Assembly (NCBI RefSeq): GCF_901521055.1
Contig: NZ_CABEGA010000014.1
Coordinates: 1-64,000 of the forward strand
Source: Cellulomonas hominis
GTDB lineage: Bacteria > Actinomycetota > Actinomycetes > Actinomycetales > Cellulomonadaceae
Reading direction: 5' to 3'
DNA length: 64,000 bases
Positions 1-64,000 of this stretch are shown here, in pieces. Below the pieces are notes generated by a model, which saw only the letters and a list, made by a program, of their open reading frames with translations, made no database searches and was not told where the DNA came from. How positions within the stretch are numbered: position 1 is the stretch's first letter; each line of letters begins with the position of its first letter. Both the position numbers and the translations under genes were made by a program.

Positions 1-81
1 ACACGCGCCAAAACGTCGGTGGGGCAGAGCCAGAGTGGAAAAATGGACGGCCCCCGCCGCGCCCGCGAGGGCCTCAGTCGT

Positions 82-155
82 GCGCGAGGTCGTCAGTCCT
101 GCACGAGGTCGTCAGTCCTGCGGGACGACCTCGTGTCGTGGTGACGACCTCGCGG
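82..155. repeat. Dispersed nested palindrome, family A, copy 1
   Basis: Outer arms CGAGGTCGTCA and TGACGACCTCG enclose inner arms CACGAGGTCGTC and GACGACCTCGTG, so the 9-mer GAGGTCGTC occurs twice forward and twice reversed in 74 bases. The stop codon and last ~20 codons of the DUF559 gene lie inside it. The same layout recurs at 1182-1254, 38307-38375 and 46766-46835. As RNA either strand could fold into nested or alternative hairpins. Confidence 0.85.
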
Positions 156-1082
156 CAGGTCGAGGGCCGTCGCCACCCGGCGGGACAGGGTCGCCGGTGC
201 GCGGAGGTCCGTCCAGGTGACGCGGAGCACGCGCCAGCCGGCCTCCTCGAGGGCGTCCTGACGCCGCTTCTCCTCGAACACCACGGTGGCCGGCGACCGG
301 CCGAACGCGCCGGTGTACTTCACGAAGCCGTCGAACTCGACGAGCACGCCCCGATCCGGCCAGCCCAGGTCGGCGCGGAACACCCCGAGCCGCGTCGTGA
401 CGGCGAGCTGCGGCACGCCCGGCGGCAGTCCGGCCCTTGCGAGGTGCCACCGCGTCAGCGACTCCCCCGGCGACTCCGCCCGGCCGTCGGCGAACGCGAG
501 CACCTCCCGAGCAGCCGCGACACCCCGTCGCCCCGCCCGCTCGGCGACCAGGGCGGCGACGCGCGCAGGGTCCGCGCCCAGGCGGAGAGCCGAGTCGGCG
601 ACCACGACGCCGGCCTCGCGCGGCAGCGTGCCCGCGCAGTCGACGAGCGTCCGTGCCAGCCCGGTCACCGGGAGACCCTGGACGACGTCCCGGTCCGCGT
701 CCGCCACGTCGCCGTGGTGCCGGGCGACGGCCGGGTCGCCGTGGACGTGGGGCCGGCTGCGCTGCACCACGTGCGTGAGGTCCGGGACCTCGAGCACGTC
801 GCAGCCCCACAGCAGAGCGGCCGTCAGGTGGCTGAACCAGGCGGGCGCGCGCTGGTCGGCGTGCACGGCGCGCACCCGGGCGACGGCGGCGCGTCTGCGC
901 GCGAGGTGCTCCGCCTCCGGGCCCGTGGCAGGCGGGAGGTAGGCGCCACGCCGCAGCCGCCGCCATGCGGCATCCGACCGCACGCGCCGCATGTCCTCCG
1001 GGAGCGCGTCCCGGGAGAGCAGCACGCCGTCCCGTACCGCGTCCCACGCCGTTCCCCGGCCTGCTCCCGCGCTCGTCGACAT
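93..1082 (-). CDS. AbiEi-like N-terminus plus DUF559 (Vsr-like) endonuclease-fold protein
   Basis: A protein of 329 residues. The first ~60 residues (with RDGVLLSRDALPED and RRLRRGAYLPP) look like the winged-helix start of AbiEi-type regulators. The last ~100 residues carry the DUF559 pattern VLVEFDG, EEKRRQDALEEAGW and VLRVTWTDL, a PD-(D/E)XK-type nuclease fold related to Vsr. Catalytic activity is inferred from the fold and the real role is unknown. The ATG at 1082 is preferred because the longer frame (to 1196) starts inside a palindromic repeat. The stop codon lies inside another copy, so the C-terminal ~20 residues are repeat-encoded and probably not functional. The gene stands alone between two repeat copies, downstream of nagB on the same strand. 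Confidence 0.72.
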   Translation of the reverse strand: MSTSAGAGRGTAWDAVRDGVLLSRDALPEDMRRVRSDAAWRRLRRGAYLPPATGPEAEHLARRRAAVARVRAVHADQRAPAWFSHLTAALLWGCDVLEVPDLTHVVQRSRPHVHGDPAVARHHGDVADADRDVVQGLPVTGLARTLVDCAGTLPREAGVVVADSALRLGADPARVAALVAERAGRRGVAAAREVLAFADGRAESPGESLTRWHLARAGLPPGVPQLAVTTRLGVFRADLGWPDRGVLVEFDGFVKYTGAFGRSPATVVFEEKRRQDALEEAGWRVLRVTWTDLRAPATLSRRVATALDLPRGRHHDTRSSRRTDDLVQD

Positions 1083-1181
1083 CCCGTCAGGCTGCCCGTC
1101 ACGACGGCCGCTGACCAGCACGGCGACAGCACCTGGGGACGACCGCCGGCGCGTCGCCACGGAGGCGTCGCACGTCCCGAT

Positions 1182-1254
1182 GCGCGAGGTCGTCACTCCC
1201 GCACGAGGTCGTCCCGCAGGACGAACGACCTCGTGCCGGAGTGACGACCTCGGC
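1182..1254. repeat. Dispersed nested palindrome, family A, copy 2
   Basis: Same architecture as the copy at 82-155: GCGCGAGGTCGTCA, then CACGAGGTCGTC, then GACCTCGTG and TGACGACCTCG. It fills most of the gap between the nagB stop and the DUF559 gene, so that gene is bracketed by two copies in the same layout. Confidence 0.85.
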
Positions 1255-1277
1255 GAACGGGGCGGCCGCCCGGCGGG

Positions 1278-2072
1278 TTAGATGCCCTGCCAGGAGGGCT
1301 TCGCGTCGAAGGTCTCGCGGTAGTACGCCGCGAGCTGCAGGCGGCTGGCGGCGGCCTCGTCGACCAGGACCGTCGCGTGCGGGTGGTGCTGGAGCACGGT
1401 GCCGGGCCACATGGCGCTGACGGGGCCCTCGACGAGCTGGTGCACGGCCTCCGCCTTGTGCTTGCCGGTGGCGAGGAGCAGCACGTGCCGGGCCGACATG
1501 ATCGTCGCGAGCCCCTGGGTCAGGCAGTGCGTCGGCACGCGGTCCACGTCGCCGTCGAAGAACCGGGCGTTGTCCTCGCGGGTCTGCCGGGTGAGGGTCT
1601 TGATCCGGGTGCGGGACGCGAGCGAGGAGCCGGGCTCGTTGAACGCGATGTGCCCGTCGGTGCCGACGCCGAGCAGCTGCACGTCGACGCCGCCGGCCTC
1701 GGTGATCGCCGCCTCGTACGCCGCGCAGGCGGCCGGGATGTCGGAGGCGAGCCCGTCGGGGCCCTGCACGTCGGCGGGGTCGATGTCGACCCGCGACGCG
1801 AACTCCTTCTCGATGACGTTGCGGTACCGCTCGGGGTGGTCGACGGGCAGCCCGACGTACTCGTCGAGCATGAACGCGCGCACCCCGGCGAAGGACAGGC
1901 CCTCCTCGGTGTGCCGGCGCGCGAGCTCGTCGTACACGGCCAGCGGGCTGGACCCCGTCGCGATGCCGAGGACCGCGTGCCGGCCCTCCGCCGCGCGGGC
2001 GCGCAGCACCTGCTCGACCGTGTCGGCCGCGAGCCTGGCCAGCTCCGGCCCGGGTGCGATGACGACCTCCAT
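1278..2072 (-). CDS. nagB: Glucosamine-6-phosphate deaminase
   Basis: 264 residues, the usual NagB length. It deaminates and isomerises glucosamine-6-phosphate to fructose-6-phosphate and ammonia in the cytoplasm. Visible family motifs are the phosphate-binding LGIATGSSPLAVYDEL (residues ~35-50), the catalytic FMLDEYVGLP (~67-76) and VGTDGHIAFNEPGSS (~135-150). It is the last gene of a minus-strand operon. Its ATG overlaps the stop of the upstream ROK kinase by one base (ATGA), implying translational coupling. Together with the sugar transporter and kinase upstream it points to amino-sugar or chito-oligosaccharide use. No nagA deacetylase lies in the window. Confidence 0.95.
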   Translation of the reverse strand: MEVVIAPGPELARLAADTVEQVLRARAAEGRHAVLGIATGSSPLAVYDELARRHTEEGLSFAGVRAFMLDEYVGLPVDHPERYRNVIEKEFASRVDIDPADVQGPDGLASDIPAACAAYEAAITEAGGVDVQLLGVGTDGHIAFNEPGSSLASRTRIKTLTRQTREDNARFFDGDVDRVPTHCLTQGLATIMSARHVLLLATGKHKAEAVHQLVEGPVSAMWPGTVLQHHPHATVLVDEAAASRLQLAAYYRETFDAKPSWQGI

Positions 2073-3070
2073 CAGGACTCCTTCCGTCCGACCAGCGCGG
2101 CACCCACGGCACCCACCGGCACTCCGCGCGGCGCGAGGGTGACCCGCTCCGCCATGTGCATCGCGGCCAGGAACGGCGAGTCCCGGGCCACACGGTCCAG
2201 CTCGGCGCGCACGACGTCGAGCAGCGGGTCACCGAGCTCGCTCACCCCGCCGCCGACGACCACGTGCGCCACGTCGGTGGTCAGCAGCAGCACCCGCACG
2301 GCTGCGGCGACGGCGTCCGCGAACCGGTCCCGCACCGCGAGCGCGGCCGGGTCCCCGGTGGCGGCCGCCTCGAACAGCGCGACGGGTGCGGGGCGGTCGT
2401 CGGGCCGGCCGTCGGCGATCCCGGCCCAGGCGGCGCCCAGCGCACTCCCGGAAGCGTACTGCTCCAGGCACCCGCGCTGGCCGCAGGGGCAGGGCAGGCC
2501 GCCGGGCACGTGCACGAGGTGGCCGATCTCCCCCGCGACGCCGCTCGCGCCGCGCCGGAGCCGGCCGTCGAGCACCAGCCCGGCGGCGAGTCCCGTGCCG
2601 AGCGCCAGGAACGCGAGGTCCGGCGCGGGGTCGGGCAGCAGGTGCGCGGCGCCGAGCGCGGCGACGTTGAGGTCGTTCTCCAGCCGCACGGCGACGCCCC
2701 CGAGCGCGGCGGACACCTCGGCGGCGAGCGGCACGCCGGCCTCGATGCCGAGGTTCACGGCGTGCTCGACGCGTCCGGTCGCGGGGTCGACGATGCCGGG
2801 CAGCCCGATGCCCACGCCGAGGAGGTCGCCGGGGACGAGCCCCGCCTCCTCGACCAGGCGCCGCACGGCCTCGGCCGCGGTGGTCGCGACGGCGTCGCCG
2901 CCCCGGCGCGTGGGCAGCCGCAGCCCGGCGCCGGTCTCCCCGTCGGGCCCGACGAGCACGCCGAGCGTCTTCGTCCCGCCGACGTCGAGGCCCACCGACC
3001 AGCCGGTCGGCACAGCCGTCGCCCGCTGCCCCGCGACGTCCTCGCGGGGCCAGGTGATCACCTCGTCCAC
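2072..3070 (-). CDS. ROK-family sugar kinase, probably N-acetylglucosamine or glucosamine kinase
   Basis: 332 residues without an N-terminal DNA-binding domain, so a kinase rather than a repressor. The ATP-binding motif LDVGGTKTLGVLVG lies near residues 28-41. The ROK zinc motif is CPCGQRGCLEQYASG (~200), with the sugar-binding EIGHLVHVPGG just before it. Its GTG start is 1 nt past the stop of the upstream permease gene, and its stop overlaps the nagB start. The context (sugar ABC importer before, nagB after) suggests it phosphorylates an imported amino sugar. The exact substrate cannot be read from the sequence. Confidence 0.85.
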   Translation of the reverse strand: MDEVITWPREDVAGQRATAVPTGWSVGLDVGGTKTLGVLVGPDGETGAGLRLPTRRGGDAVATTAAEAVRRLVEEAGLVPGDLLGVGIGLPGIVDPATGRVEHAVNLGIEAGVPLAAEVSAALGGVAVRLENDLNVAALGAAHLLPDPAPDLAFLALGTGLAAGLVLDGRLRRGASGVAGEIGHLVHVPGGLPCPCGQRGCLEQYASGSALGAAWAGIADGRPDDRPAPVALFEAAATGDPAALAVRDRFADAVAAAVRVLLLTTDVAHVVVGGGVSELGDPLLDVVRAELDRVARDSPFLAAMHMAERVTLAPRGVPVGAVGAALVGRKES

Positions 3071-3071
3071 G

Positions 3072-4031
3072 TCAGCCCTTCACCGCTCCGGACACGAGTC
3101 CCGACGTCATCCTGCCCTGCACGATCAGGAAGAACACGATGACGGGCACGGCGATGAGCGTCGAGGCGGCCATGACCTCGCCCCAGTCGACGCCCCGGTT
3201 GGCGGAGGCGGCCAGGAAGGTGCGCAGCCACAGCGGGAGCGTCTGGGCCGACTCGGCGGGCAGGGCGACCAGCGCGACGGTGAACTCGTTCCAGGCCTGC
3301 AGGAACGCGTAGACGCCGGACGCGACCAGGCCGGGCGCGAGCAGCGGGAACGTGATCCGCAGGAACGCCTTGGTGCGGCTGAGCCCGTCGACCATGGCGG
3401 CCTCCTCGAGCTCGATCGGCACCCCGGCGACGAAGCCGCGGAGCATCCAGATCGTGAACGGCACGACGGCCGCCGTGTAGAGGATCGTGACGCCGACGAC
3501 GCTGTTCAGCAGGTTCACCGACGACAGCATCTTGTACTGCGCGATGAACAGGCCCTCGGCGGGCAGCATCTGCACGAACAGCACCGCGACCACGAACGCG
3601 AGCCGGCCGCGGAACCGGAACCGGCTGATCGCCAGCGCCCCGAAGAACGCGATGACCAGCACCGCCAGCACAGTCAGGCCGGTGATCGCCAGGCTCATCT
3701 GCAGGGCCGAGCCGAACGACGAGCCGTCGAGCACCCGGCGGTAGTTGCCGAGCGTGGCGTTGGTCGGCAGGAACGACGGCGTCGCGGAGCGCAGCCGGGC
3801 CGCCGGGAGCACCGAGGACAGCACCATCCAGTAGACCGGGAAGGCCCAGATCAGGGCGACGACGACGGCGAGCAGGCCGAGCAGGGCACGCCGGACCCGC
3901 CGCGCGAGCCGGCCCCCGGCGCGCCCGGGCGTCCCGGTGCCCGCGGCCGACGGCACGGCCGGCACCCCGGCGCGGGCGGGCTGCGCGGCGAGCGGGCCGG
4001 TCGCCGGCGACGGGGAGGTCGTGGCGCTCAT
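3072..4031 (-). CDS. Sugar ABC transporter permease (MalG/CUT1 type)
   Basis: 319 residues: an alanine/proline-rich cytoplasmic N-terminus of ~45 residues, then six predicted membrane segments. The binding-protein-dependent permease loop reads EEAAMVDGLSRTKAFLRI, the EAA motif that contacts the ATPase. It pairs with the MalF-type permease upstream, whose stop overlaps this ATG by 4 nt (ATGA). No ATP-binding subunit is encoded here. CUT1 importers of actinobacteria commonly share one MsiK-type ATPase encoded elsewhere. Substrate inferred from the operon: amino sugar or chito-oligosaccharide. Confidence 0.92.
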   Translation of the reverse strand: MSATTSPSPATGPLAAQPARAGVPAVPSAAGTGTPGRAGGRLARRVRRALLGLLAVVVALIWAFPVYWMVLSSVLPAARLRSATPSFLPTNATLGNYRRVLDGSSFGSALQMSLAITGLTVLAVLVIAFFGALAISRFRFRGRLAFVVAVLFVQMLPAEGLFIAQYKMLSSVNLLNSVVGVTILYTAAVVPFTIWMLRGFVAGVPIELEEAAMVDGLSRTKAFLRITFPLLAPGLVASGVYAFLQAWNEFTVALVALPAESAQTLPLWLRTFLAASANRGVDWGEVMAASTLIAVPVIVFFLIVQGRMTSGLVSGAVKG

Positions 4032-4981
4032 CGGTCCTCCTTCAGCAGGTTCTGGACGTAGGGCCAGCTGAGCAGGACGGTGAGCGCGAGCACCATGATC
4101 GACACGGCCGCGGCGCCGGCGAAGTCCTGCCGGCCGATGCCGAGCTCGAAGATGAAGTTGCCCAGCAGGTTCGTCTCGCTGACCGGGGCGCCGCCGTCCT
4201 GCAGCAGGCGGATCTGCGCGAACACCCGCAGGTCCCAGATGATCTGCAGGAGCAGCACGATCGACAGCACGGGCCGGACCAGCGGCAGCGTGATGTGCCA
4301 GAGGATCCGGGACGGGCCGGCGCCGTCGATGCGGGCGGCCTCGAGCACCTCGTCGGAGACCTGCGTCAGCGCGGCGTACACGGACAGCGCCACGAACGGC
4401 ACGGACATCCACACGATGATGAGCGTGGCGACGAAGAAGAAGGACAGCGGCTGCGCGAGCCACGCGTGCCCGGCGTACGAGTCGAAGCCGAGCTGCACGA
4501 GCAGCCAGTTCACGACGCCGGTGCGCCAGTCGAACAGCCACTTCCAGACGGTGACCGCGGCGACCAGCGGCATCGCCCACGCCAGCAGCAGGGACACCTG
4601 CAGCACGACCCGGACGACCGGGTGCACGGCCTTCATGAGCAGCGCGAGCAGGACGCCGATGCCGACGGTGACGAACGCGTTCACCAGGCAGAAGGCGATC
4701 GAGCGCACGACCACGGCCCACAGCCGGTCGTCGGAGAAGATCCGGGCGTAGTTGTCGAGCCCGACGAACGTCGGCGGCTGGCCGAACTGCTGGGCCAGCC
4801 CGAACTCCTGCAGCGAGGTGACGACCTGCCAGTACAGCGGGTAGCCGAGCCCGACCAGGAGGATCCCCACGACGGGGACCAGGAGGACGTACGGGGTGAA
4901 GCGGGGGCCGGTGCGCCGGGGGCGGGTGCTCGCAGCGGGAGCCGGCGGGGCGGGCGCGGGACGCGCCGCGGTGGTGGACAT
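4028..4981 (-). CDS. Sugar ABC transporter permease (MalF/CUT1 type)
   Basis: 317 residues with six membrane segments after a short proline/alanine-rich N-terminus. The EAA loop reads EAARIDGAGPSRILWHITLP near residue 220. It is the first permease of the operon, 73 nt after the lipoprotein gene, and the gap contains a strong hairpin (5013-5047). The ATG at 4981 is preceded by a purine-rich stretch on the minus strand (AGGAGAAGG), a good ribosome binding site. It forms the membrane channel with the downstream MalG-type partner. Confidence 0.92.
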   Translation of the reverse strand: MSTTAARPAPAPPAPAASTRPRRTGPRFTPYVLLVPVVGILLVGLGYPLYWQVVTSLQEFGLAQQFGQPPTFVGLDNYARIFSDDRLWAVVVRSIAFCLVNAFVTVGIGVLLALLMKAVHPVVRVVLQVSLLLAWAMPLVAAVTVWKWLFDWRTGVVNWLLVQLGFDSYAGHAWLAQPLSFFFVATLIIVWMSVPFVALSVYAALTQVSDEVLEAARIDGAGPSRILWHITLPLVRPVLSIVLLLQIIWDLRVFAQIRLLQDGGAPVSETNLLGNFIFELGIGRQDFAGAAAVSIMVLALTVLLSWPYVQNLLKEDR

Positions 4982-5012
4982 GCACCTTCTCCTTCCAGGA
5001 CGGACGGGCCGG

Positions 5013-5047
5013 CCGGCCGCGGGGCGCGCGTGGCGCCCCGCGGCCGG
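5013..5047 (-). terminator. Intercistronic GC hairpin between binding protein and permease genes
   Basis: A perfect 15-bp stem (arms 5013-5027 and 5033-5047) with a 5-nt loop lies directly after the binding-protein stop. Without a T-run it is more likely a 3'-end stabiliser or partial terminator that keeps binding-protein mRNA in excess over permease mRNA, as known for many binding-protein operons. Confidence 0.65.
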
Positions 5048-5054
5048 GTCGGTG

Positions 5055-6368
5055 TCAGCCCTCGCCGTTGAGCATCGGCGTGATGGTCTCGTCGTACTGG
5101 GCGGCGAGCTCCGTCACGTCACCACCCTCGGCGATCTTCTGGAAGAGCTCCTCGTAGACGAACGCGCCCTCGACCGCGGCCCAGCCCGGCGCCGCCGGGG
5201 TGAGCTTGGACGCGGCGGCGGTGTCGATCATCGTCTGCGCGAACTCGTCGTCGCCGAGCGAGTCGACGTACTGCGCGTTGGCCGGGCCGAGCCCGTTCTC
5301 GCCGAGCATCTGCTGGTACTCGGGCGAGAAGATGATCCGCAGCAGGTTCTCGGACAGCTCCGGGTGCTGCGACGTCGCGGAGATCGCGACGTTCGAGCCG
5401 CCGGCGAACACCGGCGCGAGGCCGCCGTCCGCACCCGGCAGGGCGAAGATGCCGAACTTCTCGGTGTCCGCCATGCCGTCGCGGACCTCCTCGCCCTCGT
5501 CGTTCGTGGTGAGGTCGCCGATCGACCAGCGGGCCCAGCCCGGGGCCATGATCGTCGCCGCGGCCGGGGCCGCACCCTCGGCCGTGTCGTTCAGGAAGTC
5601 CCAGTACGCGACGTCACGCTCGGTGGCCGGCACGTTCGAGGAGCCCTGGTAGACGGCCTGCCACTGCTCCAGGCCCTCGATGGTCTTCGGGTCGGACAGC
5701 GTGGAGGTCCACTCGCCGCCGTCCTCGGTGGCGAGCTCGCCACCGTTGGCGAACACCCAGGAGATGCCGTTGCGCCAGTCCTGGCCGCCGATCGCGAAGC
5801 CCGACTGGCTGTCCGTGCGGAGCTTGGCGACGGACTCGGAGAACTCGGCGAGCGTGGTGGGCGGGGTCAGCCCGGCCGCCGTCCAGATGTCCTTGCGGTA
5901 GAACATGTAGCGCGAGCCGAAGTAGTACGGCAGCGCGTAGTTCTTGCCGTCCGCCTCGCCGACCTCGACGAAGGACGGCAGCAGGTCGTCGCCGCCCAGC
6001 TCCTCGTACAGCGGGGTCAGGTCGCGGAACGCGCCGATGGTCGTGAAGGTCGGCGACTGCGTGTTGCCGATCTCGACGACGTCCGGGGTGTTCTCCTCGT
6101 CGGGGAGCGCGGTGGTGAGCTTGGTCACCACGTCGTCCCAGGTCTGCTCCTCGATGACGAGGGTCGAGCCCGGGTTCTCCTCCTCGAAGGTGGTCTTGAG
6201 GTAGTCGCGCAGCTCGTCCGGCGTGTCCGCGCCGTTGAGCCAGAGGGTGATCTCCGCGGCCTCGGGGGTGCCGTCGGAGCTGGTCGGGGTGTCGTCGTCG
6301 CCCGACGAGCAGGCGGTCAGCGCGAGCGCCGCCGCCACACCGACGGCTGCCATCCGTACGATCTTCAC
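5055..6368 (-). CDS. Extracellular solute-binding lipoprotein of the sugar ABC transporter
   Basis: 437 residues. A short type II signal peptide ends in the lipobox LTAC|SSG, followed by an acidic Ser/Thr linker, so the protein is a membrane-anchored lipoprotein outside the cell. The body has the family-1 binding-protein pattern (VVTKLTTALPDEENTPDVVE, PYYFGSRYMFYRKDIW). The GTG at 6368 is chosen because GGGAGG lies 9 nt upstream and it gives a normal signal peptide. The open frame continues much further 5' but would run into the ROK regulator. It is followed by both permeases, kinase and nagB, and is probably controlled by the ROK repressor encoded upstream. Confidence 0.92.
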   Translation of the reverse strand: MKIVRMAAVGVAAALALTACSSGDDDTPTSSDGTPEAAEITLWLNGADTPDELRDYLKTTFEEENPGSTLVIEEQTWDDVVTKLTTALPDEENTPDVVEIGNTQSPTFTTIGAFRDLTPLYEELGGDDLLPSFVEVGEADGKNYALPYYFGSRYMFYRKDIWTAAGLTPPTTLAEFSESVAKLRTDSQSGFAIGGQDWRNGISWVFANGGELATEDGGEWTSTLSDPKTIEGLEQWQAVYQGSSNVPATERDVAYWDFLNDTAEGAAPAAATIMAPGWARWSIGDLTTNDEGEEVRDGMADTEKFGIFALPGADGGLAPVFAGGSNVAISATSQHPELSENLLRIIFSPEYQQMLGENGLGPANAQYVDSLGDDEFAQTMIDTAAASKLTPAAPGWAAVEGAFVYEELFQKIAEGGDVTELAAQYDETITPMLNGEG

Positions 6369-6440
6369 GTTGGTGTTCCTCCCTGATGCGTGGCGAGGCC
6401 GAGAGGCGTCGCCGGGGGTGTGAGTACCGGCACTGCAGGC

Positions 6441-6477
6441 GGTCGGCTCGGGGTCGTCACGTGACCCCGAGCTGACC
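6441..6477 (-). terminator. Hairpin at the end of the ROK regulator gene
   Basis: A 15-bp stem with one G-U pair (arms 6441-6455 and 6463-6477, 7-nt loop). The regulator's stop codon (6457-6459) lies in the loop. It probably separates regulator transcription from the binding-protein operon on the same strand. Confidence 0.6.
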
Positions 6478-7644
6478 GGACAGCACGAGGGCCGCGGCGC
6501 CCGAGAGCGCCCCGTCCTCGTCCAGCGAGCCCATCCGCAGCACCAGGTCCTGCCCCAGCAGGGGCATGGTCCGGGCCCGGACGGTGGCGAGCGCCTCGAC
6601 CTTGAGGGCTCCGCCGAGCAGCTCCGGCGGGCCGGAGAGCAGGACCTCGGCGAGGTTGAGCGCACTGACGACGGGAGCGAGGGCGAGCCCCAGCTTCCGT
6701 CCGACCGACGCGAGGACCGCGTCGGACTCCTCTGGGCTGCGGCCGGCGGTGGCGCGGCGCAGCGCGGGCAGCGAGAGCAGGGTCTCCAGGCAGCCGGCGC
6801 GCCCGCACGCGCACGGCCGCGGCTCGGGGTCGCCGGCGCGGACGTCGCGGTCGTCGACGACGGTGACGTGCCCGATCTCGCCGGCGGCGTTCGCACGGCC
6901 GCGGACCAGCGCGCCGTCCAGCACGATCCCCGCGCCGACGCCCTGGCCGACCGTGACGACCATGAGGCCGGCGCCGCTCGCGCCGCCGTAGGTGTACTCC
7001 CCCAGCGCGTGGGTGTTCGCGTCGTTGGCGACCTGCACCGGGACGCCCAGGCTCTCGGTGAGGCGCGCGGCGAGCGGGAGGTCGTACCAGCCGCGGTTGG
7101 GGGCGGCGACGACGACGCCGCTGGAGTCGATGACGCCCGGGGAGCCGATGCCGACGCCGACGACCCGCCGGTCCGCCGCGGCGAGCAGCTCCCGGCACAG
7201 GTCCTCCAGGACGACCACGGCGGCGTCCCCGGTGCGGCCGTCGAGCGACACGGTGCGCCGGGCGACGACCACTCCGGTCAGCGTCATGACCGCGCCGCGC
7301 AGGCTGGCGTCGTCGGCGAGGTCCACCGCGACCACCTGCAGGTCCTCGGTGCGCATCCCGACGAGCGTGGCGGGCTTGCCGACCCGGCCCTCCGGGCGGA
7401 CGCCGAGCTCCTCCGCCAGGCCCTCGGAGATCAGCACCGACACCAGGTCGGAGACCGTCACGCGGGTCAGGCCGGTGCTGCGCGCCAGGTCGGCGCGGGA
7501 CGACGGGCCCTGGTGGAACAGGTGCTGCAGGACCATCGCGCGGTTGTGCGCACGGGCGTGCTCGGGGAGCACCTTGGTGGTGGGGCGCAGTGTCCGCCCC
7601 ACCCCCCTCAAGGAGGGTCCCGCGGACGGCGTCGTCGTCGTCAT
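6457..7644 (-). CDS. ROK-family transcriptional repressor of the amino-sugar operon
   Basis: 395 residues. A winged helix-turn-helix occupies residues ~30-85 (SSRADLARSTGLTRVTVSDL, then the wing GRVGKPATL). The ROK sugar-binding fold follows, with VGVGIGSPGVID and the zinc motif CACGRAGCLETLLS. The DGRTGD region replaces a clean kinase phosphate loop, as usual for NagC/XylR-type repressors. The gene is the first in the direction of transcription before the sugar uptake operon. Its own promoter region holds a perfect inverted repeat, TTAGTA-N9-TACTAA, immediately upstream of the ATG. It probably represses itself and the operon until a sugar or sugar phosphate is bound. Confidence 0.9.
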   Translation of the reverse strand: MTTTTPSAGPSLRGVGRTLRPTTKVLPEHARAHNRAMVLQHLFHQGPSSRADLARSTGLTRVTVSDLVSVLISEGLAEELGVRPEGRVGKPATLVGMRTEDLQVVAVDLADDASLRGAVMTLTGVVVARRTVSLDGRTGDAAVVVLEDLCRELLAAADRRVVGVGIGSPGVIDSSGVVVAAPNRGWYDLPLAARLTESLGVPVQVANDANTHALGEYTYGGASGAGLMVVTVGQGVGAGIVLDGALVRGRANAAGEIGHVTVVDDRDVRAGDPEPRPCACGRAGCLETLLSLPALRRATAGRSPEESDAVLASVGRKLGLALAPVVSALNLAEVLLSGPPELLGGALKVEALATVRARTMPLLGQDLVLRMGSLDEDGALSGAAALVLSGQLGVT

Positions 7645-7649
7645 GTTTG

Positions 7650-7670
7650 TTAGTAGACCTTCCTTACTAA
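7650..7670. promoter_or_regulatory. Candidate ROK operator TTAGTA-N9-TACTAA
   Basis: A 6-bp perfect inverted repeat with 9-nt spacing, AT-rich in a very GC-rich region, starts 6 nt before the ROK regulator ATG and faces the divergent LLM gene. AT-rich dyads of this kind are typical ROK/NagC sites. The link to this regulator is inferred from position. No second copy was found before the binding-protein gene. Confidence 0.6.
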
Positions 7671-7809
7671 TCGCGGGTCAAGACGTTCGTGTGACTGTGA
7701 CCACATCGTGACCGGGCGTTCACCGGCGCGACATCGACGCCGCGCCGGGCCCCCGTGCTCGTGCCCGGCGTGCGGGAATGCGCCCCGCGCGCGGGCGCTT
7801 GCACCGGCC

Positions 7810-8859
7810 ATGGAGCTCGGTCTGTACACCTTCGGCGACGTGCACCCCGACCCGGTGTCGGGGGCCCGCACCTCCCCCGCGCAGCGGCTGCGCGACATCC
7901 TCGAGCGCGTGCGGCTCGCCGAGCAGGTGGGCCTCGACCACGTCGGCGTCGGCGAGCACCACCGGCCCGACTACGCCGTCTCCTCGCCGTCGACGGTCAT
8001 CGCCGCCGCGCTCGCGCAGACCGAGCGGATCAGCGTCGGCAGCGCGGTGACCGTGCTCTCGACCGAGGACCCGGTGCGCGTCTACCAGCAGTTCGCGACG
8101 ATGGACCTGCTGTCCGGCGGCCGCGTCGAGCTGCTCGCCGGGCGCGGCTCGTTCATCGAGTCCTACCCGCTGTTCGGGGCGTCGCTCGACGACTACGACG
8201 CGCTGTTCGACGAGAAGATCCGGCTCCTGCTCCGCATCGACCGGGGCAACCCCGTCACGTGGTCCGGCCGGTTCCGGGCGCCGCTGCACGCCGCCGAGAT
8301 CCTGCCGCGGCCGACGGACAAGCCGGGCCTGGGCGAGCACCTGCGGATCGCGGTCGCCACGGGGGGCAACCCGGCGTCCTCCGAGCGGGCGGGCCGCCTG
8401 GGGCTGCCCGTGTCCTACGCGATCATCGGGGGCCGTCCCGCCGACTTCGCCGGGCTGGTGCGGCTGTACCGCCGCGCGCACGAGGAGGCCGGCCACGACG
8501 CCGCCACCCGCCGGGTCGAGGTCGCCGGCATGGGCTTCGTCGCCGAGGACGGCCGGGCCGCACGCGACTTCTTCTTCCCCTACTGGCTCGACTCCATGCG
8601 CCGGATCGCGGCCGAGCGCGGCTTCGCCGTCCCGAACCGGATCGCGTTCGAGAGCCAGTCCGCGAAGGGCGGGGCGTACTTCGTCGGGGCGCCGGAGGAG
8701 GTCGCCGAGCGGATCGTCGCGCTGCACGGGGTGCTGGGGCACGACCGGCAGATCTTCCAGATGGACCTCAGCGGCGTGCCGCAGCGCGAGTCCCTGCGCG
8801 CGATCGAGCTGCTGGGCACCCGTGTCGCGCCGATGGTCCGCGAGGCGCTGGCGGGCTGA
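7810..8859 (+). CDS. LLM-class flavin-dependent oxidoreductase
   Basis: 349 residues of the luciferase-like monooxygenase (TIM barrel, FMN or F420) superfamily. The start [14 protein letters not shown], the conserved [20 protein letters not shown] and the [20 protein letters not shown] segment are characteristic of the TIGR03858-like group. The ATG at 7810 is preferred over the in-frame ATG at 7708 because homology begins at this residue. Divergent from the ROK regulator, with no functional link visible. The substrate is unknown. Confidence 0.88.
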
Positions 8860-8968
8860 CCCGCGACGGCCCCGCCCGGGGTCCCGCTGGTACCGACGTC
8901 CTGCTCGCGGTGCCGCCGGACCTGGATACGGTGGCACCTGTTGGTTCTGCCTCCGAGAGGGACTTCCC

Positions 8969-10648
8969 GTGACTGCACCCGTCGACGCCACCACCACCGG
9001 CGCCTGGACCGCCCTGACCGCGCACCGCGACGCGCTCACCCCCGACCTGCGGGGCTGGTTCGACGCCGACCCGGAGCGCGCGACCCGCCTGACCCGCCAG
9101 GTCGGCGACCTGACCGTCGACCTGTCGAAGAACCTGGTCACCGACGAGACCCTGGAGCTGCTCACCCGGCTCGCCGCGGAGGTCGACCTCGGGGGCCGCC
9201 TCGCCGCGATGTTCGCCGGCGAGCACATCAACGTCACCGAGGACCGCGCCGTGCTGCACACGGCCCTGCGGCGCCCGTCCGACGCCGAGCCCGCCCTCGT
9301 GGTCGACGGCCAGGACGTCGACGCCGACGTGCAGGAGGTGCTGGCCAAGGTCGCCGCGTTCGCCGACAAGGTCCGCTCCGGCGAGTGGACCGGCGTCACC
9401 GGCGAGCGCGTCCGGACCGTCGTGAACATCGGCATCGGCGGCTCGGACCTCGGCCCGGTCATGGCGTACGAGGCGCTGAAGCCGTACGTGCAGGAGGGCC
9501 TCGAGGTCCGGTTCGTGTCGAACATCGACCCGACCGACATCGCCGAGAAGACGAAGGACCTGGACCCGGCGACGACGCTGTTCATCGTCGCGTCCAAGAC
9601 CTTCGGCACGCTCGAGACGCTGACCAACGCGCGGCTCGCCCGCGACTGGCTGTGGACGGGGCTGGTCGCCGCCGGCGCCATCGAGGACACCGAGGAGGCC
9701 CGCACCGGCGCCGTCGCGAAGCACTTCGTCGCCGTGTCGACCGCGCTCGACAAGGTGGCCGCGTTCGGCATCGACCCCGAGAACGCCTTCGGGTTCTGGG
9801 ACTGGGTCGGCGGCCGCTACTCCGTCGACTCGGCCATCGGCACCTCGCTGGCCGTGGCGATCGGCCCGGACGCGTTCGGTGAGCTGCTCGAGGGGTTCCA
9901 CGCCGTCGACGAGCACGTCCGCACCACCCCGTTCGACCAGAACGTCCCGGTGCTGATGGGCCTGCTCAACGTCTGGTACGTCAACTTCCTGGACGCGCAC
10001 ACCCACGCGGTGCTGCCCTACGCCCAGTACCTGCACCGGTTCCCGGCGTACCTGCAGCAGCTGACGATGGAGTCGAACGGCAAGTCGGTCCGCTGGGACG
10101 GCTCCCCCGTCACCACGCAGACCGGCGAGGTGTTCTGGGGCGAGCCCGGCACGAACGGCCAGCACGCGTTCTACCAGCTCATCCACCAGGGCACGCGGCT
10201 GATCCCGGCGGACTTCATCGCGGTGGCCAACCCGGCGCACCCGCTGAAGGACGGCGACACCGACGTGCACGCGCTGTTCCTGGCGAACTTCTTCGCGCAG
10301 ACCAAGGCGCTCGCGTTCGGCAAGACCGCCGACGAGGTCCGCGCCGAGGGCACCGCGGAGGCGGTCGTCCCGGCCCGCGTGTTCAGCGGCAACCGCCCGA
10401 CCACGTCGATCCTGGCCCCGGCGCTCACGCCGTCGGTGCTCGGCCAGCTCATCGCGCTGTACGAGCACATCACGTTCGTCGAGGGCGTGGTCTGGGGCAT
10501 CGACTCGTTCGACCAGTGGGGCGTCGAGCTGGGCAAGAAGCTGGCCCTCGAGATCGCCCCGGCCGTCGAGGGCGACACCGACGCGCTCGCCGGGCAGGAC
10601 CCGTCGACCCGCGCGCTGATCGCGCGGTACCTGGAGCTGCGCGACTGA
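8969..10648 (+). CDS. pgi: Glucose-6-phosphate isomerase
   Basis: 559 residues, normal for bacterial Pgi. It interconverts glucose-6-phosphate and fructose-6-phosphate in glycolysis and gluconeogenesis. Conserved segments include [20 protein letters not shown] (~150), [15 protein letters not shown] (phosphate loop), [16 protein letters not shown] and the C-terminal [13 protein letters not shown]. The GTG at 8969 follows GAGAGG by ~8 nt and gives the family N-terminus, whereas the longer open frame overlaps the LLM gene. It is monocistronic and ends at a strong hairpin shared with rsmE. Confidence 0.97.
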
Positions 10649-10669
10649 CCTCGCACGAGCGGCACGCGC

Positions 10670-10704
10670 GGAGGCCCGCACGACCAGCCGGTCGTGCGGG
10701 CCTC
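10670..10704. terminator. Bidirectional hairpin between pgi and rsmE
   Basis: Arms 10671-10684 and 10691-10704 form a perfect 14-bp stem (15 with C10685-G10690), loop AGCC. It lies between two converging genes, so it probably terminates pgi and may also act for rsmE transcripts. No T-run, as is common in actinobacteria. Confidence 0.8.
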
Positions 10705-10756
10705 TGCGTGTCCCGGGCCTGTGCGTCCGACGGGGCCTGCGTGTCCGGTGCGGGCG

Positions 10757-11524
10757 TCAGGCCCAGCGACCGAGCCGCTCCGCCAGCAGCGCGAGCGCCA
10801 CGGGCCCCGCGGTGGACGTCCGCAGGACGTGGGGGCCGAGACGCACCGTGACCGCCCCCGCATCGACCAGGGCGTCCACCTCGCGGGCGGAGATCCCGCC
10901 CTCGGGGCCGACGACCACCAGGACCTCGGCCGCCGTGCCCGGCGCGGGCAGCGACGCCTCGGCGAGCGGGGCGGTCGCCTCCTCGTGCAGCACGAGCACC
11001 GCGCCGCCCGCCTCGACCACCTCGCGGGCCCGCCGGACCAGCGCGCCCCCGTCCGCCGCGAGCGCCACGTCCGGGACGTACGCGCGCCGCGCCTGCTTGG
11101 CGGCGGTCCGGACGGTGCCGAGCCAGCGCGCGCGGCTCTTCGCCGCCCGGTCGCCCCGCCACACGACGATCGACCGCTCGGCCTGCCACGGGAGGATGCC
11201 GTCGGCGCCGACCTCGGTGGCCGCCTCGATCGCGAGCTCGTCGCGGTCACCCTTCGCGAGCGCCTGGACCAGCACCAGCCGCGGGGCGGGAGCCGGCTCG
11301 ACGACCACCTCGCGGACGCGCAGGTGCACGCCCTCCGGCCCGACGGTGTCGACCTCGCCGACCAGCCGGGTGCCGGCGCAGTCGACCACGTCGACCCGCT
11401 CCCCCGGCGCCCGGCGCTGCACGACGCCCGCGTGCCGGCCCTCGGTGCCGTCCAGCAGGTAGGTGCTGCCGGCCGCGAGCGCGCCGAGGCTGCCCGGCTC
11501 GGCCAGGAAGACCGGTGCCGTCAC
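10757..11524 (-). CDS. rsmE: 16S rRNA (uracil1498-N3)-methyltransferase
   Basis: 255 residues. It methylates U1498 of 16S rRNA in the 30S subunit using SAM. An N-terminal PUA-like domain (~1-75) is followed by the SPOUT domain with its trefoil knot motifs VLVVVGPEGGIS (~190) and VRLGPHVLRTSTAGPVALA (~225). The GTG start is 2 nt after the dnaJ stop, so it is co-transcribed with hrcA-dnaJ, a conserved actinobacterial order. Confidence 0.95.
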   Translation of the reverse strand: MTAPVFLAEPGSLGALAAGSTYLLDGTEGRHAGVVQRRAPGERVDVVDCAGTRLVGEVDTVGPEGVHLRVREVVVEPAPAPRLVLVQALAKGDRDELAIEAATEVGADGILPWQAERSIVVWRGDRAAKSRARWLGTVRTAAKQARRAYVPDVALAADGGALVRRAREVVEAGGAVLVLHEEATAPLAEASLPAPGTAAEVLVVVGPEGGISAREVDALVDAGAVTVRLGPHVLRTSTAGPVALALLAERLGRWA

Positions 11525-11526
11525 GC

Positions 11527-12654
11527 TCAGCGCCCGGAGAGCTTGTCGCGCAGCTTGGCGAACACGCCGCCGTTCGACGCGGACAGGCGGGCCTCGGGGC
11601 GCTCCTCGCCGCGCAGGCCGGCGAGCTGCCGGAGCAGCTCCGCCTGCTGGTCGTCCAGCGCGGTCGGGACCTGGACGTCGACGTGCACGTGCAGGTCGCC
11701 GCGGCCGCCGGCGTGCAGGTGCCCCACGCCGAGGCCGCGCAGCGTGACGACCTGAGCCGGCTGGGTGCCGGGACGCAGGTCGACCTCCTGCGGGCCGTCG
11801 AGGGTGTCGAGCGTCAGCACGGTGCCCAGGGCGGCGGCGGTCATCGGCACGTGCAGGGTGCAGTGCAGGTCGTCGCCCTCGCGCAGGAACGTGTCGTGCT
11901 TGCGCTCCCGGATCTCCAGGTAGACGTCGCCGGCCGGGCCGCCGGCGGGGCCGACCTCGCCCTGCGCGGTGAGCTTGATCCGGGTGCCCGTGTCGACGCC
12001 GGCGGGGACGTCGACCTCGAGGACGCGGCGGGACCGGACGCGGCCCTCGCCGGCGCACTCGGTGCACGGCTCGGGGATGACGGTGCCGAACCCGTGGCAC
12101 GCGGCGCACGGCTGCGACGTCATGACCTGGCCGAGGAACGACCGGGCGACCCGCTGGACCGTGCCGCGGCCGCCGCAGACGTCGCAGGTGCGCGGCGACG
12201 TGCCGGGGCGGCAGCAGCTGCCGTCGCACGTGGGGCAGACGACGGCGGTCTCGACCGGGACCTCGCGGTGCGTGCCGAAGGTCGCCTCCGCCAGGTCGAT
12301 GTCGAGCCGCACCAGGGCGTCCTGGCCGCGGCGGGCGCGCGGGATCGGGCCCCGCTGCGCGCCCGCGCCCGCGGCGGCGCCGAAGAACGTCTCGAAGATG
12401 TCCTGGAAGCCGAAGCCCCCGCCCATGCCGCCGCCGGGGGACGACGGGTCGGCGCCCATGTCGTACATCCGGCGCTTCTCCGGGTTCGACAGGACGTCGT
12501 AGGCGCGGGACACGTCCTTGAACCGGTCCTCGGACGCCGCGTCCGCCCCGGCCACGTCGGGGTGCAGCTCCCGGGCCAGCCGGCGGTACGCCTTCTTGAT
12601 CTGCTCGGGCGAGGCGTCGCGGTCGACGCCCAGCACCTCGTAGTAGTCGCTCAC
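11527..12654 (-). CDS. dnaJ: Chaperone protein DnaJ (DnaJ2 type)
   Basis: 375 residues. A J domain (1-70) carries the HPD motif in ARELHPDVAG. A Gly/Phe-rich linker (GGGMGGGFGFQDIFETFFG) is followed by a zinc-binding domain with four Cys pairs (~145-215), then the two substrate-binding beta domains. It partners DnaK and GrpE, which are not in this window. The first zinc motif reads CPTCDGSC, where the family consensus CxxCxGxG has Gly in the last position, a small departure. The gene sits between hrcA and rsmE and is probably heat-inducible through the CIRCE site upstream of hrcA. Confidence 0.96.
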   Translation of the reverse strand: MSDYYEVLGVDRDASPEQIKKAYRRLARELHPDVAGADAASEDRFKDVSRAYDVLSNPEKRRMYDMGADPSSPGGGMGGGFGFQDIFETFFGAAAGAGAQRGPIPRARRGQDALVRLDIDLAEATFGTHREVPVETAVVCPTCDGSCCRPGTSPRTCDVCGGRGTVQRVARSFLGQVMTSQPCAACHGFGTVIPEPCTECAGEGRVRSRRVLEVDVPAGVDTGTRIKLTAQGEVGPAGGPAGDVYLEIRERKHDTFLREGDDLHCTLHVPMTAAALGTVLTLDTLDGPQEVDLRPGTQPAQVVTLRGLGVGHLHAGGRGDLHVHVDVQVPTALDDQQAELLRQLAGLRGEERPEARLSASNGGVFAKLRDKLSGR

Positions 12655-12746
12655 TCGTCACTTCTTCCTGCGGGTCGGTCGCACGCGTCGACGCGGGTCG
12701 GTGGCACCGGCGCGCGGCCGGGCGGGGGCTGGGTGCCGGTCGGGGG

Positions 12747-13778
12747 TCACCCGGCGAGGATCCGGGACAGGTAGCGGGCGACGGCGCGGACCGTCGCGAT
12801 GGTGCCCGGGTAGTCCATGCGCAGCGGCCCGACGGACCCGATCCGGGCGACGGACGAGCCGCCCCCGTCCGGGCCGCCGTAGCCGGTGGTCACGAAGCTG
12901 GTCTCCACGAGGCCCTCGTGCTGGGTCTCGCGGCCGATGCGGACCGACACGGCGGCCTCGTCCTCGGCCATCTCGGTCAGCAGCCGCAGCAGGACGACCT
13001 GCTCCTCGAGCGCCTCCAGCACCGGGCTGACGTTCCGGGCGAAGTCGGCGCCGCCGCCCCGCACCAGGTTCGCGGTGCCGGCGAGGACGACGCGCTCCTC
13101 GCTCTCCCGGGCCAGGGTGTCCTCCACCACGCCGACGACCGCGCGCACCAGCGCGGCGTCCCCCGGCGCGAACACGTCCGCGAGCCCCGCGAGCACCTGG
13201 TCGAGCTCGGCCAGGCGGCGGCCGGTGGCCATGACGTTCAGCTGGGCGCGCAGCCGGGCGACGACCATCGCGTCGAGCGGCTCCGTGAGCTCGAGGGTGC
13301 GCTGCTCGACCCGGCCGTGGTCGGTGATGATGACGACGAGCAGGTGCCGCTCCCCCACGGGGACGAGCTCGACGTGCCGCAGGGCCGTCCGCCGCAGCGA
13401 CGGGTACTGCACGACGGCGACCTGGTGGGTGAGCTGCGCGAGCAGCCGCACGGCCCGGTCGACCACGTCGTCCAGGTCGGCGGCGTCCTCCATGAAGGTC
13501 TCGATGGCGCGGCGCTCGGGGGCGGACAGCGGCTTGACCGTCGCGAGCCGGTCGACGAAGAGCCGGTAGCCCTTGTCGGTCGGCACGCGGCCGGCCGAGG
13601 TGTGCGGCTGCACGATGTAGCCGGACTCCTCCAGCGCCGCCATGTCGTTGCGGATGGTCGCCGGCGAGACGCCGAGCGAGTGCCGCTCGACCAGCGCCCG
13701 CGAGCCCACCGGCTCACGGGTGGCGACGTAGTCCTCGACGATCGCGCGCAGCACGTCCAGCCTGCGGTCCTCGCTCAT
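12747..13778 (-). CDS. hrcA: Heat-inducible transcriptional repressor HrcA
   Basis: 343 residues, full family length. The N-terminal winged helix (~1-75) contains [20 protein letters not shown] and [20 protein letters not shown], both diagnostic. The GAF-like and insertion domains follow. HrcA binds CIRCE operators and represses heat-shock genes, with GroEL modulating its activity in known systems. The ATG at 13778 is preceded by GGGAGGT. A near-consensus CIRCE lies 58-84 nt upstream, so the hrcA-dnaJ-rsmE operon is autoregulated. Confidence 0.97.
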
Positions 13779-13835
13779 CGCACCTCCCGACGGCCCGACC
13801 CGGTGCCTCGGACACGGCCCTGAGCGGCCGTCCGG

Positions 13836-13862
13836 GTAGCACTCACCTGTCCCGAGTGCCAA
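13836..13862. promoter_or_regulatory. CIRCE operator for HrcA
   Basis: GTAGCACTC (13836-13844), 9-nt spacer, GAGTGCCAA (13854-13862). Each arm differs at one base from the consensus TTAGCACTC-N9-GAGTGCTAA. It lies between the efflux-pump stop and the hrcA start, in the expected promoter position for hrcA-dnaJ-rsmE. Confidence 0.92.
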
Positions 13863-13864
13863 TT

Positions 13865-15421
13865 CTACTCGGCCGTGGAAGCCCTCGCCGCGTCCCGCCG
13901 CCGCGCGACGAGGTCGGCGACGCCCACGACGAGCGCCACGGCGACGAGAGCCACCGTGATCAGCAGCGCGCGGCCCGCCGCCACGGACCCCTCGACCCCC
14001 GACGCGAGCGCCGAGTAGTAGGTGGACAGCGCCACGGCGACGCCCAGCGCGCTGCCCACGCGCTGGCCCACCTGCAGCATGCTCCCCGCGACGCCCGCGC
14101 GGTCCAGCGGCACCCGCGCCAGCGTCAGGGTCTGGTTCGGGGCGATGACCAGGCCGCTGCCCGCACCGGCGACCATCTGCGTGGCCGCGACCGCGAACGC
14201 CACCGCCGGCGGGTCGACCAGCCGGATCATCAGGTCGGTGCCGACCAGCCCGGCCAGCACCAGGACGAGGCCCACCACCACCAGGCCGCGGCCCCGCTCC
14301 GCCACCAGCCGCCCCGACTGCTGCGCGGCGACCGCCGAGGCGATGGCGAACGGCATGCCCACCAGGCCCGCCTGCAGCGGCGTGAACCCGGCGATCTGCT
14401 GCAGGTACAGCGTCGTCACCAGGAACACGGCGGTGAACCCCGCGAAGTACGCCATGCCGAGCAGGGCGCCGTTCCGGAAGGCCGGCTCCCCGTACACCCG
14501 GGGGTCGAGCACCGCCGCGCCCGTGCTCCGCTGGTACCGCCGCTCCCACAGCACGGTCGTCACCGCGAGCACCGCCGCGACCGCGAGCCACCACCAGCGG
14601 GCCGGGTCGTCCCCGTCCCCGCCCGTCGTCGTGACGAACGGCACCATCACGGCCGTGGTGGTCAGCGCCACGAGGGCCAGGCCGGGGATGTCGAGCCGGG
14701 GCCGGCCGTCGGGCCGCGCGATCCCCGGCGGCGCCCCGGCCGCGCGGCGCGGCAGGAACCGGACCGCCAGCGGCAGCACGACGGCGATGACCGGCACGTT
14801 GACGAAGAACACCCACCGCCAGCCGTGCTCCGCGCCGGCCACCTGGATGATCAGGCCGCCGAGCGCGGGGCCGATGGCCGTCGAGACGCCGATCGTCGCA
14901 CCGAAGTACCCGAACGCCTTCCCGCGCTCGTAGCCGGTGAACAGCTGCTGGATGGTGCCGACGACCTGCGGGTTGAGCAGGCCGGCGCTGGCGCCCTGGA
15001 GCAGGCGCATGACGGCCAGCATCTCGTCCGAGGTCGAGAGCCCCCCGCCCAGGCTGGTCAGCGCGAAGCCGGTCAGCCCGACCAGGAACAGCGCGCGCCG
15101 GCCCCGCGCGTCCCCGAGCCGCCCCGCCGGCACCAGCACCAGGCCGAACGCCAGCGTGTACCCGGCGACGATGAGCTGGAGCTGGCTCGCGCCCGCGTCG
15201 AGGCTGCGCTCGATGGACGGCAGGGCCACGTTGACGATCGAGACGTCCAGCATCGTGATGAAGCCGATCGCCAGGCAGACGGCGAGGGCGCGCCAGCGGT
15301 GCGGGTCGGGCTCGGGGCTCGGCTGCGGCGCGGGCTGCCGCCCGGCCTGCTGCCCGGGCTGCGGCGCGGGTTCCGGGGCGGGCTGCGGCGCGGACGGGCC
15401 GTGCGCGGGGGTGGACGTCAC
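13865..15421 (-). CDS. MFS drug-efflux transporter, DHA2 (EmrB/QacA) type
   Basis: 518 residues. After an unusually Pro/Gln/Ala-rich cytoplasmic N-terminus of ~40 residues come 14 predicted membrane segments, as in DHA2 proton-drug antiporters. Family motifs are [19 protein letters not shown] in helix 1, the loop [13 protein letters not shown], and motif C-like [17 protein letters not shown]. It probably exports cationic or hydrophobic compounds. Its stop ends 2 bases from the CIRCE element, so transcription of this gene runs toward hrcA. No regulator gene is adjacent. Confidence 0.88.
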
Positions 15422-15470
15422 CGTCGTGTCGTACCACGGCGGCGCGGGGTCGGCACCTAGGCTGCCGCGG

Positions 15471-16325
15471 GTGACCGACCGTTACGGACCCGACGTGCTC
15501 TCCGCGACGTCCGCCCGCACGCACCGCCGGCCGACCTCGACGCCCCTGCCCGCCGAGCGCGGGCTGGTCGTGGAGGAGGTCACCACCGGCTGGGTCGGTG
15601 CCGTCGTCCGGGTCGAGAAGTCCGGCGGCGAGCACGTGGTCGTCCTGGAGGACCGGCACGGCAGGACCCGCACGTTCCGGCTCGGGCCGGGGTTCTGGGT
15701 GGACGGCAAGCCGGTCGAGCTGACCGCGCCGAAGCCCGCGCCGGCGGCGACCGGGCCGCGTCGGACGGCGTCCGGGTCCCTCGCGGCCGCCGACCAGCGC
15801 GCCCGCGTCGCCATCGGCAGCCGCATCTGGGTCGAGGGCAAGCACGACGCCGAGCTGGTCGAGAAGGTCTGGGGCGACGACCTGCGGGCCGAGGGCGTCG
15901 TCGTGGAGCTGCTGGACGGCGTCGACAACCTGGTCGACGCGCTGCGCGACTTCGCGCCGGGTCCGGGTCGCCGCGTCGGCGTGCTCGTGGACCACCTGGT
16001 GCCGGGGTCGAAGGAGCGGCGGATCGCCGACGAGGCGATGCGCAGCGTCCCCGCCGGCACCGTCCTCGTGCTCGGCCACCCGTACGTCGACGTCTGGCAG
16101 GCGGTCCGCCCGGAGCGCATCGGCCTGCGCGCGTGGCCGACGATCGAGCGCGGCACCGAGTGGAAGCGCGGCATCCTGCGCGAGCTCGGCTGGCCCGCCG
16201 ACGAGCAGGCCGACGTGGCCCGCGCCTGGCAGCGCATCCTGCGCAGCGTGCGGACCTACGCCGACCTCGAGCCGTCGCTCCTGGGCCGGGTCGAGGAACT
16301 CATCGACTTCGTCACCGCCCCCTGA
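15471..16325 (+). CDS. DUF3097 family protein
   Basis: 284 residues. It matches the actinobacterial DUF3097 family, of unknown function: an N-terminal small beta domain ([18 protein letters not shown]) and a Toprim-like segment beginning [20 protein letters not shown], followed by [14 protein letters not shown] and [11 protein letters not shown]. The Toprim resemblance (acidic residues after a beta strand) suggests nucleic-acid or nucleotide chemistry, but this is inference. The GTG at 15471 gives the usual N-terminus. It converges with the next gene; the two stop codons sit in a weak 7-bp hairpin (16320-16341). Confidence 0.85.
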
Positions 16326-16335
16326 CCCGTCGGCG

Positions 16336-17316
16336 TCAGGGCGCCACGGGCTCGTTCTGCACGCGGCGGTACACGTAGGTCGTCGCCAGGACGCCGACCG
16401 GGAACGACACGAGCTGCCCGACGCCGCACAGTGCGGAGCCGACCAGGTTCGCGGCGTAGACGCCGAGGAACAGCAGCGCGACCGTGCCCACGTTCCGGTT
16501 GACCAGCGTGAAGCTCGCCTTGATGGCGTCGACCGCGCCCACGCGCTTGTCGATGACGAAGAACAGGGCGAACTGGGCGAAGAACGCGAACACGAGGCCC
16601 GGCAGCACGAACAGCAGCGCCCCGATGCCCGTGCCGAGGCCGACCAGCAGCGCCGCGAGCACCACGGTCCCGAGGTTCTCGAACCGGAAGAACGTGCCGA
16701 AGTCCACGCGGCGGCCGTTCGCCACCTCCAGCGTCGCCCGGATGACCCCCGCCTGCATGAACGCGGACAGCAGCACGATGATCGCCAGGACCAGCAGGTA
16801 GCCGAAGGTCAGCGCGAAACCGGCACCGCTGTCGATCTCGCCCGTCACGGGGTCCGTGCTCGCCACCGCCCCGCCGACGAGGATCGAGAACGCGACGATC
16901 CCGATGAGCGTGATCACCGCGAGGTACGCCAGCACGCCCAGCACCATGGCGCCCCAGTGCTGGGTGAACTTCGTCCAGGCCCAGCCGAACCCGTCGCCGA
17001 CGACGGAGCCCGCGGTCGGCGGGTAGGGCTGCCCGGGGTAGGGCTGGCCGGCGACGGGCTGCGCGCCGTACGGCTGGCCGTAGCCGGGCGGGCCGGCCTG
17101 CGGCTGCTGCCCGTACCCGGGATGCTGGTACCCCGGCTGCTGCCCGTACCCCGGCTGCTGGTACCCCGGCTGCTGCCCGTACCCGGCGGCGCCCGGCGGC
17201 GGGTACCCGCCTGCGGGCGGCCCGTACCCGGGCGGCGGTGGTGCGGCCTGCCCGGACCCCTCCGGCGTCGTCGGCTCGTCGTCGCGCGGCGGCTGCGCGC
17301 CGGGGTTCTCGGTCAT
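16336..17316 (-). CDS. Integral membrane protein with Gly/Tyr/Gln/Pro-rich N-terminus
   Basis: 326 residues. Residues ~1-105 are low complexity, with imperfect repeats of the type [11 protein letters not shown] encoded by ~30-bp DNA repeats around 17100-17190. Residues ~110-320 contain about five or six membrane segments with conserved-looking loops ([17 protein letters not shown]), resembling the DUF975/glycerophosphoryl-phosphodiesterase-membrane-domain class of actinobacterial proteins. Function unknown. The tail may form a flexible or condensate-like cytoplasmic segment. Divergent from the DUF4870 gene. Confidence 0.8.
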
Positions 17317-17474
17317 CGGGGCCTCCTGGTCGGACGACGATCGTCCGTCGCGCCAGCGAACCGAAGGCGGCCGCCGCGTGTCAAGGAGGTCCGTTCTCGG
17401 GATATCGGGACGAATCGGCCGGTCATGCCGCTACGCTTCGACCCGCCGTAGCCACGACACCGTCAAGGAGAGCC

Positions 17475-17846
17475 ATGTCCTACGCCCCGCAGCCGCCCGT
17501 CGCCGGCCAGCCCCCGCTGCGCCCCGACGAGGAGCGCACCTGGGCCCTGCTCGCCCACCTCGGCGGCATCCTGTTCGGCTTCATCCCGGCCCTCGTGGTG
17601 TGGCTGGTCTTCAAGGGACGCGGTCAGTTCCTGGAGGACCAGGCCAAGGAGGCCCTCAACTTCCAGATCACGCTGATCTTCGCGTACATCGCCGCGAGCA
17701 TCCTCACCGCCATCACGTTCGGCATCGCGTCGCCGCTGCTGTTCCTGGTGTGGATCGCGAGCATCGTGTTCGGCATCCTGGCGGCCGTCGCGGTCAACAA
17801 GGGCCAGTGGTACCGCTACCCGGTGACGATCCGCCTGGTCAAGTGA
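17475..17846 (+). CDS. DUF4870 domain membrane protein
   Basis: 123 residues. The pattern ERTWALLAHLGGILFGFIPALVVWL, FLEDQAKEALNFQI and a final WYRYPVTIRLVK is typical of the DUF4870 (Tic20-like) family with three or four membrane helices. The function is not established. The ATG at 17475 follows AAGGAG by a good spacing. The transcript ends at a large hairpin (17873-17930). Confidence 0.88.
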   Translation: MSYAPQPPVAGQPPLRPDEERTWALLAHLGGILFGFIPALVVWLVFKGRGQFLEDQAKEALNFQITLIFAYIAASILTAITFGIASPLLFLVWIASIVFGILAAVAVNKGQWYRYPVTIRLVK

Positions 17847-17872
17847 TGCCCGTGCGCTGACGCGCACCTCGT

Positions 17873-17930
17873 CGAGAGGGCAGCAGACGCTGCTCCCGGG
17901 CCCCGGGAGACGGCGTCTGCTGCCCTCTCG
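17873..17930. terminator. Compound hairpin between DUF4870 gene and hemW
   Basis: A perfect 17-bp stem (arms 17873-17889 and 17914-17930). Its 24-nt loop contains a second palindrome, CTCCCGGG/CCCGGGAG. It sits between two converging genes and most likely acts as a bidirectional terminator. Confidence 0.8.
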
Positions 17931-17966
17931 GCGTCTGGAGCGGCCGAGCGGGCGAGCGGGCGCGGG

Positions 17967-19211
17967 TCAGTCCGCGAGGGTGCGGACGACCGCGTCGGCC
18001 AGGAGGCGGCCGCGGCGGGTCAGGCGGACGCGCGGGCCCGGGACGTCGCCGTGGCCCAGGGCCGCGCGACCGTCGACGAGGCCGTCGGCCACGAGGGTGC
18101 CGACCGCGGTGCGGGCGCGCGGGCTGAGCGCGTCGAGCGGCAGCCCCTCGTCGAGCCGCACGCCGAGCATCACGCGCTCCAGGCGCGCCGAGGAGTCCTC
18201 GACGGTCTCCCGTCCCGCCGCCGGGCTCAGGCCCTCCGCGAGCCGCGCGGCGTAGGCCCGCGGGTGCTTGACGTTCCACCACCGGACGCCGCCCACGTGG
18301 CTGTGCGCGCCGGGGCCGACGCCCCACCAGTCGTCGTTCCGCCAGTACGCGAGGTTGTGCCGGCAGGCGTCCGCGGGGGTGCGGGCCCAGTTGCTCACCT
18401 CGTACCAGCTCAGGCCGGCCGCCGTGAGCAGGTCGTCGGCGAGCTCGTACTTCGCGGCCTGGTCGTCCTCGTCCGGCAGGGTCAGCAGGCCCCGCTTCAC
18501 CTGCACGGCCATCTTGGTGCCCTGCTCGACCACCAGCGCGTAGGCGGACACGTGGTCGACGCCCGTCGCGAGCGCGGTCTCCAACGACGCCCGCCAGTCC
18601 GCGAGCGACTCCCCCGGCGTCCCGTAGATGAGGTCCAGCGAGACCGCGAGGCCGGCGTCGCGCGCCCACCGCACGACGTCGGGGATCCGGCGCGGGTCGT
18701 GGGTGCGCTCCAGGGTGGCCAGCACGTGCGGGACGGCGGACTGCATGCCGAACGACACCCGCGTGAACCCGCCGCGCGCCAGCTCCGCGAGCGACTCCGG
18801 GGTCACCGAGTCGGGGTTCGCCTCGGTGGTGACCTCCGCGTCGGGCGCGAGCCCCCAGGTGCCGCGCACCCCGTCGAGCATCCGGACCAGGTCCCCGGCA
18901 GGCAGGACCGTCGGGGTGCCGCCGCCGACGAACACGGTGGACGCCGCGCGCTCCGGCAGCCCCGCGGCGCGCAGCACGCGGCCGCCCAGCGCGATCTCCG
19001 CGAGGGCCGTGTCCGCGTACGCCACCTGGGACGCGCCGCCGCCGAGCTCCGTGGCGGTGTACGTGTTGAAGTCGCAGTACCCGCAGCGCACCGTGCAGAA
19101 CGGCACGTGCAGGTACACGCCGAAGCCGCGGGCCTCGGCGCCGTCCCGCACCGAGGCCGGGAGGGCGCCGTCCGCCGGAGCGGCGTCGCCGTCCGGGAGC
19201 GCGGGGCTCAC
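17967..19211 (-). CDS. hemW: Radical SAM heme chaperone HemW
   Basis: 414 residues. The radical-SAM cluster motif is CTVRCGYC (CxxxCxxC) within [19 protein letters not shown] (~40). [17 protein letters not shown] follows, and the HemW heme-binding signature HNLAYW occurs near residue 300. These separate it from true HemN, whose CxxxCxxCxC motif would need an extra Cys. It inserts heme into respiratory proteins. The GTG at 19211 overlaps the lepA stop by 4 nt (GTGA), so the two are translationally coupled, a conserved pairing. Confidence 0.95.
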
Positions 19212-21088
19212 TTCTTCTTGGCGTCCGTGGCGGCCTTGGAGCCGGCCGCGTCGGAGGTCAGCGCGGCGATGAAGGCCTCCTGCGGCACGTCGACCCGTCC
19301 GATGGTCTTCATGCGCTTCTTGCCCTCCTTCTGCTTCTCCAGGAGCTTGCGCTTGCGGGTGATGTCGCCGCCGTAGCACTTCGCGAGGACGTCCTTGCGG
19401 ATGGCGCGGATGGTCTCGCGGGCGATCACGCGGGACCCCACGGCCGCCTGGATCGGCACCTCGAACTGCTGGCGCGGGATGAGGTCCTTGAGCTTGGACG
19501 CCATCATGACGCCGTACGCGTAGGCCTTGTCCTTGTGCACGATCGCGCTGAACGCGTCGACCTGCTCGCCCTGCAGCAGGATGTCGACCTTCACCAGGTC
19601 CGCGACCTGGTCGCCGATGGGCTCGTAGTCCAGGCTCGCGTAGCCGCGGGTGCGGGACTTCAGCTGGTCGAAGAAGTCGAACACGATCTCCGCGAGCGGC
19701 AGCGTGTAGCGCATCTCGACGCGGTCCTCGGACAGGTAGTCCATGCCCTGCAGGTCGCCGCGCTTGCCCTGGCAGAGCTCCATGATCGCGCCGATGAACT
19801 CGCTGGGCGCGAGGATCGTCGACTTCACGACCGGCTCGCGGACCTCGCGGATCTTGCCGCCGGGGAACTCGCTCGGGTTGGTGACCGTGACGACCGTGCG
19901 GTCCTCCATCGTCACCTCGTAGACCACGTTGGGGGCCGTCGAGATGAGGTCGAGGTCGAACTCGCGCTCGAGCCGCTCCCGGATGATCTCCAGGTGCAGC
20001 AGGCCGAGGAACCCCACGCGGAACCCGAAGCCCAGCGCGACCGAGGTCTCGGGCTCGTAGTTCAGCGCGGCGTCGTTCAGCTTCAGCTTGTCGAGCGCGT
20101 CGCGCAGCACCGGGTAGTCCGAGCCGTCGATCGGGTACAGGCCCGAGAACACCATCGGCTTCGGGTCGGAGTACCCGCCGAGGGCCTCGGAGGCCGGCTT
20201 CGACATGTTCGTGACGGTGTCGCCGACCTTCGACTGGCGCACGTCCTTCACGCCGGTGATGAGGTAGCCGACCTCGCCGACGCCCAGGCCCTTGGTCGGG
20301 ACCGGCTCCGGGGAGATGACGCCGATCTCGAGCAGCTCGTGGGCGGCGCGGGTCGACATCATGGCGATGCGCTCGCGCGGGTTGAGGTTGCCGTCCTTGA
20401 CCCGCACGTAGGTCACGACGCCGCGGTAGGTGTCGTAGACCGAGTCGAAGATCATCGCGCGGGCCGGGGCGTCCGGGTCGCCCGTCGGCGCCGGCACGAG
20501 CTCCACGATCCGGTTCAGCAGCGCCTCGACGCCCTCGCCCGTCTTGCCCGACACGCGCAGGCAGTCCTCCGGGTCGCCGCCGATGAGGCCCGCGAGCTCC
20601 TCGGCGTACTTCTCGGGCTGGGCGGCCGGCAGGTCGATCTTGTTCAGCACCGGGATGATCTGCAGGTCGTTCTCGAGCGCGAGGTACAGGTTCGCGAGCG
20701 TCTGCGCCTCGATGCCCTGCGCGGCGTCGACCAGCAGCACCGCGCCCTCGCACGCCGCGAGCGACCGGGACACCTCGTACGTGAAGTCCACGTGCCCGGG
20801 GGTGTCGATCATGTTGAGCGCGTAGGGGGTGTCACCCAGCGCCCAGGGCATCCGCACGGCCTGCGACTTGATGGTGATGCCGCGCTCGCGCTCGATGTCC
20901 ATCCGGTCGAGGTACTGCGCCCGCATCGCGCGCGCGTCGACCACGCCGGTGAGCTGCAGCATCCGGTCGGCGAGCGTCGACTTGCCGTGGTCGATGTGCG
21001 CGATGATGCAGAAGTTGCGCAGCAGCTCCGGCGGCGTCGCCGCGGGGGCGATGCGCTGGAACTGGGCGGCGCTCGGGATCGGGGACAC
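19208..21088 (-). CDS. lepA: Elongation factor 4 (back-translocating GTPase)
   Basis: 626 residues. G1 [14 protein letters not shown] (~29-42), switch [16 protein letters not shown], domain III/V and the LepA-specific C-terminal domain ([18 protein letters not shown]) are all present. It binds ribosomes and remodels translocation complexes under stress. The GTG at 21088 is chosen because the family N-terminus begins just after it, whereas the longer open frame overlaps the transglutaminase gene. The C-terminal lysine run ends in the GTGA overlap with hemW. Confidence 0.97.
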
Positions 21089-21162
21089 GTGCTCCCTCGG
21101 TTTCGTGGGACGGGGCTGCCCCCATGGTCCCACGCCTGCGCCGCAAGCCCGAAGCCGGGGCC

Positions 21163-22008
21163 TTAGGCCTCGCGCGTGATGCGGACCTCCACGTCGAGCG
21201 ACTGGGTGCCCGCACCGGCGAAGATGCCGCGCAGCGGCGGGACGTCGTCGTAGCAGCGCCCCCGGCCGAGCGCGACGTGCTGCTCCCCGACCGCCACCCG
21301 GTTCGTCGGGTCGTACGCCACCCACTCGCCGGCCCACCACTCGACCCACGCGTGCGACTCCCCGACCACGGTCCGGCCGATCTCGCCGTCCCGCTGCGGG
21401 TGCAGGTAGCCCGACACGTACCGGGCGGGGATGCCGACGCTGCGCAGCGCCCCGGCGGCCAGGTGCGCCATGTCCTGGCAGACCCCCTTGCGCGCCGACC
21501 ACGCCTCGCCCGCGGGGGTGTGCACCGCGGTGACCCCCGGCACGTACTCGATCTCGTCGCGCACCGCGTGGCAGATCGCGAGCGCGGCGTCGGTCGGCCC
21601 GAGCCCGGTCGCGGCGTCGGCCGCGAGCGCCGCGACCTCGTCGGGCGCCTGGGTGGTCGGGGTGTCGGACAGGAACTCCGCCAGGCTGTCCCGCAGGCCG
21701 GCGCTGCGCAGGGTCGCCCAGTCCCCGGCGGTGCGCGGGCCGGGCCGCTCGCTCACCTCGACGCGGCTCTCGGCCGTGACGACCAGCGACTCGTGCGGGG
21801 CCAGCACCTCGAAGGCCGTCACCGCGGAGCCCCAGTAGTCGCGGTACTCGTACGCCCAGGTGTGCGGCTGCACGTCGAGCCGCGTGTCCAGCACGGTCTG
21901 CCGCGGCTGCGGCAGCGGGGTCATCCGGGCCTCGTTGTAGGAGGCGGTGACCGGCCGCGTGTACCGGAAGCTCGTGGTGTGCACCACGTGCAGGCGACTG
22001 GTGCCCAT
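21163..22008 (-). CDS. Transglutaminase-like cysteine protease-fold protein
   Basis: 281 residues. The N-terminal bacterial transglutaminase-like domain ([20 protein letters not shown]) is followed by the catalytic core: Cys in [19 protein letters not shown], His in [13 protein letters not shown] and Asp in [13 protein letters not shown]. It is the third gene of the widespread operon (ATP-grasp, alpha-E, transglutaminase) proposed from comparative genomics to make or modify a peptide tag. The biochemical product is unknown. Its ATG shares one base with the alpha-E stop. Confidence 0.92.
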
Positions 22009-22934
22009 CAGACGGCCTCCCCGACCCAGGTCGTGACGCCGCCGGACGGGAAGTACCGGCGGCGGATCGCGTCGCTCGCGGCGGCGCACGCCCGCTGCAC
22101 CCGCTCCATCTCCGCGGGCAGGGCGTCCAGCACCTCCGGCAGCGGCCGGTACTCCAGGCTCGTGCGGGCGTGCCCGAGGTGTCGGATCGCCTCCTCCACG
22201 CCCGAGACCCGGGCCGGCTCCAGCGACGTCAGGCACTCCTCCGCCTGGCCGAGCGCGTAGACGATCGACCGCGGGAAGGACCGGTCGAGCAGCAGGAACC
22301 CGGCCGCGCGCTCGTCGGAGTCCATCCCGCGGTAGGTCCGCAGGTAGGCCTCGTGCGCGCCGCAGGACCGCAGCAGCGTCGTCCACCCCGGCCCGCCGGC
22401 ACCCGCGAGCGCCCGCGTGGTGATGAGCCGGGCGGTCATGTCGGCGCGCTCGATGGACCGGCCCAGCACCATGAACCGCCACGTGTCGTCCCGCGAGGTC
22501 GCGGAGTCCGTCAGCCCGGCGACGATCGCCGCCCGCTCCCGCACCCACGTGAAGTAGTCGTGCGGCCGGGTCGGCCGCATCTGGGCGGGCAGCTGGTTCC
22601 AGGCCGTGTTGAGGCACTCCCACAGCTCGGTCGACACGATCTCCCGCGCGCGCCGGGCGTTCTCGCGGGCCGCCGCCAGCGACCCGGCGATCGACGACGG
22701 CGAGACCCGGTCGTACCCGAGCATCTCCAGCACCTGCTGCCGGCCGACCTGCACGTCCGGCGCGGGCGCGGGGCGGTCCATGACGGACAGCAGCGAGCGG
22801 CAGGCCAGGTCCTCCTCCGCCCACGGGTCCTCCAGCAGGATCTGCACGTGCACGTCGAGCAGCCGCGCGGTGTCGTCGGCTCGCTCCACGTACCGGCCGA
22901 TCCAGAACAGCGACTCCGCGATGCGGCTCAGCAC
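22008..22934 (-). CDS. Alpha-E domain-containing protein
   Basis: 308 residues, predicted almost wholly alpha-helical. It starts with the family signature [20 protein letters not shown] and repeats a similar element later ([17 protein letters not shown]). The domain is known only from operons with circularly permuted ATP-grasp and transglutaminase genes, and it may form a complex with them. The GTG start lies 7 nt inside the upstream ATP-grasp gene, so coupling is tight. Confidence 0.92.
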
Positions 22935-24520
22935 GGCGCACCCCCCGCCGGCACCGCGAGCGCCTGCTGCTGCTGCTCGGCCTGCGACGCCGTGTCGCTC
23001 GGGTGCGCGTCGATCGGCACGGCGGAGTCGACGGCGACCGCGCGGGCCTGTGACGCGGCCGTGCCGCTGTGCCGGCCACGGTGCGGGACGGCCGCGCCCA
23101 GCACCCACGTGTCCTTCGACCCGCCGCCCTGCGAGGAGTTCACGACCAGCTCCCCCTCCGGCAGCGCGACGCGGGTCAGCCCGCCGGGCAGCACCCACAC
23201 CTGGTCGCCGTCGTTCACCGCGAACGGCCGCAGGTCCACGTGCCGCGGGCGCAGGCCGTCCTCGACGAGGGTCGGCACCGTGGAGAGCTGGACGACGGGC
23301 TGCGCGATCCAGCCCCGCGGGTCCTCCCGGAGCCGGTCACGCAGCGCGCCCAGCTCCGCGCGGGACGCCGCCGGGCCGACCACGAGACCCTTGCCGCCCG
23401 AGCCGTCGACCGGCTTCACGACCAGCTCGTCCAGGCGGTCCAGCACCTCCGCGAGCGCCTCGGGCTCCTCCAGGCGCCAGGTGTCGACGTTCGGGATCAC
23501 CGGCTCCTCGCCCAGGTAGTACCGGATGAGGTCGGGCACGTACGTGTAGACGAGCTTGTCGTCCGCCACCCCGTTGCCGACCGCGTTGGCGATCGTCACG
23601 TTGCCGGCCCGCGCGCACGTCATGATCCCGGGGCTGCCGAGCGCCGAGTCCGACCTGAACGCCACCGGGTCCAGGTAGTCGTCGTCCACCCGGCGGTAGA
23701 TCACGTCCACCCGGCGGCGGCCCTGCGTCGTGCGCATCCACACCCGCCCGCCAGCGCAGAACAGGTCCCGGCCCTCGACCAGCTCGACGCCCATCGTCCG
23801 CGCCAGCAGGGAGTGCTCGAAGTACGCCGAGTTGTACACGCCGGGGGTCAGGACGACGACCGTCGGGTCGTCCACCCCCGTCGGGGCGGCGGCCGTCAGC
23901 GCGGCGAGCAGCCGGCGGGGGTAGTCCTGCACCGGGCGGATCCGCAGCGTCGCGAACAGCTCCGGGAACGTCTGGGCCATCGCCCGGCGGTTCGACAGCA
24001 CGTACGACACCCCGCTGGGCACCCGGACGTTGTCCTCCAGCACCCGGAACGTGCCGGTCTCGTCCCGCACCAGGTCGATGCCCGAGACGTGCACCCGCAC
24101 CCCGTTCGGCGGCTGGATGCCCCGCGCCGCACGGTGGAAGTGCGTCGAGGACACGATCAGCCCGCGCGGCACGACCCCGTCGGCCACGGCCTTCTGCGGG
24201 CCGTACACGTCCGCGAGGAACGCCTCCAGCGCCCGCACCCGCTGCGCGACCCCCGGCGCCACGTGGTCCCACTCGTGACCGGCGAGCACCCGCGGCACCA
24301 CGTCCAGCGGGAACGGCCGCTCCTCCCCCGCGAAGTCGAACGTCACGCCCTGCGCGAGGTACGACCGGGCGAGCGCGTCGGCCCGGGCTCGCAGGTCCGT
24401 CGTCGACTGCTGCGCCAGCGCGGCGTGCACGTGCTGGTAGGTCGGGCGCGGTCCCGTGGTCGCGTCCAGCATCTCGTCCCAGGCCGCTCCCGGGGGGTAC
24501 GCGTCGAACAGGTCCGCCAT
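22928..24520 (-). CDS. Circularly permuted type 2 ATP-grasp protein
   Basis: 530 residues. Family signatures are WDEMLDATTGPRPTYQHV at the N-terminus, FRVLEDNVRVPSGVSYVLSNR, GNGVADDKLVYTYVPDLI and VVKPVDGSGGKGLVVGP, which form the permuted ATP-grasp core. Members are predicted to ligate amino or carboxyl groups with ATP. The last ~50 residues (Ala/Gln-rich, EQQQQ) are low complexity. It is the first gene of the three-gene operon. GAGG lies ~8 nt before the ATG. A family B palindrome (24661-24732) occupies the region upstream, shared with the divergent PemK-like gene. Confidence 0.93.
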   Translation of the reverse strand: MADLFDAYPPGAAWDEMLDATTGPRPTYQHVHAALAQQSTTDLRARADALARSYLAQGVTFDFAGEERPFPLDVVPRVLAGHEWDHVAPGVAQRVRALEAFLADVYGPQKAVADGVVPRGLIVSSTHFHRAARGIQPPNGVRVHVSGIDLVRDETGTFRVLEDNVRVPSGVSYVLSNRRAMAQTFPELFATLRIRPVQDYPRRLLAALTAAAPTGVDDPTVVVLTPGVYNSAYFEHSLLARTMGVELVEGRDLFCAGGRVWMRTTQGRRRVDVIYRRVDDDYLDPVAFRSDSALGSPGIMTCARAGNVTIANAVGNGVADDKLVYTYVPDLIRYYLGEEPVIPNVDTWRLEEPEALAEVLDRLDELVVKPVDGSGGKGLVVGPAASRAELGALRDRLREDPRGWIAQPVVQLSTVPTLVEDGLRPRHVDLRPFAVNDGDQVWVLPGGLTRVALPEGELVVNSSQGGGSKDTWVLGAAVPHRGRHSGTAASQARAVAVDSAVPIDAHPSDTASQAEQQQQALAVPAGGAPC

Positions 24521-24660
24521 CCGGTGATCCTCGCCCTCCCGTGTCACGGCCGTGTGTCCGGCCGGGAACGGCGAGGTCACGCCGCGATCCTCCCGCAGCC
24601 CGGCCGCCGGCGCCGTCCGAGCGGCCCACCCACCTTCTCCCGCTCCCCCTCCGTCCGGTC

Positions 24661-24732
24661 GAGGTCGGCAGTGCGGTGCCGGCGTCGGCACCTCCCGCTG
24701 CCGACCTCGCCCGGGGAGTGCCGACATCGCGG
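24661..24732. repeat. Dispersed palindrome, family B, copy 1
   Basis: GAGGTCGGCA opens the element and TGCCGACCTC and TGCCGACATC close it, with GTCGGCACCTC inside. The core GAGGTCGGCA differs from the family A core GAGGTCGTCA by one base, so the two families are probably related. It lies between the divergent ATP-grasp and PemK-like genes. The second copy is at 40279-40350. Confidence 0.75.
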
Positions 24733-24760
24733 GGCAGCCGGCGCCGGTAGCGTGCTCGGC

Positions 24761-25291
24761 ATGGTGCGGACGGCGGCGTGGCGGCGAGGGATCGGCGCGG
24801 TCGCGCGGGTGCTGACGGGGCGTGCGGGGCGGCCGAGGCCCCAGGCCGTCGCGGGCCGGTCCGGCGGGGGCCTGGTCGAAGGGACGCTCCCCGGGGACCA
24901 CGCCGGACCCTGGACGGCGTCCTACTCCCCCGACCTCGATGGCGCCCCGGACCCGGGCGAGGTCGTGTGGACGTGGGTGCCGTACGAGGACGACCCGCGT
25001 CGCGGCAAGGACCGTCCCGTGCTGCTCGTCGGCCGGGACGGGCGCCTGCTCCTCGGGCTGATGCTGACCAGCAAGGACCACGACCGCGACGCCGCCGACG
25101 AGGCCCGGCACGGCCGCCGGTGGCTCGACGTGGGCACCGGCGCCTGGGACGCGCAGCGCCGGCCGAGCGAGGTCCGGCTCGACCGGGTGCTGCGCGTCGA
25201 CCCGGCACGGGTGCGGCGTGAGGGCGCCGTCGTCGACCGCGCGCTGTTCGACCAGGTGGTGGCTGCGGCGAGCGCCGCGTCGACCTGGTAA
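24761..25291 (+). CDS. PemK/MazF-like family protein without adjacent antitoxin
   Basis: 176 residues. The C-terminal ~110 residues fit the PemK/MazF fold: [25 protein letters not shown] and [12 protein letters not shown]. MazF-type proteins are RNA endonucleases, but this longer actinobacterial group is usually solitary and its activity is unproven. No small antitoxin frame precedes or follows it: upstream is a palindromic repeat and downstream the rpsT leader. The first ~45 residues are basic and poorly conserved in appearance. The ATG at 24761 is the first plausible start after the repeat. Confidence 0.75.
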
Positions 25292-25436
25292 TCTTGCGAG
25301 CTGCGTGTCCGCCCGGGTCGGCGGGCACAAGTCCGGTTCCTCTCCGCGGGTGTCCCCACGCCCCAGTCCCGGTGCCGGACGCGCCCTCTACGACCTGTTC
25401 CTTTCGCTCCGGCGAACACACGAGAGAGTCCACACC

Positions 25437-25697
25437 GTGGCCAACATCAAGTCCCAGATCAAGCGCATCCGCACCAACGAGAAGGCGCGCCTGCGCAACA
25501 AGGCCGTCAAGTCCGAGCTGCGGACGTTCGTGCGCCGCGTGCGCGAGACCGTCGCGAGCGGCGACAAGGAGGCGGCGACCACCGCGCTGACCGCCGCGTC
25601 GAAGAAGCTCGACAAGGCCGTGTCGAAGGGCGTCATCCACGCCAACCAGGCGGCCAACAAGAAGTCGGCGCTGGCGAAGTCGGTCAACTCGATCTGA
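25437..25697 (+). CDS. rpsT: 30S ribosomal protein S20
   Basis: 86 residues, standard S20: starts [20 protein letters not shown] after the GTG-encoded Met and ends in [13 protein letters not shown]. It is a primary 16S rRNA-binding protein. The 145-nt leader after the PemK-like gene, including CGAGAGAG before the GTG, may carry S20 autoregulation, but nothing specific can be identified. Terminated by a hairpin at 25717-25750. Confidence 0.97.
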
Positions 25698-25716
25698 CGC
25701 GTCCCCGCGGATCTGC

Positions 25717-25750
25717 ACGAAGGGCGCCACCCTGCGGGTGGCGCCCTTCG
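25717..25750 (+). terminator. rpsT terminator
   Basis: Perfect 14-bp stem, arms 25718-25731 and 25737-25750, short CTGCG loop, followed by TCGTTCC. Located 20 nt after the rpsT stop. Confidence 0.85.
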
Positions 25751-25814
25751 TCGTTCCCGGGGCCTGGTCCCGGCGACCGGAGCGGTCTTCCCCGGTTTCA
25801 CGCCGGAGACGCCC

Positions 25815-25848
25815 GAGGGCGTCACCCCCCCTGCGGGGTGACGCCCTC
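25815..25848 (-). terminator. Terminator of the HTH-TPR regulator gene
   Basis: Perfect 14-bp stem, arms 25815-25828 and 25835-25848, 6-nt loop, 45 nt beyond the regulator's stop on the minus strand. Together with the rpsT hairpin it insulates two converging genes. Confidence 0.75.
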
Positions 25849-25893
25849 TGAGCGGGGGCGGCCCGAGGACCGCCCCGTGGGGAACGCCGGTGG

Positions 25894-27225
25894 TCAGTCC
25901 TGCGCCACCGCGCTCCACGCCTCCCACAGCACCGCGGGGACCGCGGGCCGGAATCCTGCTTCGCGCAGCGCCCGGTCGAAGGCCTGCGCCGCGCCGGTGA
26001 CGTCGCCGTGGCCGAGGAACCGGTCGCCGAGCTCGCGCCAGACGGCGGCCGACTGCCGGGACGCCGACATCATGCCGAGCATGTCCGCCGCCCACCGGTA
26101 CGCCCGCGACGCCGCCGGCACCTCGCCGCGCGCGTGCAGCGCGTCACCGAGGGCGAGCTGCGCGGCGCTGCTCTCCAGCCGCGGCTGGTCGCCGAGCCGG
26201 TCGAGCGCCGCCCGGGCGTAGCCCTCGGCCGCGATCGGGTCGCCCTGCATGAGGTGCCCGCGCGACCGCTCGACGTCGAGGCGCGCCATCTCCACCTCGG
26301 AGCCCGACACCGCCAGCTCCGGGGCGGCCCGGTCGAGCTGCTCCAGCGCCATGGCGGGCTCCGCCGGGTCGCTCCGCAGCAGCAGCCACGCGTAGTTCAG
26401 GCGCAGACGCGGGATGTCGCGGCTGACCTCGCCCTCACCGAGCAGCGCGAGCGCCCGCTCGGTGTAGCGCTTGGCGAGCGCGTAGTCGTGGCGCTGCTCC
26501 GCGACGAGCGCGGCGTTCCAGTACACCGAGCCGCGGCCGCGCGGCGTGCCGAGCTGCTCGGCCTGCCGGATCAGCTCCGACGCGCGGTGCGTGGCGTACA
26601 GCAGGTCGCCGCGCTCGACGTAGGCCCACAGCGTGGTGGAGCCGAGCCGCAGGTGCTCGTCCGTGCCGGTGAGGCCGGCCTCCTCGAGCTCCAGCAGCTG
26701 ACGGTCCCCGACCTCGATCGCGCGGCCCAGGTCGCCGGACTCCACGTAGGAGGCGACGAGCGCGGTCGCGGTCGCGGCGGCGTCGAGGTGGTGCGCGTCC
26801 GCACGGGACTGGGTCAGCAGCGGCTCGAGCACCCCGACGGCGGACTCGAGGTCACCGAGCATCTCGTACGCCTGGGCGAGCGCGAGCCGGGAGTCGACGC
26901 GGACCTGCCGCGTCACGGACTCGAGGTCCAGGGCCAGGATGCGGTCGCGGGCGGAGGACGCCTCGCCGGACACCAGGTCCAGGCGGGCGTAGTCGAGCGC
27001 GAGCTTGGCCCGCGCCTCGGCCGGGCCCTCGTCGCCGTGCTTGAGGTACTCGACCGTCGACCCCAGCCGCTCGGCCAGGACGGCGAGCGCGGCGTCGGTG
27101 GGTTCCCGTCGGCCGGACTCGATCAGCGAGATGTAGCTCGGCGAGAGCGCGTCACCGGCGAGGGCCGTCTGGGAGAGCCCAGCGGCCAACCGCGCCTGGC
27201 GGACGCGGTCAGCAATGGAGGTCAT
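25894..27225 (-). CDS. HTH-TPR regulator (RRNPP-like architecture)
   Basis: 443 residues. A Cro/C1-type helix-turn-helix covers residues ~4-60 (RQARLAAGLSQTALAGDALS, then YISLIESGRREPT). From residue ~70 to the end helices repeat at TPR spacing, for example LALAQAYEMLGDLESAVGVL and ALGDALHARGEVPAASRAY. This HTH-plus-TPR layout is that of peptide-sensing RRNPP receptors (PlcR, Rgg, Rap relatives), though similar actinobacterial proteins are also annotated simply as HTH regulators. A tiny secreted-peptide gene lies 131 nt upstream on the same strand. ATG at 27225 matches the family start; a TGTCAC element lies 4 nt before it. Ligand unknown. Confidence 0.85.
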   Translation of the reverse strand: MTSIADRVRQARLAAGLSQTALAGDALSPSYISLIESGRREPTDAALAVLAERLGSTVEYLKHGDEGPAEARAKLALDYARLDLVSGEASSARDRILALDLESVTRQVRVDSRLALAQAYEMLGDLESAVGVLEPLLTQSRADAHHLDAAATATALVASYVESGDLGRAIEVGDRQLLELEEAGLTGTDEHLRLGSTTLWAYVERGDLLYATHRASELIRQAEQLGTPRGRGSVYWNAALVAEQRHDYALAKRYTERALALLGEGEVSRDIPRLRLNYAWLLLRSDPAEPAMALEQLDRAAPELAVSGSEVEMARLDVERSRGHLMQGDPIAAEGYARAALDRLGDQPRLESSAAQLALGDALHARGEVPAASRAYRWAADMLGMMSASRQSAAVWRELGDRFLGHGDVTGAAQAFDRALREAGFRPAVPAVLWEAWSAVAQD

Positions 27226-27245
27226 GGGTGTCACTGTACCTATGA

Positions 27246-27287
27246 CGAGCCGTGACGGCGAGCATGTCACCCGTCCGCCACGGCTCG
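27246..27287. promoter_or_regulatory. Inverted repeat between peptide gene and HTH-TPR gene
   Basis: CGAGCCGTG (27246-27254) pairs with CACGGCTCG (27279-27287), 9 bp, 24-nt loop. The loop contains GTCAC. It could be an attenuator of peptide-gene transcription or an operator for the regulator gene. Position alone does not decide. Confidence 0.45.
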
Positions 27288-27356
27288 CACGGCGATCCCC
27301 CGGCCCGCCCCGTCCACCGAGAGCCAGCAGGGCGAGCCGGGAGGCGCCGAAGGCGT

Positions 27357-27494
27357 TCAGACCGCGATCCGGCAGCAGCCGGTCGCACCGCTCTGGATCT
27401 TGACGATGCCGGCGGCGTTGGCGGCGCCCGAGGCACCGAGGGTCAGGGTCAGGGCGAGGGCGGTGGTCGCGAGGGCCTTCAGCGCAGTACGCAT
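27357..27494 (-). CDS. Small secreted peptide precursor, candidate signal peptide
   Basis: 45 residues. A basic start MRTALK is followed by a hydrophobic core ALATTALALTLTLGASG and a signal peptidase I site at ANA|AG. The predicted mature peptide has about 18 residues, is Gly-rich and ends GCCRIAV with two adjacent cysteines. AGGAGA lies 6 nt before the ATG, an excellent ribosome binding site, which argues the gene is real despite its size. It is transcribed toward the HTH-TPR regulator gene. Upstream sit two direct CTGTCACA repeats and a perfect 14-bp palindrome. It could be an extracellular signal, a bacteriocin-like peptide or a structural secreted peptide. Confidence 0.72.
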   Translation of the reverse strand: MRTALKALATTALALTLTLGASGAANAAGIVKIQSGATGCCRIAV

Positions 27495-27504
27495 GGGATG
27501 TCTC

Positions 27505-27533
27505 CTGTCACAGAACGTTGACTCTCTGTCACA
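27505..27533. promoter_or_regulatory. Direct repeat CTGTCACA, 21-nt period, before the peptide gene
   Basis: CTGTCACA at 27505-27512 and 27526-27533, exactly two helical turns apart. The core TGTCAC also occurs at 27229-27234 and 27265-27270 before the HTH-TPR gene. Such phased repeats suit a dimeric regulator. Binding by the neighbouring HTH protein is inference. Confidence 0.5.
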
Positions 27534-27548
27534 ACGATCATGACTTAC

Positions 27549-27562
27549 GCGAAGCGCTTCGC
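27549..27562. promoter_or_regulatory. LacI-type palindrome GCGAAGCGCTTCGC
   Basis: A perfect 14-bp palindrome with the central CG of LacI-family operators (compare the CelR-type box TGGGAGCGCTCCCA). It lies 55 nt before the peptide gene ATG in the divergent region shared with the EAL gene, so a sugar-responsive repressor could control one or both. Confidence 0.55.
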
Positions 27563-27703
27563 ACCACCGCCTGAGCGTTTTCGCAGCATGTCCGCCCATA
27601 CGGGTGAATCAGCAGGTGATGCGCCGCACGATCGCGGGACATCACCCCCGGTCAGAGAAGTTCCCCGGTGTCATGCGGCCCGTCCTGTGGTGTCATAGAC
27701 GAC

Positions 27704-28456
27704 ATGACGAGGGGACACGGCGAAGCGGAGCGGCGTCTGGCCGACGCGGTCGACGCGGCGATCCCGGACGCCCTGCGGCGCGAGTGGGACCGGCACGTCG
27801 CGCAGGAGCAGGTGATCGTCGGGCGGCAGGGCATCTTCTCTCCGCGCCTGCACCCTTTCGGCTACGAGCTGGCCTTCCGCGTCCCGGGCACCACGTGCGC
27901 GGACGCGGCGGCGTGGTCCGACCTGCAGCACGAGCGCGCCACGAGCGCGGTGCTCCGGGCGACCTTCGGGCGCGCCGACGTCGACGAGGTCGGGCACGGC
28001 CGCTGGCTGTTCGTCCGGTGCCCGCGCGCGTACCTGGTGGGCGACCTGCAGCTGCCGTCCCGGCCCGACCGTCTCGTCATCGAGATCGCGGGGAGCACCC
28101 GGATCGACGGCGACATCCTGCGTGGCGTGCGGCGGCTGCGCGAGCAGGGCTTCCGGATCGCCATGGCCGGCTTCGTGTCCCGGCCGGACCAGCGGTCGCT
28201 GCTCCCCCAGGCCGACTTCGTGAAGATCGACGCGCGGGACCTCGACGTCGAGGGCGAGCCGGTGGTCGACCTGGCGCGGTCGCACGGCGCGCTGCTGGTC
28301 GCGGAGTTCGTCGAGTCCAGCACCGAGCTGAAGGCCGGGCGCCGGCTGGGGTTCGACCTCTACCAGGGCAACCTGCTGGAGCGCAGCCTGCTGCTCGACC
28401 GGTCGTCGGCCCCGCTGATCGGACCCGACCACGACTCGATCGGCCGCTACCTCTGA
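27704..28456 (+). CDS. Degenerate EAL-domain protein (YuxH-like)
   Basis: 250 residues. It resembles the EAL half of YuxH/EAL-HDOD proteins: GIFSPRLHPFGYELAFR at the position of the EAL motif, then DFVKIDARDLD and LLVAEFVESSTELKAGRRLG, GFDLYQGNLLERS. The catalytic EAL signature has become YEL and several metal-binding acidic residues are not evident, so cyclic-di-GMP hydrolysis is unlikely. A binding or scaffold role is more probable. There is no HDOD domain. Start uncertain: ATG 27704 is preferred over the in-frame GTG 27668. GGTGTCAT occurs twice upstream (27667 and 27689). Confidence 0.75.
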   Translation: MTRGHGEAERRLADAVDAAIPDALRREWDRHVAQEQVIVGRQGIFSPRLHPFGYELAFRVPGTTCADAAAWSDLQHERATSAVLRATFGRADVDEVGHGRWLFVRCPRAYLVGDLQLPSRPDRLVIEIAGSTRIDGDILRGVRRLREQGFRIAMAGFVSRPDQRSLLPQADFVKIDARDLDVEGEPVVDLARSHGALLVAEFVESSTELKAGRRLGFDLYQGNLLERSLLLDRSSAPLIGPDHDSIGRYL

Positions 28457-28474
28457 CGTCGCGGCGGGGACGCG

Positions 28475-29515
28475 TCAGCGGCGCACGGCCCCCGCGATGC
28501 GGAGCACGGCCCGCTCGACGGCGAACTTCGGGTCCCGGCTCGCGCCCTTGACCTCCGCGTCGGCCTGCGCGACGGCGGTGATCGCGTGCGCGAGCCCCTC
28601 GGGCGTCCACCGCGCGAGCTCCTTGCGGGACCGGTCCAGCTGCCACGGCGCCAGGCCGAGCTCCCGCTCCGCGCCCGCACCCCGGCCGCGGACGGCCGAG
28701 ACCTTGGCGAGGATGCGCAGGCGCGCGGCCAGCGCCGCGACGAGGGGCACCGGGTCGACCCCGGTGGCGAACGCGTGCCGCAGCAGGGCGACGGCCTCCC
28801 CGGCGGAGCCCTCGACCGCGGCGTCGGCGACGCGGAACCCGGTGGCCTCGATGCGACCGGCGTAGTACCGCTCGACGACCTCGACCCCGATGACCCCGGT
28901 GGTGTCCGCGACCAGCTGGCTGCACGCCGCGGCGAGCTCCCGCAGGTCGCTGCCGACCGCGTCGACCAGCGCCCGGACGGCGCGCGGCTCCATGCGGCGC
29001 CCCGCGCGGCGGAGCTCCTGGGTCACGAACGCCACCTTGTCCGCGTCGCGCTTGATGGTCTCGCAGCTGGCGACGGGGTGGCCGGCCGCCCGGACCGCGT
29101 CGAGCAGCCGCTTGCCGCGCTGACCGCCTCCGTGCCGCAGCACGAGCACGACGTCCGCCTCCGGGTGCGCGACGTACGCGGTGGCCTCGAGGACCAGGTC
29201 GTCCGTCGCCTTCTCGACGCCCTCCACCACGACCACCCGGTCCTCGGCGAACAGCGACGGGCTGGTCGCCAGGGCGAGCTGACCGGAGCCGTACGCGGCG
29301 GCGTCGAGCCGGGTGACCTCGACCTGGGGGTCCCGCTCCCGGGCGAGGCCGATCACCCGCTCGACGGCGCGTTCCGCGAGCAGCTCCTCCGGGCCGGTGA
29401 CGAGCACGACGGGGGCGATCCCCACCTCGTCCCAGGCGAGCCCGGCGGGTGCGGCGGACGCGCGGGCGCCGCTCCGTGCGGGTCGGCGCGAGGCGGAGGA
29501 GGGGGACGGCGGCAC
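28475..29515 (-). CDS. holA: DNA polymerase III subunit delta
   Basis: 346 residues. The clamp-loader delta subunit opens the sliding clamp during replication. Characteristic segments are PVVLVTGPEELLAERAVERV (~40), FAEDRVVVVEGVEKATDDLV, and the C-terminal helical collar with RSRKELARWTPEGLAHAI and VERAVLRIAG. GTG at 29515 gives a Ser/Arg/Ala-rich N-terminus; an internal start near VGIAPVV is possible. Last gene of the leuS-degV-comEA-comEC-holA run, 4 nt after comEC. Confidence 0.93.
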   Translation of the reverse strand: MPPSPSSASRRPARSGARASAAPAGLAWDEVGIAPVVLVTGPEELLAERAVERVIGLARERDPQVEVTRLDAAAYGSGQLALATSPSLFAEDRVVVVEGVEKATDDLVLEATAYVAHPEADVVLVLRHGGGQRGKRLLDAVRAAGHPVASCETIKRDADKVAFVTQELRRAGRRMEPRAVRALVDAVGSDLRELAAACSQLVADTTGVIGVEVVERYYAGRIEATGFRVADAAVEGSAGEAVALLRHAFATGVDPVPLVAALAARLRILAKVSAVRGRGAGAERELGLAPWQLDRSRKELARWTPEGLAHAITAVAQADAEVKGASRDPKFAVERAVLRIAGAVRR

Positions 29516-29519
29516 GTCC

Positions 29520-31154
29520 CTAGGGTGCCATGCGGCGCCGACACGCCAGGACCAGGACGAGCGCGGCACCGCAGGCGCACGCGAGCAGGACCGGCCCGGC
29601 CGCTCCGCCCACCCAGGCGAGCTGCGCGCCCGGCAGCCCGGTGGCCGTGCAGGCGACCCGGGCGATCCACCAGCAGGCAGCCCCGGCCAGCTGGGCGCAC
29701 GCCGCGGCACCCGCCGGCCACCACGGGGAGAGCAGCGCGGCCACCAGCCCGCCGACGGTCGCCACCGGGACCGCCGGTGCGGCGGCGACGTTGGCCAGCA
29801 CCGCGTACACCGGCACCGTCGGGGACAGGAGCAGGACCACCGGGGCGCAGACCGCCTGGGCGGCGACCGGTACCGCCAGCGCGGTCGCGACGGGCCCCGG
29901 ACGGCCCGCTCTCGCCGTCGAGGGCCCCGGCCGACGCCCGGCGGACCTCGGTCGGGCGAGCGGTGCGGCGAGCCGTACGGCGAGCGGTGCGGCGAGCAGC
30001 GCGATCCCCGCGGTGGCCACCACCGACAGCACGAAGCCGAGGTCGCGGGCCAGCCACGGGTCGACCACGAGCAGCACGACCACCGCACCCGCCAGTGCCG
30101 GGACGGACCGCGCCGGCCGCCCCGCGAGCAGCCCCAGCAGCCCGACCGCACCCATGACGGCCGCGCGCACGACGCTGGCGCCCGGCTGGACCAGGACGAC
30201 GAACCCCACCATCACGGTCGCCACGGGCAGCACCCGCCACCGGCGCGGCACCCGCGCCCACGCGGCGAGCACGTGCACCACCGCGCCGAGGAGCGAGAAG
30301 TGCGCGCCCGACACCGCGGTGAGGTGCGCCAGCCCCGAGTCGCGCATGGCCTGCTCCAGGTCGCCCACCGCCCGCGTGTCCCCGACCGCCATCGCGGGCA
30401 GGAGCCGCCCGGCGTCCCCGGGGACCGCCGACGCCGACCCCACCAGTCCCGCTCGGAGCCGCTCCGCCGCGCGGAGCAGCGCAGACGGCGGCGCCCGGAC
30501 CGTCGGGTCGGTGGTGGTGCGGGCGCGGACGACCGGCCTCCGGGCGCGGTCCGGGGCCGGTGACAGCCGGGCCAGGACCTCCACCTGCGTCCCGTAGGCC
30601 AGCGCACCGGCGGACGCGGGCGCGACCACCTCGACCGCCGCGCCGGTGGCCGCGGGTCCGCCTCCCCCGGCGGAGTCGACCGACGACGCGGCGAGCAGGA
30701 ACCGCACGGGTGCCGCGCTCCGTCCGTCGTCGGGGTCGGAGGACGCCGCCCTGCCCCACGGCTCGGGCGTCGACCGGACGACGCCGACGACCCGCACGCG
30801 TGCGCCGTCCTCTGCCAGGTCCCGCACCGCCCCGGACTCCCGCGCGCCCACCTGGACGGCGAGCGCGAGCAGCAGGACGGACACCGCCCCGAGGACGAGC
30901 AGCACCTGCCCGGCCGCTGGCACCGGCGCTGCCTGCGCGCGTGCGGCCACCGGCGCTGCCTGCGCGCGTGCGGCCACCGGCACGGGCCGGCGTCCCCGTG
31001 CCGCGACCGCCGCAGCGACGGCGGCCGCGAGCCCGGCAGCGACCCCGCCTGCCCACGCCGCGGCCTCGGGGAGCAGCACGCCACCCGCCGCCACCGCCCA
31101 CACCGCCAGCGCCGCGGGCACCAGGCGGAGGTCGACCGGTTCGCCGTCGGCCAC
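29520..31154 (-). CDS. comEC: ComEC/Rec2 competence membrane protein lacking the C-terminal hydrolase domain
   Basis: 544 residues. An N-terminal membrane pair precedes the OB-like DUF4131 region (ARVRVVGVVRSTPEPWGR), then the competence domain with many helices (GLAHLTAVSGAHFSLLGAVV is the classic signature). ComEC forms the channel that brings single-stranded DNA into the cell. Family members usually have ~750 residues and end in a metallo-beta-lactamase-like domain. Here the protein stops after the competence domain (ACRRRMAP). No HxHxDH motif occurs downstream before holA. GTG at 31154 lies 2 nt after comEA. A 27-nt in-frame tandem repeat (30921-30981) encodes ARAQAAPVA. Confidence 0.9.
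   Translation of the reverse strand: MADGEPVDLRLVPAALAVWAVAAGGVLLPEAAAWAGGVAAGLAAAVAAAVAARGRRPVPVAARAQAAPVAARAQAAPVPAAGQVLLVLGAVSVLLLALAVQVGARESGAVRDLAEDGARVRVVGVVRSTPEPWGRAASSDPDDGRSAAPVRFLLAASSVDSAGGGGPAATGAAVEVVAPASAGALAYGTQVEVLARLSPAPDRARRPVVRARTTTDPTVRAPPSALLRAAERLRAGLVGSASAVPGDAGRLLPAMAVGDTRAVGDLEQAMRDSGLAHLTAVSGAHFSLLGAVVHVLAAWARVPRRWRVLPVATVMVGFVVLVQPGASVVRAAVMGAVGLLGLLAGRPARSVPALAGAVVVLLVVDPWLARDLGFVLSVVATAGIALLAAPLAVRLAAPLARPRSAGRRPGPSTARAGRPGPVATALAVPVAAQAVCAPVVLLLSPTVPVYAVLANVAAAPAVPVATVGGLVAALLSPWWPAGAAACAQLAGAACWWIARVACTATGLPGAQLAWVGGAAGPVLLACACGAALVLVLACRRRMAP
30921..30981. repeat. 27-nt in-frame tandem repeat inside comEC
   Basis: Two identical 27-nt units (30921-30947, 30948-30974) and a 7-nt third start. 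In the comEC frame each adds nine residues of the type PVAARAQAA in a loop between membrane segments. Copy number could vary by slippage without breaking the frame. Confidence 0.85.
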
Positions 31155-31156
31155 GG

Positions 31157-32017
31157 TCAGACCCGGGCCCGGTCGCGGATCCGGCTCAGCACCGCCGGGC
31201 CGATCCCCGGCACGTCCTGCAGATCCTCCACCGCGGCGAAGGCACCGTGCTCGGTCCGCCAGGCGACGATCCGCTCGGCGAGCACCGGGCCGATCCCTGG
31301 CAGGGCCTGGAGCTGCGTGGCGTCGGCCTGGTTGACGTCGACGGCGCCGTCCACGCCACCGCCCTCGCCACCGCCCGGGGCCGCCGCGGCAGGGCCGGTG
31401 CCCGTGGCAGGGCCGGTGCCCGCGGCGGGGGCGAGCGCCTCCCCCGGGGCGGGCACGCGGACCTGGGCGCCGTCCTGCACGACGGCCGCGAGGTTGAGAC
31501 CGCCGAGGTCCGCGTCCGGGAGCGCGCCACCCGCGGCGGCGACCGCCTCCGCGACCCGCGCGCCCTCCGGGAGGCTCACGAGCCCCGGAGCGGCGACCTG
31601 CCCGACGACGTGCACCCAGACCGTCCCCGGAGTCGCCGTCGGCGGGGCCGGGTCCGCGCTCGTGGGGGACTCGGAGACGGCGGGCTCCTCGACGGTGACC
31701 GCGGGGGCCCCGGATGCGGCCGAGCCGCTCGCGGCGCGCAGCGCGACCGCACCGCCGGCGAGCGCGAGAGCCAGCACCGCGACGGCGGCCGCCCGTGGGC
31801 TCACCCGCCACCGGACCCCGTGCGGGTGGGGCTGACGGGTGGCCGCCGCCCGGCGCGCCCGACCCGCCGGGCGCGGCAGCGGTCCCGCCTCCAGGGGCGT
31901 CGGCTCCGCCGCCGCGCGCAGTCGCGCACGCCCGGACGGCTCACCCAGCACTCCGTCCACGGCGTGCGAGGCCCGGGGCGTCGGGTCCGGCGCGTCACCG
32001 CCGTCGTACCAGGTCAT
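31157..32017 (-). CDS. comEA: ComEA-type DNA-binding competence protein
   Basis: 286 residues. A cytoplasmic Arg/Pro-rich N-terminus (~1-70) is followed by a single membrane helix (AAVAVLALALAGGAVALRA) and a Ser/Pro linker. Next come an SLBB domain (VWVHVVGQVAAPGLVSLPEG) and, after a Gly/Ala spacer, two helix-hairpin-helix motifs at the C-terminus (ATQLQALPGIGPVLAERIV, LQDVPGIGPAVLSRI) that bind double-stranded DNA outside the membrane. Directly followed by comEC, 2 nt away. Confidence 0.94.
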   Translation of the reverse strand: MTWYDGGDAPDPTPRASHAVDGVLGEPSGRARLRAAAEPTPLEAGPLPRPAGRARRAAATRQPHPHGVRWRVSPRAAAVAVLALALAGGAVALRAASGSAASGAPAVTVEEPAVSESPTSADPAPPTATPGTVWVHVVGQVAAPGLVSLPEGARVAEAVAAAGGALPDADLGGLNLAAVVQDGAQVRVPAPGEALAPAAGTGPATGTGPAAAAPGGGEGGGVDGAVDVNQADATQLQALPGIGPVLAERIVAWRTEHGAFAAVEDLQDVPGIGPAVLSRIRDRARV

Positions 32018-32139
32018 GCGTCCGACCGTAGGGACGCCGCGGGCCACCCCGGCGGCACCGGCGGCTCCGTTGGGGACGACGCACCCGCCGCGAGCCTGGG
32101 GACGGTTCGGCGCCGCGGGATCCCGTCGCGCGACGCCCC

Positions 32140-33132
32140 TCAGCGGTCGGTGACCGTCACCGCCAGCACGCCCACGCCCAGGTGACCGCCGAGCACCGCG
32201 CCGACCTCCCGCACGAGCACGTCGTCGATCGTCAGCGTCGACCGGATGCGCTCCGCGAGCTCGGCCGCGACCTCGGGGCGCCCGAGGTGCTGGACCGCGA
32301 CGCGGACGGCCGTCCCGCGTCCCTGCGCCTCCTGGACGGCGAGCTGGTGCAGCCGGTCGCGGGCGGCCCGGCGGGTGCGGACGCGCTCCGCGACCTCGAT
32401 CCGGCCGTCCCGCAGCGTCAGCACCGGCCGCAGCCCGAGCACCGTCCCGAACGCGGCGGCCGCGCCGGACAGCCGCCCGCCGCGGCGCAGGTGGTCGAGG
32501 GAGTCCACGACGAACCAGGCGGCGGTCGACCGGCCGACCTGCTCCGCCACACCGGCGACCTCGGCACCGTCCGGGACGTCGCCCCAGACGGTGCCGCGCG
32601 CGGCCTCGGCGGCGGCGAGCGCAGCGGATCCCAGCCCCATGCCGGCGCTGCGGGAGTCGACGACGTGCACCGGCAGCGGTGCGAGCTGCGCCGCCATCCC
32701 GGCGGCGCGCACGGTGCCCGAGAGCTCGCCGGACAGGTGGACCGACACGACCTCGCCCGCGCCACGCGCCGCTGCGGCCTCGTAGGCGGCGGCGAACGCG
32801 GCGGGCGGGGGCTGCGACGTCGTGACGCGGCGGCCCTGCTCGAGCAGCGCGGCCAGCCCCGTGGGCGTGAGGTCGACGCCGTCCCGGTACCGGGTGCCGT
32901 CGGCGGCCACGTCGAGCGGCACGACGTCGATGCCCCACGCGGCGGCGTCCTCGGGCGTCAGGCACGACGTCGAGTCCGTCACGACCACGACGCGCGGTGC
33001 CGGCGGCGGGAGCGGCGTGGGGTCGGCCGCCGCTCCGGACCGTCCTCGGTGGACGAGGCGGCCGCCCCAGCCGACGAGGGCGGCGCGCCAGCGGGACACC
33101 GTCGCGGGCGCCACCCCAGGCCCGTCCGGCAC
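32140..33132 (-). CDS. DegV family fatty-acid-binding protein
   Basis: 330 residues. DegV proteins bind a fatty acid, in known cases to feed fatty-acid kinase FakA. The signature VVVVTDSTSCLTPEDAAAWG (~48-67), TSQPPPAAFAAAYEAA and HLSGELSGT are present, and the second domain has SLDHLRRGGRLSGAAA. The GTG start is 2 nt after the leuS stop. The N-terminal ~45 residues precede the conserved domain and are Arg/Pro-rich. Confidence 0.92.
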   Translation of the reverse strand: MPDGPGVAPATVSRWRAALVGWGGRLVHRGRSGAAADPTPLPPPAPRVVVVTDSTSCLTPEDAAAWGIDVVPLDVAADGTRYRDGVDLTPTGLAALLEQGRRVTTSQPPPAAFAAAYEAAAARGAGEVVSVHLSGELSGTVRAAGMAAQLAPLPVHVVDSRSAGMGLGSAALAAAEAARGTVWGDVPDGAEVAGVAEQVGRSTAAWFVVDSLDHLRRGGRLSGAAAAFGTVLGLRPVLTLRDGRIEVAERVRTRRAARDRLHQLAVQEAQGRGTAVRVAVQHLGRPEVAAELAERIRSTLTIDDVLVREVGAVLGGHLGVGVLAVTVTDR

Positions 33133-33134
33133 CG

Positions 33135-36116
33135 TCAGGCCGGCACGACGTTGACCAGCTTCGGCGCGCGCACGATGACGGTGCGCACGTCGCGACCCGC
33201 CAGCGCCCGCTGCACGCCGGCGTCGGCCAGGGCGAGCTCCCGCAGGGTGTCGTCGTCGGCGTCGGGGCTGACCTCGGCGCGCCCGCGGACCTTGCCCTGC
33301 ACCTGGAACACGCAGGTCACCGTGTCCTCGACGAGGTACTGCGGGTCCACGACCGGGAACGGCTCGTGCGCCAGCGACCGCTCGTGGCCCAGGCGGGACC
33401 AGAGCTCCTCGGCGAGGTGCGGGGCCACCGGGGCGGTCATGAGCACGAGCTGCTCGACGACGGTCCGGGGCACGGCGGGCAGCGAGGTCAGGTGGTTGTT
33501 CAGGACGATGAGCTTGGCGATCGCGGTGTTGATCCGCATGCCCGCCATGTCCTCGCCGACCTCGGCGATGGTCCGGTGCAGGACGCGGAGCGTGTCGACG
33601 GTGGGCTCGACGTCGGCGACGGTGACCTCGCCGGTCTCCTCCGACACGACGTTGCGCCAGATGCGCTGCAGGAACCGCTGGGCGCCGACCACAGCGCGGG
33701 TCTCCCAGGGGCGCGACAGGTCCAGCGGGCCCATCGACATCTCGTAGACGCGCAGGGTGTCCGCGCCGTACTCGGCGTACATCTCGTCCGGCGAGACGGC
33801 GTTCTTGAGCGACTTGCCGATCTTGCCGTACTCGCGGAACACCTCCTCGCCGTTCCAGGTGAACCCGGACTCGACGGAGTCGTCCTCGACGACCTCGGCG
33901 GCGGGCACGTAGACCCCGCGGACGTCCGTGTAGGCGTACGCCTGGATGTAGCCCTGGTTGAACAGCTTGTAGAACGGCTCGCGGCTGCTGACGTGACCCA
34001 GGTCGTACAGCACCTTGTGCCAGAACCGGGCGTACAGCAGGTGCAGCACGGCGTGCTCGACGCCGCCGACGTACAGGTCGACGCCGCCGGCGCCGTGCGT
34101 GTCCGTCGGGTTGTGGCCGGGGCCCATCCAGTACTGCTCGAGCGCGGGGTCGACTACCTGCCCCGTGGCGTGCGACGGGTCCAGGTAGTGCAGGTAGTAC
34201 CAGCACGACCCGGCCCAGTTCGGCATGGTGTTCGTGTCGCGGCGGTAGGTCTTCGGGCCGTCGCCGAGATCCAGGGTCACGTTGACCCAGTCGTCGTTGC
34301 GGCTCAGCGGCGCCTCGGGCGAGGAGTCGGCGTCCTCGGGGTCGAAGGTGCGCGGCGCGTAGTCCGGGACGTCCGGCAGGTCGACCGGCAGCAGCTGCTC
34401 GGGGATCGCGATCGGCAGGTCGTCCTCGTCGTAGACGACCGGGAACGGCTCGCCCCAGTACCGCTGACGGCTGAACAGCCAGTCGCGCAGGCGGTAGGTG
34501 ACGGTGCGCGCGCCGGCGCCGCGCTCCTCCAGCCAGTCGAGGATGCGGGCCTTCGCCTCGGCGACCGACAGGCCGTCGAGCGTGACCTCGTCGTTCGCGG
34601 AGCTGATGATCGCGCCGTCGCCGGTCCACGCGCCGCCCTCGAAGCCCTCCGGCGGCTGGACGGTGTGCACGACCGGGAGCCCGAACGCCTCGGCGAACGC
34701 GAAGTCGCGGCTGTCACCGCCGGGCACGGCCATGATCGCGCCGGTGCCGTAGCCCATCAGCACGTAGTCGGCGACGAACACGGGCAGCGAGGCGCCGTTC
34801 ACGGGGTTGAGCGCGTACCCGCCGGTGAACACGCCGGTCTTGCGCCCGGCGTCGGCCTGCCGCTCGACGGCGGTCTTGGCCGCGGCCTCCCGCCGGTACG
34901 CCGCGACGGCCTCGGCGGGGGTGGCCGCGCCGCCGCGCCAGTCCTGCGGCACGTCGTCGGCCCAGGCGGGCTCGCCGTTCGCGAGGATCTGGTCGACCAG
35001 CGGGTGCTCGGGAGCCAGCACCACGTAGGTCGCGCCGAACAGGGTGTCCGGGCGGGTGGTGAAGACCGTCAGCGGCTCGTCCGCGTCGGTGACCTCGAAG
35101 TGCACGTGCGCGCCCTCGGACCGGCCGATCCAGTTCCGCTGCATGGCGGTGACCTTCTCGGGCCAGTCGATGAGCGCGAGGTCGTCGGCCAGCCGGTCGG
35201 CGTACGCGGTGATCCGCATGTTCCACTGCCGCAGCGTCCGCTGGAACACCGGGAAGTTGCCGCGCTCGGAGCGGCCGTCGGAGGTGACCTCCTCGTTGGC
35301 CAGCACGGTGCCCAGGCCGGGGCACCAGTTCACGGGGGTCTCGGAGACGTAGGCCAGGCGCTGGGCGTCGACGACGCGCCGGCGCTGAACCGCGTCCAGG
35401 TCCGCCCAGTCCGCCCCGTCGGGCACGCCGTCGATCCCGTCGGGGACGGCACGGGTGCCGGACTCGTAGGCCTCCACCAGGGTCGACACCGGGCGGGCCG
35501 CACCGCGACCGCCGTCGGGTCGCACCGCGTCCTCGTCGTACCAGGACTCGAAGATCTGCAGGAAGATCCACTGCGTCCAGCGCACGTAGTCCGGGTCGAT
35601 GGTGGCGAACGTGCGCCGCGGGTCGTGCGCGACGCCCAGGCGGCGCAGCTGGCGCGCCATGATCTCGATGTTGGCCTCGGTGGTCGTGCGCGGGTGCTGA
35701 CCCGTCTGCACGGCGTACTGCTCGGCCGGCAGGCCGAACGCGTCGTAGCCCAGGGCGTGCAGCACGTTGTCGCCCTGCATGCGGCGGAACCGCGCGACGA
35801 CGTCGGTCGCGATGTACCCGAGCGGGTGGCCGACGTGCAGGCCGGCACCCGAGGGGTACGGGAACATGTCCATGACGAAGAACGGCCGCGCGCCCTCGCG
35901 GGCGGGGGCACCGTCGCCGTCGGTCAGCGCGCCGGCGGGGTTCGCGGCGAAGAACGTCCCGCGGTCGACCCACTCGTCCTGCCACTTGAGCTCGATGTCG
36001 CGCGCGAGCGCGGCGGTGTACCGGAACGGCACGTCCTGCGCGGGAGCCGCAGCGGGTGCGGCGGGCGCAGAGGGCGCGGCGGCGGGATCGGGCTGGGTGG
36101 AGGCGGGCGACGTCAC
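33135..36116 (-). CDS. leuS: Leucyl-tRNA synthetase
   Basis: 993 residues, slightly longer than most because of an Ala/Pro-rich N-terminal extension of ~30 residues. Class I motifs: HIGH equivalent HVGH in [19 protein letters not shown] equivalent in [15 protein letters not shown]. The editing CP1 domain is present ([20 protein letters not shown]) and the C-terminal anticodon domain ends normally. It charges tRNA-Leu. First gene of the block leading to holA. No T-box leader fits in the 82-nt upstream gap. Confidence 0.96.
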
Positions 36117-36198
36117 CGGGGAAGTCTATCGACGCCCGCACCTGCTCCAGGACGCCCTGGGGACCGCTCCGCACCGCCTGGGGACCGGCGCCGGCGCG

Positions 36199-37446
36199 TC
36201 AGCCTGCGGTCGTGGGCACCGGTGCCCGGCCCCGCGCGCCCAGCAGCGTCACCGCGGCGATGACCAGGCCGACGGCGGTGAGCCCCGCCCCGACCCACGC
36301 GGGCGCGAGGTAGCCGAGTCCGCCGGCGATGACGAGCCCGCCGGCCCACGCCCCCGCCGCGTTGCCGGCGTTGAGCGCCGAGTGGCACAGGGCGGCGCCG
36401 AGCGAGGGCGCGGACGGCGACAGGTCCATCAGCCAGGACTGCAGCGCGAGCCCGAGCACCTGCGACGTCACCCCGAGCAGCATGATCGCCAGCACCCCGG
36501 CCACCACCCACTGCGCGAGCACGGCGATCAGCACCAGCGCGACGATCGTCGACGCGAAGCCCACCAGCACCGTGCGGGCCACCGACCGGTCCGCGAGCCG
36601 GCCGCCGAGCAGCGTGCCGATCGTCATGCCGACGCCGAACAGGGCCAGCACGACGGGCACGGTCGCCTCGGCGATGCCCGTGACCTCGGTGAGCAGCGGC
36701 GACACGTACGAGTAGACCGCGAACATGCCGCCGAACCCGATCGACCCCGCGGCGCACGCCACCCAGAGCCGGCCGTTGCGCAAGGCTCCGAGCTCGCCGC
36801 GCACGCTCGCGCCGTCCCGGACCGCCAGCCCGGGGATCCAGCGCAGCAGCGCCCCCAGCGTGACGAGGCCCAGCACGCCGACGGCGACGAACGCGACCCG
36901 CCACCCGAAGACCTGGCCCAGCACGGTCGACAGCGGCACCCCGACGACGTTGGCGATGGTCAGGCCGGCCATCATCGTGGCGACCGCCTGGCCGCGCCGG
37001 CCCGGACCGGCGACGTGCGCGCCCATCACCGCGCCGACGCCGAAGAACGCGCCGTGCGGGAGGCCCGCCACGAACCGCGCGAGGACGAGCCACCCGAGCG
37101 ACGGCGCGAGGGCCGACAGCACGTTGCCGACGGTGAACGCCGCCATCAGCAGGAGCAGGAGCCGGCGGCGGTCCATCCGGGCGGCGAGGGTCGTGAGCAG
37201 CGGGGCGCCGACGACCACGCCGAGCGCGTAGGCCGTGATCGCGTGGCCCGTCTCGGGGATGGTCGCGCGCAGGTCGTCCGCGATCAGCGGCAGCAGGCCC
37301 ATCGTCGCGAACTCGGTGGTGCCGATGCTGAACCCGCCGAGCGCCAGCGCGAGCAGCGGCAGCCGCGCGCGACGGCGGACCAGGTGGGGGTCGAGCACGA
37401 CGTCCGTGGCGGCCTCGGGCGTGCCGTCCTGCGTGCTGATCCCCAC
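36199..37446 (-). CDS. MFS efflux transporter, DHA1 (AraJ/Cml type)
   Basis: 415 residues with 12 predicted helices. Signatures: LALGGFSIGTTEFATMGLLP in helix 1, GAPLLTTLAARMDRRRLLL for motif A and FVAGLPHGAFFGVGAVMGAH, as in arabinose-efflux/chloramphenicol-resistance permeases. Probably a proton-coupled exporter; the substrate is unknown. The GTG at 37446 follows GGGAGCAC and gives the family N-terminus. 82 nt before leuS on the same strand. Confidence 0.9.
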   Translation of the reverse strand: MGISTQDGTPEAATDVVLDPHLVRRRARLPLLALALGGFSIGTTEFATMGLLPLIADDLRATIPETGHAITAYALGVVVGAPLLTTLAARMDRRRLLLLLMAAFTVGNVLSALAPSLGWLVLARFVAGLPHGAFFGVGAVMGAHVAGPGRRGQAVATMMAGLTIANVVGVPLSTVLGQVFGWRVAFVAVGVLGLVTLGALLRWIPGLAVRDGASVRGELGALRNGRLWVACAAGSIGFGGMFAVYSYVSPLLTEVTGIAEATVPVVLALFGVGMTIGTLLGGRLADRSVARTVLVGFASTIVALVLIAVLAQWVVAGVLAIMLLGVTSQVLGLALQSWLMDLSPSAPSLGAALCHSALNAGNAAGAWAGGLVIAGGLGYLAPAWVGAGLTAVGLVIAAVTLLGARGRAPVPTTAG

Positions 37447-37575
37447 GATGTGCTCCCGCGTCGTCGTCCTGCGGCGGCGCGCACGCGGGTGCGCGGGGGC
37501 GCGGCCCGACGGGTGCGGCAGCCCGTCCCGGTCGCAGCGACGGCGCAACTCCGGAGCGGTCAGCCTACCGGGCGG

Positions 37576-38271
37576 TCAGCGGGCGTCGAGCAGCACCCAG
37601 ATGGCGCGCGCGGCGAGCTCGCCGAGCTCGACGGGCCGGGGCTCGGCGGTGCCGTCGGGCGGCAGCACGCGCACCGCCGTCATCCCGGCGAAGTCGCGGC
37701 GCTCCACGACCTCCACGCGGGCGTCCAGGACCACCCCCACGGACGCGAGGTACCGCAGCAGCCCCGGGTCGGCGTCGGAGATGCGGGCGACCCGGCCCGC
37801 GCCCTCCGCCAGCTCCCACAGCATGTCCGCCGCCGGCGCGGGGACCGTGCCGTCCGGGGCGGGGATGGGGTCGCCGTGCGGGTCGCGGGTCGGGTGGCCC
37901 AGGCGGGCGTCGATGCGCTCGACCATGAGGTCCGAGACCGCGTGCTCCAGGACCTCGGCCTCGTCGTGCACCTCGTCCCACGCGTAGCCGAGCTCGCTGA
38001 CCAGGAACGTCTCGATCAGCCGGTGCCGGCGCACGACCTGCACGGCGTGCCGGACCCCCTCGTCGGTGAGCGTGATCGCCGCGTAGGGCGCGTGCTCGAC
38101 GAGCCCCTGGTCGGCCAGCCGGCGGACCGTCTCGGACACGGTGGAGGCACCGACGCCGAGCCGCTCGGCCAGCATCTTGGTGGTCACCGGGGCGGTCGAC
38201 CACTCGCGGGCCGTCCAGATCACCTTGAGGTAGTCCTGGGCGACGGCCGTCAGGTCACTGGTCTCGCTCAC
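37576..38271 (-). CDS. DtxR-family metal-dependent transcriptional regulator
   Basis: 231 residues. An N-terminal winged helix (~1-65, KMLAERLGVGASTVSETVRR) is followed by the metal-binding dimerisation domain with the pattern HRLIETFLVSELGYAWDEVH, EAEVLEHAVSD and MVERIDARLGHPTRDPHGDP. A C-terminal FeoA/SH3-like domain is also visible (VARISDADPGLLRYLASVGV). Three domains fit the IdeR/DtxR or long MntR group (iron or manganese response); the metal cannot be assigned. GTG start at 38271. No obvious metal transporter adjoins it. Confidence 0.92.
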   Translation of the reverse strand: MSETSDLTAVAQDYLKVIWTAREWSTAPVTTKMLAERLGVGASTVSETVRRLADQGLVEHAPYAAITLTDEGVRHAVQVVRRHRLIETFLVSELGYAWDEVHDEAEVLEHAVSDLMVERIDARLGHPTRDPHGDPIPAPDGTVPAPAADMLWELAEGAGRVARISDADPGLLRYLASVGVVLDARVEVVERRDFAGMTAVRVLPPDGTAEPRPVELGELAARAIWVLLDAR

Positions 38272-38306
38272 GCCCCCAGGGTAGGCGCGCGGCGGGTCGG
38301 GGCGGC

Positions 38307-38375
38307 CCGAGGTCGTCACTCCCGCACGAGGTCGTCCCCGGGACTGACGACCTCGTGCGCAGGTGACGACCTCGG
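38307..38375. repeat. Dispersed nested palindrome, family A, copy 3
   Basis: CGAGGTCGTCACTCC, CACGAGGTCGTC, GACGACCTCGTG and TGACGACCTCG in the same order as the other copies. It lies between the divergent DtxR-type regulator and alpha/beta-hydrolase genes, so it occupies their promoter region. Confidence 0.85.
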
Positions 38376-38452
38376 CGGGCGGAGGCCGGGGCTGTGGTAC
38401 GAATCGCTGGCGGCCGTCGCGCGGACGGCCCGACAGCCGACGGAGGACGCCC

Positions 38453-40264
38453 GTGGACGCCGACCGACCCGCGCCCTCGCCGAGCCCCGCGCCGGCCCGG
38501 ACGTCCGCGCCGAGGCCCGCGCCCGCGCCGAGCCCCGCGACCTCGCCGAGCCCCGCGGGCCGCGTCGTCGCCCTCGCCCGCCGCGCCGGCGCCCCGGTCG
38601 GGCACTGGTTCGCCCGCCGGGAGCTGTCCTGGTCCGGCATGCTCGGCGCGCTCGTCGGGCTCGCGGCGGCGATGACGCCCTCGCTCCTCCCCCGGCCGAC
38701 GCTGTACCTCGGGCTGATCGCCGGCGTGGGGGCGGTCGTCGGGTACGGGGTCGGGGTGCTCGTCGCGTGGGTGGTCCGCCGCACGGGGCTGCCCCTGCCG
38801 CCGCCGCGGGCCCGACGCGTCGCCTGGCGGGTGCTCGCCTGGGCGGGGCCGGTGCTCGCGGTCGTGGTCGTGGCGGTCGGGGCGCAGTGGCAGGACGACG
38901 TGCGGGCGCTGGTCGGTGAGCCGCGGCGGACGTCGGCGGCGGTGCTGGTCGGGCTCATCGCCCTGGTCGTGGGGCTGGCGCTGCTGGCCCTGGCCCGCGC
39001 CCTGCGCCGGGTGTCGCAGCGGGTGGCGCGCCTGCTGGGTCGCTGGGTGCCCGCGCCGGTGGCGTCGCTCGCGGGCGTGGTCGTCACCGCCCTGCTCGTG
39101 TACTGGCTCGCGGCGGGGGTGCTGTTCCGGGTCGTGGTGGACGTCGCCGACTCGGTGTACGCGGGGACGAACTCCGAGACCGCCGCGGGCGTCGAGCCCG
39201 TCACGTCACCGCTGCGCTCCGGGTCGCCGGACTCGGCGGTGCCGTGGGACTCCCTCGGCCTGCACGGCCGCTCCTTCGTGGCCGGCGGACCGACGCCGGA
39301 CGAGATCACCGAGGCCACCGGCGATCCCGCGGTCGAGCCCGTCCGCGTCTACGTCGGCCTGGACTCGGCGGACGACGCGAGCGAGCGGGCGGCGCTGGTG
39401 GTCGAGGAGCTGGAGCGCACCGGGGCGTTCGACCGGTCGGTGCTCGTGGTCGCGGGCGCCACCGGCACCGGGTGGACGGAGCCGCAGCAGATGGCCGCGC
39501 TGGAGTACCTGTGGGCCGGGGACACCGCGATCGCGACCATGCAGTACTCCTACCTGCCGAGCTGGATCTCGTTCCTGGTCGACGCCGACCGGGCGTCCGA
39601 GGCGGGGCGCGAGCTGTTCGACGCGGTGCACGCCCGGTGGTCGGAGCTGCCCGAGGACGACCGCCCGCGGCTGGTGTCGTACGGGCTCAGCCTCGGGTCG
39701 TTCGCGGCGCAGGCCGCCTTCGGCTCGGTCGGCGACCTCACGAGCCGGGTCGACGGTGCGCTCTACGTCGGCACCCCGAGCTTCACGCCGCTGTGGCGGA
39801 CGATCACCGACGGCCGCGACACCGGGAGCCCGGAGTGGCAGCCCGTCGTCGACGACGGCGAGACGGTCCGGTTCGGCGCGGACGCCGCCGACCTCGCGGC
39901 CCCGGGCACCGACTGGGACGCGCCGCGGGTCGCGTACCTGCAGCACGCCAGCGACCCCGTCGTCTGGTGGTCGTGGGACCTGATCACGCGGCAGCCCGAC
40001 TGGCTCGCGGAGCCGCGCGGCCCGGACGTCTCCGGCCGCGTGCGGTGGTTCCCCGTCATCACGTGGGTGCAGGTGACGGTCGACCAGTTCTTCGGCGTGA
40101 GCGTGCCCGACGGCCACGGCCACAACTACGCCAGCCAGGTGGTCGGTGCCTGGGCGGACGTCACGGAGCCGCCCGGCTGGACCGCGCAGGAGCTCGCCGC
40201 CCTCCGGGCCCTGATCGACGAGTCCCTGACGCTCCCCACGCTCCCCGGCTCGACGGTCGGCTGA
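38453..40264 (+). CDS. Membrane alpha/beta-hydrolase family protein (Abhydrolase_9 type)
   Basis: 603 residues. A Pro/Ala-rich start (~45) is followed by about five membrane helices (LVGLAAAMTPSLLPRPTLYL, GVVVTALLVYWLAAGVLF) and an extracytoplasmic hydrolase domain. The nucleophile elbow is GLSLG in VSYGLSLGSFAAQ (~411), with a later Asp/His pair suggested by HASDPVVWWSW and GHGHNYAS. Family members of mycobacteria and relatives are uncharacterised, possibly acting on lipids or the envelope. GGAGG precedes the GTG at 38453. Confidence 0.88.
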   Translation: MDADRPAPSPSPAPARTSAPRPAPAPSPATSPSPAGRVVALARRAGAPVGHWFARRELSWSGMLGALVGLAAAMTPSLLPRPTLYLGLIAGVGAVVGYGVGVLVAWVVRRTGLPLPPPRARRVAWRVLAWAGPVLAVVVVAVGAQWQDDVRALVGEPRRTSAAVLVGLIALVVGLALLALARALRRVSQRVARLLGRWVPAPVASLAGVVVTALLVYWLAAGVLFRVVVDVADSVYAGTNSETAAGVEPVTSPLRSGSPDSAVPWDSLGLHGRSFVAGGPTPDEITEATGDPAVEPVRVYVGLDSADDASERAALVVEELERTGAFDRSVLVVAGATGTGWTEPQQMAALEYLWAGDTAIATMQYSYLPSWISFLVDADRASEAGRELFDAVHARWSELPEDDRPRLVSYGLSLGSFAAQAAFGSVGDLTSRVDGALYVGTPSFTPLWRTITDGRDTGSPEWQPVVDDGETVRFGADAADLAAPGTDWDAPRVAYLQHASDPVVWWSWDLITRQPDWLAEPRGPDVSGRVRWFPVITWVQVTVDQFFGVSVPDGHGHNYASQVVGAWADVTEPPGWTAQELAALRALIDESLTLPTLPGSTVG

Positions 40265-40278
40265 CCGCGTCGTCGCGC

Positions 40279-40350
40279 CGAGGTCGGCAGTCGCGGGTCG
40301 GGCTCGGCACCTCGGGGTGCCGACCCGGGCCGCGGAGTGCCGACCTCGGC
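40279..40350. repeat. Dispersed palindrome, family B, copy 2
   Basis: Outer arms CCGAGGTCGGCA and TGCCGACCTCGG, with inner GGCTCGGCACCTC and GGGTGCCGACC. It lies between two converging genes, 14 nt after the hydrolase stop, and probably also works as a transcription terminator here. Confidence 0.8.
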
Positions 40351-40357
40351 GGGCGGG

Positions 40358-41134
40358 TCAGCCCTCAGCGTCGCGCCAGCGGACCCACTGCTCGACCAGC
40401 GAGAGGTCGTAGTCCGGGCCGCTGACGCCGACCGTGAACAGCGTGACGCCCGCGGCCACCAGCGGGGCGGCCACCTCGTCCGGGGACGCCGAGACGCCCA
40501 CGCTGCGCTCGACCAGGGTCGCGGTGTCACGGCCGACCGCGGCACCGTGCTCGTCGAGGATCGCGCTCTTGCGCGTGAGGGTGTCCAGGTCGCCGAACGA
40601 GTGCCAGGCGTCGGCGTGCTCCGCCACGACCCGCAGCGTCTTCTTCTCCCCGCCGCCGCCGATCAGCACCGGGATGTCCCGCGTGGGCGCGGGGTTGCCC
40701 GCCGCCAGCCGCGCCTTGATCCGCGGGAGCGCCTCGGCCAGCTCGGCGATGCGGGACCCCGCGGTGCCGAACTCGTAGCCGAACCGGTCGTAGTCCTTCT
40801 CGAACCAGCCCGCCCCGATGCCGAGGATCAGCCGTCCCCCGCTGATGTGGTCGACGGTGCGGGCCATGTCCGCCAGCAGCTCGGGGTTCCGGTAGGAGTT
40901 GCACGTCACCAGCGCGCCGATCTCGACGCGGCTGGTCTGCTCCGCCCAGGCGCCCAGCATGGTCCAGCACTCGAAGTGCTTGCCGTCGGGGTCGCCGCTC
41001 AGCGGGAAGAAGTGGTCCCAGTTGAAGATGACGTCGACGCCCAGGTCCTCCGCGCGCCGGACGGCGTCGCGGATCTGCGGGTAGTCGGCGTGCTGCGGCT
41101 GGATCTGGACTCCGATGCGGAGGGGGCGCGTCAT
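40358..41134 (-). CDS. F420-dependent LLM-class oxidoreductase (TIGR03560-like)
   Basis: 258 residues. It starts MTRPLRIGVQIQPQHADYP and contains VDVIFNWDHFFPLSGDPDG, GALVTCNSYRNPELLADMAR and SGGRLILGIGAGWFEKDY, the pattern of F420-binding luciferase-like enzymes of actinobacteria. The reaction is unknown. Its ATG is divergent from the HMG-CoA reductase gene with 135 nt between. Confidence 0.88.
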   Translation of the reverse strand: MTRPLRIGVQIQPQHADYPQIRDAVRRAEDLGVDVIFNWDHFFPLSGDPDGKHFECWTMLGAWAEQTSRVEIGALVTCNSYRNPELLADMARTVDHISGGRLILGIGAGWFEKDYDRFGYEFGTAGSRIAELAEALPRIKARLAAGNPAPTRDIPVLIGGGGEKKTLRVVAEHADAWHSFGDLDTLTRKSAILDEHGAAVGRDTATLVERSVGVSASPDEVAAPLVAAGVTLFTVGVSGPDYDLSLVEQWVRWRDAEG

Positions 41135-41269
41135 GCGGCACACGGTACGTCCGGCCGTGGCCGTGCGCAGGCACGACGTCCGCCGGTCGGACGGTCCCGG
41201 GCGGCGGCGTCTACGCTGACGGCTGCGCCGACCCGGCGCTCCCACGCCTGCCGACCCCCGGAGGTCCCC

Positions 41270-42325
41270 ATGTCCGCCGCCGCCGACGCGTCCGCGCCCG
41301 TCCCCCTGCGCTGGGTCGGCCCCGTGCGGCTGAGCGGCAACGTGATGACGGGCGAGACGGAGGTGCCGCTCGCCACGTACGAGTCGCCGCTGTGGCCGTC
41401 GGTCCGGCGGGGCGCGCGGCTGTCGACGATGGTCGAGGGCGGCATCCGGGCGACGCTGGTGGACGAGCGGATGTCTCGGTCGGTTCTGCTGGAGGCCGAC
41501 GACGCCGGTGTCGCGCTGGCGGCGGTGCAGTACCTGACCGCGCACCGGGCCGACCTCGAGGCGGTCGTGTCGACCACCAGCCGGTTCGCGCGGCTGATCG
41601 ACCTGCACTTCCAGATCGCCGGGAACCTGCTGTTCGTGCGGTTCGAGCTGAGCACCGGCGACGCGTCCGGCCACAACATGGTGACGAACGCCGCCGAGAA
41701 GCTGATGGACCACGTCCTGGCGACCGTCCCCGGGTTGCGGTACGGGTCGATCTCCGGGAACTACTGCTCGGACAAGAAGGCCACGGCCGTGAACGGCATC
41801 CTCGGCCGCGGCAAGAACGTCGTCACCGAGATCGTCATCCCCCGCCGGCTGGTCGAGCGGTTCCTGCACACGACGCCCGAGGCGGTCGTGCAGCTGAACA
41901 TCCGCAAGAACCTCATCGGCACGATGCTCGCGGGCGGGCTGCGTTCGGCGAACGCGCACTACGCGAACATGCTGCTGGCGTTCTACCTGGCGACCGGCCA
42001 GGACGCGGCGAACATCGTCGAGGGCTCCCAGGGGCTCACCCACGCCGAGGTCCGCGACGGCGACCTGTACTTCTCGTGCACCCTGCCGAACCTCGTGGTC
42101 GGCACGGTCGGCAACGGCAAGGGCCTGGACTTCGTCGAGGAGAACCTCACGCGGCTCGGCTGCCGCGAGGACCGGGAGCCCGGGGCGAACGCGCGGCGGC
42201 TCGCGGTGCTGTGCGCGGCGACGGTCCTGTGCGGGGAGCTGTCGCTGATGGCGGCGCAGACCAACCCCGGCGAGCTCATGGCGGCGCACCTGAAGCTGGA
42301 GCGCGGGAGCACGACGCAGGGCTGA
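41270..42325 (+). CDS. Hydroxymethylglutaryl-CoA reductase, compact class I-like
   Basis: 351 residues. It reduces HMG-CoA to mevalonate or runs in reverse. The four catalytic residues of class I enzymes are recognisable: Glu in PLATYESPL, Lys in GNYCSDKKATAVNG, Asp in ATGQDAANIV and His in ELMAAHLKLE. The nucleotide motif DAMGMN has become DASGHN, and the usual ENVIGYMP segment is missing because the protein starts at about that point. GGAGGT precedes the ATG. HMG-CoA synthase follows on the same strand, but no mevalonate kinase or decarboxylase gene is near. Confidence 0.88.
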   Translation: MSAAADASAPVPLRWVGPVRLSGNVMTGETEVPLATYESPLWPSVRRGARLSTMVEGGIRATLVDERMSRSVLLEADDAGVALAAVQYLTAHRADLEAVVSTTSRFARLIDLHFQIAGNLLFVRFELSTGDASGHNMVTNAAEKLMDHVLATVPGLRYGSISGNYCSDKKATAVNGILGRGKNVVTEIVIPRRLVERFLHTTPEAVVQLNIRKNLIGTMLAGGLRSANAHYANMLLAFYLATGQDAANIVEGSQGLTHAEVRDGDLYFSCTLPNLVVGTVGNGKGLDFVEENLTRLGCREDREPGANARRLAVLCAATVLCGELSLMAAQTNPGELMAAHLKLERGSTTQG

Positions 42326-42421
42326 CCGCGCGCCCCGGCGCACGTGACCGCTTTCACGAACGGGAAGAATCCGGGCACCGGAGGCGTTCCGTGAGAGGCG
42401 CGTGAAGAGTCGTCGACCGCC

Positions 42422-42451
42422 GTTGGTCGGCGATCACGCGCGGGGCTACAG
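42422..42451 (+). promoter_or_regulatory. Possible promoter of the HMG-CoA synthase gene
   Basis: TTGGTC (42422) and TACAGT (42446) with an 18-nt spacer in the 234-nt gap before the synthase gene. The rest of that gap shows nothing recognisable apart from a short GC-rich leader. Confidence 0.35.
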
Positions 42452-42559
42452 TCGTCCGGGCCTCGCGTGGCCGCCGACGTCGGCGGCCGCCTCCCGGGGC
42501 CCGTCGGCCCGGGTCACCGCCTGCGGACGACGCCCAGCCGGAGAGGATCCCACCCCGAC

Positions 42560-43759
42560 ATGCAGCTCGGCATCGACGACCTGGCCTTCGCGACCGCGGA
42601 CCGGTACCTCGACCTGGCGAACCTCGCCCCGGTGCACGGCGTCGAGGTCGCCAAGTACACGGTCGGCCTCGGCCAGGACCGGATGAGCGTGTGCGCGCCC
42701 GACGAGGACGTCGTGACCCTCGCCGCCGCCGCCGCGCTGCCCCTCGTGGAGGACCTGGACGAGGACGGGATCGCGTCCATCCGGACCGTGCTGCTGGCCA
42801 CCGAGTCCGGCATCGACCAGTCGAAGTCGGCCGGCGTGTACGTGCACCGGCTGCTCGGCCTGTCCCCCGCCGCGCGCGTCGTCGAGCTGAAGCAGGCCTG
42901 CTACGCCGGCACGTCCGCGCTGCAGATGGCACTGGCGCTCGTCGCGCGGAACCCCGAGCAGAAGGTGCTCGTGATCTGCTCCGACGTCGCCCGGTACGAC
43001 GTCGGGTCCTCGGGCGAGCCGACCCAGGGCTGCGGCGCCGTCGCGATGCTCGTCACCGCGGACCCCCGCCTCGTCGCGATCGAGCCGCTCTCCGGGCTGC
43101 ACACCTCCGACGTCATGGACTTCTGGCGGCCGAACTACCGGACCACCGCCGTGGTCGACGGCCGGCTGTCGATCCGCGCGTACACCGACTCCCTCACCGG
43201 CGCCTGGCAGGACCTGCAGGCGCAGGGCGGCCCCGCGTTCGGCGACATCGACGCGTTCGTCTACCACCAGCCGTTCACCAAGATGGCGACGAAGGCCCAC
43301 GCGCACCTCACCCGGATCGCGGGGGCGCCGCGGGACGCCGCGGTGATGGAGGCGCAGATCGCCGACACCCTGCGGTACAACCGCGAGATCGGGAACTCCT
43401 ACACCGCGTCGATGTACATCGGGCTCGCGTCGCTGCTCGACCACGCGACCGAGGACCTGGCGGGCTCGCGCATCGGGTTCTTCAGCTACGGCTCCGGCGC
43501 CGTCGGCGAGATGTTCACCGGCGTCGTGCAGCCCGGCTACCGCACGCACCTGCGCGCCGCCGCCCACCGCCGCCTGATCGACGAGCGGGTCGAGGTGACG
43601 CACCCGGAGTACCTGGAGATCGTCGCGCCGGTGAACCCGGTCGACGGCGGGGACCACACGATCGCGCCCGTGACCCGGAACCCGTTCCGGATGAGCGCGA
43701 TCACCGGGCACCAGCGGGTGTACGAGCGCACGGCCGCCGCGGACGCCGCCGTCGCCTGA
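42560..43759 (+). CDS. Hydroxymethylglutaryl-CoA synthase
   Basis: 399 residues. It condenses acetyl-CoA with acetoacetyl-CoA. The thiolase-fold catalytic triad is visible: Glu in TVLLATESGIDQSKSAG, Cys in ELKQACYAGTSALQ (~115) and His in FVYHQPFTKM (~235). It starts MQLGIDDLAFATADRYLDL like bacterial MvaS. ATG at 42560 has GAGAGG upstream. It forms an isolated mevalonate-producing pair with the reductase gene. Confidence 0.93.
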   Translation: MQLGIDDLAFATADRYLDLANLAPVHGVEVAKYTVGLGQDRMSVCAPDEDVVTLAAAAALPLVEDLDEDGIASIRTVLLATESGIDQSKSAGVYVHRLLGLSPAARVVELKQACYAGTSALQMALALVARNPEQKVLVICSDVARYDVGSSGEPTQGCGAVAMLVTADPRLVAIEPLSGLHTSDVMDFWRPNYRTTAVVDGRLSIRAYTDSLTGAWQDLQAQGGPAFGDIDAFVYHQPFTKMATKAHAHLTRIAGAPRDAAVMEAQIADTLRYNREIGNSYTASMYIGLASLLDHATEDLAGSRIGFFSYGSGAVGEMFTGVVQPGYRTHLRAAAHRRLIDERVEVTHPEYLEIVAPVNPVDGGDHTIAPVTRNPFRMSAITGHQRVYERTAAADAAVA

Positions 43760-43779
43760 CGCCGGGCGGCGAACCGGAC

Positions 43780-45594
43780 CTACTGGTACGTCACCAGGTC
43801 CGGGACCGGCTGCACGGAGTACGTCTGCACGGGGTCCAGCATCGGCAGGTCCTCGTCGTAGAAGTTCTTCCAGCCCCAGTGCACGTCGGGCGCGCCCTGG
43901 CGCAGCGTCGCCCAGGTCCCGGCCTTCGCGGGCTGCGAGCCCTGCCCGTCGGCGTGGATGATCGTCGCGAGCTCGTCGTGGCTCGTGTCGAGGCGCTCGC
44001 GCTCGGTGATCATCCGCAGCGAGAACTGGTGCAGCAGGAACATCTTCTGCGGCAGCTGCCGCTCCCGCGTGAACTGCGCGAGCCACGCGGCGGTGGCGTT
44101 GACCTCGTCGACGCCGACCGAGCCGATCTGCCGCAGGTGCACCTGGTCGGGCTGCAGCCGCCACTCCGGGTCGAGCGCGAGGCCGACGTGCGGGTACGCG
44201 AGCAGGTCGGCGTACCGCTGCGCCTGCGTGACGAAGTCCGTGCGGCCGGGCTGCAGGTCGATGACGACCGCCATGCCGGCGGCGCCCGCGGCCTCGACGA
44301 GCGGGCGGAGCTCCTCGACGGAGCGCCCGCGCGAGTAGGAGCCGTCCGGCTCCGGGCCGGCCGACGCCACTGTCGCGATGATCTCCAGCGTCGGCACGAC
44401 GGTGTCCGTGGTGAGCGGGACGTACGGGGCCGCGGTCTGCTGCGCCCGGGCGATGGTCGACGGCACGTCCTGCTCCCCCAGCACGCCGAGCGCCGGGGTG
44501 CCCGGCGTCCCGTACAGCGCGACGTACCGCTTGCCCGTCAGGCCGGTGGACGTGTCCGGGAACACGAGCTGCCCGCCGCCCGGCAGCTGCGTGCCGGTGA
44601 CCGCCGACGCCAGCCGGGGCGCCAGCACCTCGGCCGCGCCGAACGACGCGCCCACCGCGACGACGCTCCGCACGCCGGTGAGGGCCTGCACGGAAGCCGC
44701 CGTGGCGCGCGGGTCGCCGGTGGGCACGTCGACGAGCGGCAGCCCCGCCGCCCGGGCGGTGGCGGCGGCGACCGCGGCGGCGGCCGGGTCGGTGGCGGCG
44801 ACGTCGAGGAGCAGCGCGGCGCCGTCCGGGGCGTCCGCGGGCTCGACGCCCACGCCGTCGCCGAGCCCGGGCTCACCGTCGCCGTCGCCGGGGGCGGCGG
44901 AGGGGTCGCCGGTCGCGCGCCCGGTCGACCGGTCCCCCGGGGTCGCGCTCGGCGCGGGCGTGGCGGCGGCCTCCGGGGCGACGGACAGCAGCGCGGGCTC
45001 CGGGCGCGCGAGCGCGACGACCGCGGCGACCAGTCCGTCCCCCGCCACGTCCTGCGCCGGGCCGAGCTCCACGCCGAGGTCCGCGAGCCCCGCCCCCGGG
45101 TCGTCGCCGTCGACGGGGTAGGCCCGCACGCCGTCCGGCAGGTCCGCACCGGGCCCGCCGAGCACCACCACGTGCTCCGTGCCGAGCCGCTCCAGCTCGT
45201 CGTCGAGCCCCTGCGCGCCCGCGAGCAGCAGCGGCGACCCGAGGGCCACGGCGGCGGAGGCGGCCGGCGCCACGAGCGCCGGGTCGGCGTCCTCGACGAG
45301 CACCGCGACCGGCGCCTCGTCGAACAGCGCCCCGCTGACCGCGAGCGCCGTGTCCGCCGCGGGCGCGCCCGGCACCACCGTGACGGGCGCGTCCGGCAGG
45401 GCGACCGCGGGACGCACGACCACCGGCGTGGGCGTCGGGTCCGGGCTGGGCGTCTCGGTGCTCCCGCCGGTGCAGGCCGCGAGCAGGCCGAGCGCCACCG
45501 CGGCGGCCAGGGCAGCGGTGCGGCGGAGCCTCGGACGCCCGTGCCGCACGGACGGGCGCGAGGGGCGGGACGAGGCAGCGGGCACGGCAGGCAC
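43780..45594 (-). CDS. Lipoprotein with cell-wall-binding (CWB2-like) region and C-terminal TIM-barrel-like domain
   Basis: 604 residues. A signal peptide ends in the lipobox LLAAC|TGGS, followed by a Ser/Pro/Thr-rich spacer. Residues ~55-330 alternate strand-helix units with phrases such as VAVLVEDADPALVAPAAS and LGTEHVVVLGGPGADLPD, reminiscent of cell-wall-binding type 2 repeats. A Pro/Asp/Gly-rich insert interrupts them. The C-terminal ~230 residues (AVVIDLQPGRTDFVTQAQRY, HVGLALDPEWRL, KMFLLHQFSLRMI) look like a glycosidase-type barrel of unknown specificity. GTG 45594 is preferred because GGAG lies just upstream. It is probably surface-anchored. Confidence 0.75.
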   Translation of the reverse strand: MPAVPAASSRPSRPSVRHGRPRLRRTAALAAAVALGLLAACTGGSTETPSPDPTPTPVVVRPAVALPDAPVTVVPGAPAADTALAVSGALFDEAPVAVLVEDADPALVAPAASAAVALGSPLLLAGAQGLDDELERLGTEHVVVLGGPGADLPDGVRAYPVDGDDPGAGLADLGVELGPAQDVAGDGLVAAVVALARPEPALLSVAPEAAATPAPSATPGDRSTGRATGDPSAAPGDGDGEPGLGDGVGVEPADAPDGAALLLDVAATDPAAAAVAAATARAAGLPLVDVPTGDPRATAASVQALTGVRSVVAVGASFGAAEVLAPRLASAVTGTQLPGGGQLVFPDTSTGLTGKRYVALYGTPGTPALGVLGEQDVPSTIARAQQTAAPYVPLTTDTVVPTLEIIATVASAGPEPDGSYSRGRSVEELRPLVEAAGAAGMAVVIDLQPGRTDFVTQAQRYADLLAYPHVGLALDPEWRLQPDQVHLRQIGSVGVDEVNATAAWLAQFTRERQLPQKMFLLHQFSLRMITERERLDTSHDELATIIHADGQGSQPAKAGTWATLRQGAPDVHWGWKNFYDEDLPMLDPVQTYSVQPVPDLVTYQ

Positions 45595-45690
45595 GGGTCT
45601 CCGGGGTCGAGGTCGGGGTCCCGGCCACTCTAGGCAGGGGCGGGGACACGCCGCGAGGCGCACGGGCGCCGCACGCGGGATGATCGGGGC

Positions 45691-46746
45691 ATGACACCGG
45701 GCCCCACCGACCAGGACCTCAGCACCGCCGGCGCGTACGTGACGGCCGGCACCGAGTTCGTCCGGGACCAGAACTACATCACCACCCGGATCACCGCGGA
45801 CGGCCGGGACGGCTACCCCGTCGAGCCCGGCCGGTACCGGCTCGTGGTCTCGCGCGCGTGCCCCTGGGCGAGCCGGGTCGTCATCGTCCGGCGGCTGCTC
45901 GGGCTGGAGGACGCGCTCAGCATGGGCGTGTGCGGACCGACGCACGACAAGCGGTCGTGGACGTTCGACCTAGACCCGGGCGGCGTCGACCCCGTGCTGG
46001 GCATCCCCCGGATCCAGGACGCCTACTTCGCGCGGTTCCCGGGCTACGAGCGCGGCATCACGGTCCCGGCGATCGTCGACGTGCCGACCGGCCAGGTGGT
46101 GACGAACGACTACGCGCAGATGACGCTCGACCTCGAGACCGAGTGGACCGCGCACCACCGCGACGGCGCTCCTGACCTGTACCCGGAGCACCTGCGCGAC
46201 GAGATCGACCAGGTCGCGCGCGCCGTGTTCACCGACGTCAACAACGGCGTCTACCGGTGCGGGTTCGCGGGCTCGCAGGAGTCCTACGACCGGGCGTACC
46301 GGCGGCTGTTCTCCCGCCTCGACCAGCTGAGCGAGCGGCTGGCCGGGCAGCGGTACCTGGTCGGGGACACGATCACCGAGGCGGACGTCCGGCTGTTCAC
46401 CACGCTGGTCCGGTTCGACGCGGTCTACCACGGGCACTTCAAGTGCAACCGGTCGAAGCTGACCGAGATGCCGGTGCTGTGGGCGTACGCGCGGGACCTG
46501 TTCCAGACGCCGGGCTTCGGGGACACCGTCGACTTCGACCACATCAAGCGGCACTACTACGTGGTGCAGCAGGACATCAACCCGACGCAGATCGTCCCCG
46601 GCGGCCCGGACCTGCGCGGCTGGCTGACCGAGCACGGCCGCGAGGCGCTCGGCGGCCGCCCGTTCGGCGACGGCACCCCGCCGCCCCCGGTGGCGCCCGA
46701 GGAGCGCGTCGACCCCGCGCACACGGCGGAGGCGATGGCGGGCTGA
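45691..46746 (+). CDS. Glutathionyl-hydroquinone-reductase-like GST family protein
   Basis: 351 residues. It belongs to the Xi/Ecm4-YqjG group: the redox motif is CPWA in VVSRACPWASRVVI, followed by SMGVCGPTHDKRSWTF and IQDAYFARFPGYERGITVPA, and the helical half contains NDYAQMTLDLETEW. These enzymes reduce thiol-conjugated hydroquinones. Actinobacteria normally use mycothiol, so the thiol partner here is an open question. It converges with the CatE-like dioxygenase gene, a context that fits quinone or catechol detoxification. Confidence 0.9.
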   Translation: MTPGPTDQDLSTAGAYVTAGTEFVRDQNYITTRITADGRDGYPVEPGRYRLVVSRACPWASRVVIVRRLLGLEDALSMGVCGPTHDKRSWTFDLDPGGVDPVLGIPRIQDAYFARFPGYERGITVPAIVDVPTGQVVTNDYAQMTLDLETEWTAHHRDGAPDLYPEHLRDEIDQVARAVFTDVNNGVYRCGFAGSQESYDRAYRRLFSRLDQLSERLAGQRYLVGDTITEADVRLFTTLVRFDAVYHGHFKCNRSKLTEMPVLWAYARDLFQTPGFGDTVDFDHIKRHYYVVQQDINPTQIVPGGPDLRGWLTEHGREALGGRPFGDGTPPPPVAPEERVDPAHTAEAMAG

Positions 46747-46765
46747 CGAGCCCGCGCGACCGCGC

Positions 46766-46835
46766 TCGAGGTCGTCAGTCCGACACGAGGTCGTCCCGCA
46801 GGACTGACGACCTCGCTCGGTTGTGACGACCTCGC
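46766..46835. repeat. Dispersed nested palindrome, family A, copy 4
   Basis: CGAGGTCGTCAGTCC, CACGAGGTCGTC, TGACGACCTCG and again TGACGACCTCG. The inner right arm is followed by CTCGG instead of GTG, so this copy has partly diverged. It lies between the converging GST-family and VOC genes and could terminate both. Confidence 0.85.
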
Positions 46836-46863
46836 CGGCCCGACCCCGGCCGCAGCGGCGCCG

Positions 46864-47775
46864 TCAGGCCGCCGGGCGGACGCGGACCACGTTGCGCCAC
46901 GGGTCGTCGAACGTCACCGTGGCGCCGTCGTCCCGCACGGGGACTCCGTGGTGGGTCAGACGCTCGCGCAGCGCCCCCACGTCGTCCGTGCCCGGCACCA
47001 CGAGCGTGACCTCGCCCAGACCGAGGGAGCTCGCCCGGGGTCCGGCGCCGGCGGAGTTCCACGTGTTCATCGCCATGTGGTGGTGGTAGCCGCCGGCCGA
47101 CACGAACAGCGCGCCGTGCCAGTCGGCCATGACGTCGAAACCCAGCGCGTCGACGTAGAACGCCCGCGCCCCGGCGACGTCGCCGACCTGCAGGTGCACG
47201 TGCCCGACGACGGGCCGTCCGGCGGGGGCCGCGAGCGCCGCGTCGGTGACGTGCGCGCGCAGGAAGTCGTTCGGGTCCAGCCGCAGCGAGTCCATCACCA
47301 CCCGCCCCTGCGCGTCGTACTGCCACAGGTCGCGCGCGCGGTCCCAGTAGAGCTCGACGCCGTTGCCCTCGGGGTCGGTCAGGTAGAACGCCTCGGACAC
47401 CAGGTGGTCGGCGCTGCCGACGTAGGTGTGCGGGGCGCGCGCGGCGACGGACGCCAGCGTCGCGGCCAGCGCCTCGCGGGTGTCGAACAGGATCGCGGTG
47501 TGGAACAGACCCGCCTGCCCGCGGCTGGTCGGCGGCAGGTCCGGGGTGTGGCGCAGGACCAGCAGCCCGGTGCTGCCGCGGCCGAGCACGACGACGTCCG
47601 GGCGCCCGACGCCCTCGATGCGCTCGTCCGGCCGGTCGACGACGTCGAGGCCCAGGACGTCGCGGTAGTACCGCAGCTGCAGGTCCAGGTCGCCGACGAG
47701 CAGCGTGACGGGGCCCATCGCGGTGTCGGCGGCGAGGCGGTCGAGGGGGCCGAGAGGGCTGGCGTCGGTGGTCAT
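46864..47775 (-). CDS. VOC family ring-cleavage dioxygenase (CatE-like)
   Basis: 303 residues with two vicinal-oxygen-chelate modules. The first is MGPVTLLVGDLDLQLRYYRD with TDPEGNGVELYWD; the second is VGHVHLQVGDVAGARAFYVD with GYHHHMAMNTWNSAG. The His and Glu ligands of a divalent metal are present. The layout matches catechol-2,3-dioxygenase CatE of Bacillus, which cleaves catechols and protects from quinones. A short dyad (47788-47801) lies just upstream, typical of MarR-type control, but no MarR gene is adjacent. Confidence 0.9.
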   Translation of the reverse strand: MTTDASPLGPLDRLAADTAMGPVTLLVGDLDLQLRYYRDVLGLDVVDRPDERIEGVGRPDVVVLGRGSTGLLVLRHTPDLPPTSRGQAGLFHTAILFDTREALAATLASVAARAPHTYVGSADHLVSEAFYLTDPEGNGVELYWDRARDLWQYDAQGRVVMDSLRLDPNDFLRAHVTDAALAAPAGRPVVGHVHLQVGDVAGARAFYVDALGFDVMADWHGALFVSAGGYHHHMAMNTWNSAGAGPRASSLGLGEVTLVVPGTDDVGALRERLTHHGVPVRDDGATVTFDDPWRNVVRVRPAA

Positions 47776-47787
47776 GTCGCTACAATA

Positions 47788-47801
47788 GTTGAGCCTTCAA
47801 C
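47788..47801. promoter_or_regulatory. Dyad GTTGA-N4-TCAAC before the CatE-like gene
   Basis: A 14-bp element with 5-bp perfect arms, 13 nt upstream of the start codon and next to the AT-rich TACAATA. Symmetry and position suit a MarR- or Mhq-type repressor site. The repressor is not in the window. Confidence 0.5.
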
Positions 47802-47840
47802 CTTTGGCCAGACGTGCGGGGATGCCGTGGGTCACGCGAA

Positions 47841-47888
47841 GGTCGGGCAGCGGGTCGGGCAGCGGGTCGCGCAGCGGGCCGAGCAGGC
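47841..47888. repeat. 12-bp tandem repeat, four units
   Basis: GGTCGGGCAGCG twice exactly, then GGTCGCGCAGCG and a diverged fourth unit GGCCGAGCAGGC. It ends 3 nt before the stop of the CYTH-domain gene, in the short gap behind the VOC gene promoter. The period of 12 keeps any frame open. Confidence 0.8.
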
Positions 47889-47891
47889 AGG

Positions 47892-48530
47892 TCAGCCGCG
47901 CCGCTGCACGTCGTTCCGGCCGAAGTCGGTGAGGAACCGCGGCCCGGACTCCGCGAGCTCGCGCCCGTACTGCGCCGCCCACCCGCGGTACGGCGCTCGG
48001 GCCAGCCCGTCGTTCGAGAACCGGGCGTCGTCGGTCACCTCGGTGACGCAGAACGCGGGGATCTGGAGGTCGGTGACCGGGCCGGAGCGCTCGCACTCCG
48101 CGATGACCAGCGGGCTGTTCGCCCCGCCGAACACGTCGATCACCCACCCGTCGGCGCCGAGCCACACCGAGTACCGGTTCTTCACGATGCGGTGGCCGCC
48201 GCGGCGGATCATCTCCATGCCGACGGTCACGTCGATCTCGCGCTCGGCCTCGTAGCGGGTGCCGACGTTCATCGGGCCCTTGAGGGTCACGGCGCAGAAC
48301 TCGAACCGGTCCCCCACCTCGTCCAGCACCGCGAGCGGGTCGGCGTCGGGCCCGAGCCGCACCCGGAGCCCGGAGGCCTGCACCCGCAGCCGCAGCGCGT
48401 AGCCGTCCTGCGCCAGGTAGTACGACTGCACGATGAGCACGGGGTCGGGCTCGTCGAGCAGCTCGGCGGGCGGCTGCTCCACGAAGAACCGGCGCTCGAA
48501 CTCGAAGTCGCCGTAGCCGGTGTCGCTCAC
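47892..48530 (-). CDS. CYTH-domain protein
   Basis: 212 residues. The opening FEFERRFFVEQPP replaces the ExExK motif of the CYTH superfamily (ExERR here). IVQSYYLAQDGYALRLRVQ, VTLKGPMNVGTRYEAEREI and WVIDVFGG also fit the eight-stranded tunnel fold that binds triphosphates. Members are inorganic or thiamine triphosphatases and class IV adenylyl cyclases. The exact activity is not known. GTG overlaps the GNAT stop by 4 nt. Confidence 0.85.
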   Translation of the reverse strand: MSDTGYGDFEFERRFFVEQPPAELLDEPDPVLIVQSYYLAQDGYALRLRVQASGLRVRLGPDADPLAVLDEVGDRFEFCAVTLKGPMNVGTRYEAEREIDVTVGMEMIRRGGHRIVKNRYSVWLGADGWVIDVFGGANSPLVIAECERSGPVTDLQIPAFCVTEVTDDARFSNDGLARAPYRGWAAQYGRELAESGPRFLTDFGRNDVQRRG

Positions 48531-49135
48531 GCCGCCACCTCCAGGTCCATGCCGAGCGTGCGTCCCCAGGTGTGCGCCGCCACCGTGCGGAACCCCACCC
48601 GGTCGTAGAACGCGATCGCCCCGGCGTTCTGCTCCGAGACCCCCAGGTGCAGCCCCGGGACGCCCCGCTCCCGGAGCGCGTCCACCAGGGTCGTGATGAG
48701 GGTGCGGCCGAGCCCCCGGCCCTGGGCGCGCGGCAGCAGGTCGATGTGCAGGTGCGCGGGGTACGGGTCCGTGACGTCGCGGTCGTACCGGGCGCCGTGG
48801 TGCACGGTGTGCAGCAGCTCGTGGTCCTTGGTCCCGTCGTCCGCGGCGGCGGGCAGCGGCAGCCGCTCGCGCAGCGCCGGCCACCACGACTCCTCCTGCC
48901 AGCGGGCGAACGCCTGCGAGTCGGCCGTGCCGACCACGTAGCCGCACAGGCCCTCGTCGTCCGTGACCACCCACGTCAGCGACCGGTCGGCGACGGGGTA
49001 CGGCGCGGCGTAGACGTGGCCGAGCAGGTCCGGGTCCCGGTACACGGGCGTGGCGTCAGTCCCCGCGTCGCCCGTCAGCAGGCACACGCGGTACATCCCC
49101 GGCAGGTCGCACATCGCGAAGGGTCTCACCTGCAT
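48527..49135 (-). CDS. GNAT family N-acetyltransferase
   Basis: 202 residues. The acetyl-CoA motif is HIDLLPRAQGRGLGRTLI (~130-147), then LGVSEQNAGAIAFYDRVGFR, the canonical motif B. It resembles the acetyltransferase-like proteins related to the C-terminal domain of O-GlcNAcase, given the YPAHLHIDLLP phrase. The acceptor is unknown. The ATG at 49135 overlaps the end of the EamA transporter gene by 80 nt; later in-frame Met codons (49114, 49096) could reduce that. Confidence 0.88.
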   Translation of the reverse strand: MQVRPFAMCDLPGMYRVCLLTGDAGTDATPVYRDPDLLGHVYAAPYPVADRSLTWVVTDDEGLCGYVVGTADSQAFARWQEESWWPALRERLPLPAAADDGTKDHELLHTVHHGARYDRDVTDPYPAHLHIDLLPRAQGRGLGRTLITTLVDALRERGVPGLHLGVSEQNAGAIAFYDRVGFRTVAAHTWGRTLGMDLEVAA

Positions 49136-50051
49136 GCTCCCGGACCCTACCGGGCCCGGCCGCGCCCGGGGCGGCGGCGCTCCGGTCCCGCACGAGCAGC
49201 ACGCCGCCCAGCACCAGCACGCCGCCGACCAGCTGCGCCGCCCCGAGGGCGTACCCGGTGACGGCGCTGATCAGCACGGTGAACACGGTGATGAGGTTGA
49301 GGTAGGAGCCCGCCTCCGCCGGCGGGACCCGGCGCACGGCGAGGTTCCACAGCAGGTACGACCCGACCGACGGCAGCAGCGCGATGACCACCAGCGCGAC
49401 GACGGCGTCCCGGCTGCGCGGCCAGTGCACCTGCCCCGCGGCGGCGAACGGTGCCATCAGCAGCGCCGCGATGCCCGCCTGGAACGCCGTCGACGCGATC
49501 GGCGGGACCCCCGCGAGCCCGCGCCCGCCCAGCGTGTACAGGCTCCACACGACGATCGCCCCGACCATGAGCAGGTCCCCGACGTTGAGCTCCAGCGACG
49601 CCAGGTCGCCGACGCGGCCGCCGGTGATCACGACGAGCACGCCCAGGAGGCCGACGGACATGCCCGCCACCGCCCGGCCGGACAGCCCGCGGCGCGCGAC
49701 GGCCGCCCCGAGCAGGGCGATCAGCGCCGGGTTCAGCGCGTTCACCAGGGAGGCGTTCACCGAGGACGTGTGCTGCAGGGCGGTGTACACGAACAGCGCG
49801 TACCCGACCATCCCGAGCAGGGCGAGCACGGCCTGCCGCCGCCACGTCCGCAGCACCGCCCGCCAGTCCGGCCGCTCCACCACCTGCGCGATGACGGCCA
49901 GCGGGACGACGGCGAGCGACCACCGCAGCGCGGTGAGGGCGACCGGGCTCATCTCGCGGACGGCGACCGCACCCAGCACGTAGTTGCCCGCCCAGAACAG
50001 GGTCGCCCCGACGAGCGCGGCGATCGGTCCGGTGCGGGGCGGCAGGGGCAC
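49056..50051 (-). CDS. EamA/DMT superfamily permease
   Basis: 331 residues with ten predicted helices in two EamA repeats: AALVGATLFWAGNYVLGAV and VGDLLMVGAIVVWSLYTLGG open the halves, and PVALTALRWSLAVVPL is typical. It exports small metabolites (amino acids or similar) in known relatives. The start is uncertain: GTG 50051 leaves only a few residues before helix 1, while an in-frame ATG exists at 50123. The last ~26 residues are read from the same DNA as the GNAT N-terminus in another frame. Confidence 0.85.
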   Translation of the reverse strand: MPLPPRTGPIAALVGATLFWAGNYVLGAVAVREMSPVALTALRWSLAVVPLAVIAQVVERPDWRAVLRTWRRQAVLALLGMVGYALFVYTALQHTSSVNASLVNALNPALIALLGAAVARRGLSGRAVAGMSVGLLGVLVVITGGRVGDLASLELNVGDLLMVGAIVVWSLYTLGGRGLAGVPPIASTAFQAGIAALLMAPFAAAGQVHWPRSRDAVVALVVIALLPSVGSYLLWNLAVRRVPPAEAGSYLNLITVFTVLISAVTGYALGAAQLVGGVLVLGGVLLVRDRSAAAPGAAGPGRVREHAGETLRDVRPAGDVPRVPADGRRGD

Positions 50052-50185
50052 CCGCAGGAGGCTACGCGGCCCACGCGGCCTCTGGTGCGTCCACGGGTTT
50101 CCGTGACCCGGCACGCGCCGCATACTCGGCTGCGGAGGCAGCGCGGCCCCCGCCCACGGACATCGAGGCGGACGGAGCCCGAGAG

Positions 50186-51127
50186 ATGGCAGGACGCACC
50201 ACGCCGGAGGTCTCGGTCGTGCTGTGCACGCGGGACGGCGCCGAGCGGCTCGGGCCCACGCTCGAGCACCTGCGGGTCGCCCTCGACCACGCGGAGCGCG
50301 CCGACCTGCCCGCGGAGGTCGTCGTCGTCGACAACGCCTCGACCGACCGGACGCCCGTCGTGCTCGCCGCCGTGGCCCGGCGGGACCCGCGGGTGCGCGT
50401 GGTCGAGGAGCGCCGCCCGGGGATCGCGCGGGCCCGGAACCGCGGCGTGGCGGCCGCCGCGGCTCCGGTGCTGCTCTTCACCGACGACGACGTGCGCGTC
50501 CCGCCGGACTGGGTCGAGCGGATGGCCACCCCGCTGCGGCGCGGCGACGCGGACGTGGTCAACGGGTCCGTCGCGCTCGCCCCGCACCTGCACCGGCCCT
50601 GGCTCAGCCCGGCGCTCGCGTCCGCGTACTTCGCGGTCGTGCCGGACCCGCCCGTGGTGGGCCGCGAGTTCGCCGCCGCGAGCCTCGGCACGACGCGGGA
50701 GGTGCTGGACACGGTGCCGTTCGACGAGTCGCTCGGCACCGCCCGCTACCCCGGCGCCGAGGACACGGTGTTCCGGCTGGACGCGCTGCAGGCCGGGTTC
50801 CGGCAGGCCGGCGTCGGCGGAGCGACCGTCGAGCACCACCCCGACGCCGACCGCCTGGACGCCCGCCGGCTCGCGCGGCAGGCGACGGGTCGCGGGCGCG
50901 GCGAGGCCTACCTGGCGCACCACCTGCACGGCCGGAACCCGCCCGTGGCGACGTCCCTCGCCAAGCTCGTGGCCCTCCGCGTGCTGCTCGGGACCCGCGT
51001 CGTCACCGCGCGGGGCGGCGTGGACGAGGAGGCGCTGCGGCTGCGGCGCCGGGTGGCGTTCCACCGGGAGCTCCTGACGCTCCGGCGGGAGGGCCGGCGG
51101 CACGGGGTCCCGCGGCGCACGTCCTGA
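50186..51127 (+). CDS. Family 2 glycosyltransferase
   Basis: 313 residues. GT-A fold: EVSVVLCTRDGAERLGPTLE at the start, VVVDNASTDRTP, RRPGIARARNRGVAAA and the metal-binding DDD in LLFTDDDVRVPPDW. The acceptor is unknown and the protein is soluble with a basic C-terminus. It stands alone, divergent from the EamA gene. A -10-like CATACT occurs ~57 nt upstream. Confidence 0.9.
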   Translation: MAGRTTPEVSVVLCTRDGAERLGPTLEHLRVALDHAERADLPAEVVVVDNASTDRTPVVLAAVARRDPRVRVVEERRPGIARARNRGVAAAAAPVLLFTDDDVRVPPDWVERMATPLRRGDADVVNGSVALAPHLHRPWLSPALASAYFAVVPDPPVVGREFAAASLGTTREVLDTVPFDESLGTARYPGAEDTVFRLDALQAGFRQAGVGGATVEHHPDADRLDARRLARQATGRGRGEAYLAHHLHGRNPPVATSLAKLVALRVLLGTRVVTARGGVDEEALRLRRRVAFHRELLTLRREGRRHGVPRRTS

Positions 51128-51151
51128 CGACCCGGTCCGGCGCGGGACGGG

Positions 51152-51634
51152 TCAGACCGCGAACCGTGCGTCCCCCGCGGGCTGCAGCGCGTGCGCGACC
51201 CGGGCGTGCATCTCCGCCGACATCTCCGGCAGCGCGTCCAGGCGGAACCAGCGCGCCTCGGAGTTCTCGCCGTCGCCCGGCCCGGGCTCGCCCGACACCC
51301 ACCGGAAGCGGAACGTCAGGTCCAGGTACTGCGACTGGTCGCCGTTGGCGTAGGTCATCGGCGGCAGCGCGTGCACCCACGCCAGGCGCTCGGCGACGGC
51401 GACCACCTCGGTCTCCTCCAGCACCTCGCGGGCGCCGGCGATCGCGGGCTCCTCCCCCGGGTCGATGATCCCGGTCACCGGCGTCCACGCCCCGTTGTCG
51501 GCGCGCCGGACCAGCAGCACCTCCTCGCCGCCGCCCGCGGCGGGCCGCAGCACCACCGCGCTGACGCCGGAGAGCCACAGCAGGTCGTGGCCGATCTTCT
51601 CGCGCAGGTCCAGGACGAAGTCAGGGGTGGGCAC
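51152..51634 (-). CDS. NUDIX hydrolase
   Basis: 160 residues. The Nudix box reads GIIDPGEEPAIAGAREVLEE with T-E-V following (GX5EX7REUXEEXGU pattern with Thr in the usual Xaa place), near residues 55-78. It hydrolyses a nucleoside diphosphate derivative. FVLDLREKIGHDLLWLSG is the typical start of an actinobacterial subgroup. 17 nt separate it from the epimerase-like gene upstream in transcription. Confidence 0.92.
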   Translation of the reverse strand: MPTPDFVLDLREKIGHDLLWLSGVSAVVLRPAAGGGEEVLLVRRADNGAWTPVTGIIDPGEEPAIAGAREVLEETEVVAVAERLAWVHALPPMTYANGDQSQYLDLTFRFRWVSGEPGPGDGENSEARWFRLDALPEMSAEMHARVAHALQPAGDARFAV

Positions 51635-51651
51635 GCGACGATGCTAGGCGC

Positions 51652-52506
51652 TCAGCCCCGCGCGACCTCGTCGCGCCACGAGTGCTGCGGCGCGAACCCC
51701 AGCAGCTCCCGCGCCGCGTCGATCGCCAGCAGCGTCTCGTAGGTGCCGAGCTCCTTGCGCACCTCGACACCCGGGAACTCGGCCGCCAGGAGCTCGGCCG
51801 ACGGGGTGTCCATGATCGTGTCGGCGGCCGCGATGATGACGTTCTGCGAGCCCGTCGTCTCGACCTCCAGCGCCAGCCGGAACGCCGTCGCCGCGTCGCG
51901 CACGTCGATGTAGCCCCACAGGTTCCACCGCCGCAGCGCCGGGTCCGCCCAGTACGACGGCACCTGCGCGTACGCCTCCCGCGGGAACACGTTGGACAGC
52001 CGCAGCCCGACGAACGGGATGCCGGACCACTGCGACACCTGCGCGGCGACGTCCTCGCTCAGCACCTTGGACAGCGCGTAGGTGCTGGTGGGGTACGGGA
52101 AGTGCGCCTCGTCGACCGGCGCGTACAGCGGCGGGACGTCGAACGGCAGGCCGAGCGTCGTCTCGCTGGACGCCCACACCACCTTGCGCAGGCCCAGGCG
52201 CTGCGCGGCGAGGAACACGTTGTTGTTCGCGGCGAGGTTCCGGTTCAGGGTGTCGGGCGGGCTCTCCATGCCGGGCTGCGGGATGTTCGCGAGGTGCACG
52301 ACCGCGGAGCAGCCCGCGAGCGCCTCCACCGCCTGCCCGTAGTCCGCGAGCTCGGCGCGCATCACGTCCACGCCCAGCCCGGCGCGCTCCCCGAAGGGGC
52401 CCTGCACGTCGGTGGCGTGCACGGCGTACCCGTGGTCCAGCAGGTCCTGCACCACCGCGCGGCCCACCTTGCCCAGCGCGCCGGTCACGGCGACGGTCTC
52501 AGTCAT
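51652..52506 (-). CDS. NAD(P)-dependent epimerase/dehydratase (extended SDR)
   Basis: 284 residues. The Rossmann motif is TGALGKVGRAVVQDLLDHG (GxxGxxG at 8-14). The catalytic triad is Ser in VVWASSETTLG with YxxxK in YALSKVLSEDV. The overall pattern is like uronate dehydrogenase-type SDRs. The substrate, probably a sugar or uronate, is not defined. The ATG at 52506 lies inside the end of the upstream membrane-protein gene (8-nt overlap). Confidence 0.9.
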   Translation of the reverse strand: MTETVAVTGALGKVGRAVVQDLLDHGYAVHATDVQGPFGERAGLGVDVMRAELADYGQAVEALAGCSAVVHLANIPQPGMESPPDTLNRNLAANNNVFLAAQRLGLRKVVWASSETTLGLPFDVPPLYAPVDEAHFPYPTSTYALSKVLSEDVAAQVSQWSGIPFVGLRLSNVFPREAYAQVPSYWADPALRRWNLWGYIDVRDAATAFRLALEVETTGSQNVIIAAADTIMDTPSAELLAAEFPGVEVRKELGTYETLLAIDAARELLGFAPQHSWRDEVARG

Positions 52507-52870
52507 GCGGGCCATCCTGTCCCGCCCGGGCGCGGCGAGCCACCTCGGCGCGAGGCGGTGCGTCCGCCTCGCGTCGCCGGCGCACCCGCACGCCGACCAG
52601 GAACCCGGCGAGCAGCACCGCCGCCAGGACGACCAGGTACCAGGAGTCCGCGAACCCGTCGGTGACGGCCAGCAGGACGACGACACCGACCAGCAGCACG
52701 GCAGCGAGCGACACCGCGACCACGTCCAGCACCCGGCGCCCGCGCTCGGTCAGCCGGTCCATGCCGAGGCTCGCGAGCGCCACGCCGCTCGCGGTGGCGC
52801 ACACGAGGGCCCAGCCCGGCTCGCCCGTGACCGCGGACAGGACCAGCCCGGTCACGCCGAGCGCGATCAC
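52499..52870 (-). CDS. Small integral membrane protein
   Basis: 123 residues with three or four predicted helices (VTGLVLSAVTGEPGWALVCA, VVAVSLAAVLLVGVVVLLAV, WYLVVLAAVLLAGFLVGV) and a charged C-terminus. No family is recognised. The first possible ATG/GTG in this frame is GTG 52870; the frame stays open 5' with coding-like residues, so translation may start at a rare codon further upstream. It is the last of a chain of small membrane-protein genes and overlaps the epimerase gene. Confidence 0.65.
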   Translation of the reverse strand: MIALGVTGLVLSAVTGEPGWALVCATASGVALASLGMDRLTERGRRVLDVVAVSLAAVLLVGVVVLLAVTDGFADSWYLVVLAAVLLAGFLVGVRVRRRREADAPPRAEVARRARAGQDGPHD

Positions 52871-52919
52871 GCCCAGGACGTAGACCGCGAGGGGGGCCGG
52901 CTCCGGCGGGCGGGCGTCG

Positions 52920-53456
52920 TCACGCGCGGGCCTCCACCCGCTCGATCGTGAGCGTCGCCCGCGGCGCGGTGACCATCCGCCAGATCATCGAGAACGGCAG
53001 CCCGGTCCGGACCTCGACCCGCTCACCCGGGGCGAGGTCGAGCTCCAGCGCCGGCGAGGTCGTCCAGTCCATCGACGCCCGCACCCGGTGCCTGCCCGGC
53101 GGCACCTCGACCTCCAGGGCCGTGAGCGGCTTGAGCCGGGCGACCTCGGCCCCGTCGACCGTCACGCGGATGTGGCGCAGCATCCCGGCGGAGTCGTCCC
53201 CGCGGGACAGCAGCAGCCGTGCGGGCGGTCCGGGGCGCTCGACCGGTGACGGCATGTCCCGGTCGTGCGCGCGGTCGGCGTCCCGCGCACCATGGCTCCG
53301 CCCGATGACGGCGGTCCAGCCGACGACGAGCACCACGGCAGCACCCGCGGCCGACGGCCAGGAGAACCCGCCGCCCGCCACGACGCCGATCACCACCGCG
53401 ACCACGCCGAAGGCGCTCGCCACGACGATCAGCCAGAACGGCAGGTCGCGCCTCAC
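52920..53456 (-). CDS. Membrane-anchored protein of unknown function
   Basis: 178 residues. Two N-terminal helices (FWLIVVASAFGVVAVVIGVV, AAGAAVVLVVGWTAVIG) are followed by a soluble domain of ~110 residues with beta character (IRVTVDGAEVARLKPLTALE, PPGRHRVRASMDWT, PGERVEVRTGLPF). That pattern resembles a small beta-sandwich that reads out or binds near the membrane. GTG start. It follows the 82-residue gene by 4 nt. Confidence 0.72.
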   Translation of the reverse strand: MRRDLPFWLIVVASAFGVVAVVIGVVAGGGFSWPSAAGAAVVLVVGWTAVIGRSHGARDADRAHDRDMPSPVERPGPPARLLLSRGDDSAGMLRHIRVTVDGAEVARLKPLTALEVEVPPGRHRVRASMDWTTSPALELDLAPGERVEVRTGLPFSMIWRMVTAPRATLTIERVEARA

Positions 53457-53460
53457 GCCG

Positions 53461-53709
53461 TCACCAGTCCAGCCCGAGCAACGACAGCACGATCATCACC
53501 GCACCGATCACCATCCACCCCACTCCGACGCGACCGGTGGTCCGCCCGGTGTTCTTCGCGCGGACCTGCCGGACCATCGCACCGTCGCCGAACGTCTGCT
53601 GCTGCATCGCCGACGTCGTGCGGGCGACCCGTTCGCGGTGCCGGACGAGCGCAGCGCCCGCGAGCACCACGACCACCCCGGTGAGGAGAGCCGGCCAGAA
53701 CACCGTCAC
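53461..53709 (-). CDS. Small two-helix membrane protein
   Basis: 82 residues: helix 1 FWPALLTGVVVVLAGAALV, a polar loop of ~35 residues (SAMQQQTFGDGAMVRQVRAK) and helix 2 VGWMVIGAVMIVLSLLGLDW. No family recognised. It sits 4 nt before the next gene of the chain. GTG start at 53709, with GAGGGGTG just upstream. Confidence 0.65.
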   Translation of the reverse strand: MTVFWPALLTGVVVVLAGAALVRHRERVARTTSAMQQQTFGDGAMVRQVRAKNTGRTTGRVGVGWMVIGAVMIVLSLLGLDW

Positions 53710-53734
53710 GCGACACCCCTCCTCTGCAGCACCC

Positions 53735-53926
53735 TCATGACGTCAGCGACCGGACGGCGACGTAGGCCACCGCGGCGATGCCCACGACAGCCGCAGTGGC
53801 CTGGACCCGCCGGCGCCTGCGGGGGTCGTCGCGGAACCGGAACAGCAACCACGCCGTCAGCAGGACGAGCGCGGCCGCCACCGCCGCCTCGGCCGTCGAG
53901 ATGCTGCCGCCGCCGGTGCCGGTCAC
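53735..53926 (-). CDS. Small single- or two-helix membrane protein
   Basis: 63 residues: Gly/Ser-rich start, helix AAVAAALVLLTAWLLF, basic stretch RFRDDPRRRRRVQ and helix ATAAVVGIAAVAYVAV. The GTG at 53926 overlaps the stop of the upstream gene by 4 nt (GTGA), supporting real translation. Unrecognised. Confidence 0.6.
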   Translation of the reverse strand: MTGTGGGSISTAEAAVAAALVLLTAWLLFRFRDDPRRRRRVQATAAVVGIAAVAYVAVRSLTS

Positions 53927-54189
53927 GCCGCCTCCTCTGGTCCGTGGCCGCGGGGGCCGGCCGGCCTCGCTCGGCGTCGCTGCCGGTACGACGCGATCCC
54001 GATCACCACCAGGAGCACGGTCAGGACGCCGAGCAGCACGAGCACCCACACCGGGGCCCCGACGAAGGCGCCGGACGCGATGACGACCACCTCGCAGACC
54101 GCGATGGTGGCGTACAGCCCCCAGTGCGGCAGCGGCCCCCGCGGCTTGGTGAAGCCCAGGAAGCGCAGGACCTCGCTGGTGTCCGTCAT
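53923..54189 (-). CDS. Small two-helix membrane protein
   Basis: 88 residues: an amphipathic start SEVLRFLGFTKPRGPLPHWG, then helices LYATIAVCEVVVIASGAFV and VWVLVLLGVLTVLLVVIGIA, and a basic tail. The ATG overlaps the stop of the preceding 33-residue frame (ATGA), and its own stop overlaps the next start. Unrecognised. Confidence 0.62.
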   Translation of the reverse strand: MTDTSEVLRFLGFTKPRGPLPHWGLYATIAVCEVVVIASGAFVGAPVWVLVLLGVLTVLLVVIGIASYRQRRRARPAGPRGHGPEEAA

Positions 54190-54287
54190 CGCCGCCGCCG
54201 GTGCAGCACCAGCGCGACCAGCAGCACGACCACCACGCCGGCCAGGAGCACGCCGATCGGGACGCTCCCGCCCTCAGCCCCGCGCAC
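54186..54287 (-). CDS. Possible 33-residue single-helix membrane peptide
   Basis: A GTG-initiated frame of 34 codons: a short Gly-rich start, helix VPIGVLLAGVVVVLLVALVL and an HRRRR tail. Its TGA overlaps the ATG of the next gene by three bases, as in the rest of the chain. The composition fits a real single-pass peptide, but length alone cannot prove expression. Confidence 0.45.
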   Translation of the reverse strand: MRGAEGGSVPIGVLLAGVVVVLLVALVLHRRRR

Positions 54288-54415
54288 GCCGTCCGCCCTT
54301 CGTCTCCGACCCGTGCCCGCACTCTGCCTGGTCAGACGTCACCCGGCCGGACGAAACGGACATTTCACTCGGACGGGGGACCGTGCGGGCGGAGACTGGG
54401 GACGGAGGTGCCGCC

Positions 54416-55222
54416 ATGACGCAGGAGCCCTACACCGGCCGGGCGACGACGTTCGACACGGCCGCCGAGCTGTACGAGCGGGCACGGCCGGGCTACCCGC
54501 CGGCGATGTTCGCGGACCTGGCCGCCGCGCTGGGGCGGGGCACGGAACCCGCCCGCGTGCTGGAGATCGGCGCCGGCACCGGCCAGGCCACGCGCGGGCT
54601 GCTCGACCGGGGCTGGCACGTCGTGGCGCTCGAGCCGGGCGCCCGGCTCGCCGCGGTAGCGCGCCGCGTCCTGGCCGGGCGGGGCGACGTCGAGGTGGTC
54701 GAGCAGCCGTTCGAGCGCTGGGAGCCGCACGACGCCCGGCCGTTCGACCTGGTGCTGGCGGCGACCTCGTGGCACTGGGTCGACCCGCAGGTCGGGTACC
54801 GCCGGGCCGCCGAGCTGCTGCGCCCGGGCGGCCACCTCGCGGTCGTCACCACCGAGCACGTGCTCCCGCCGGACGGCGACGACTTCTTCCGCCAGGTCGA
54901 GGCCGCGTACGACGAGGTCGGCCTGGGCGACGGACAGGGCGGGCCGGCGCACCCCGACACGATCGAGCCGCCGGACGTCGCCGCCCTGCGCGCCAGCGGG
55001 TACTTCGGGGAGCCCGCGGTGCGCCGGTACCTCTGGGCCCTGGACTACACGGCGGACGCGTACGTGGCGCTGCTGTCGACGTACTCGAACCACATCGCCG
55101 CGACGCCCGAGCAGCGCGAGACCCTGTTCGCCGCGGTCCGCGACCTCATCGGCCGGCGCCCGTCCGGGACCGTGCGCAAGCACTACCTGACCCTGGTGCA
55201 GGACGCGCCCCGGGCCCCGTGA
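54416..55222 (+). CDS. Class I SAM-dependent methyltransferase
   Basis: 268 residues. Motif I VLEIGAGTGQATRGLL (~48-63), the acidic residue in VVALEPGARL and the post-I FDLVLAATSWHWVD are those of the small-molecule Methyltransf_11/25 group. It opens TTFDTAAELYERARPGYP, typical of actinobacterial members. GGAGGT lies 6 nt before the ATG. The substrate is unknown. Confidence 0.92.
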   Translation: MTQEPYTGRATTFDTAAELYERARPGYPPAMFADLAAALGRGTEPARVLEIGAGTGQATRGLLDRGWHVVALEPGARLAAVARRVLAGRGDVEVVEQPFERWEPHDARPFDLVLAATSWHWVDPQVGYRRAAELLRPGGHLAVVTTEHVLPPDGDDFFRQVEAAYDEVGLGDGQGGPAHPDTIEPPDVAALRASGYFGEPAVRRYLWALDYTADAYVALLSTYSNHIAATPEQRETLFAAVRDLIGRRPSGTVRKHYLTLVQDAPRAP

Positions 55223-55255
55223 CGCCGGGCCCCGCACCCTCGGGCCCGTGACCGA

Positions 55256-56278
55256 TCAGGCCCCCGCCACCGCCGCGGCACCGCGGCCGACCAGCGCCGC
55301 CGCGTCCCACGCCGCCGGGACGTCCCCGTGGCCGGCGTGCCGGAACGCCAGCACCGACGCGCCGATCCGGCCGCCGTGCGCCCCGAGCTCCGCGACCCGC
55401 ACCGGGGGCGCCGCCCGCCACGCGAGCCCGGCGTCGAGCGCCGCCCGCACCGGGGTGAGCAGGCGGTCCCCGGAGGCGAGGAACCCACCGCCGAGCACGA
55501 CGACCGCCGGGTCGAGCAGCAGCGTGACGGTGACCAGCCCCTGCGCGAGGGCGCGCACGGCGTCCGCCCAGACGGCGTCCGCGTCGGGGTCCGCGCCCAC
55601 GAGGTCGACGACCTGCTCCGCGCGCAGCGCCCGCCCGGTGCGGGCCGCGTACCGGCGCGCGAGCCCGGCGCCCGAGACGTACACCTCGAGGCAGCCGCGC
55701 TGCCCGCACGTGCACGGCTCGCCGTCGGCGACCACGGGGATGTGCCCGAGCTCGCCGGAGCCGCCGGTCGCGCCGGCCACGGCGGCACCGGCGGAGGTCA
55801 GCGACGCGGCGATGCCGGTGCCGATCGGGACCAGCACCACGTCGGCGTACCCGCGGGCGGCGCCGAACAGCTGCTCGGCGAGCCCCGCGGCCCGCACGTC
55901 GTGGCCGGTCGCGACGGGGATGCCGAGGGCGTCGGTCAGGCGGTCACGCAGCGGCACGTCCCGCCAGCCGAGGTTGGAGGCGTAGGCGACCACGCCGGTG
56001 CGCTCATCGAGCAGCCCCGGCGTCACCACGCCCGCGGCCACCACCCGCCGGCCGAGGTCGTCCGCCGCCTCGGTGAGTCCCCGCACGGCGTCGGCCACGG
56101 CCGTCACGGCGGCGTCGCCCGAGCCGGTGACGGTCGTCGAGGTGAGCACCGCGCGCCCGTCGGCGCCGACCAGCGCGGCCTTCGTGGTGGTGCCGCCGAC
56201 GTCGACCGCGACCACGGACCGGGGGTCTGGCAGGTCGTCGCGGTCGGCCGAGCGGCGCAGGCGGTCCTCGACCCTCAC
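55256..56278 (-). CDS. ROK-family sugar kinase
   Basis: 340 residues without a DNA-binding domain. The phosphate loop is VAVDVGGTTTKAALVGADG (~22-40), with PIGTGIAASLTSAG and the zinc motif CTCGQRGCLEVYVSG (~205). It phosphorylates a sugar, identity unknown. The GTG overlaps the asparaginase stop by 4 nt (GTGA), so it is the last gene of the glutamate-transporter-like operon. That placement is unusual for an amino-acid operon and suggests a sugar-containing substrate. Confidence 0.87.
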   Translation of the reverse strand: MRVEDRLRRSADRDDLPDPRSVVAVDVGGTTTKAALVGADGRAVLTSTTVTGSGDAAVTAVADAVRGLTEAADDLGRRVVAAGVVTPGLLDERTGVVAYASNLGWRDVPLRDRLTDALGIPVATGHDVRAAGLAEQLFGAARGYADVVLVPIGTGIAASLTSAGAAVAGATGGSGELGHIPVVADGEPCTCGQRGCLEVYVSGAGLARRYAARTGRALRAEQVVDLVGADPDADAVWADAVRALAQGLVTVTLLLDPAVVVLGGGFLASGDRLLTPVRAALDAGLAWRAAPPVRVAELGAHGGRIGASVLAFRHAGHGDVPAAWDAAALVGRGAAAVAGA

Positions 56279-57276
56279 GCCGCTGACCCGCCCCGGGCCG
56301 CGACCCAGCCCTCGACGGCCGCGCCGGGGGCGATCTCGCCGACCGGGAGCCCGCCGCCCAGCACGGGCACCGACGCGAACGCCGCGGCACCCGACACGTC
56401 GACGCCCAGCGCGCCGAGCACGCGCAGCGCCACGACGGTCGTCGCCCGCGGGGAGCCGTCGACGACCTTCATCGCGACCGCCTGCCCGGTGCGCGCGGCG
56501 ACGCCGATGACGCCCTCGGCCCCGCCCTTCGCGACGGCGCCCGGGACGCCGCGCATCACCTCGGTGTTCTGGTGCCCGCTGCCCCCGACGTAGAACGGGT
56601 GCTCCCGCATGGCGTCGGCGACGAGCCCGGCGGGCGTGCCCGGCTCGGCGGTCGCGACGGCACGGAAGGCGGTCGCGAGGCCCAGCACCGTGGTGCCGAA
56701 CAGCGGCGCGCCGCAGCCGTCCACCGCGTCGTGCCGGACGTCGGCTCCCGTGATCTCGGCCGTGGTGCGCCGCACGTGCTGCTGCAGCGGGTGGTCGACC
56801 GCCAGGTAGTCGTCGGTGCTCCAGCCGTTCACCGCGCAGGCGAGCAGCATCGCGGCGTGCTTGCCGGAGCAGTTCATCCGGACCCGGCTGCGCTCCTGCC
56901 CCGCGCGGATCAGCCGCACGCGGGTGCCCTCGTCCTCCGGCCAGTCGACCGGGCAGCGCAGGGCGTCGTCGTCCAGCCCCGCGCGCTCGAGCAGCGACCG
57001 GACGACCCGGACGTGCTCGTCCTCGCCGGTGTGGCTGCCCGCGGCGATCGCCAGCTCCGGCCCGGTCAGCGGCGCGCCGGCGGTCAGGCACGCGAGCGCC
57101 TGCACGGGCTTGGTGGTGGAGCGCGGGAGCACGGTGCCGTCGAGGTCGCCGACGGCCAGCGCGACGGACCCGTCGGCGTCGAGGGCCACGAGGGTCCCGA
57201 GGTGGCGGCTCTCCACGAGGCCGGAGCGGGTGACGACGGCCAGCTCGGCCAGGGCGGGTGCGGAGGTGTCAGGCAC
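56275..57276 (-). CDS. L-asparaginase of the Rhizobium etli type (PF06089)
   Basis: 333 residues. The signatures RSGLVESRHLGTLVALD, PRSTTKPVQALAC, RVRMNCSGKHAAMLLACAVN and HDAVDGCGAPLFG belong to the asparaginase II/class 3 family, distinct from AnsA/AnsB. It would release ammonia from asparagine or an asparagine derivative. It follows the permease gene with an 8-nt overlap and is coupled to the ROK kinase gene. Confidence 0.9.
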   Translation of the reverse strand: MPDTSAPALAELAVVTRSGLVESRHLGTLVALDADGSVALAVGDLDGTVLPRSTTKPVQALACLTAGAPLTGPELAIAAGSHTGEDEHVRVVRSLLERAGLDDDALRCPVDWPEDEGTRVRLIRAGQERSRVRMNCSGKHAAMLLACAVNGWSTDDYLAVDHPLQQHVRRTTAEITGADVRHDAVDGCGAPLFGTTVLGLATAFRAVATAEPGTPAGLVADAMREHPFYVGGSGHQNTEVMRGVPGAVAKGGAEGVIGVAARTGQAVAMKVVDGSPRATTVVALRVLGALGVDVSGAAAFASVPVLGGGLPVGEIAPGAAVEGWVAARGGSAA

Positions 57277-58150
57277 GGAGGGTCTCCAGGTCGGGGGTGG
57301 GTGCGGCGCCGGGCGTCGCGGCCGGCGCGGGCGTGCGGCGGCGCATGCGGTCCTGCAGGCGCGAGGCCAGGGCGGACAGCGAGCCGTTGCACACCAGGTA
57401 GATGAGGGTCACGGCGAGGAACGTCTGCACGAGCAGCCGGTTGTACGCGGACAGCACCTGCGCCCGGTACAGCAGCTCGGTGAACGCGACGACGTAGCCG
57501 AGGGAGGTGTCCTTGATGAGGCTGACCAGCTGCGTGACCAGCGACGGCGTGACGTACCGGACGGCCTGCGGCAGGACGACCAGGCGCATCACCTGGTGCC
57601 GCCGCATCCCGAGGCTCAGGGCGGCCTCGGTCTGGCCCTTCGGCAGGCTCTGGATGCCGGCGCGGACGATCTCGGCGATGACGGCCGAGTTCGCGACGGT
57701 GAGCGGCACCACGAGCTTCCACAGCACCGGCAGGTTGATGCCGTACCGCGGCAGGCCGAAGAGCATGAGGTAGATCAGCAGGAGCACGGGGATGGTGCGG
57801 CCGATCTCGACCAGCGCCGTCGCGACCCAGCGCAGCGGCCGCACGTGGCTCAGCCGGCCCAGGGCGAGCAGCACGCCGATCGCGCCGCCGAGCACGGCGA
57901 CCACCGCGGCCGCCTGCAGGGTCCCGCCCAGCCCGACCAGCAGGTACTGCCAGATCGGCCACTGCGTGAACGGGGTCCACTTCTCGGCGTCCAGCTGCCC
58001 GTGGGAGGCGAACTGCACCAGACCGGCGGTGATGAGCCCGGCGATCACCAGCACGCTGACCACCGAGGCGATCCGGGTGCGCCGGCGCGTGCGGGGACCG
58101 GGGGCGTCGTACAGGAAGGAGGCCGCGTTCCGGCCGGAGGAGCTGCTCAC
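57269..58150 (-). CDS. gluD: Amino-acid ABC transporter permease (GluD type)
   Basis: 293 residues: an Arg-rich N-terminus and about five or six helices. The His/Glu/Gln permease signature is EIVRAGIQSLPKGQTEAAL (EAA loop), then VTPSLVTQLVSLIKDTSLGY. It pairs with the GluC-type permease, whose stop overlaps this ATG by 4 nt. The gene order gluA-gluB-gluC-gluD is that of the Corynebacterium glutamate importer. Confidence 0.9.
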   Translation of the reverse strand: MSSSSGRNAASFLYDAPGPRTRRRTRIASVVSVLVIAGLITAGLVQFASHGQLDAEKWTPFTQWPIWQYLLVGLGGTLQAAAVVAVLGGAIGVLLALGRLSHVRPLRWVATALVEIGRTIPVLLLIYLMLFGLPRYGINLPVLWKLVVPLTVANSAVIAEIVRAGIQSLPKGQTEAALSLGMRRHQVMRLVVLPQAVRYVTPSLVTQLVSLIKDTSLGYVVAFTELLYRAQVLSAYNRLLVQTFLAVTLIYLVCNGSLSALASRLQDRMRRRTPAPAATPGAAPTPDLETLRA

Positions 58151-58791
58151 CGGGAGATCGCCACCTTCTTCTCGATGCGGCCGGCTGCCAGGCCGATCGC
58201 CAGGGCGATGGCCATGTAGACCAGGCCGGCGCCGGCGAAGATCGGGATGGGCTGGGCCTCGACGAGGTTGACCTTGTTCACCGCGGACGTGAGCTCGACG
58301 ACGCCGACCGTCGCGGCGAGCGCGCTGTTCATGACGAGCGCGATCATCACGTTGCCCAGCGGCTGCACCACCGCGCGCAGCGCCTGCGGCACGACGACGA
58401 GCCGCAGGATCTGGGGCAGGCGGAGCCCCAGCGCGCGGGCGGCCTCGAGCTGCCCGGGCGGGATGGTGTTGACGCCGCTGCGCACCGCCTCGGCGACGTA
58501 GGCCGCCTCGTACACGGCCAGCACCACGACGGCCGTGGTGGTCAGCGGCATGATCAGGCCGGCGTCCGGCAGCGCGAACACCGCGAGCAGCAGCAGCGCC
58601 AGCAGGGGGACGTTGACGAAGAACTGCACGTAGGCGAACGCCGCCCCGCGCAGCACGGGCACCGGGCTGACCCGGGCGATCGTGACCAGGGTGCCGAGCA
58701 CCAGAGCGGCGGCACCCGCCACGAGCGTGATCATGACCGTCGTGCCCAGCGCCCGCAGCAGCGGGTCGAGGTTGTCGATCAGGGCCTGCAT
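58147..58791 (-). CDS. gluC: Amino-acid ABC transporter permease (GluC type)
   Basis: 214 residues, five helices. The conserved loop reads EAVRSGVNTIPPGQLEAARA, then LPQILRLVVVPQALRAVVQP. Starts MQALIDNLDPLLRALGTTV. It is separated from the binding-protein gene by 106 nt containing two strong hairpins, and coupled to gluD by a 4-nt ATGA overlap. Confidence 0.9.
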   Translation of the reverse strand: MQALIDNLDPLLRALGTTVMITLVAGAAALVLGTLVTIARVSPVPVLRGAAFAYVQFFVNVPLLALLLLAVFALPDAGLIMPLTTTAVVVLAVYEAAYVAEAVRSGVNTIPPGQLEAARALGLRLPQILRLVVVPQALRAVVQPLGNVMIALVMNSALAATVGVVELTSAVNKVNLVEAQPIPIFAGAGLVYMAIALAIGLAAGRIEKKVAISR

Positions 58792-58802
58792 GTCGTCCTC
58801 CG

Positions 58803-58885
58803 CCGGCCGCTGCGCGTGCAGCGGCCGGAGCCGTCGGGTGGGGTCGGCCGCGTCCCGGGCCTCAGGGGTGCCCGGGACGCGGCCG
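58803..58885 (-). terminator. Two tandem GC hairpins between gluB and gluC
   Basis: Hairpin 1: 11-bp stem, arms 58803-58813 and 58818-58828, loop GCGT. Hairpin 2: perfect 16-bp stem, arms 58845-58860 and 58870-58885, 9-nt loop. They follow the binding-protein gene and are in the right place to limit read-through into the permease genes and to protect the 3' end of binding-protein mRNA. Confidence 0.7.
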
Positions 58886-58897
58886 AGTTCGGGTGGC

Positions 58898-59860
58898 TCA
58901 GGAGCCGGGGACCGAGCCGATCTCCGGCGGGGTCGGGGCGTCGTCGTCCGAGACCGTGCCGAGGCTGGCCTCCCAGACGGCGGCCCACTGGCCCTCGTCC
59001 TCGATCGTCTCGAGCCAGGTGTTCACGAACTCCTTGAAGTCCGCGTCGTCGTGCTTGAGGCCGATGCCGTACGGCTCCGCGGTGAACGGCTCGCCGACGA
59101 TCTTGATGTCGCCGTTCGACGCCGCGTTGGTCGCCAGCAGGATGTAGTCCTGCACGTAGGCGTCGCCGCGGCCCTGCACGAGCGCCTGCACGGCCTGCGG
59201 GTCCGTCGCGAAGCTGGTGACCTCGGCGGTCGGCTGCTCCTCGGGCACCGCGGTCACGGCGGGGGTGTTCGCCCCGACGATCACGGTCTTGCCGCCCAGG
59301 TCGTCGATCCCCGAGATGTCGTCGTTGTCGGCCTTCACCGCGACCGCGAGGCCCGACGTGAAGTACGGGCCGGCGAAGCTGATCTGCTCCGCGCGCTCCT
59401 CGGTGATCGTGTAGGTGTTGAAGACGACGTCGACGGTGCCGTTCTGCAGCAGCGCCTCGCGGGTCTCGGACGCCGGCGGGACGATCTCGATGTTCGGCTC
59501 GCCGAGGATGTAGATCGCCAGCAGCTTCGCCAGGTCGATGTCGAAGCCCGTGACGTCGTCGGGGTTCGTCGGGTCCTGCTGCGAGAGCAGCGGGGCGTCG
59601 AGGGCGGCGCCGACGCGCAGCACGCCCCGCTCCTTGATGGCGGCCATCGTCGAGTCCGGGAGGATGTCGGCGTCGTCGGCGACGGGCGCGTCGGCGAACA
59701 CGGCCTCGAGGCCCGTGGCCTCGGCGGACTCGGACGAGTCGTCGGCCGGCGGCACGCCGGTGCCCGACGAGTCGCTCGAGCAGGCCGCGGTGGTCAGCGC
59801 CACCGCGGTGAGCAGCGCGGCGAGGACGGGGGTCCGTCGCCGGGTGAGCAGAGAGCGCAT
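58898..59860 (-). CDS. gluB: Amino-acid ABC transporter binding lipoprotein (GluB type)
   Basis: 320 residues. The signal peptide ends in the lipobox TTAAC|SSDSS, then an acidic Ser/Thr spacer. The family 3 binding-protein core includes LRVGAALDAPLLSQQDP, TGFDIDLAKLLAIYILG, VFNTYTITEERAEQISFAGP and GRGDAYVQDYILLAT. The usual substrate of this group is glutamate or a related acidic amino acid. Specificity here is open given the sugar-type genes in the operon. Confidence 0.92.
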   Translation of the reverse strand: MRSLLTRRRTPVLAALLTAVALTTAACSSDSSGTGVPPADDSSESAEATGLEAVFADAPVADDADILPDSTMAAIKERGVLRVGAALDAPLLSQQDPTNPDDVTGFDIDLAKLLAIYILGEPNIEIVPPASETREALLQNGTVDVVFNTYTITEERAEQISFAGPYFTSGLAVAVKADNDDISGIDDLGGKTVIVGANTPAVTAVPEEQPTAEVTSFATDPQAVQALVQGRGDAYVQDYILLATNAASNGDIKIVGEPFTAEPYGIGLKHDDADFKEFVNTWLETIEDEGQWAAVWEASLGTVSDDDAPTPPEIGSVPGS

Positions 59861-59877
59861 GTGCCTGCCTTTCGGGT

Positions 59878-59932
59878 CACGGCCACGAGGGCCGGGGGTG
59901 GGAGGTGCAGGTGGTGCCGGCTCGTGGCCGTG
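59878..59932 (-). terminator. Hairpin between gluA and gluB
   Basis: Arms CACGGCCACGAG (59878-59889) and CTCGTGGCCGTG (59921-59932), perfect 12-bp stem with a 31-nt loop. It lies between the ATPase and binding-protein genes and could act as an RNA processing or stabilising site. Confidence 0.55.
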
Positions 59933-59959
59933 GTGGGTCGGTGCTGGTGCGGAGCTGGG

Positions 59960-60718
59960 TCAGTGCTGGAGCACGGACGCGAGGAACGCCCGGGCGCGGT
60001 CGCTGCGGGTGGCGTCGAAGAACTCGGCGGGCGGCGCCTGCTCGACGATCTGCCCGGCGTCCATGAACACGACGCGGTCGGCCACCCGGCGGGCGAAGCC
60101 CATCTCGTGGGTGACGACGACCATCGTCATGCCCTCGGCGGCGAGGCCCGTCATGACGTCGAGCACCTCGTTGACCATCTCGGGGTCGAGGGCCGAGGTC
60201 GGCTCGTCGAACAGCATGACCTTGGGCTGCATCGCCAGGGCGCGGGCGATCGCCGCGCGCTGCTGCTGCCCGCCGGACAGCTCGGCGGGGTGCCGGTGCG
60301 CCTTGTCCGCGATGCCGACGCGCTCCAGCAGCGCCATGGCGCGCTCGCGGGCCTCGGCCCGGGGCGTGCGCCGCACGGCGACCGGCGCCATCGCGACGTT
60401 GTCCAGGACGGTGCGGTGGCCGAACAGGTTGAACTGCTGGAACACCATGCCGACGTCGGCGCGCAGGCGGGCCAGCGCGGCGCCCTCCTCGGGCAGCAGC
60501 TCCCCGTCGACGCGGATCTCCCCGGAGTCGATCACCTCGAGCCGGTTGATCGTGCGGCAGAGCGTCGACTTGCCGGAGCCGGAGGGCCCGACGACCACGA
60601 CGACCTCGCGCGGAGCGACCTCCAGGTCGATGTCGCGCAGCACGTGCAGGGCGCCGAAGTGCTTGTCGACCCCCCGCATGCTGACCATCGGCGCGGGTGT
60701 GGGCGTCGTCGCGCTCAT
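59960..60718 (-). CDS. gluA: Amino-acid ABC transporter ATP-binding protein (GluA type)
   Basis: 252 residues. Walker [19 protein letters not shown] (~41), Q-loop [17 protein letters not shown], signature [17 protein letters not shown], Walker [17 protein letters not shown] and the switch His in VVVTHEMGF. It powers the glutamate-type importer. First gene of the minus-strand operon; the 132-nt upstream gap is shared with the divergent ROK regulator. Confidence 0.94.
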
Positions 60719-60850
60719 CCGTCATCCGTCCTCTCGCTGAAGGTTGCGTGACGGTGAGCCTAAGACCTGATCGTTACGTCCACGTTTCGACACACTTCAT
60801 CCATATTCGGCGTAACTTCGCGAACATGGACCTCCTGGTTGACTAGCCCC

Positions 60851-62020
60851 GTGACCACCGACACGTTCCCGCCCTCGCCGTCGTCGCCGGGCTCCGTCCT
60901 GGCGCTCGTCCGTGCGGGCGCGGCGTCGCGGGCCGACGTCGCCCGGCTCGCCGCCCTGTCCCCCACGACGGTGGCGGCCCGGGTCGAGTGCCTGGTCCGT
61001 GCGGGCTACCTGCGCGAGGCCGGCGACGGCCCGTCCCGCGGCGGACGCCGTCCCCGCCGGCTCGAGGTCTCCCCGGCGCTCGGCGTGGTCGTCGGCGTGG
61101 ACCTCGGGGTCCAGCACGCGACGTTCGGCCTGGTCGACGCAGCAGGGACCCTGCTCGCGCGCCGCGACGTCGCCGCCGCCGTCTCCGACGGCCCCGACGC
61201 GGTTCTCGACGCGGTCGTCCGGGAGGTCGAGGCCCTGCGCGCCGAGCACGCGCCGGACGTCCCCCTGCTCGCCGCGTGCGTCGGCGTGCCCGGGCCGGTC
61301 GACGCCCGCACCGGCCGCGTCGTCTCCCCCGCGCGGATGCCCGGCTGGAACGGCACCGACGTCGCCGGGGTCCTCACCCCGCGCCTGGGCGTGCCAGTGC
61401 TGGTCGAGAACGACGCGAACCTCATGGCCCTGGGCGAGCACGCCGGCAGCGGCTTCGACGTCGAGCACCTGGTGTTCGTCAAGGTCGGCTCGGGCATCGG
61501 CTGCGGCGTCGTCGCCTCCGGTGCCCTGCACCGCGGCGCGCAGGGCTTCGCCGGCGACATCAGCCACGCCTCCGTGCCCGACGCCCCGCCGGTGCCCTGC
61601 TCGTGCGGGCGGGCCGGCTGCCTCGACGCGGTCGCGTCAGGCGCGGCCCTGGTCCGGCAGCTGCAGGAGGCCGGTGCCGGCGTCACGGGCATCGACGACC
61701 TCGTGGCCCTGGCCCGGGACGCCCACCCCGAGGCCACGAACCTGCTGCGCGAGGCCGGCGCCCGAACCGGTGCCGTCCTGTCGACGATCATCAACTTCTT
61801 CAACCCCGACCGGCTCGTGGTCGGCGGCCAGCTCGCCGAGGCCGACGCCTTCGTCGCCGGAGTGCGGTCCGCGGTCTACGCGCGCTGCCTGCCGATGGTC
61901 ACCGACCACCTCGACGTCCGGTCCACCCGCGTCGGCCGCGAGGCGGGCATCCGCGGGGCGGCCCGCACGGCGCTGGACCACGTGCTCGCCCCCGGGACGG
62001 TCGACGCCGCGCTGCGCTGA
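60851..62020 (+). CDS. ROK-family transcriptional regulator
   Basis: 389 residues. The winged helix covers ~10-65 (AASRADVARLAALSPTTVAA, then the wing GGRRPRRLEV). The ROK domain follows with VVGVDLGVQHATFGLVDAAG and the zinc motif CSCGRAGCLDAVASG. The GTG at 60851 is preferred over the TTG at 60839. It is divergent from gluA and is the likely regulator of the whole transporter-asparaginase-kinase operon. A ROK effector is usually a sugar or sugar phosphate. The AT-rich gap contains an inverted GTTACG/CGTAAC pair (60773 and 60811). Confidence 0.88.
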   Translation: MTTDTFPPSPSSPGSVLALVRAGAASRADVARLAALSPTTVAARVECLVRAGYLREAGDGPSRGGRRPRRLEVSPALGVVVGVDLGVQHATFGLVDAAGTLLARRDVAAAVSDGPDAVLDAVVREVEALRAEHAPDVPLLAACVGVPGPVDARTGRVVSPARMPGWNGTDVAGVLTPRLGVPVLVENDANLMALGEHAGSGFDVEHLVFVKVGSGIGCGVVASGALHRGAQGFAGDISHASVPDAPPVPCSCGRAGCLDAVASGAALVRQLQEAGAGVTGIDDLVALARDAHPEATNLLREAGARTGAVLSTIINFFNPDRLVVGGQLAEADAFVAGVRSAVYARCLPMVTDHLDVRSTRVGREAGIRGAARTALDHVLAPGTVDAALR

Positions 62021-62054
62021 TCCCGGGGGCCGTCCGCACGCCGTCCGGCAGCCG

Positions 62055-62758
62055 TCAGCCGGCGGTGAGCCGGAACAGCCCGCCGTCGGGATCTGTCAGC
62101 TCCACCACGCCGTCTGCCCGGCCGCCCAGCCGCCGGGCCCCCAGCCCGCCCAGGCGCGCCACCTCGGCGTCGAGGTCACCGTCGACGACCGCGAGCTCGA
62201 ACCACTGCCGGTCCCGGCCGCGCCAGGTCGGCACCGGCGGACCGCCCACGCGACCTTGGTGCCACCCCGCGGGTGCTGGACCGCCGTCTCCTCGTCGTGG
62301 TCCCACACCAGGGGCCAGCCGAGCGCCTCCGCCCAGAAGAGCCCGACGTCGCGGCTCCCCTCGCACGCGACCTCGCCCAGGAACCCGCAGCCCGCCAGGA
62401 ACGTGTTCCCCGGCTCGATGACGCAGAGCGCGTCCCCCTCGGGGTCCGCGAGCACCACGTGCCCCTCCTCCGGGAGCTGCCCCACGTCCAGGTGGGCCCC
62501 GCCGAGCGCGAGCGCCTGGGCGACCACGCGGTCCTGGTCGGCGCGCGTGGTGCTGGTCAGGTGCAGGTGCAGCCGGTCCGGCCCCGCCTGCCCGGCGCGG
62601 CTCTCCGTGAAGCGCAGACCGACCTGGGTGCCGGCGGCCGGCAGCAGCACCCCGCGCGCGTCGGCCACCGCGTGCCGCCCGAGCACGGCCGCCCAGAACG
62701 CGGCCGCCCGGGCGGGATCGCGCACGCCGAACGCGACGGCCACCAGCCGGCAGGACAT
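62055..62758 (-). pseudogene. VOC family protein gene with a frameshift
   Basis: Two glyoxalase-type modules. The first ~170 residues read in one frame from the ATG at 62758 (VAVAFGVRDPARAAAFWAAV, HLHLTSTTRADQDRVVAQAL, then GTKVAW). After ~62245 the expected continuation (VPTWRGRDRQWFELAVVDGD to DPDGGLFRLTAG) is found in another frame and ends at 62055. Loss of one G in the run after the Trp codon explains the shift. Either the gene is recently broken or the base call is wrong. In the uncorrected frame the protein would run on to 62096 with a meaningless tail. Confidence 0.8.
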
Positions 62759-62907
62759 CCTCGGACGGTAGCCGCCCCGCGCACGGACGGTCCCGTCATC
62801 TCCGTCCCGCCGGGCGCACCGTTGCGGTCGCGGTCCGGATCGGGCGCACGTACGTTGCGAGGAACCGAGGCTGACCGGCCCCGCACCACACGAGGAGGAC
62901 ACGGGCC

Positions 62908-63606
62908 ATGAGCACCGCCAGCGGTTCCAGCACCCCCGACCACGCCGCCGACGAACCTCGCGCGGCGCATGCCGCCCACGCGGCCGGCACCCCCGAAGAC
63001 CGCCCCTCGGAGGGCGCCGTCTCCGCGAAGGCCTTCGGCCGCGACCGCGAGACCGTGGTCGCCCGCGAGAAGGAGGAGTACGGCGGCATCAAGCTCGGCT
63101 CCGCCTTCTTCGGCTGGCTCACGGCCACCGGCACCGCCGTCCTGCTGACCGCGCTCGCCGCAGCAGCCGGAACGGCCGTGGGCCTCGCCAACGACACGTC
63201 GGTCGACGAGGTGGCCGACCAGGCGTCGTCCGACCCGGGGTCGATCGGCTGGATCGGCGCGATCGTCCTGGCGGTCGTGCTGTTCGTCGCCTACTACTGC
63301 GGCGGGTACGTGGCCGGGCGGATGGCCCGGTTCAACGGCGCGAAGCAGGGCCTCGCGGTGTGGCTGTGGGCGGTCGTGATCGCGGTGGTCGTCGCCGTCC
63401 TCGCGGCCGTCGCCGGCGACCAGTACGACGTCCTCGGCCGCCTCGACAGCTTCCCGCGCATCCCGGTCGCCGAGGGCGATCTCACCACCGGCGGCATCAT
63501 CGCGCTGCTGGTCGTCGCGGCCGTCAGCCTCGCGGGCGCGGTCCTCGGCGGCCTCGCCGGCATGCGGTTCCACCGGAAGGTCGACCGGGCCGGTCTGGGT
63601 CGCTGA
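62908..63606 (+). CDS. Four-helix membrane protein of unknown function
   Basis: 232 residues. A hydrophilic Ala/His-rich N-terminus (~60) is followed by four predicted helices: FFGWLTATGTAVLLTALAAA, WIGAIVLAVVLFVAYYCGGY, LAVWLWAVVIAVVVAVLAAV and IIALLVVAAVSLAGAVLGGL. The glycine-rich helices and the motif CGGYVAGRMARFNGAKQG recall the YrzE/TIGR04086-like group, though this is not certain. Terminated by a 15-bp hairpin shared with tRNA-Ala. Confidence 0.8.
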   Translation: MSTASGSSTPDHAADEPRAAHAAHAAGTPEDRPSEGAVSAKAFGRDRETVVAREKEEYGGIKLGSAFFGWLTATGTAVLLTALAAAAGTAVGLANDTSVDEVADQASSDPGSIGWIGAIVLAVVLFVAYYCGGYVAGRMARFNGAKQGLAVWLWAVVIAVVVAVLAAVAGDQYDVLGRLDSFPRIPVAEGDLTTGGIIALLVVAAVSLAGAVLGGLAGMRFHRKVDRAGLGR

Positions 63607-63642
63607 CCCTCGCGCGACAGCAGCGCACCCCCGCAGGAACGA

Positions 63643-63678
63643 CGAAGCGGGCGAGAGCTTCCGCTCTCGCCCGCTTCG
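63643..63678. terminator. Bidirectional terminator between membrane-protein gene and tRNA-Ala
   Basis: A perfect 15-bp stem, arms 63643-63657 and 63664-63678, 6-nt loop. It lies between two converging transcription units, 6 nt past the 3' end of the tRNA gene. Confidence 0.85.
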
Positions 63679-63683
63679 TGATG

Positions 63684-63756
63684 TGGAGCTGAGGGGATTC
63701 GAACCCCTGACCCCCTGCATGCCATGCAGGTGCGCTACCAGCTGCGCCACAGCCCC
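63684..63756 (-). tRNA. tRNA-Ala (anticodon GGC)
   Basis: 73 nt with complete cloverleaf: acceptor GGGGCTG/CAGCTCC (one G-U), anticodon stem CCTGC/GCAGG with loop ATGGCAT giving GGC, and T arm AGGGGTTCGAATCCCCT. Discriminator A. The CCA end is not encoded. It reads GCC and GCU codons, the dominant alanine codons in this genome. No integrase lies beside it. Confidence 0.97.
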
Positions 63757-63843
63757 GTGATCAGGCCGGAAGGCCGTCACACCACCCGCTGAGCGGGCGT
63801 CCTGAACTCTACTTGAACTGCGCCGAGGACGCGAATCGGCTGG

Positions 63844-64000
63844 TCACGCCGGGTCCCGCACCTCTTCGTCCATGGTCGGCTCCGGGCGGTCGGGCCCGGC
63901 GTTCCAGTCGGACGAGGCGTGCACCGGGCCGACGTTCAGCGCCTCCAGCCGCCACGCCAGGCCGGCGCCCGGCCGGGCCGGCTGGAGCTCCGCCCAGTGC
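63844..64000 (-). CDS. C-terminal end of an unidentified protein (partial)
   Basis: An open frame on the minus strand enters from beyond the window and stops at TGA 63844-63846. About 51 residues are visible (HWAELQPARPGAGLAWRLE, then LNVGPVHASSDWNAGPD and an acidic tail). Nearly every codon ends in G or C, a strong coding signal here. The family cannot be recognised from this piece. The 87 nt between it and the tRNA gene probably hold the tRNA promoter. Confidence 0.6.
   Translation of the reverse strand, partial: HWAELQPARPGAGLAWRLEALNVGPVHASSDWNAGPDRPEPTMDEEVRDPA

Follow-up and report, generated by a model that had tools for sequence, protein, structure and literature searches.

Peptide quorum sensing that relies on TPR receptors inside the cell is on record for Bacillota, and the RRNPP/RRNPPA systems occur also in their phages. 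In those RRNPP/RRNPPA systems whose receptor carries its own HTH (PlcR-PapR, NprR-NprX, Rgg-SHP, ComR-ComS and AimR-AimP) a cytoplasmic HTH-TPR receptor is encoded beside a gene for a short propeptide, as it is at the locus described here. Rap is not known to have an HTH; MalT is a large ATPase that senses maltotriose; and the gamma-butyrolactone systems use a small-molecule signal with a TetR-type receptor. The last of these, in Streptomyces, are cell-to-cell signalling in the phylum to which the present locus belongs (PMC4748050). The large RRNPP survey is reported to have covered Firmicutes and viruses (PMC10075063), and the main texts of two papers on RRNPPA evolution (one of them PMC9765709) contain no word starting with 'actino'. 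Among the matches listed for open-access full text, from which most subscription papers and bioRxiv preprints are missing, no description of such actinobacterial pairs was found.

The locus lies in a 64-kb stretch of Cellulomonas hominis DNA (the window, i.e. the whole stretch that was analysed), and its features are collected in Table 1. It probably encodes a peptide pheromone together with its receptor, acting in the manner of the Bacillota RRNPP systems but in Actinomycetes and with vicinal cysteines in the pheromone, a reading that is limited by the lack of any binding, secretion or expression data.

Table 1. Features of the locus in window coordinates
Feature	Position	Strand	Basis or remark
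HTH-TPR regulator / probable peptide receptor, 443 aa	25894..27225	minus	HTH ~4-66, TPR superhelix ~68-422
Trp236-Asn237 codons, candidate peptide-recognition site, TPR helix 228-244	26515..26520	minus	receptor comparison
Putative operator, regulator promoter	27230..27246	.	overlaps -10-like TACAGT, ends 4 nt before ATG
Propeptide gene	27357..27494	minus	45 aa; conserved small ORF in 52/52 family-A loci
Cys40-Cys41 codons of propeptide	27372-27377	minus	
Proposed signal peptide, residues 1-27	27414-27494	minus	mature tail = residues 28-45
Shine-Dalgarno AGGAG of propeptide gene	27502..27506	minus	sequence; 7 nt 5' of ATG
Putative operator, propeptide upstream region	27528..27544	.	palindrome GTCA-N9-TGAC
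Putative operator, overlapping EAL gene start	27692..27708	.	palindrome GTCA-N9-TGAC
EAL-domain gene, divergent from propeptide gene, probable regulon member	27704..28456	+	Pfam EAL; neighbour in 51/52 family-A loci

The propeptide gene and the regulator

The 45 codons of the propeptide gene encode MRTALKALATTALALTLTLGASGAANA followed by AGIVKIQSGATGCCRIAV, the boundary between the two being a cut site that is proposed and not computed. From a basic N-terminus the product runs through a hydrophobic core and an Ala-Asn-Ala site into the tail AGIVKIQSGATGCCRIAV, whose 18 residues terminate in GCCRIAV; the ribosome binding site, the signal peptide and the tail of about 18 residues with this ending had all been predicted for the gene, and the sequence agrees on each. 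A scan for ORFs with an SD-like site, a hydrophobic N-terminus and CC no more than 8 residues from the end returned no other ORF in the window. Compared with eight near relatives, substitutions at codon positions 1, 2 and 3 number 51, 36 and 86, and this third-position excess is a pattern like that of translated genes; constraint is loose, since nonsynonymous codon changes (77) outnumber synonymous ones (69), and the eight relatives do not count as independent. The propeptides of all 52 loci of the same regulator family (family A, below) match the loose pattern [AVTSG]xA at 18-34 and have GCC close to the end.

The regulator begins with an ATG 131 nt past the propeptide stop, on the same strand. 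Pfam assigns it HTH_3 (8-61) and a MalT-like TPR region (106-321), and its AF2 model (pLDDT 90.9, pTM 0.80) has an HTH followed by a TPR superhelix; the arrangement of N-terminal HTH and C-terminal TPR superhelix that marks RRNPP/RRNPPA receptors is thus present, as had been proposed from the gene's layout, and NprR, Rap and PlcR are among the matches. Structural matches to the model are LGN (Z 26), Rap (up to 22.1), NprR (21.4, over 63-424) and MalT (19.7), with PlcR found by Foldseek (E 3.4e-6); PlcR also matches in sequence over 3-183 (E 1.2e-8), but designed TPRs and LGN match better. Taken alone the fold is a generic TPR, because eukaryotic LGN outscores the RRNPP proteins. The predicted structure shows a peptide-binding kind of fold, and descent from RRNPP is not demonstrated by it.

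Linkage of the pair and its spread in Actinomycetes

A search of 39 genomes, the own one among them, yielded 19 orthologs of at least 59% identity in the genus besides the window's own, and each of these first 20 is preceded by a small ORF for a secreted product that has GCC close to its C-terminus. Named genomes gave 71 regulator loci: 52 of family A, which is the window's, 16 of the paralogous family B (~40% identity), and three others, one from Streptomyces and two from Microbispora. By scan a secreted CC ORF lies near 70 of the 71; at the remaining one, in Streptomyces, a CC ORF downstream of and convergent with the regulator was seen only by a relaxed look. The conserved linkage in relatives that had been suggested as a check is therefore found, and an adjacent gene for a short secreted propeptide, as in RRNPP/RRNPPA systems, is present at 71/71 named loci and, with CC or another tail, at 61/90 loci class-wide. 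The position of the peptide gene differs among families: in family B it was downstream in 10/10 loci examined, in tandem in five of them, with tails like SPCCK, and in other families it is divergent from the regulator. One family-B regulator is followed by five tandem CC propeptide genes (starts 5605 to 6295), and two others by four each (starts 3722 to 4500). Within 160 kb close to the 71 regulators the CC filter picked out 80 ORFs, whereas the 391 kb lying farther out at the same loci gave no hit; it is post hoc, as the scans were written after the window peptide was known, and related loci are not independent. Tails vary by lineage (GCC[RK]x, PCCKx, CC-end, Trp/Pro forms), which is likewise a trait of RRNPP/RRNPPA systems; that the tail is the signal is an inference.

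The order search placed the regulator in at least 17 of 297 genomes and at least 22 places (threshold 1e-30), of which 17 have a CC ORF of their own, one shares that of its neighbour, and four have none by scan. The class search placed it in at least 70 of 394 genomes, own included, and at least 95 places (threshold 1e-40). Both tallies are lower bounds, because scoring was confined to the top 4 or 5 candidates of each genome, and the class counts rest on 90 of the 95 places: a CC propeptide accompanies the regulator at 54, a gene of this type with a different tail at 7, contig ends cut off 2, and at 27 no peptide was found. Exactly CC ends 49 of the 54, and a few of the 54 have weak start signals. 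The other-tail ORFs, read by eye from a six-frame print, are secreted and divergent, with endings such as GWNHPG, WNGPW and PWQWPI and in one case LGPLNNAE. An 'ASCCAC' ORF downstream at two of these seven places was judged an antisense artefact and removed, lowering the CC count from 56 to 54, and a CC-ending ORF 1.8 kb from the regulator at one further place (L198), beyond the range of the scan, was excluded. At three places no peptide was seen when the six-frame print was read by eye. A single paralog clade accounts for 17 of the 27 peptide-less places; no CC ORF was found beside any of its members, and in the 11 inspected with a stricter filter there was no secreted ORF of any kind. A regulator kept without its peptide had been named as the observation that would refute the pair; this does not occur in family A, where the propeptide is retained in 52/52 loci, but among more distant relatives these scans found no nearby peptide at 27 of 90 places.

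At four class-search places the opposite flank of the regulator holds a second secreted CC-ending ORF, of the ...DGGSDFCC type. At one order-search place (L041) two HTH-TPR regulators stand in tandem and no CC peptide is visible; the regulator that is complete carries Asn237 and is perhaps served by a peptide encoded elsewhere.

Of eight records covered (7 of 16 from a plasmid collection and one phage record), three contain a peptide: on an S. goshikiensis plasmid an annotated hypothetical protein ending DIPLCC is encoded 167 nt after the regulator, in the plasmid-collection record of Streptomyces NBC_01707 one ending DLPLCC lies ~1.9 kb after it, and in that of Nonomuraea one ending GDAGCC is divergent. 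No acceptable peptide was found in the other five, which include an unannotated phage-collection fragment. At the S. goshikiensis locus, WP_008741297.1 (4086-4301), annotated as hypothetical, ends in CC next to the regulator, and its surroundings include sugar-type genes and a gene for a BTAD-domain regulator.

Absence is also shared. Seven genomes of the same genus that lack the regulator (five from the 39-genome search and two from the order search) were inspected from rpsT to holA, and in 7/7 no secreted CC peptide was found at that site either, the rest of these genomes being outside the inspection. All seven retain rpsT, EAL and holA there, plus a second, tandem EAL gene.

Receptor sequences were compared according to the peptide found beside them. 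Trp236 is invariant in 70 CC-linked receptors, and residue 237 is Asn in 64 of these; Asn237 is thus missing in 6/70, and it is present in 5/34 receptors without a CC peptide nearby (four from the class search, L198 among them, and L041). Among columns 67-429, column 237 is the best discriminator of CC-linked receptors from the rest. The seven other-tail receptors have Gly, Ala or Gln at 237 and Leu at 233, and in the 17 peptide-less paralogs residue 237 is Gln, Arg, Glu or His. By the usual TPR numbering 233 and 237 would be positions 2 and 6, the ones that in known TPRs are turned towards the ligand. The seven other-tail receptors form one clade (SH-aLRT 100) nested inside the CC-linked receptors, so the switch from CC to another tail, with its change at 233 and 237, is essentially one event; a test on independent pairs lends the link between Asn237 and CC no significance (6 pairs, median p 0.5). 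Asn237 may accordingly be called no more than a candidate recognition residue, supported by few independent events and an indirect correlation in sequence alignments, with no binding data.

Putative operators, the EAL gene and a proposed mechanism

TGTCAC elements had been reported before both genes, and four of the nine in the window do fall within 27229-27532. As an element in its own right, however, TGTCAC is rejected, being rarer in the window than chance would give (9 vs 28 expected); the sites are better described as arms of the palindrome GTCA-N9-TGAC, of which the window has four exact copies vs 0.93 expected; three of these cluster within 480 bp, at the starts of the regulator, peptide and EAL genes. 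The fourth (36248-36264) is GC-rich and possibly due to chance. In family A the regulator-start palindrome is exact in 50/52 loci and within one mismatch in 52/52; that upstream of the peptide is exact in 34/52 and within one mismatch in 42/52, some at another distance; and that at the EAL start is exact in 44 of the 51 loci where EAL adjoins the pair, leaving seven without an exact site. At the EAL start of the pair-less loci it is exact in 0/7 and has one mismatch in 2/7. Eleven further exact palindromes occur elsewhere in 468 kb of locus DNA. The form GTCAY-N7-RTGAC is found at 28 places in the own genome and, among the matches listed, at 25-39 in five relatives; these genome-wide places are mostly GC-rich and probably chance. 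The regulator-start palindrome overlaps a TACAAT-like -10 right before the ATG, and for this reason a leaderless message and control by occlusion are suggested. That the regulator is what binds these sites is inferred, with no binding data.

Between rpsT and holA the window holds the pair and the EAL gene only, and family A conserves this neighbourhood (farther flanks were not annotated). Judged by its translation against the EAL consensus, the EAL protein retains the KID motif and the first Glu and lacks the DDFG motif; owing to the apparent loss of the latter it may not be a working phosphodiesterase. With comEC near the locus, competence control is no more than a conjecture.

In the mechanism that we propose, the propeptide would be exported via Sec and cut after Ala-Asn-Ala, and the 18-residue tail, or a C-terminal piece holding Cys-Cys, would build up outside. 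It would then be re-imported by an oligopeptide ABC transporter (the own genome encodes eight SBP_bac_5 (Opp-type) binding proteins as candidates) and would bind within the TPR superhelix near Trp236-Asn237, altering the contact of the HTH with GTCA-N9-TGAC at the regulator, propeptide and EAL starts. Because -10-like or start regions are overlapped by the operators, repression is most likely the work of the apo-regulator and would be lifted by the peptide; the regulator, peptide and EAL genes would then be derepressed, with positive feedback as the outcome. Cleavage, import, binding, the identity of the operator-binding protein, the direction of regulation and the function of EAL are inferred in this scheme. 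What sequence and models do show is the anatomy of the genes, their linkage and shared absence from the site, the operators with their decay in loci without the pair, and the fold.

Competing explanations and comparison with known systems

The small ORF could be a cis-acting leader, either a cysteine attenuator or a secretion-monitoring arrest peptide, in which ribosomes stalled at Cys-Cys close to the stop codon control the regulator's translation or transcription. Such a role would suit the window, where the ORF precedes the regulator in the same orientation, and the counted tails, in which Cys-Cys is near or at the stop codon; it is nonetheless highly improbable. In other families the ORF is divergent from, downstream of or convergent with the regulator and so cannot act on it in cis, which means that the criterion for an attenuator, a leader upstream in cis on the same transcript, is not met in these relatives. 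The window regulator has, besides, a promoter-like sequence of its own within the 131-nt gap, the family-A ORFs have signal-peptide-like N-termini, and in one clade other tails replace CC. A different role for a secreted product, that of an effector (antimicrobial, metal- or thiol-binding, or toxin-like) with the HTH-TPR protein as only its local regulator or immunity factor, is harder to set aside, though still unlikely. Vicinal cysteines can as a general matter bind metals and make redox pairs, the tandem propeptides of family B resemble product arrays, and the operator is found also at the EAL gene. Against these points, the interval from rpsT to holA in the window contains nothing besides the pair and EAL, neighbours that family A conserves, the receptor fold binds peptides in known proteins, and the change from CC to another tail coincides with receptor changes at 233 and 237, even if as one event.

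Synteny is strong in Cellulomonas, and linkage there could therefore be inherited and not functional, the small ORF being an unrelated conserved secreted protein that happens to sit beside a regulator. This explanation is scarcely tenable when the linkage recurs in several arrangements, families and genera, including Streptomyces, Microbispora and Nonomuraea, and when the two genes are jointly absent from a site whose neighbours remain. The pheromone/receptor pair is thus preferred, and the signalling role first proposed for the two genes is largely supported (linkage in 52/52 family-A loci, joint absence in 7/7, fold), with binding and signalling not shown. A wider proposal can be made only tentatively: that actinomycetes possess a widespread pheromone language in which a secreted peptide ending in Cys-Cys is read by Asn237 in the TPR groove, possibly in a thiol/disulfide-sensitive manner, that one lineage went over to Trp/Pro tails with a change in the receptor, and that the whole has maybe an origin separate from that of Bacillota RRNPP.

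Recurrence of the pairing in many actinobacteria points to peptide cell-to-cell signalling in a phylum in which such systems are barely documented. A recurrent actinomycete version would make genetically encoded peptide signalling testable in a phylum noted above all for its antibiotics, and vicinal cysteines are a signature by which the propeptide genes are easily found.

The system is read as one that functions like RRNPP; its membership by descent is not established. With the RRNPP/RRNPPA systems that have their own HTH it shares a variable C-terminal signal and a similar predicted TPR superhelix. Unlike them, it is found in Actinomycetes, its signal holds a vicinal Cys-Cys, which across the class mostly forms the last two residues, and its palindromic operator occurs also at an EAL gene; a relationship beyond the generic TPR fold is unproven. 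MalT-like TPR regulators resemble the window regulator in the Pfam TPR_MalT match and in structure (Z 19.7), but MalT is not known to come with a peptide gene. Rap-Phr, like the pair, combines a TPR receptor with a Sec-exported propeptide and gives a structural match of Z ~22; Rap, however, acts on proteins, whereas the window regulator has a DNA-binding domain.
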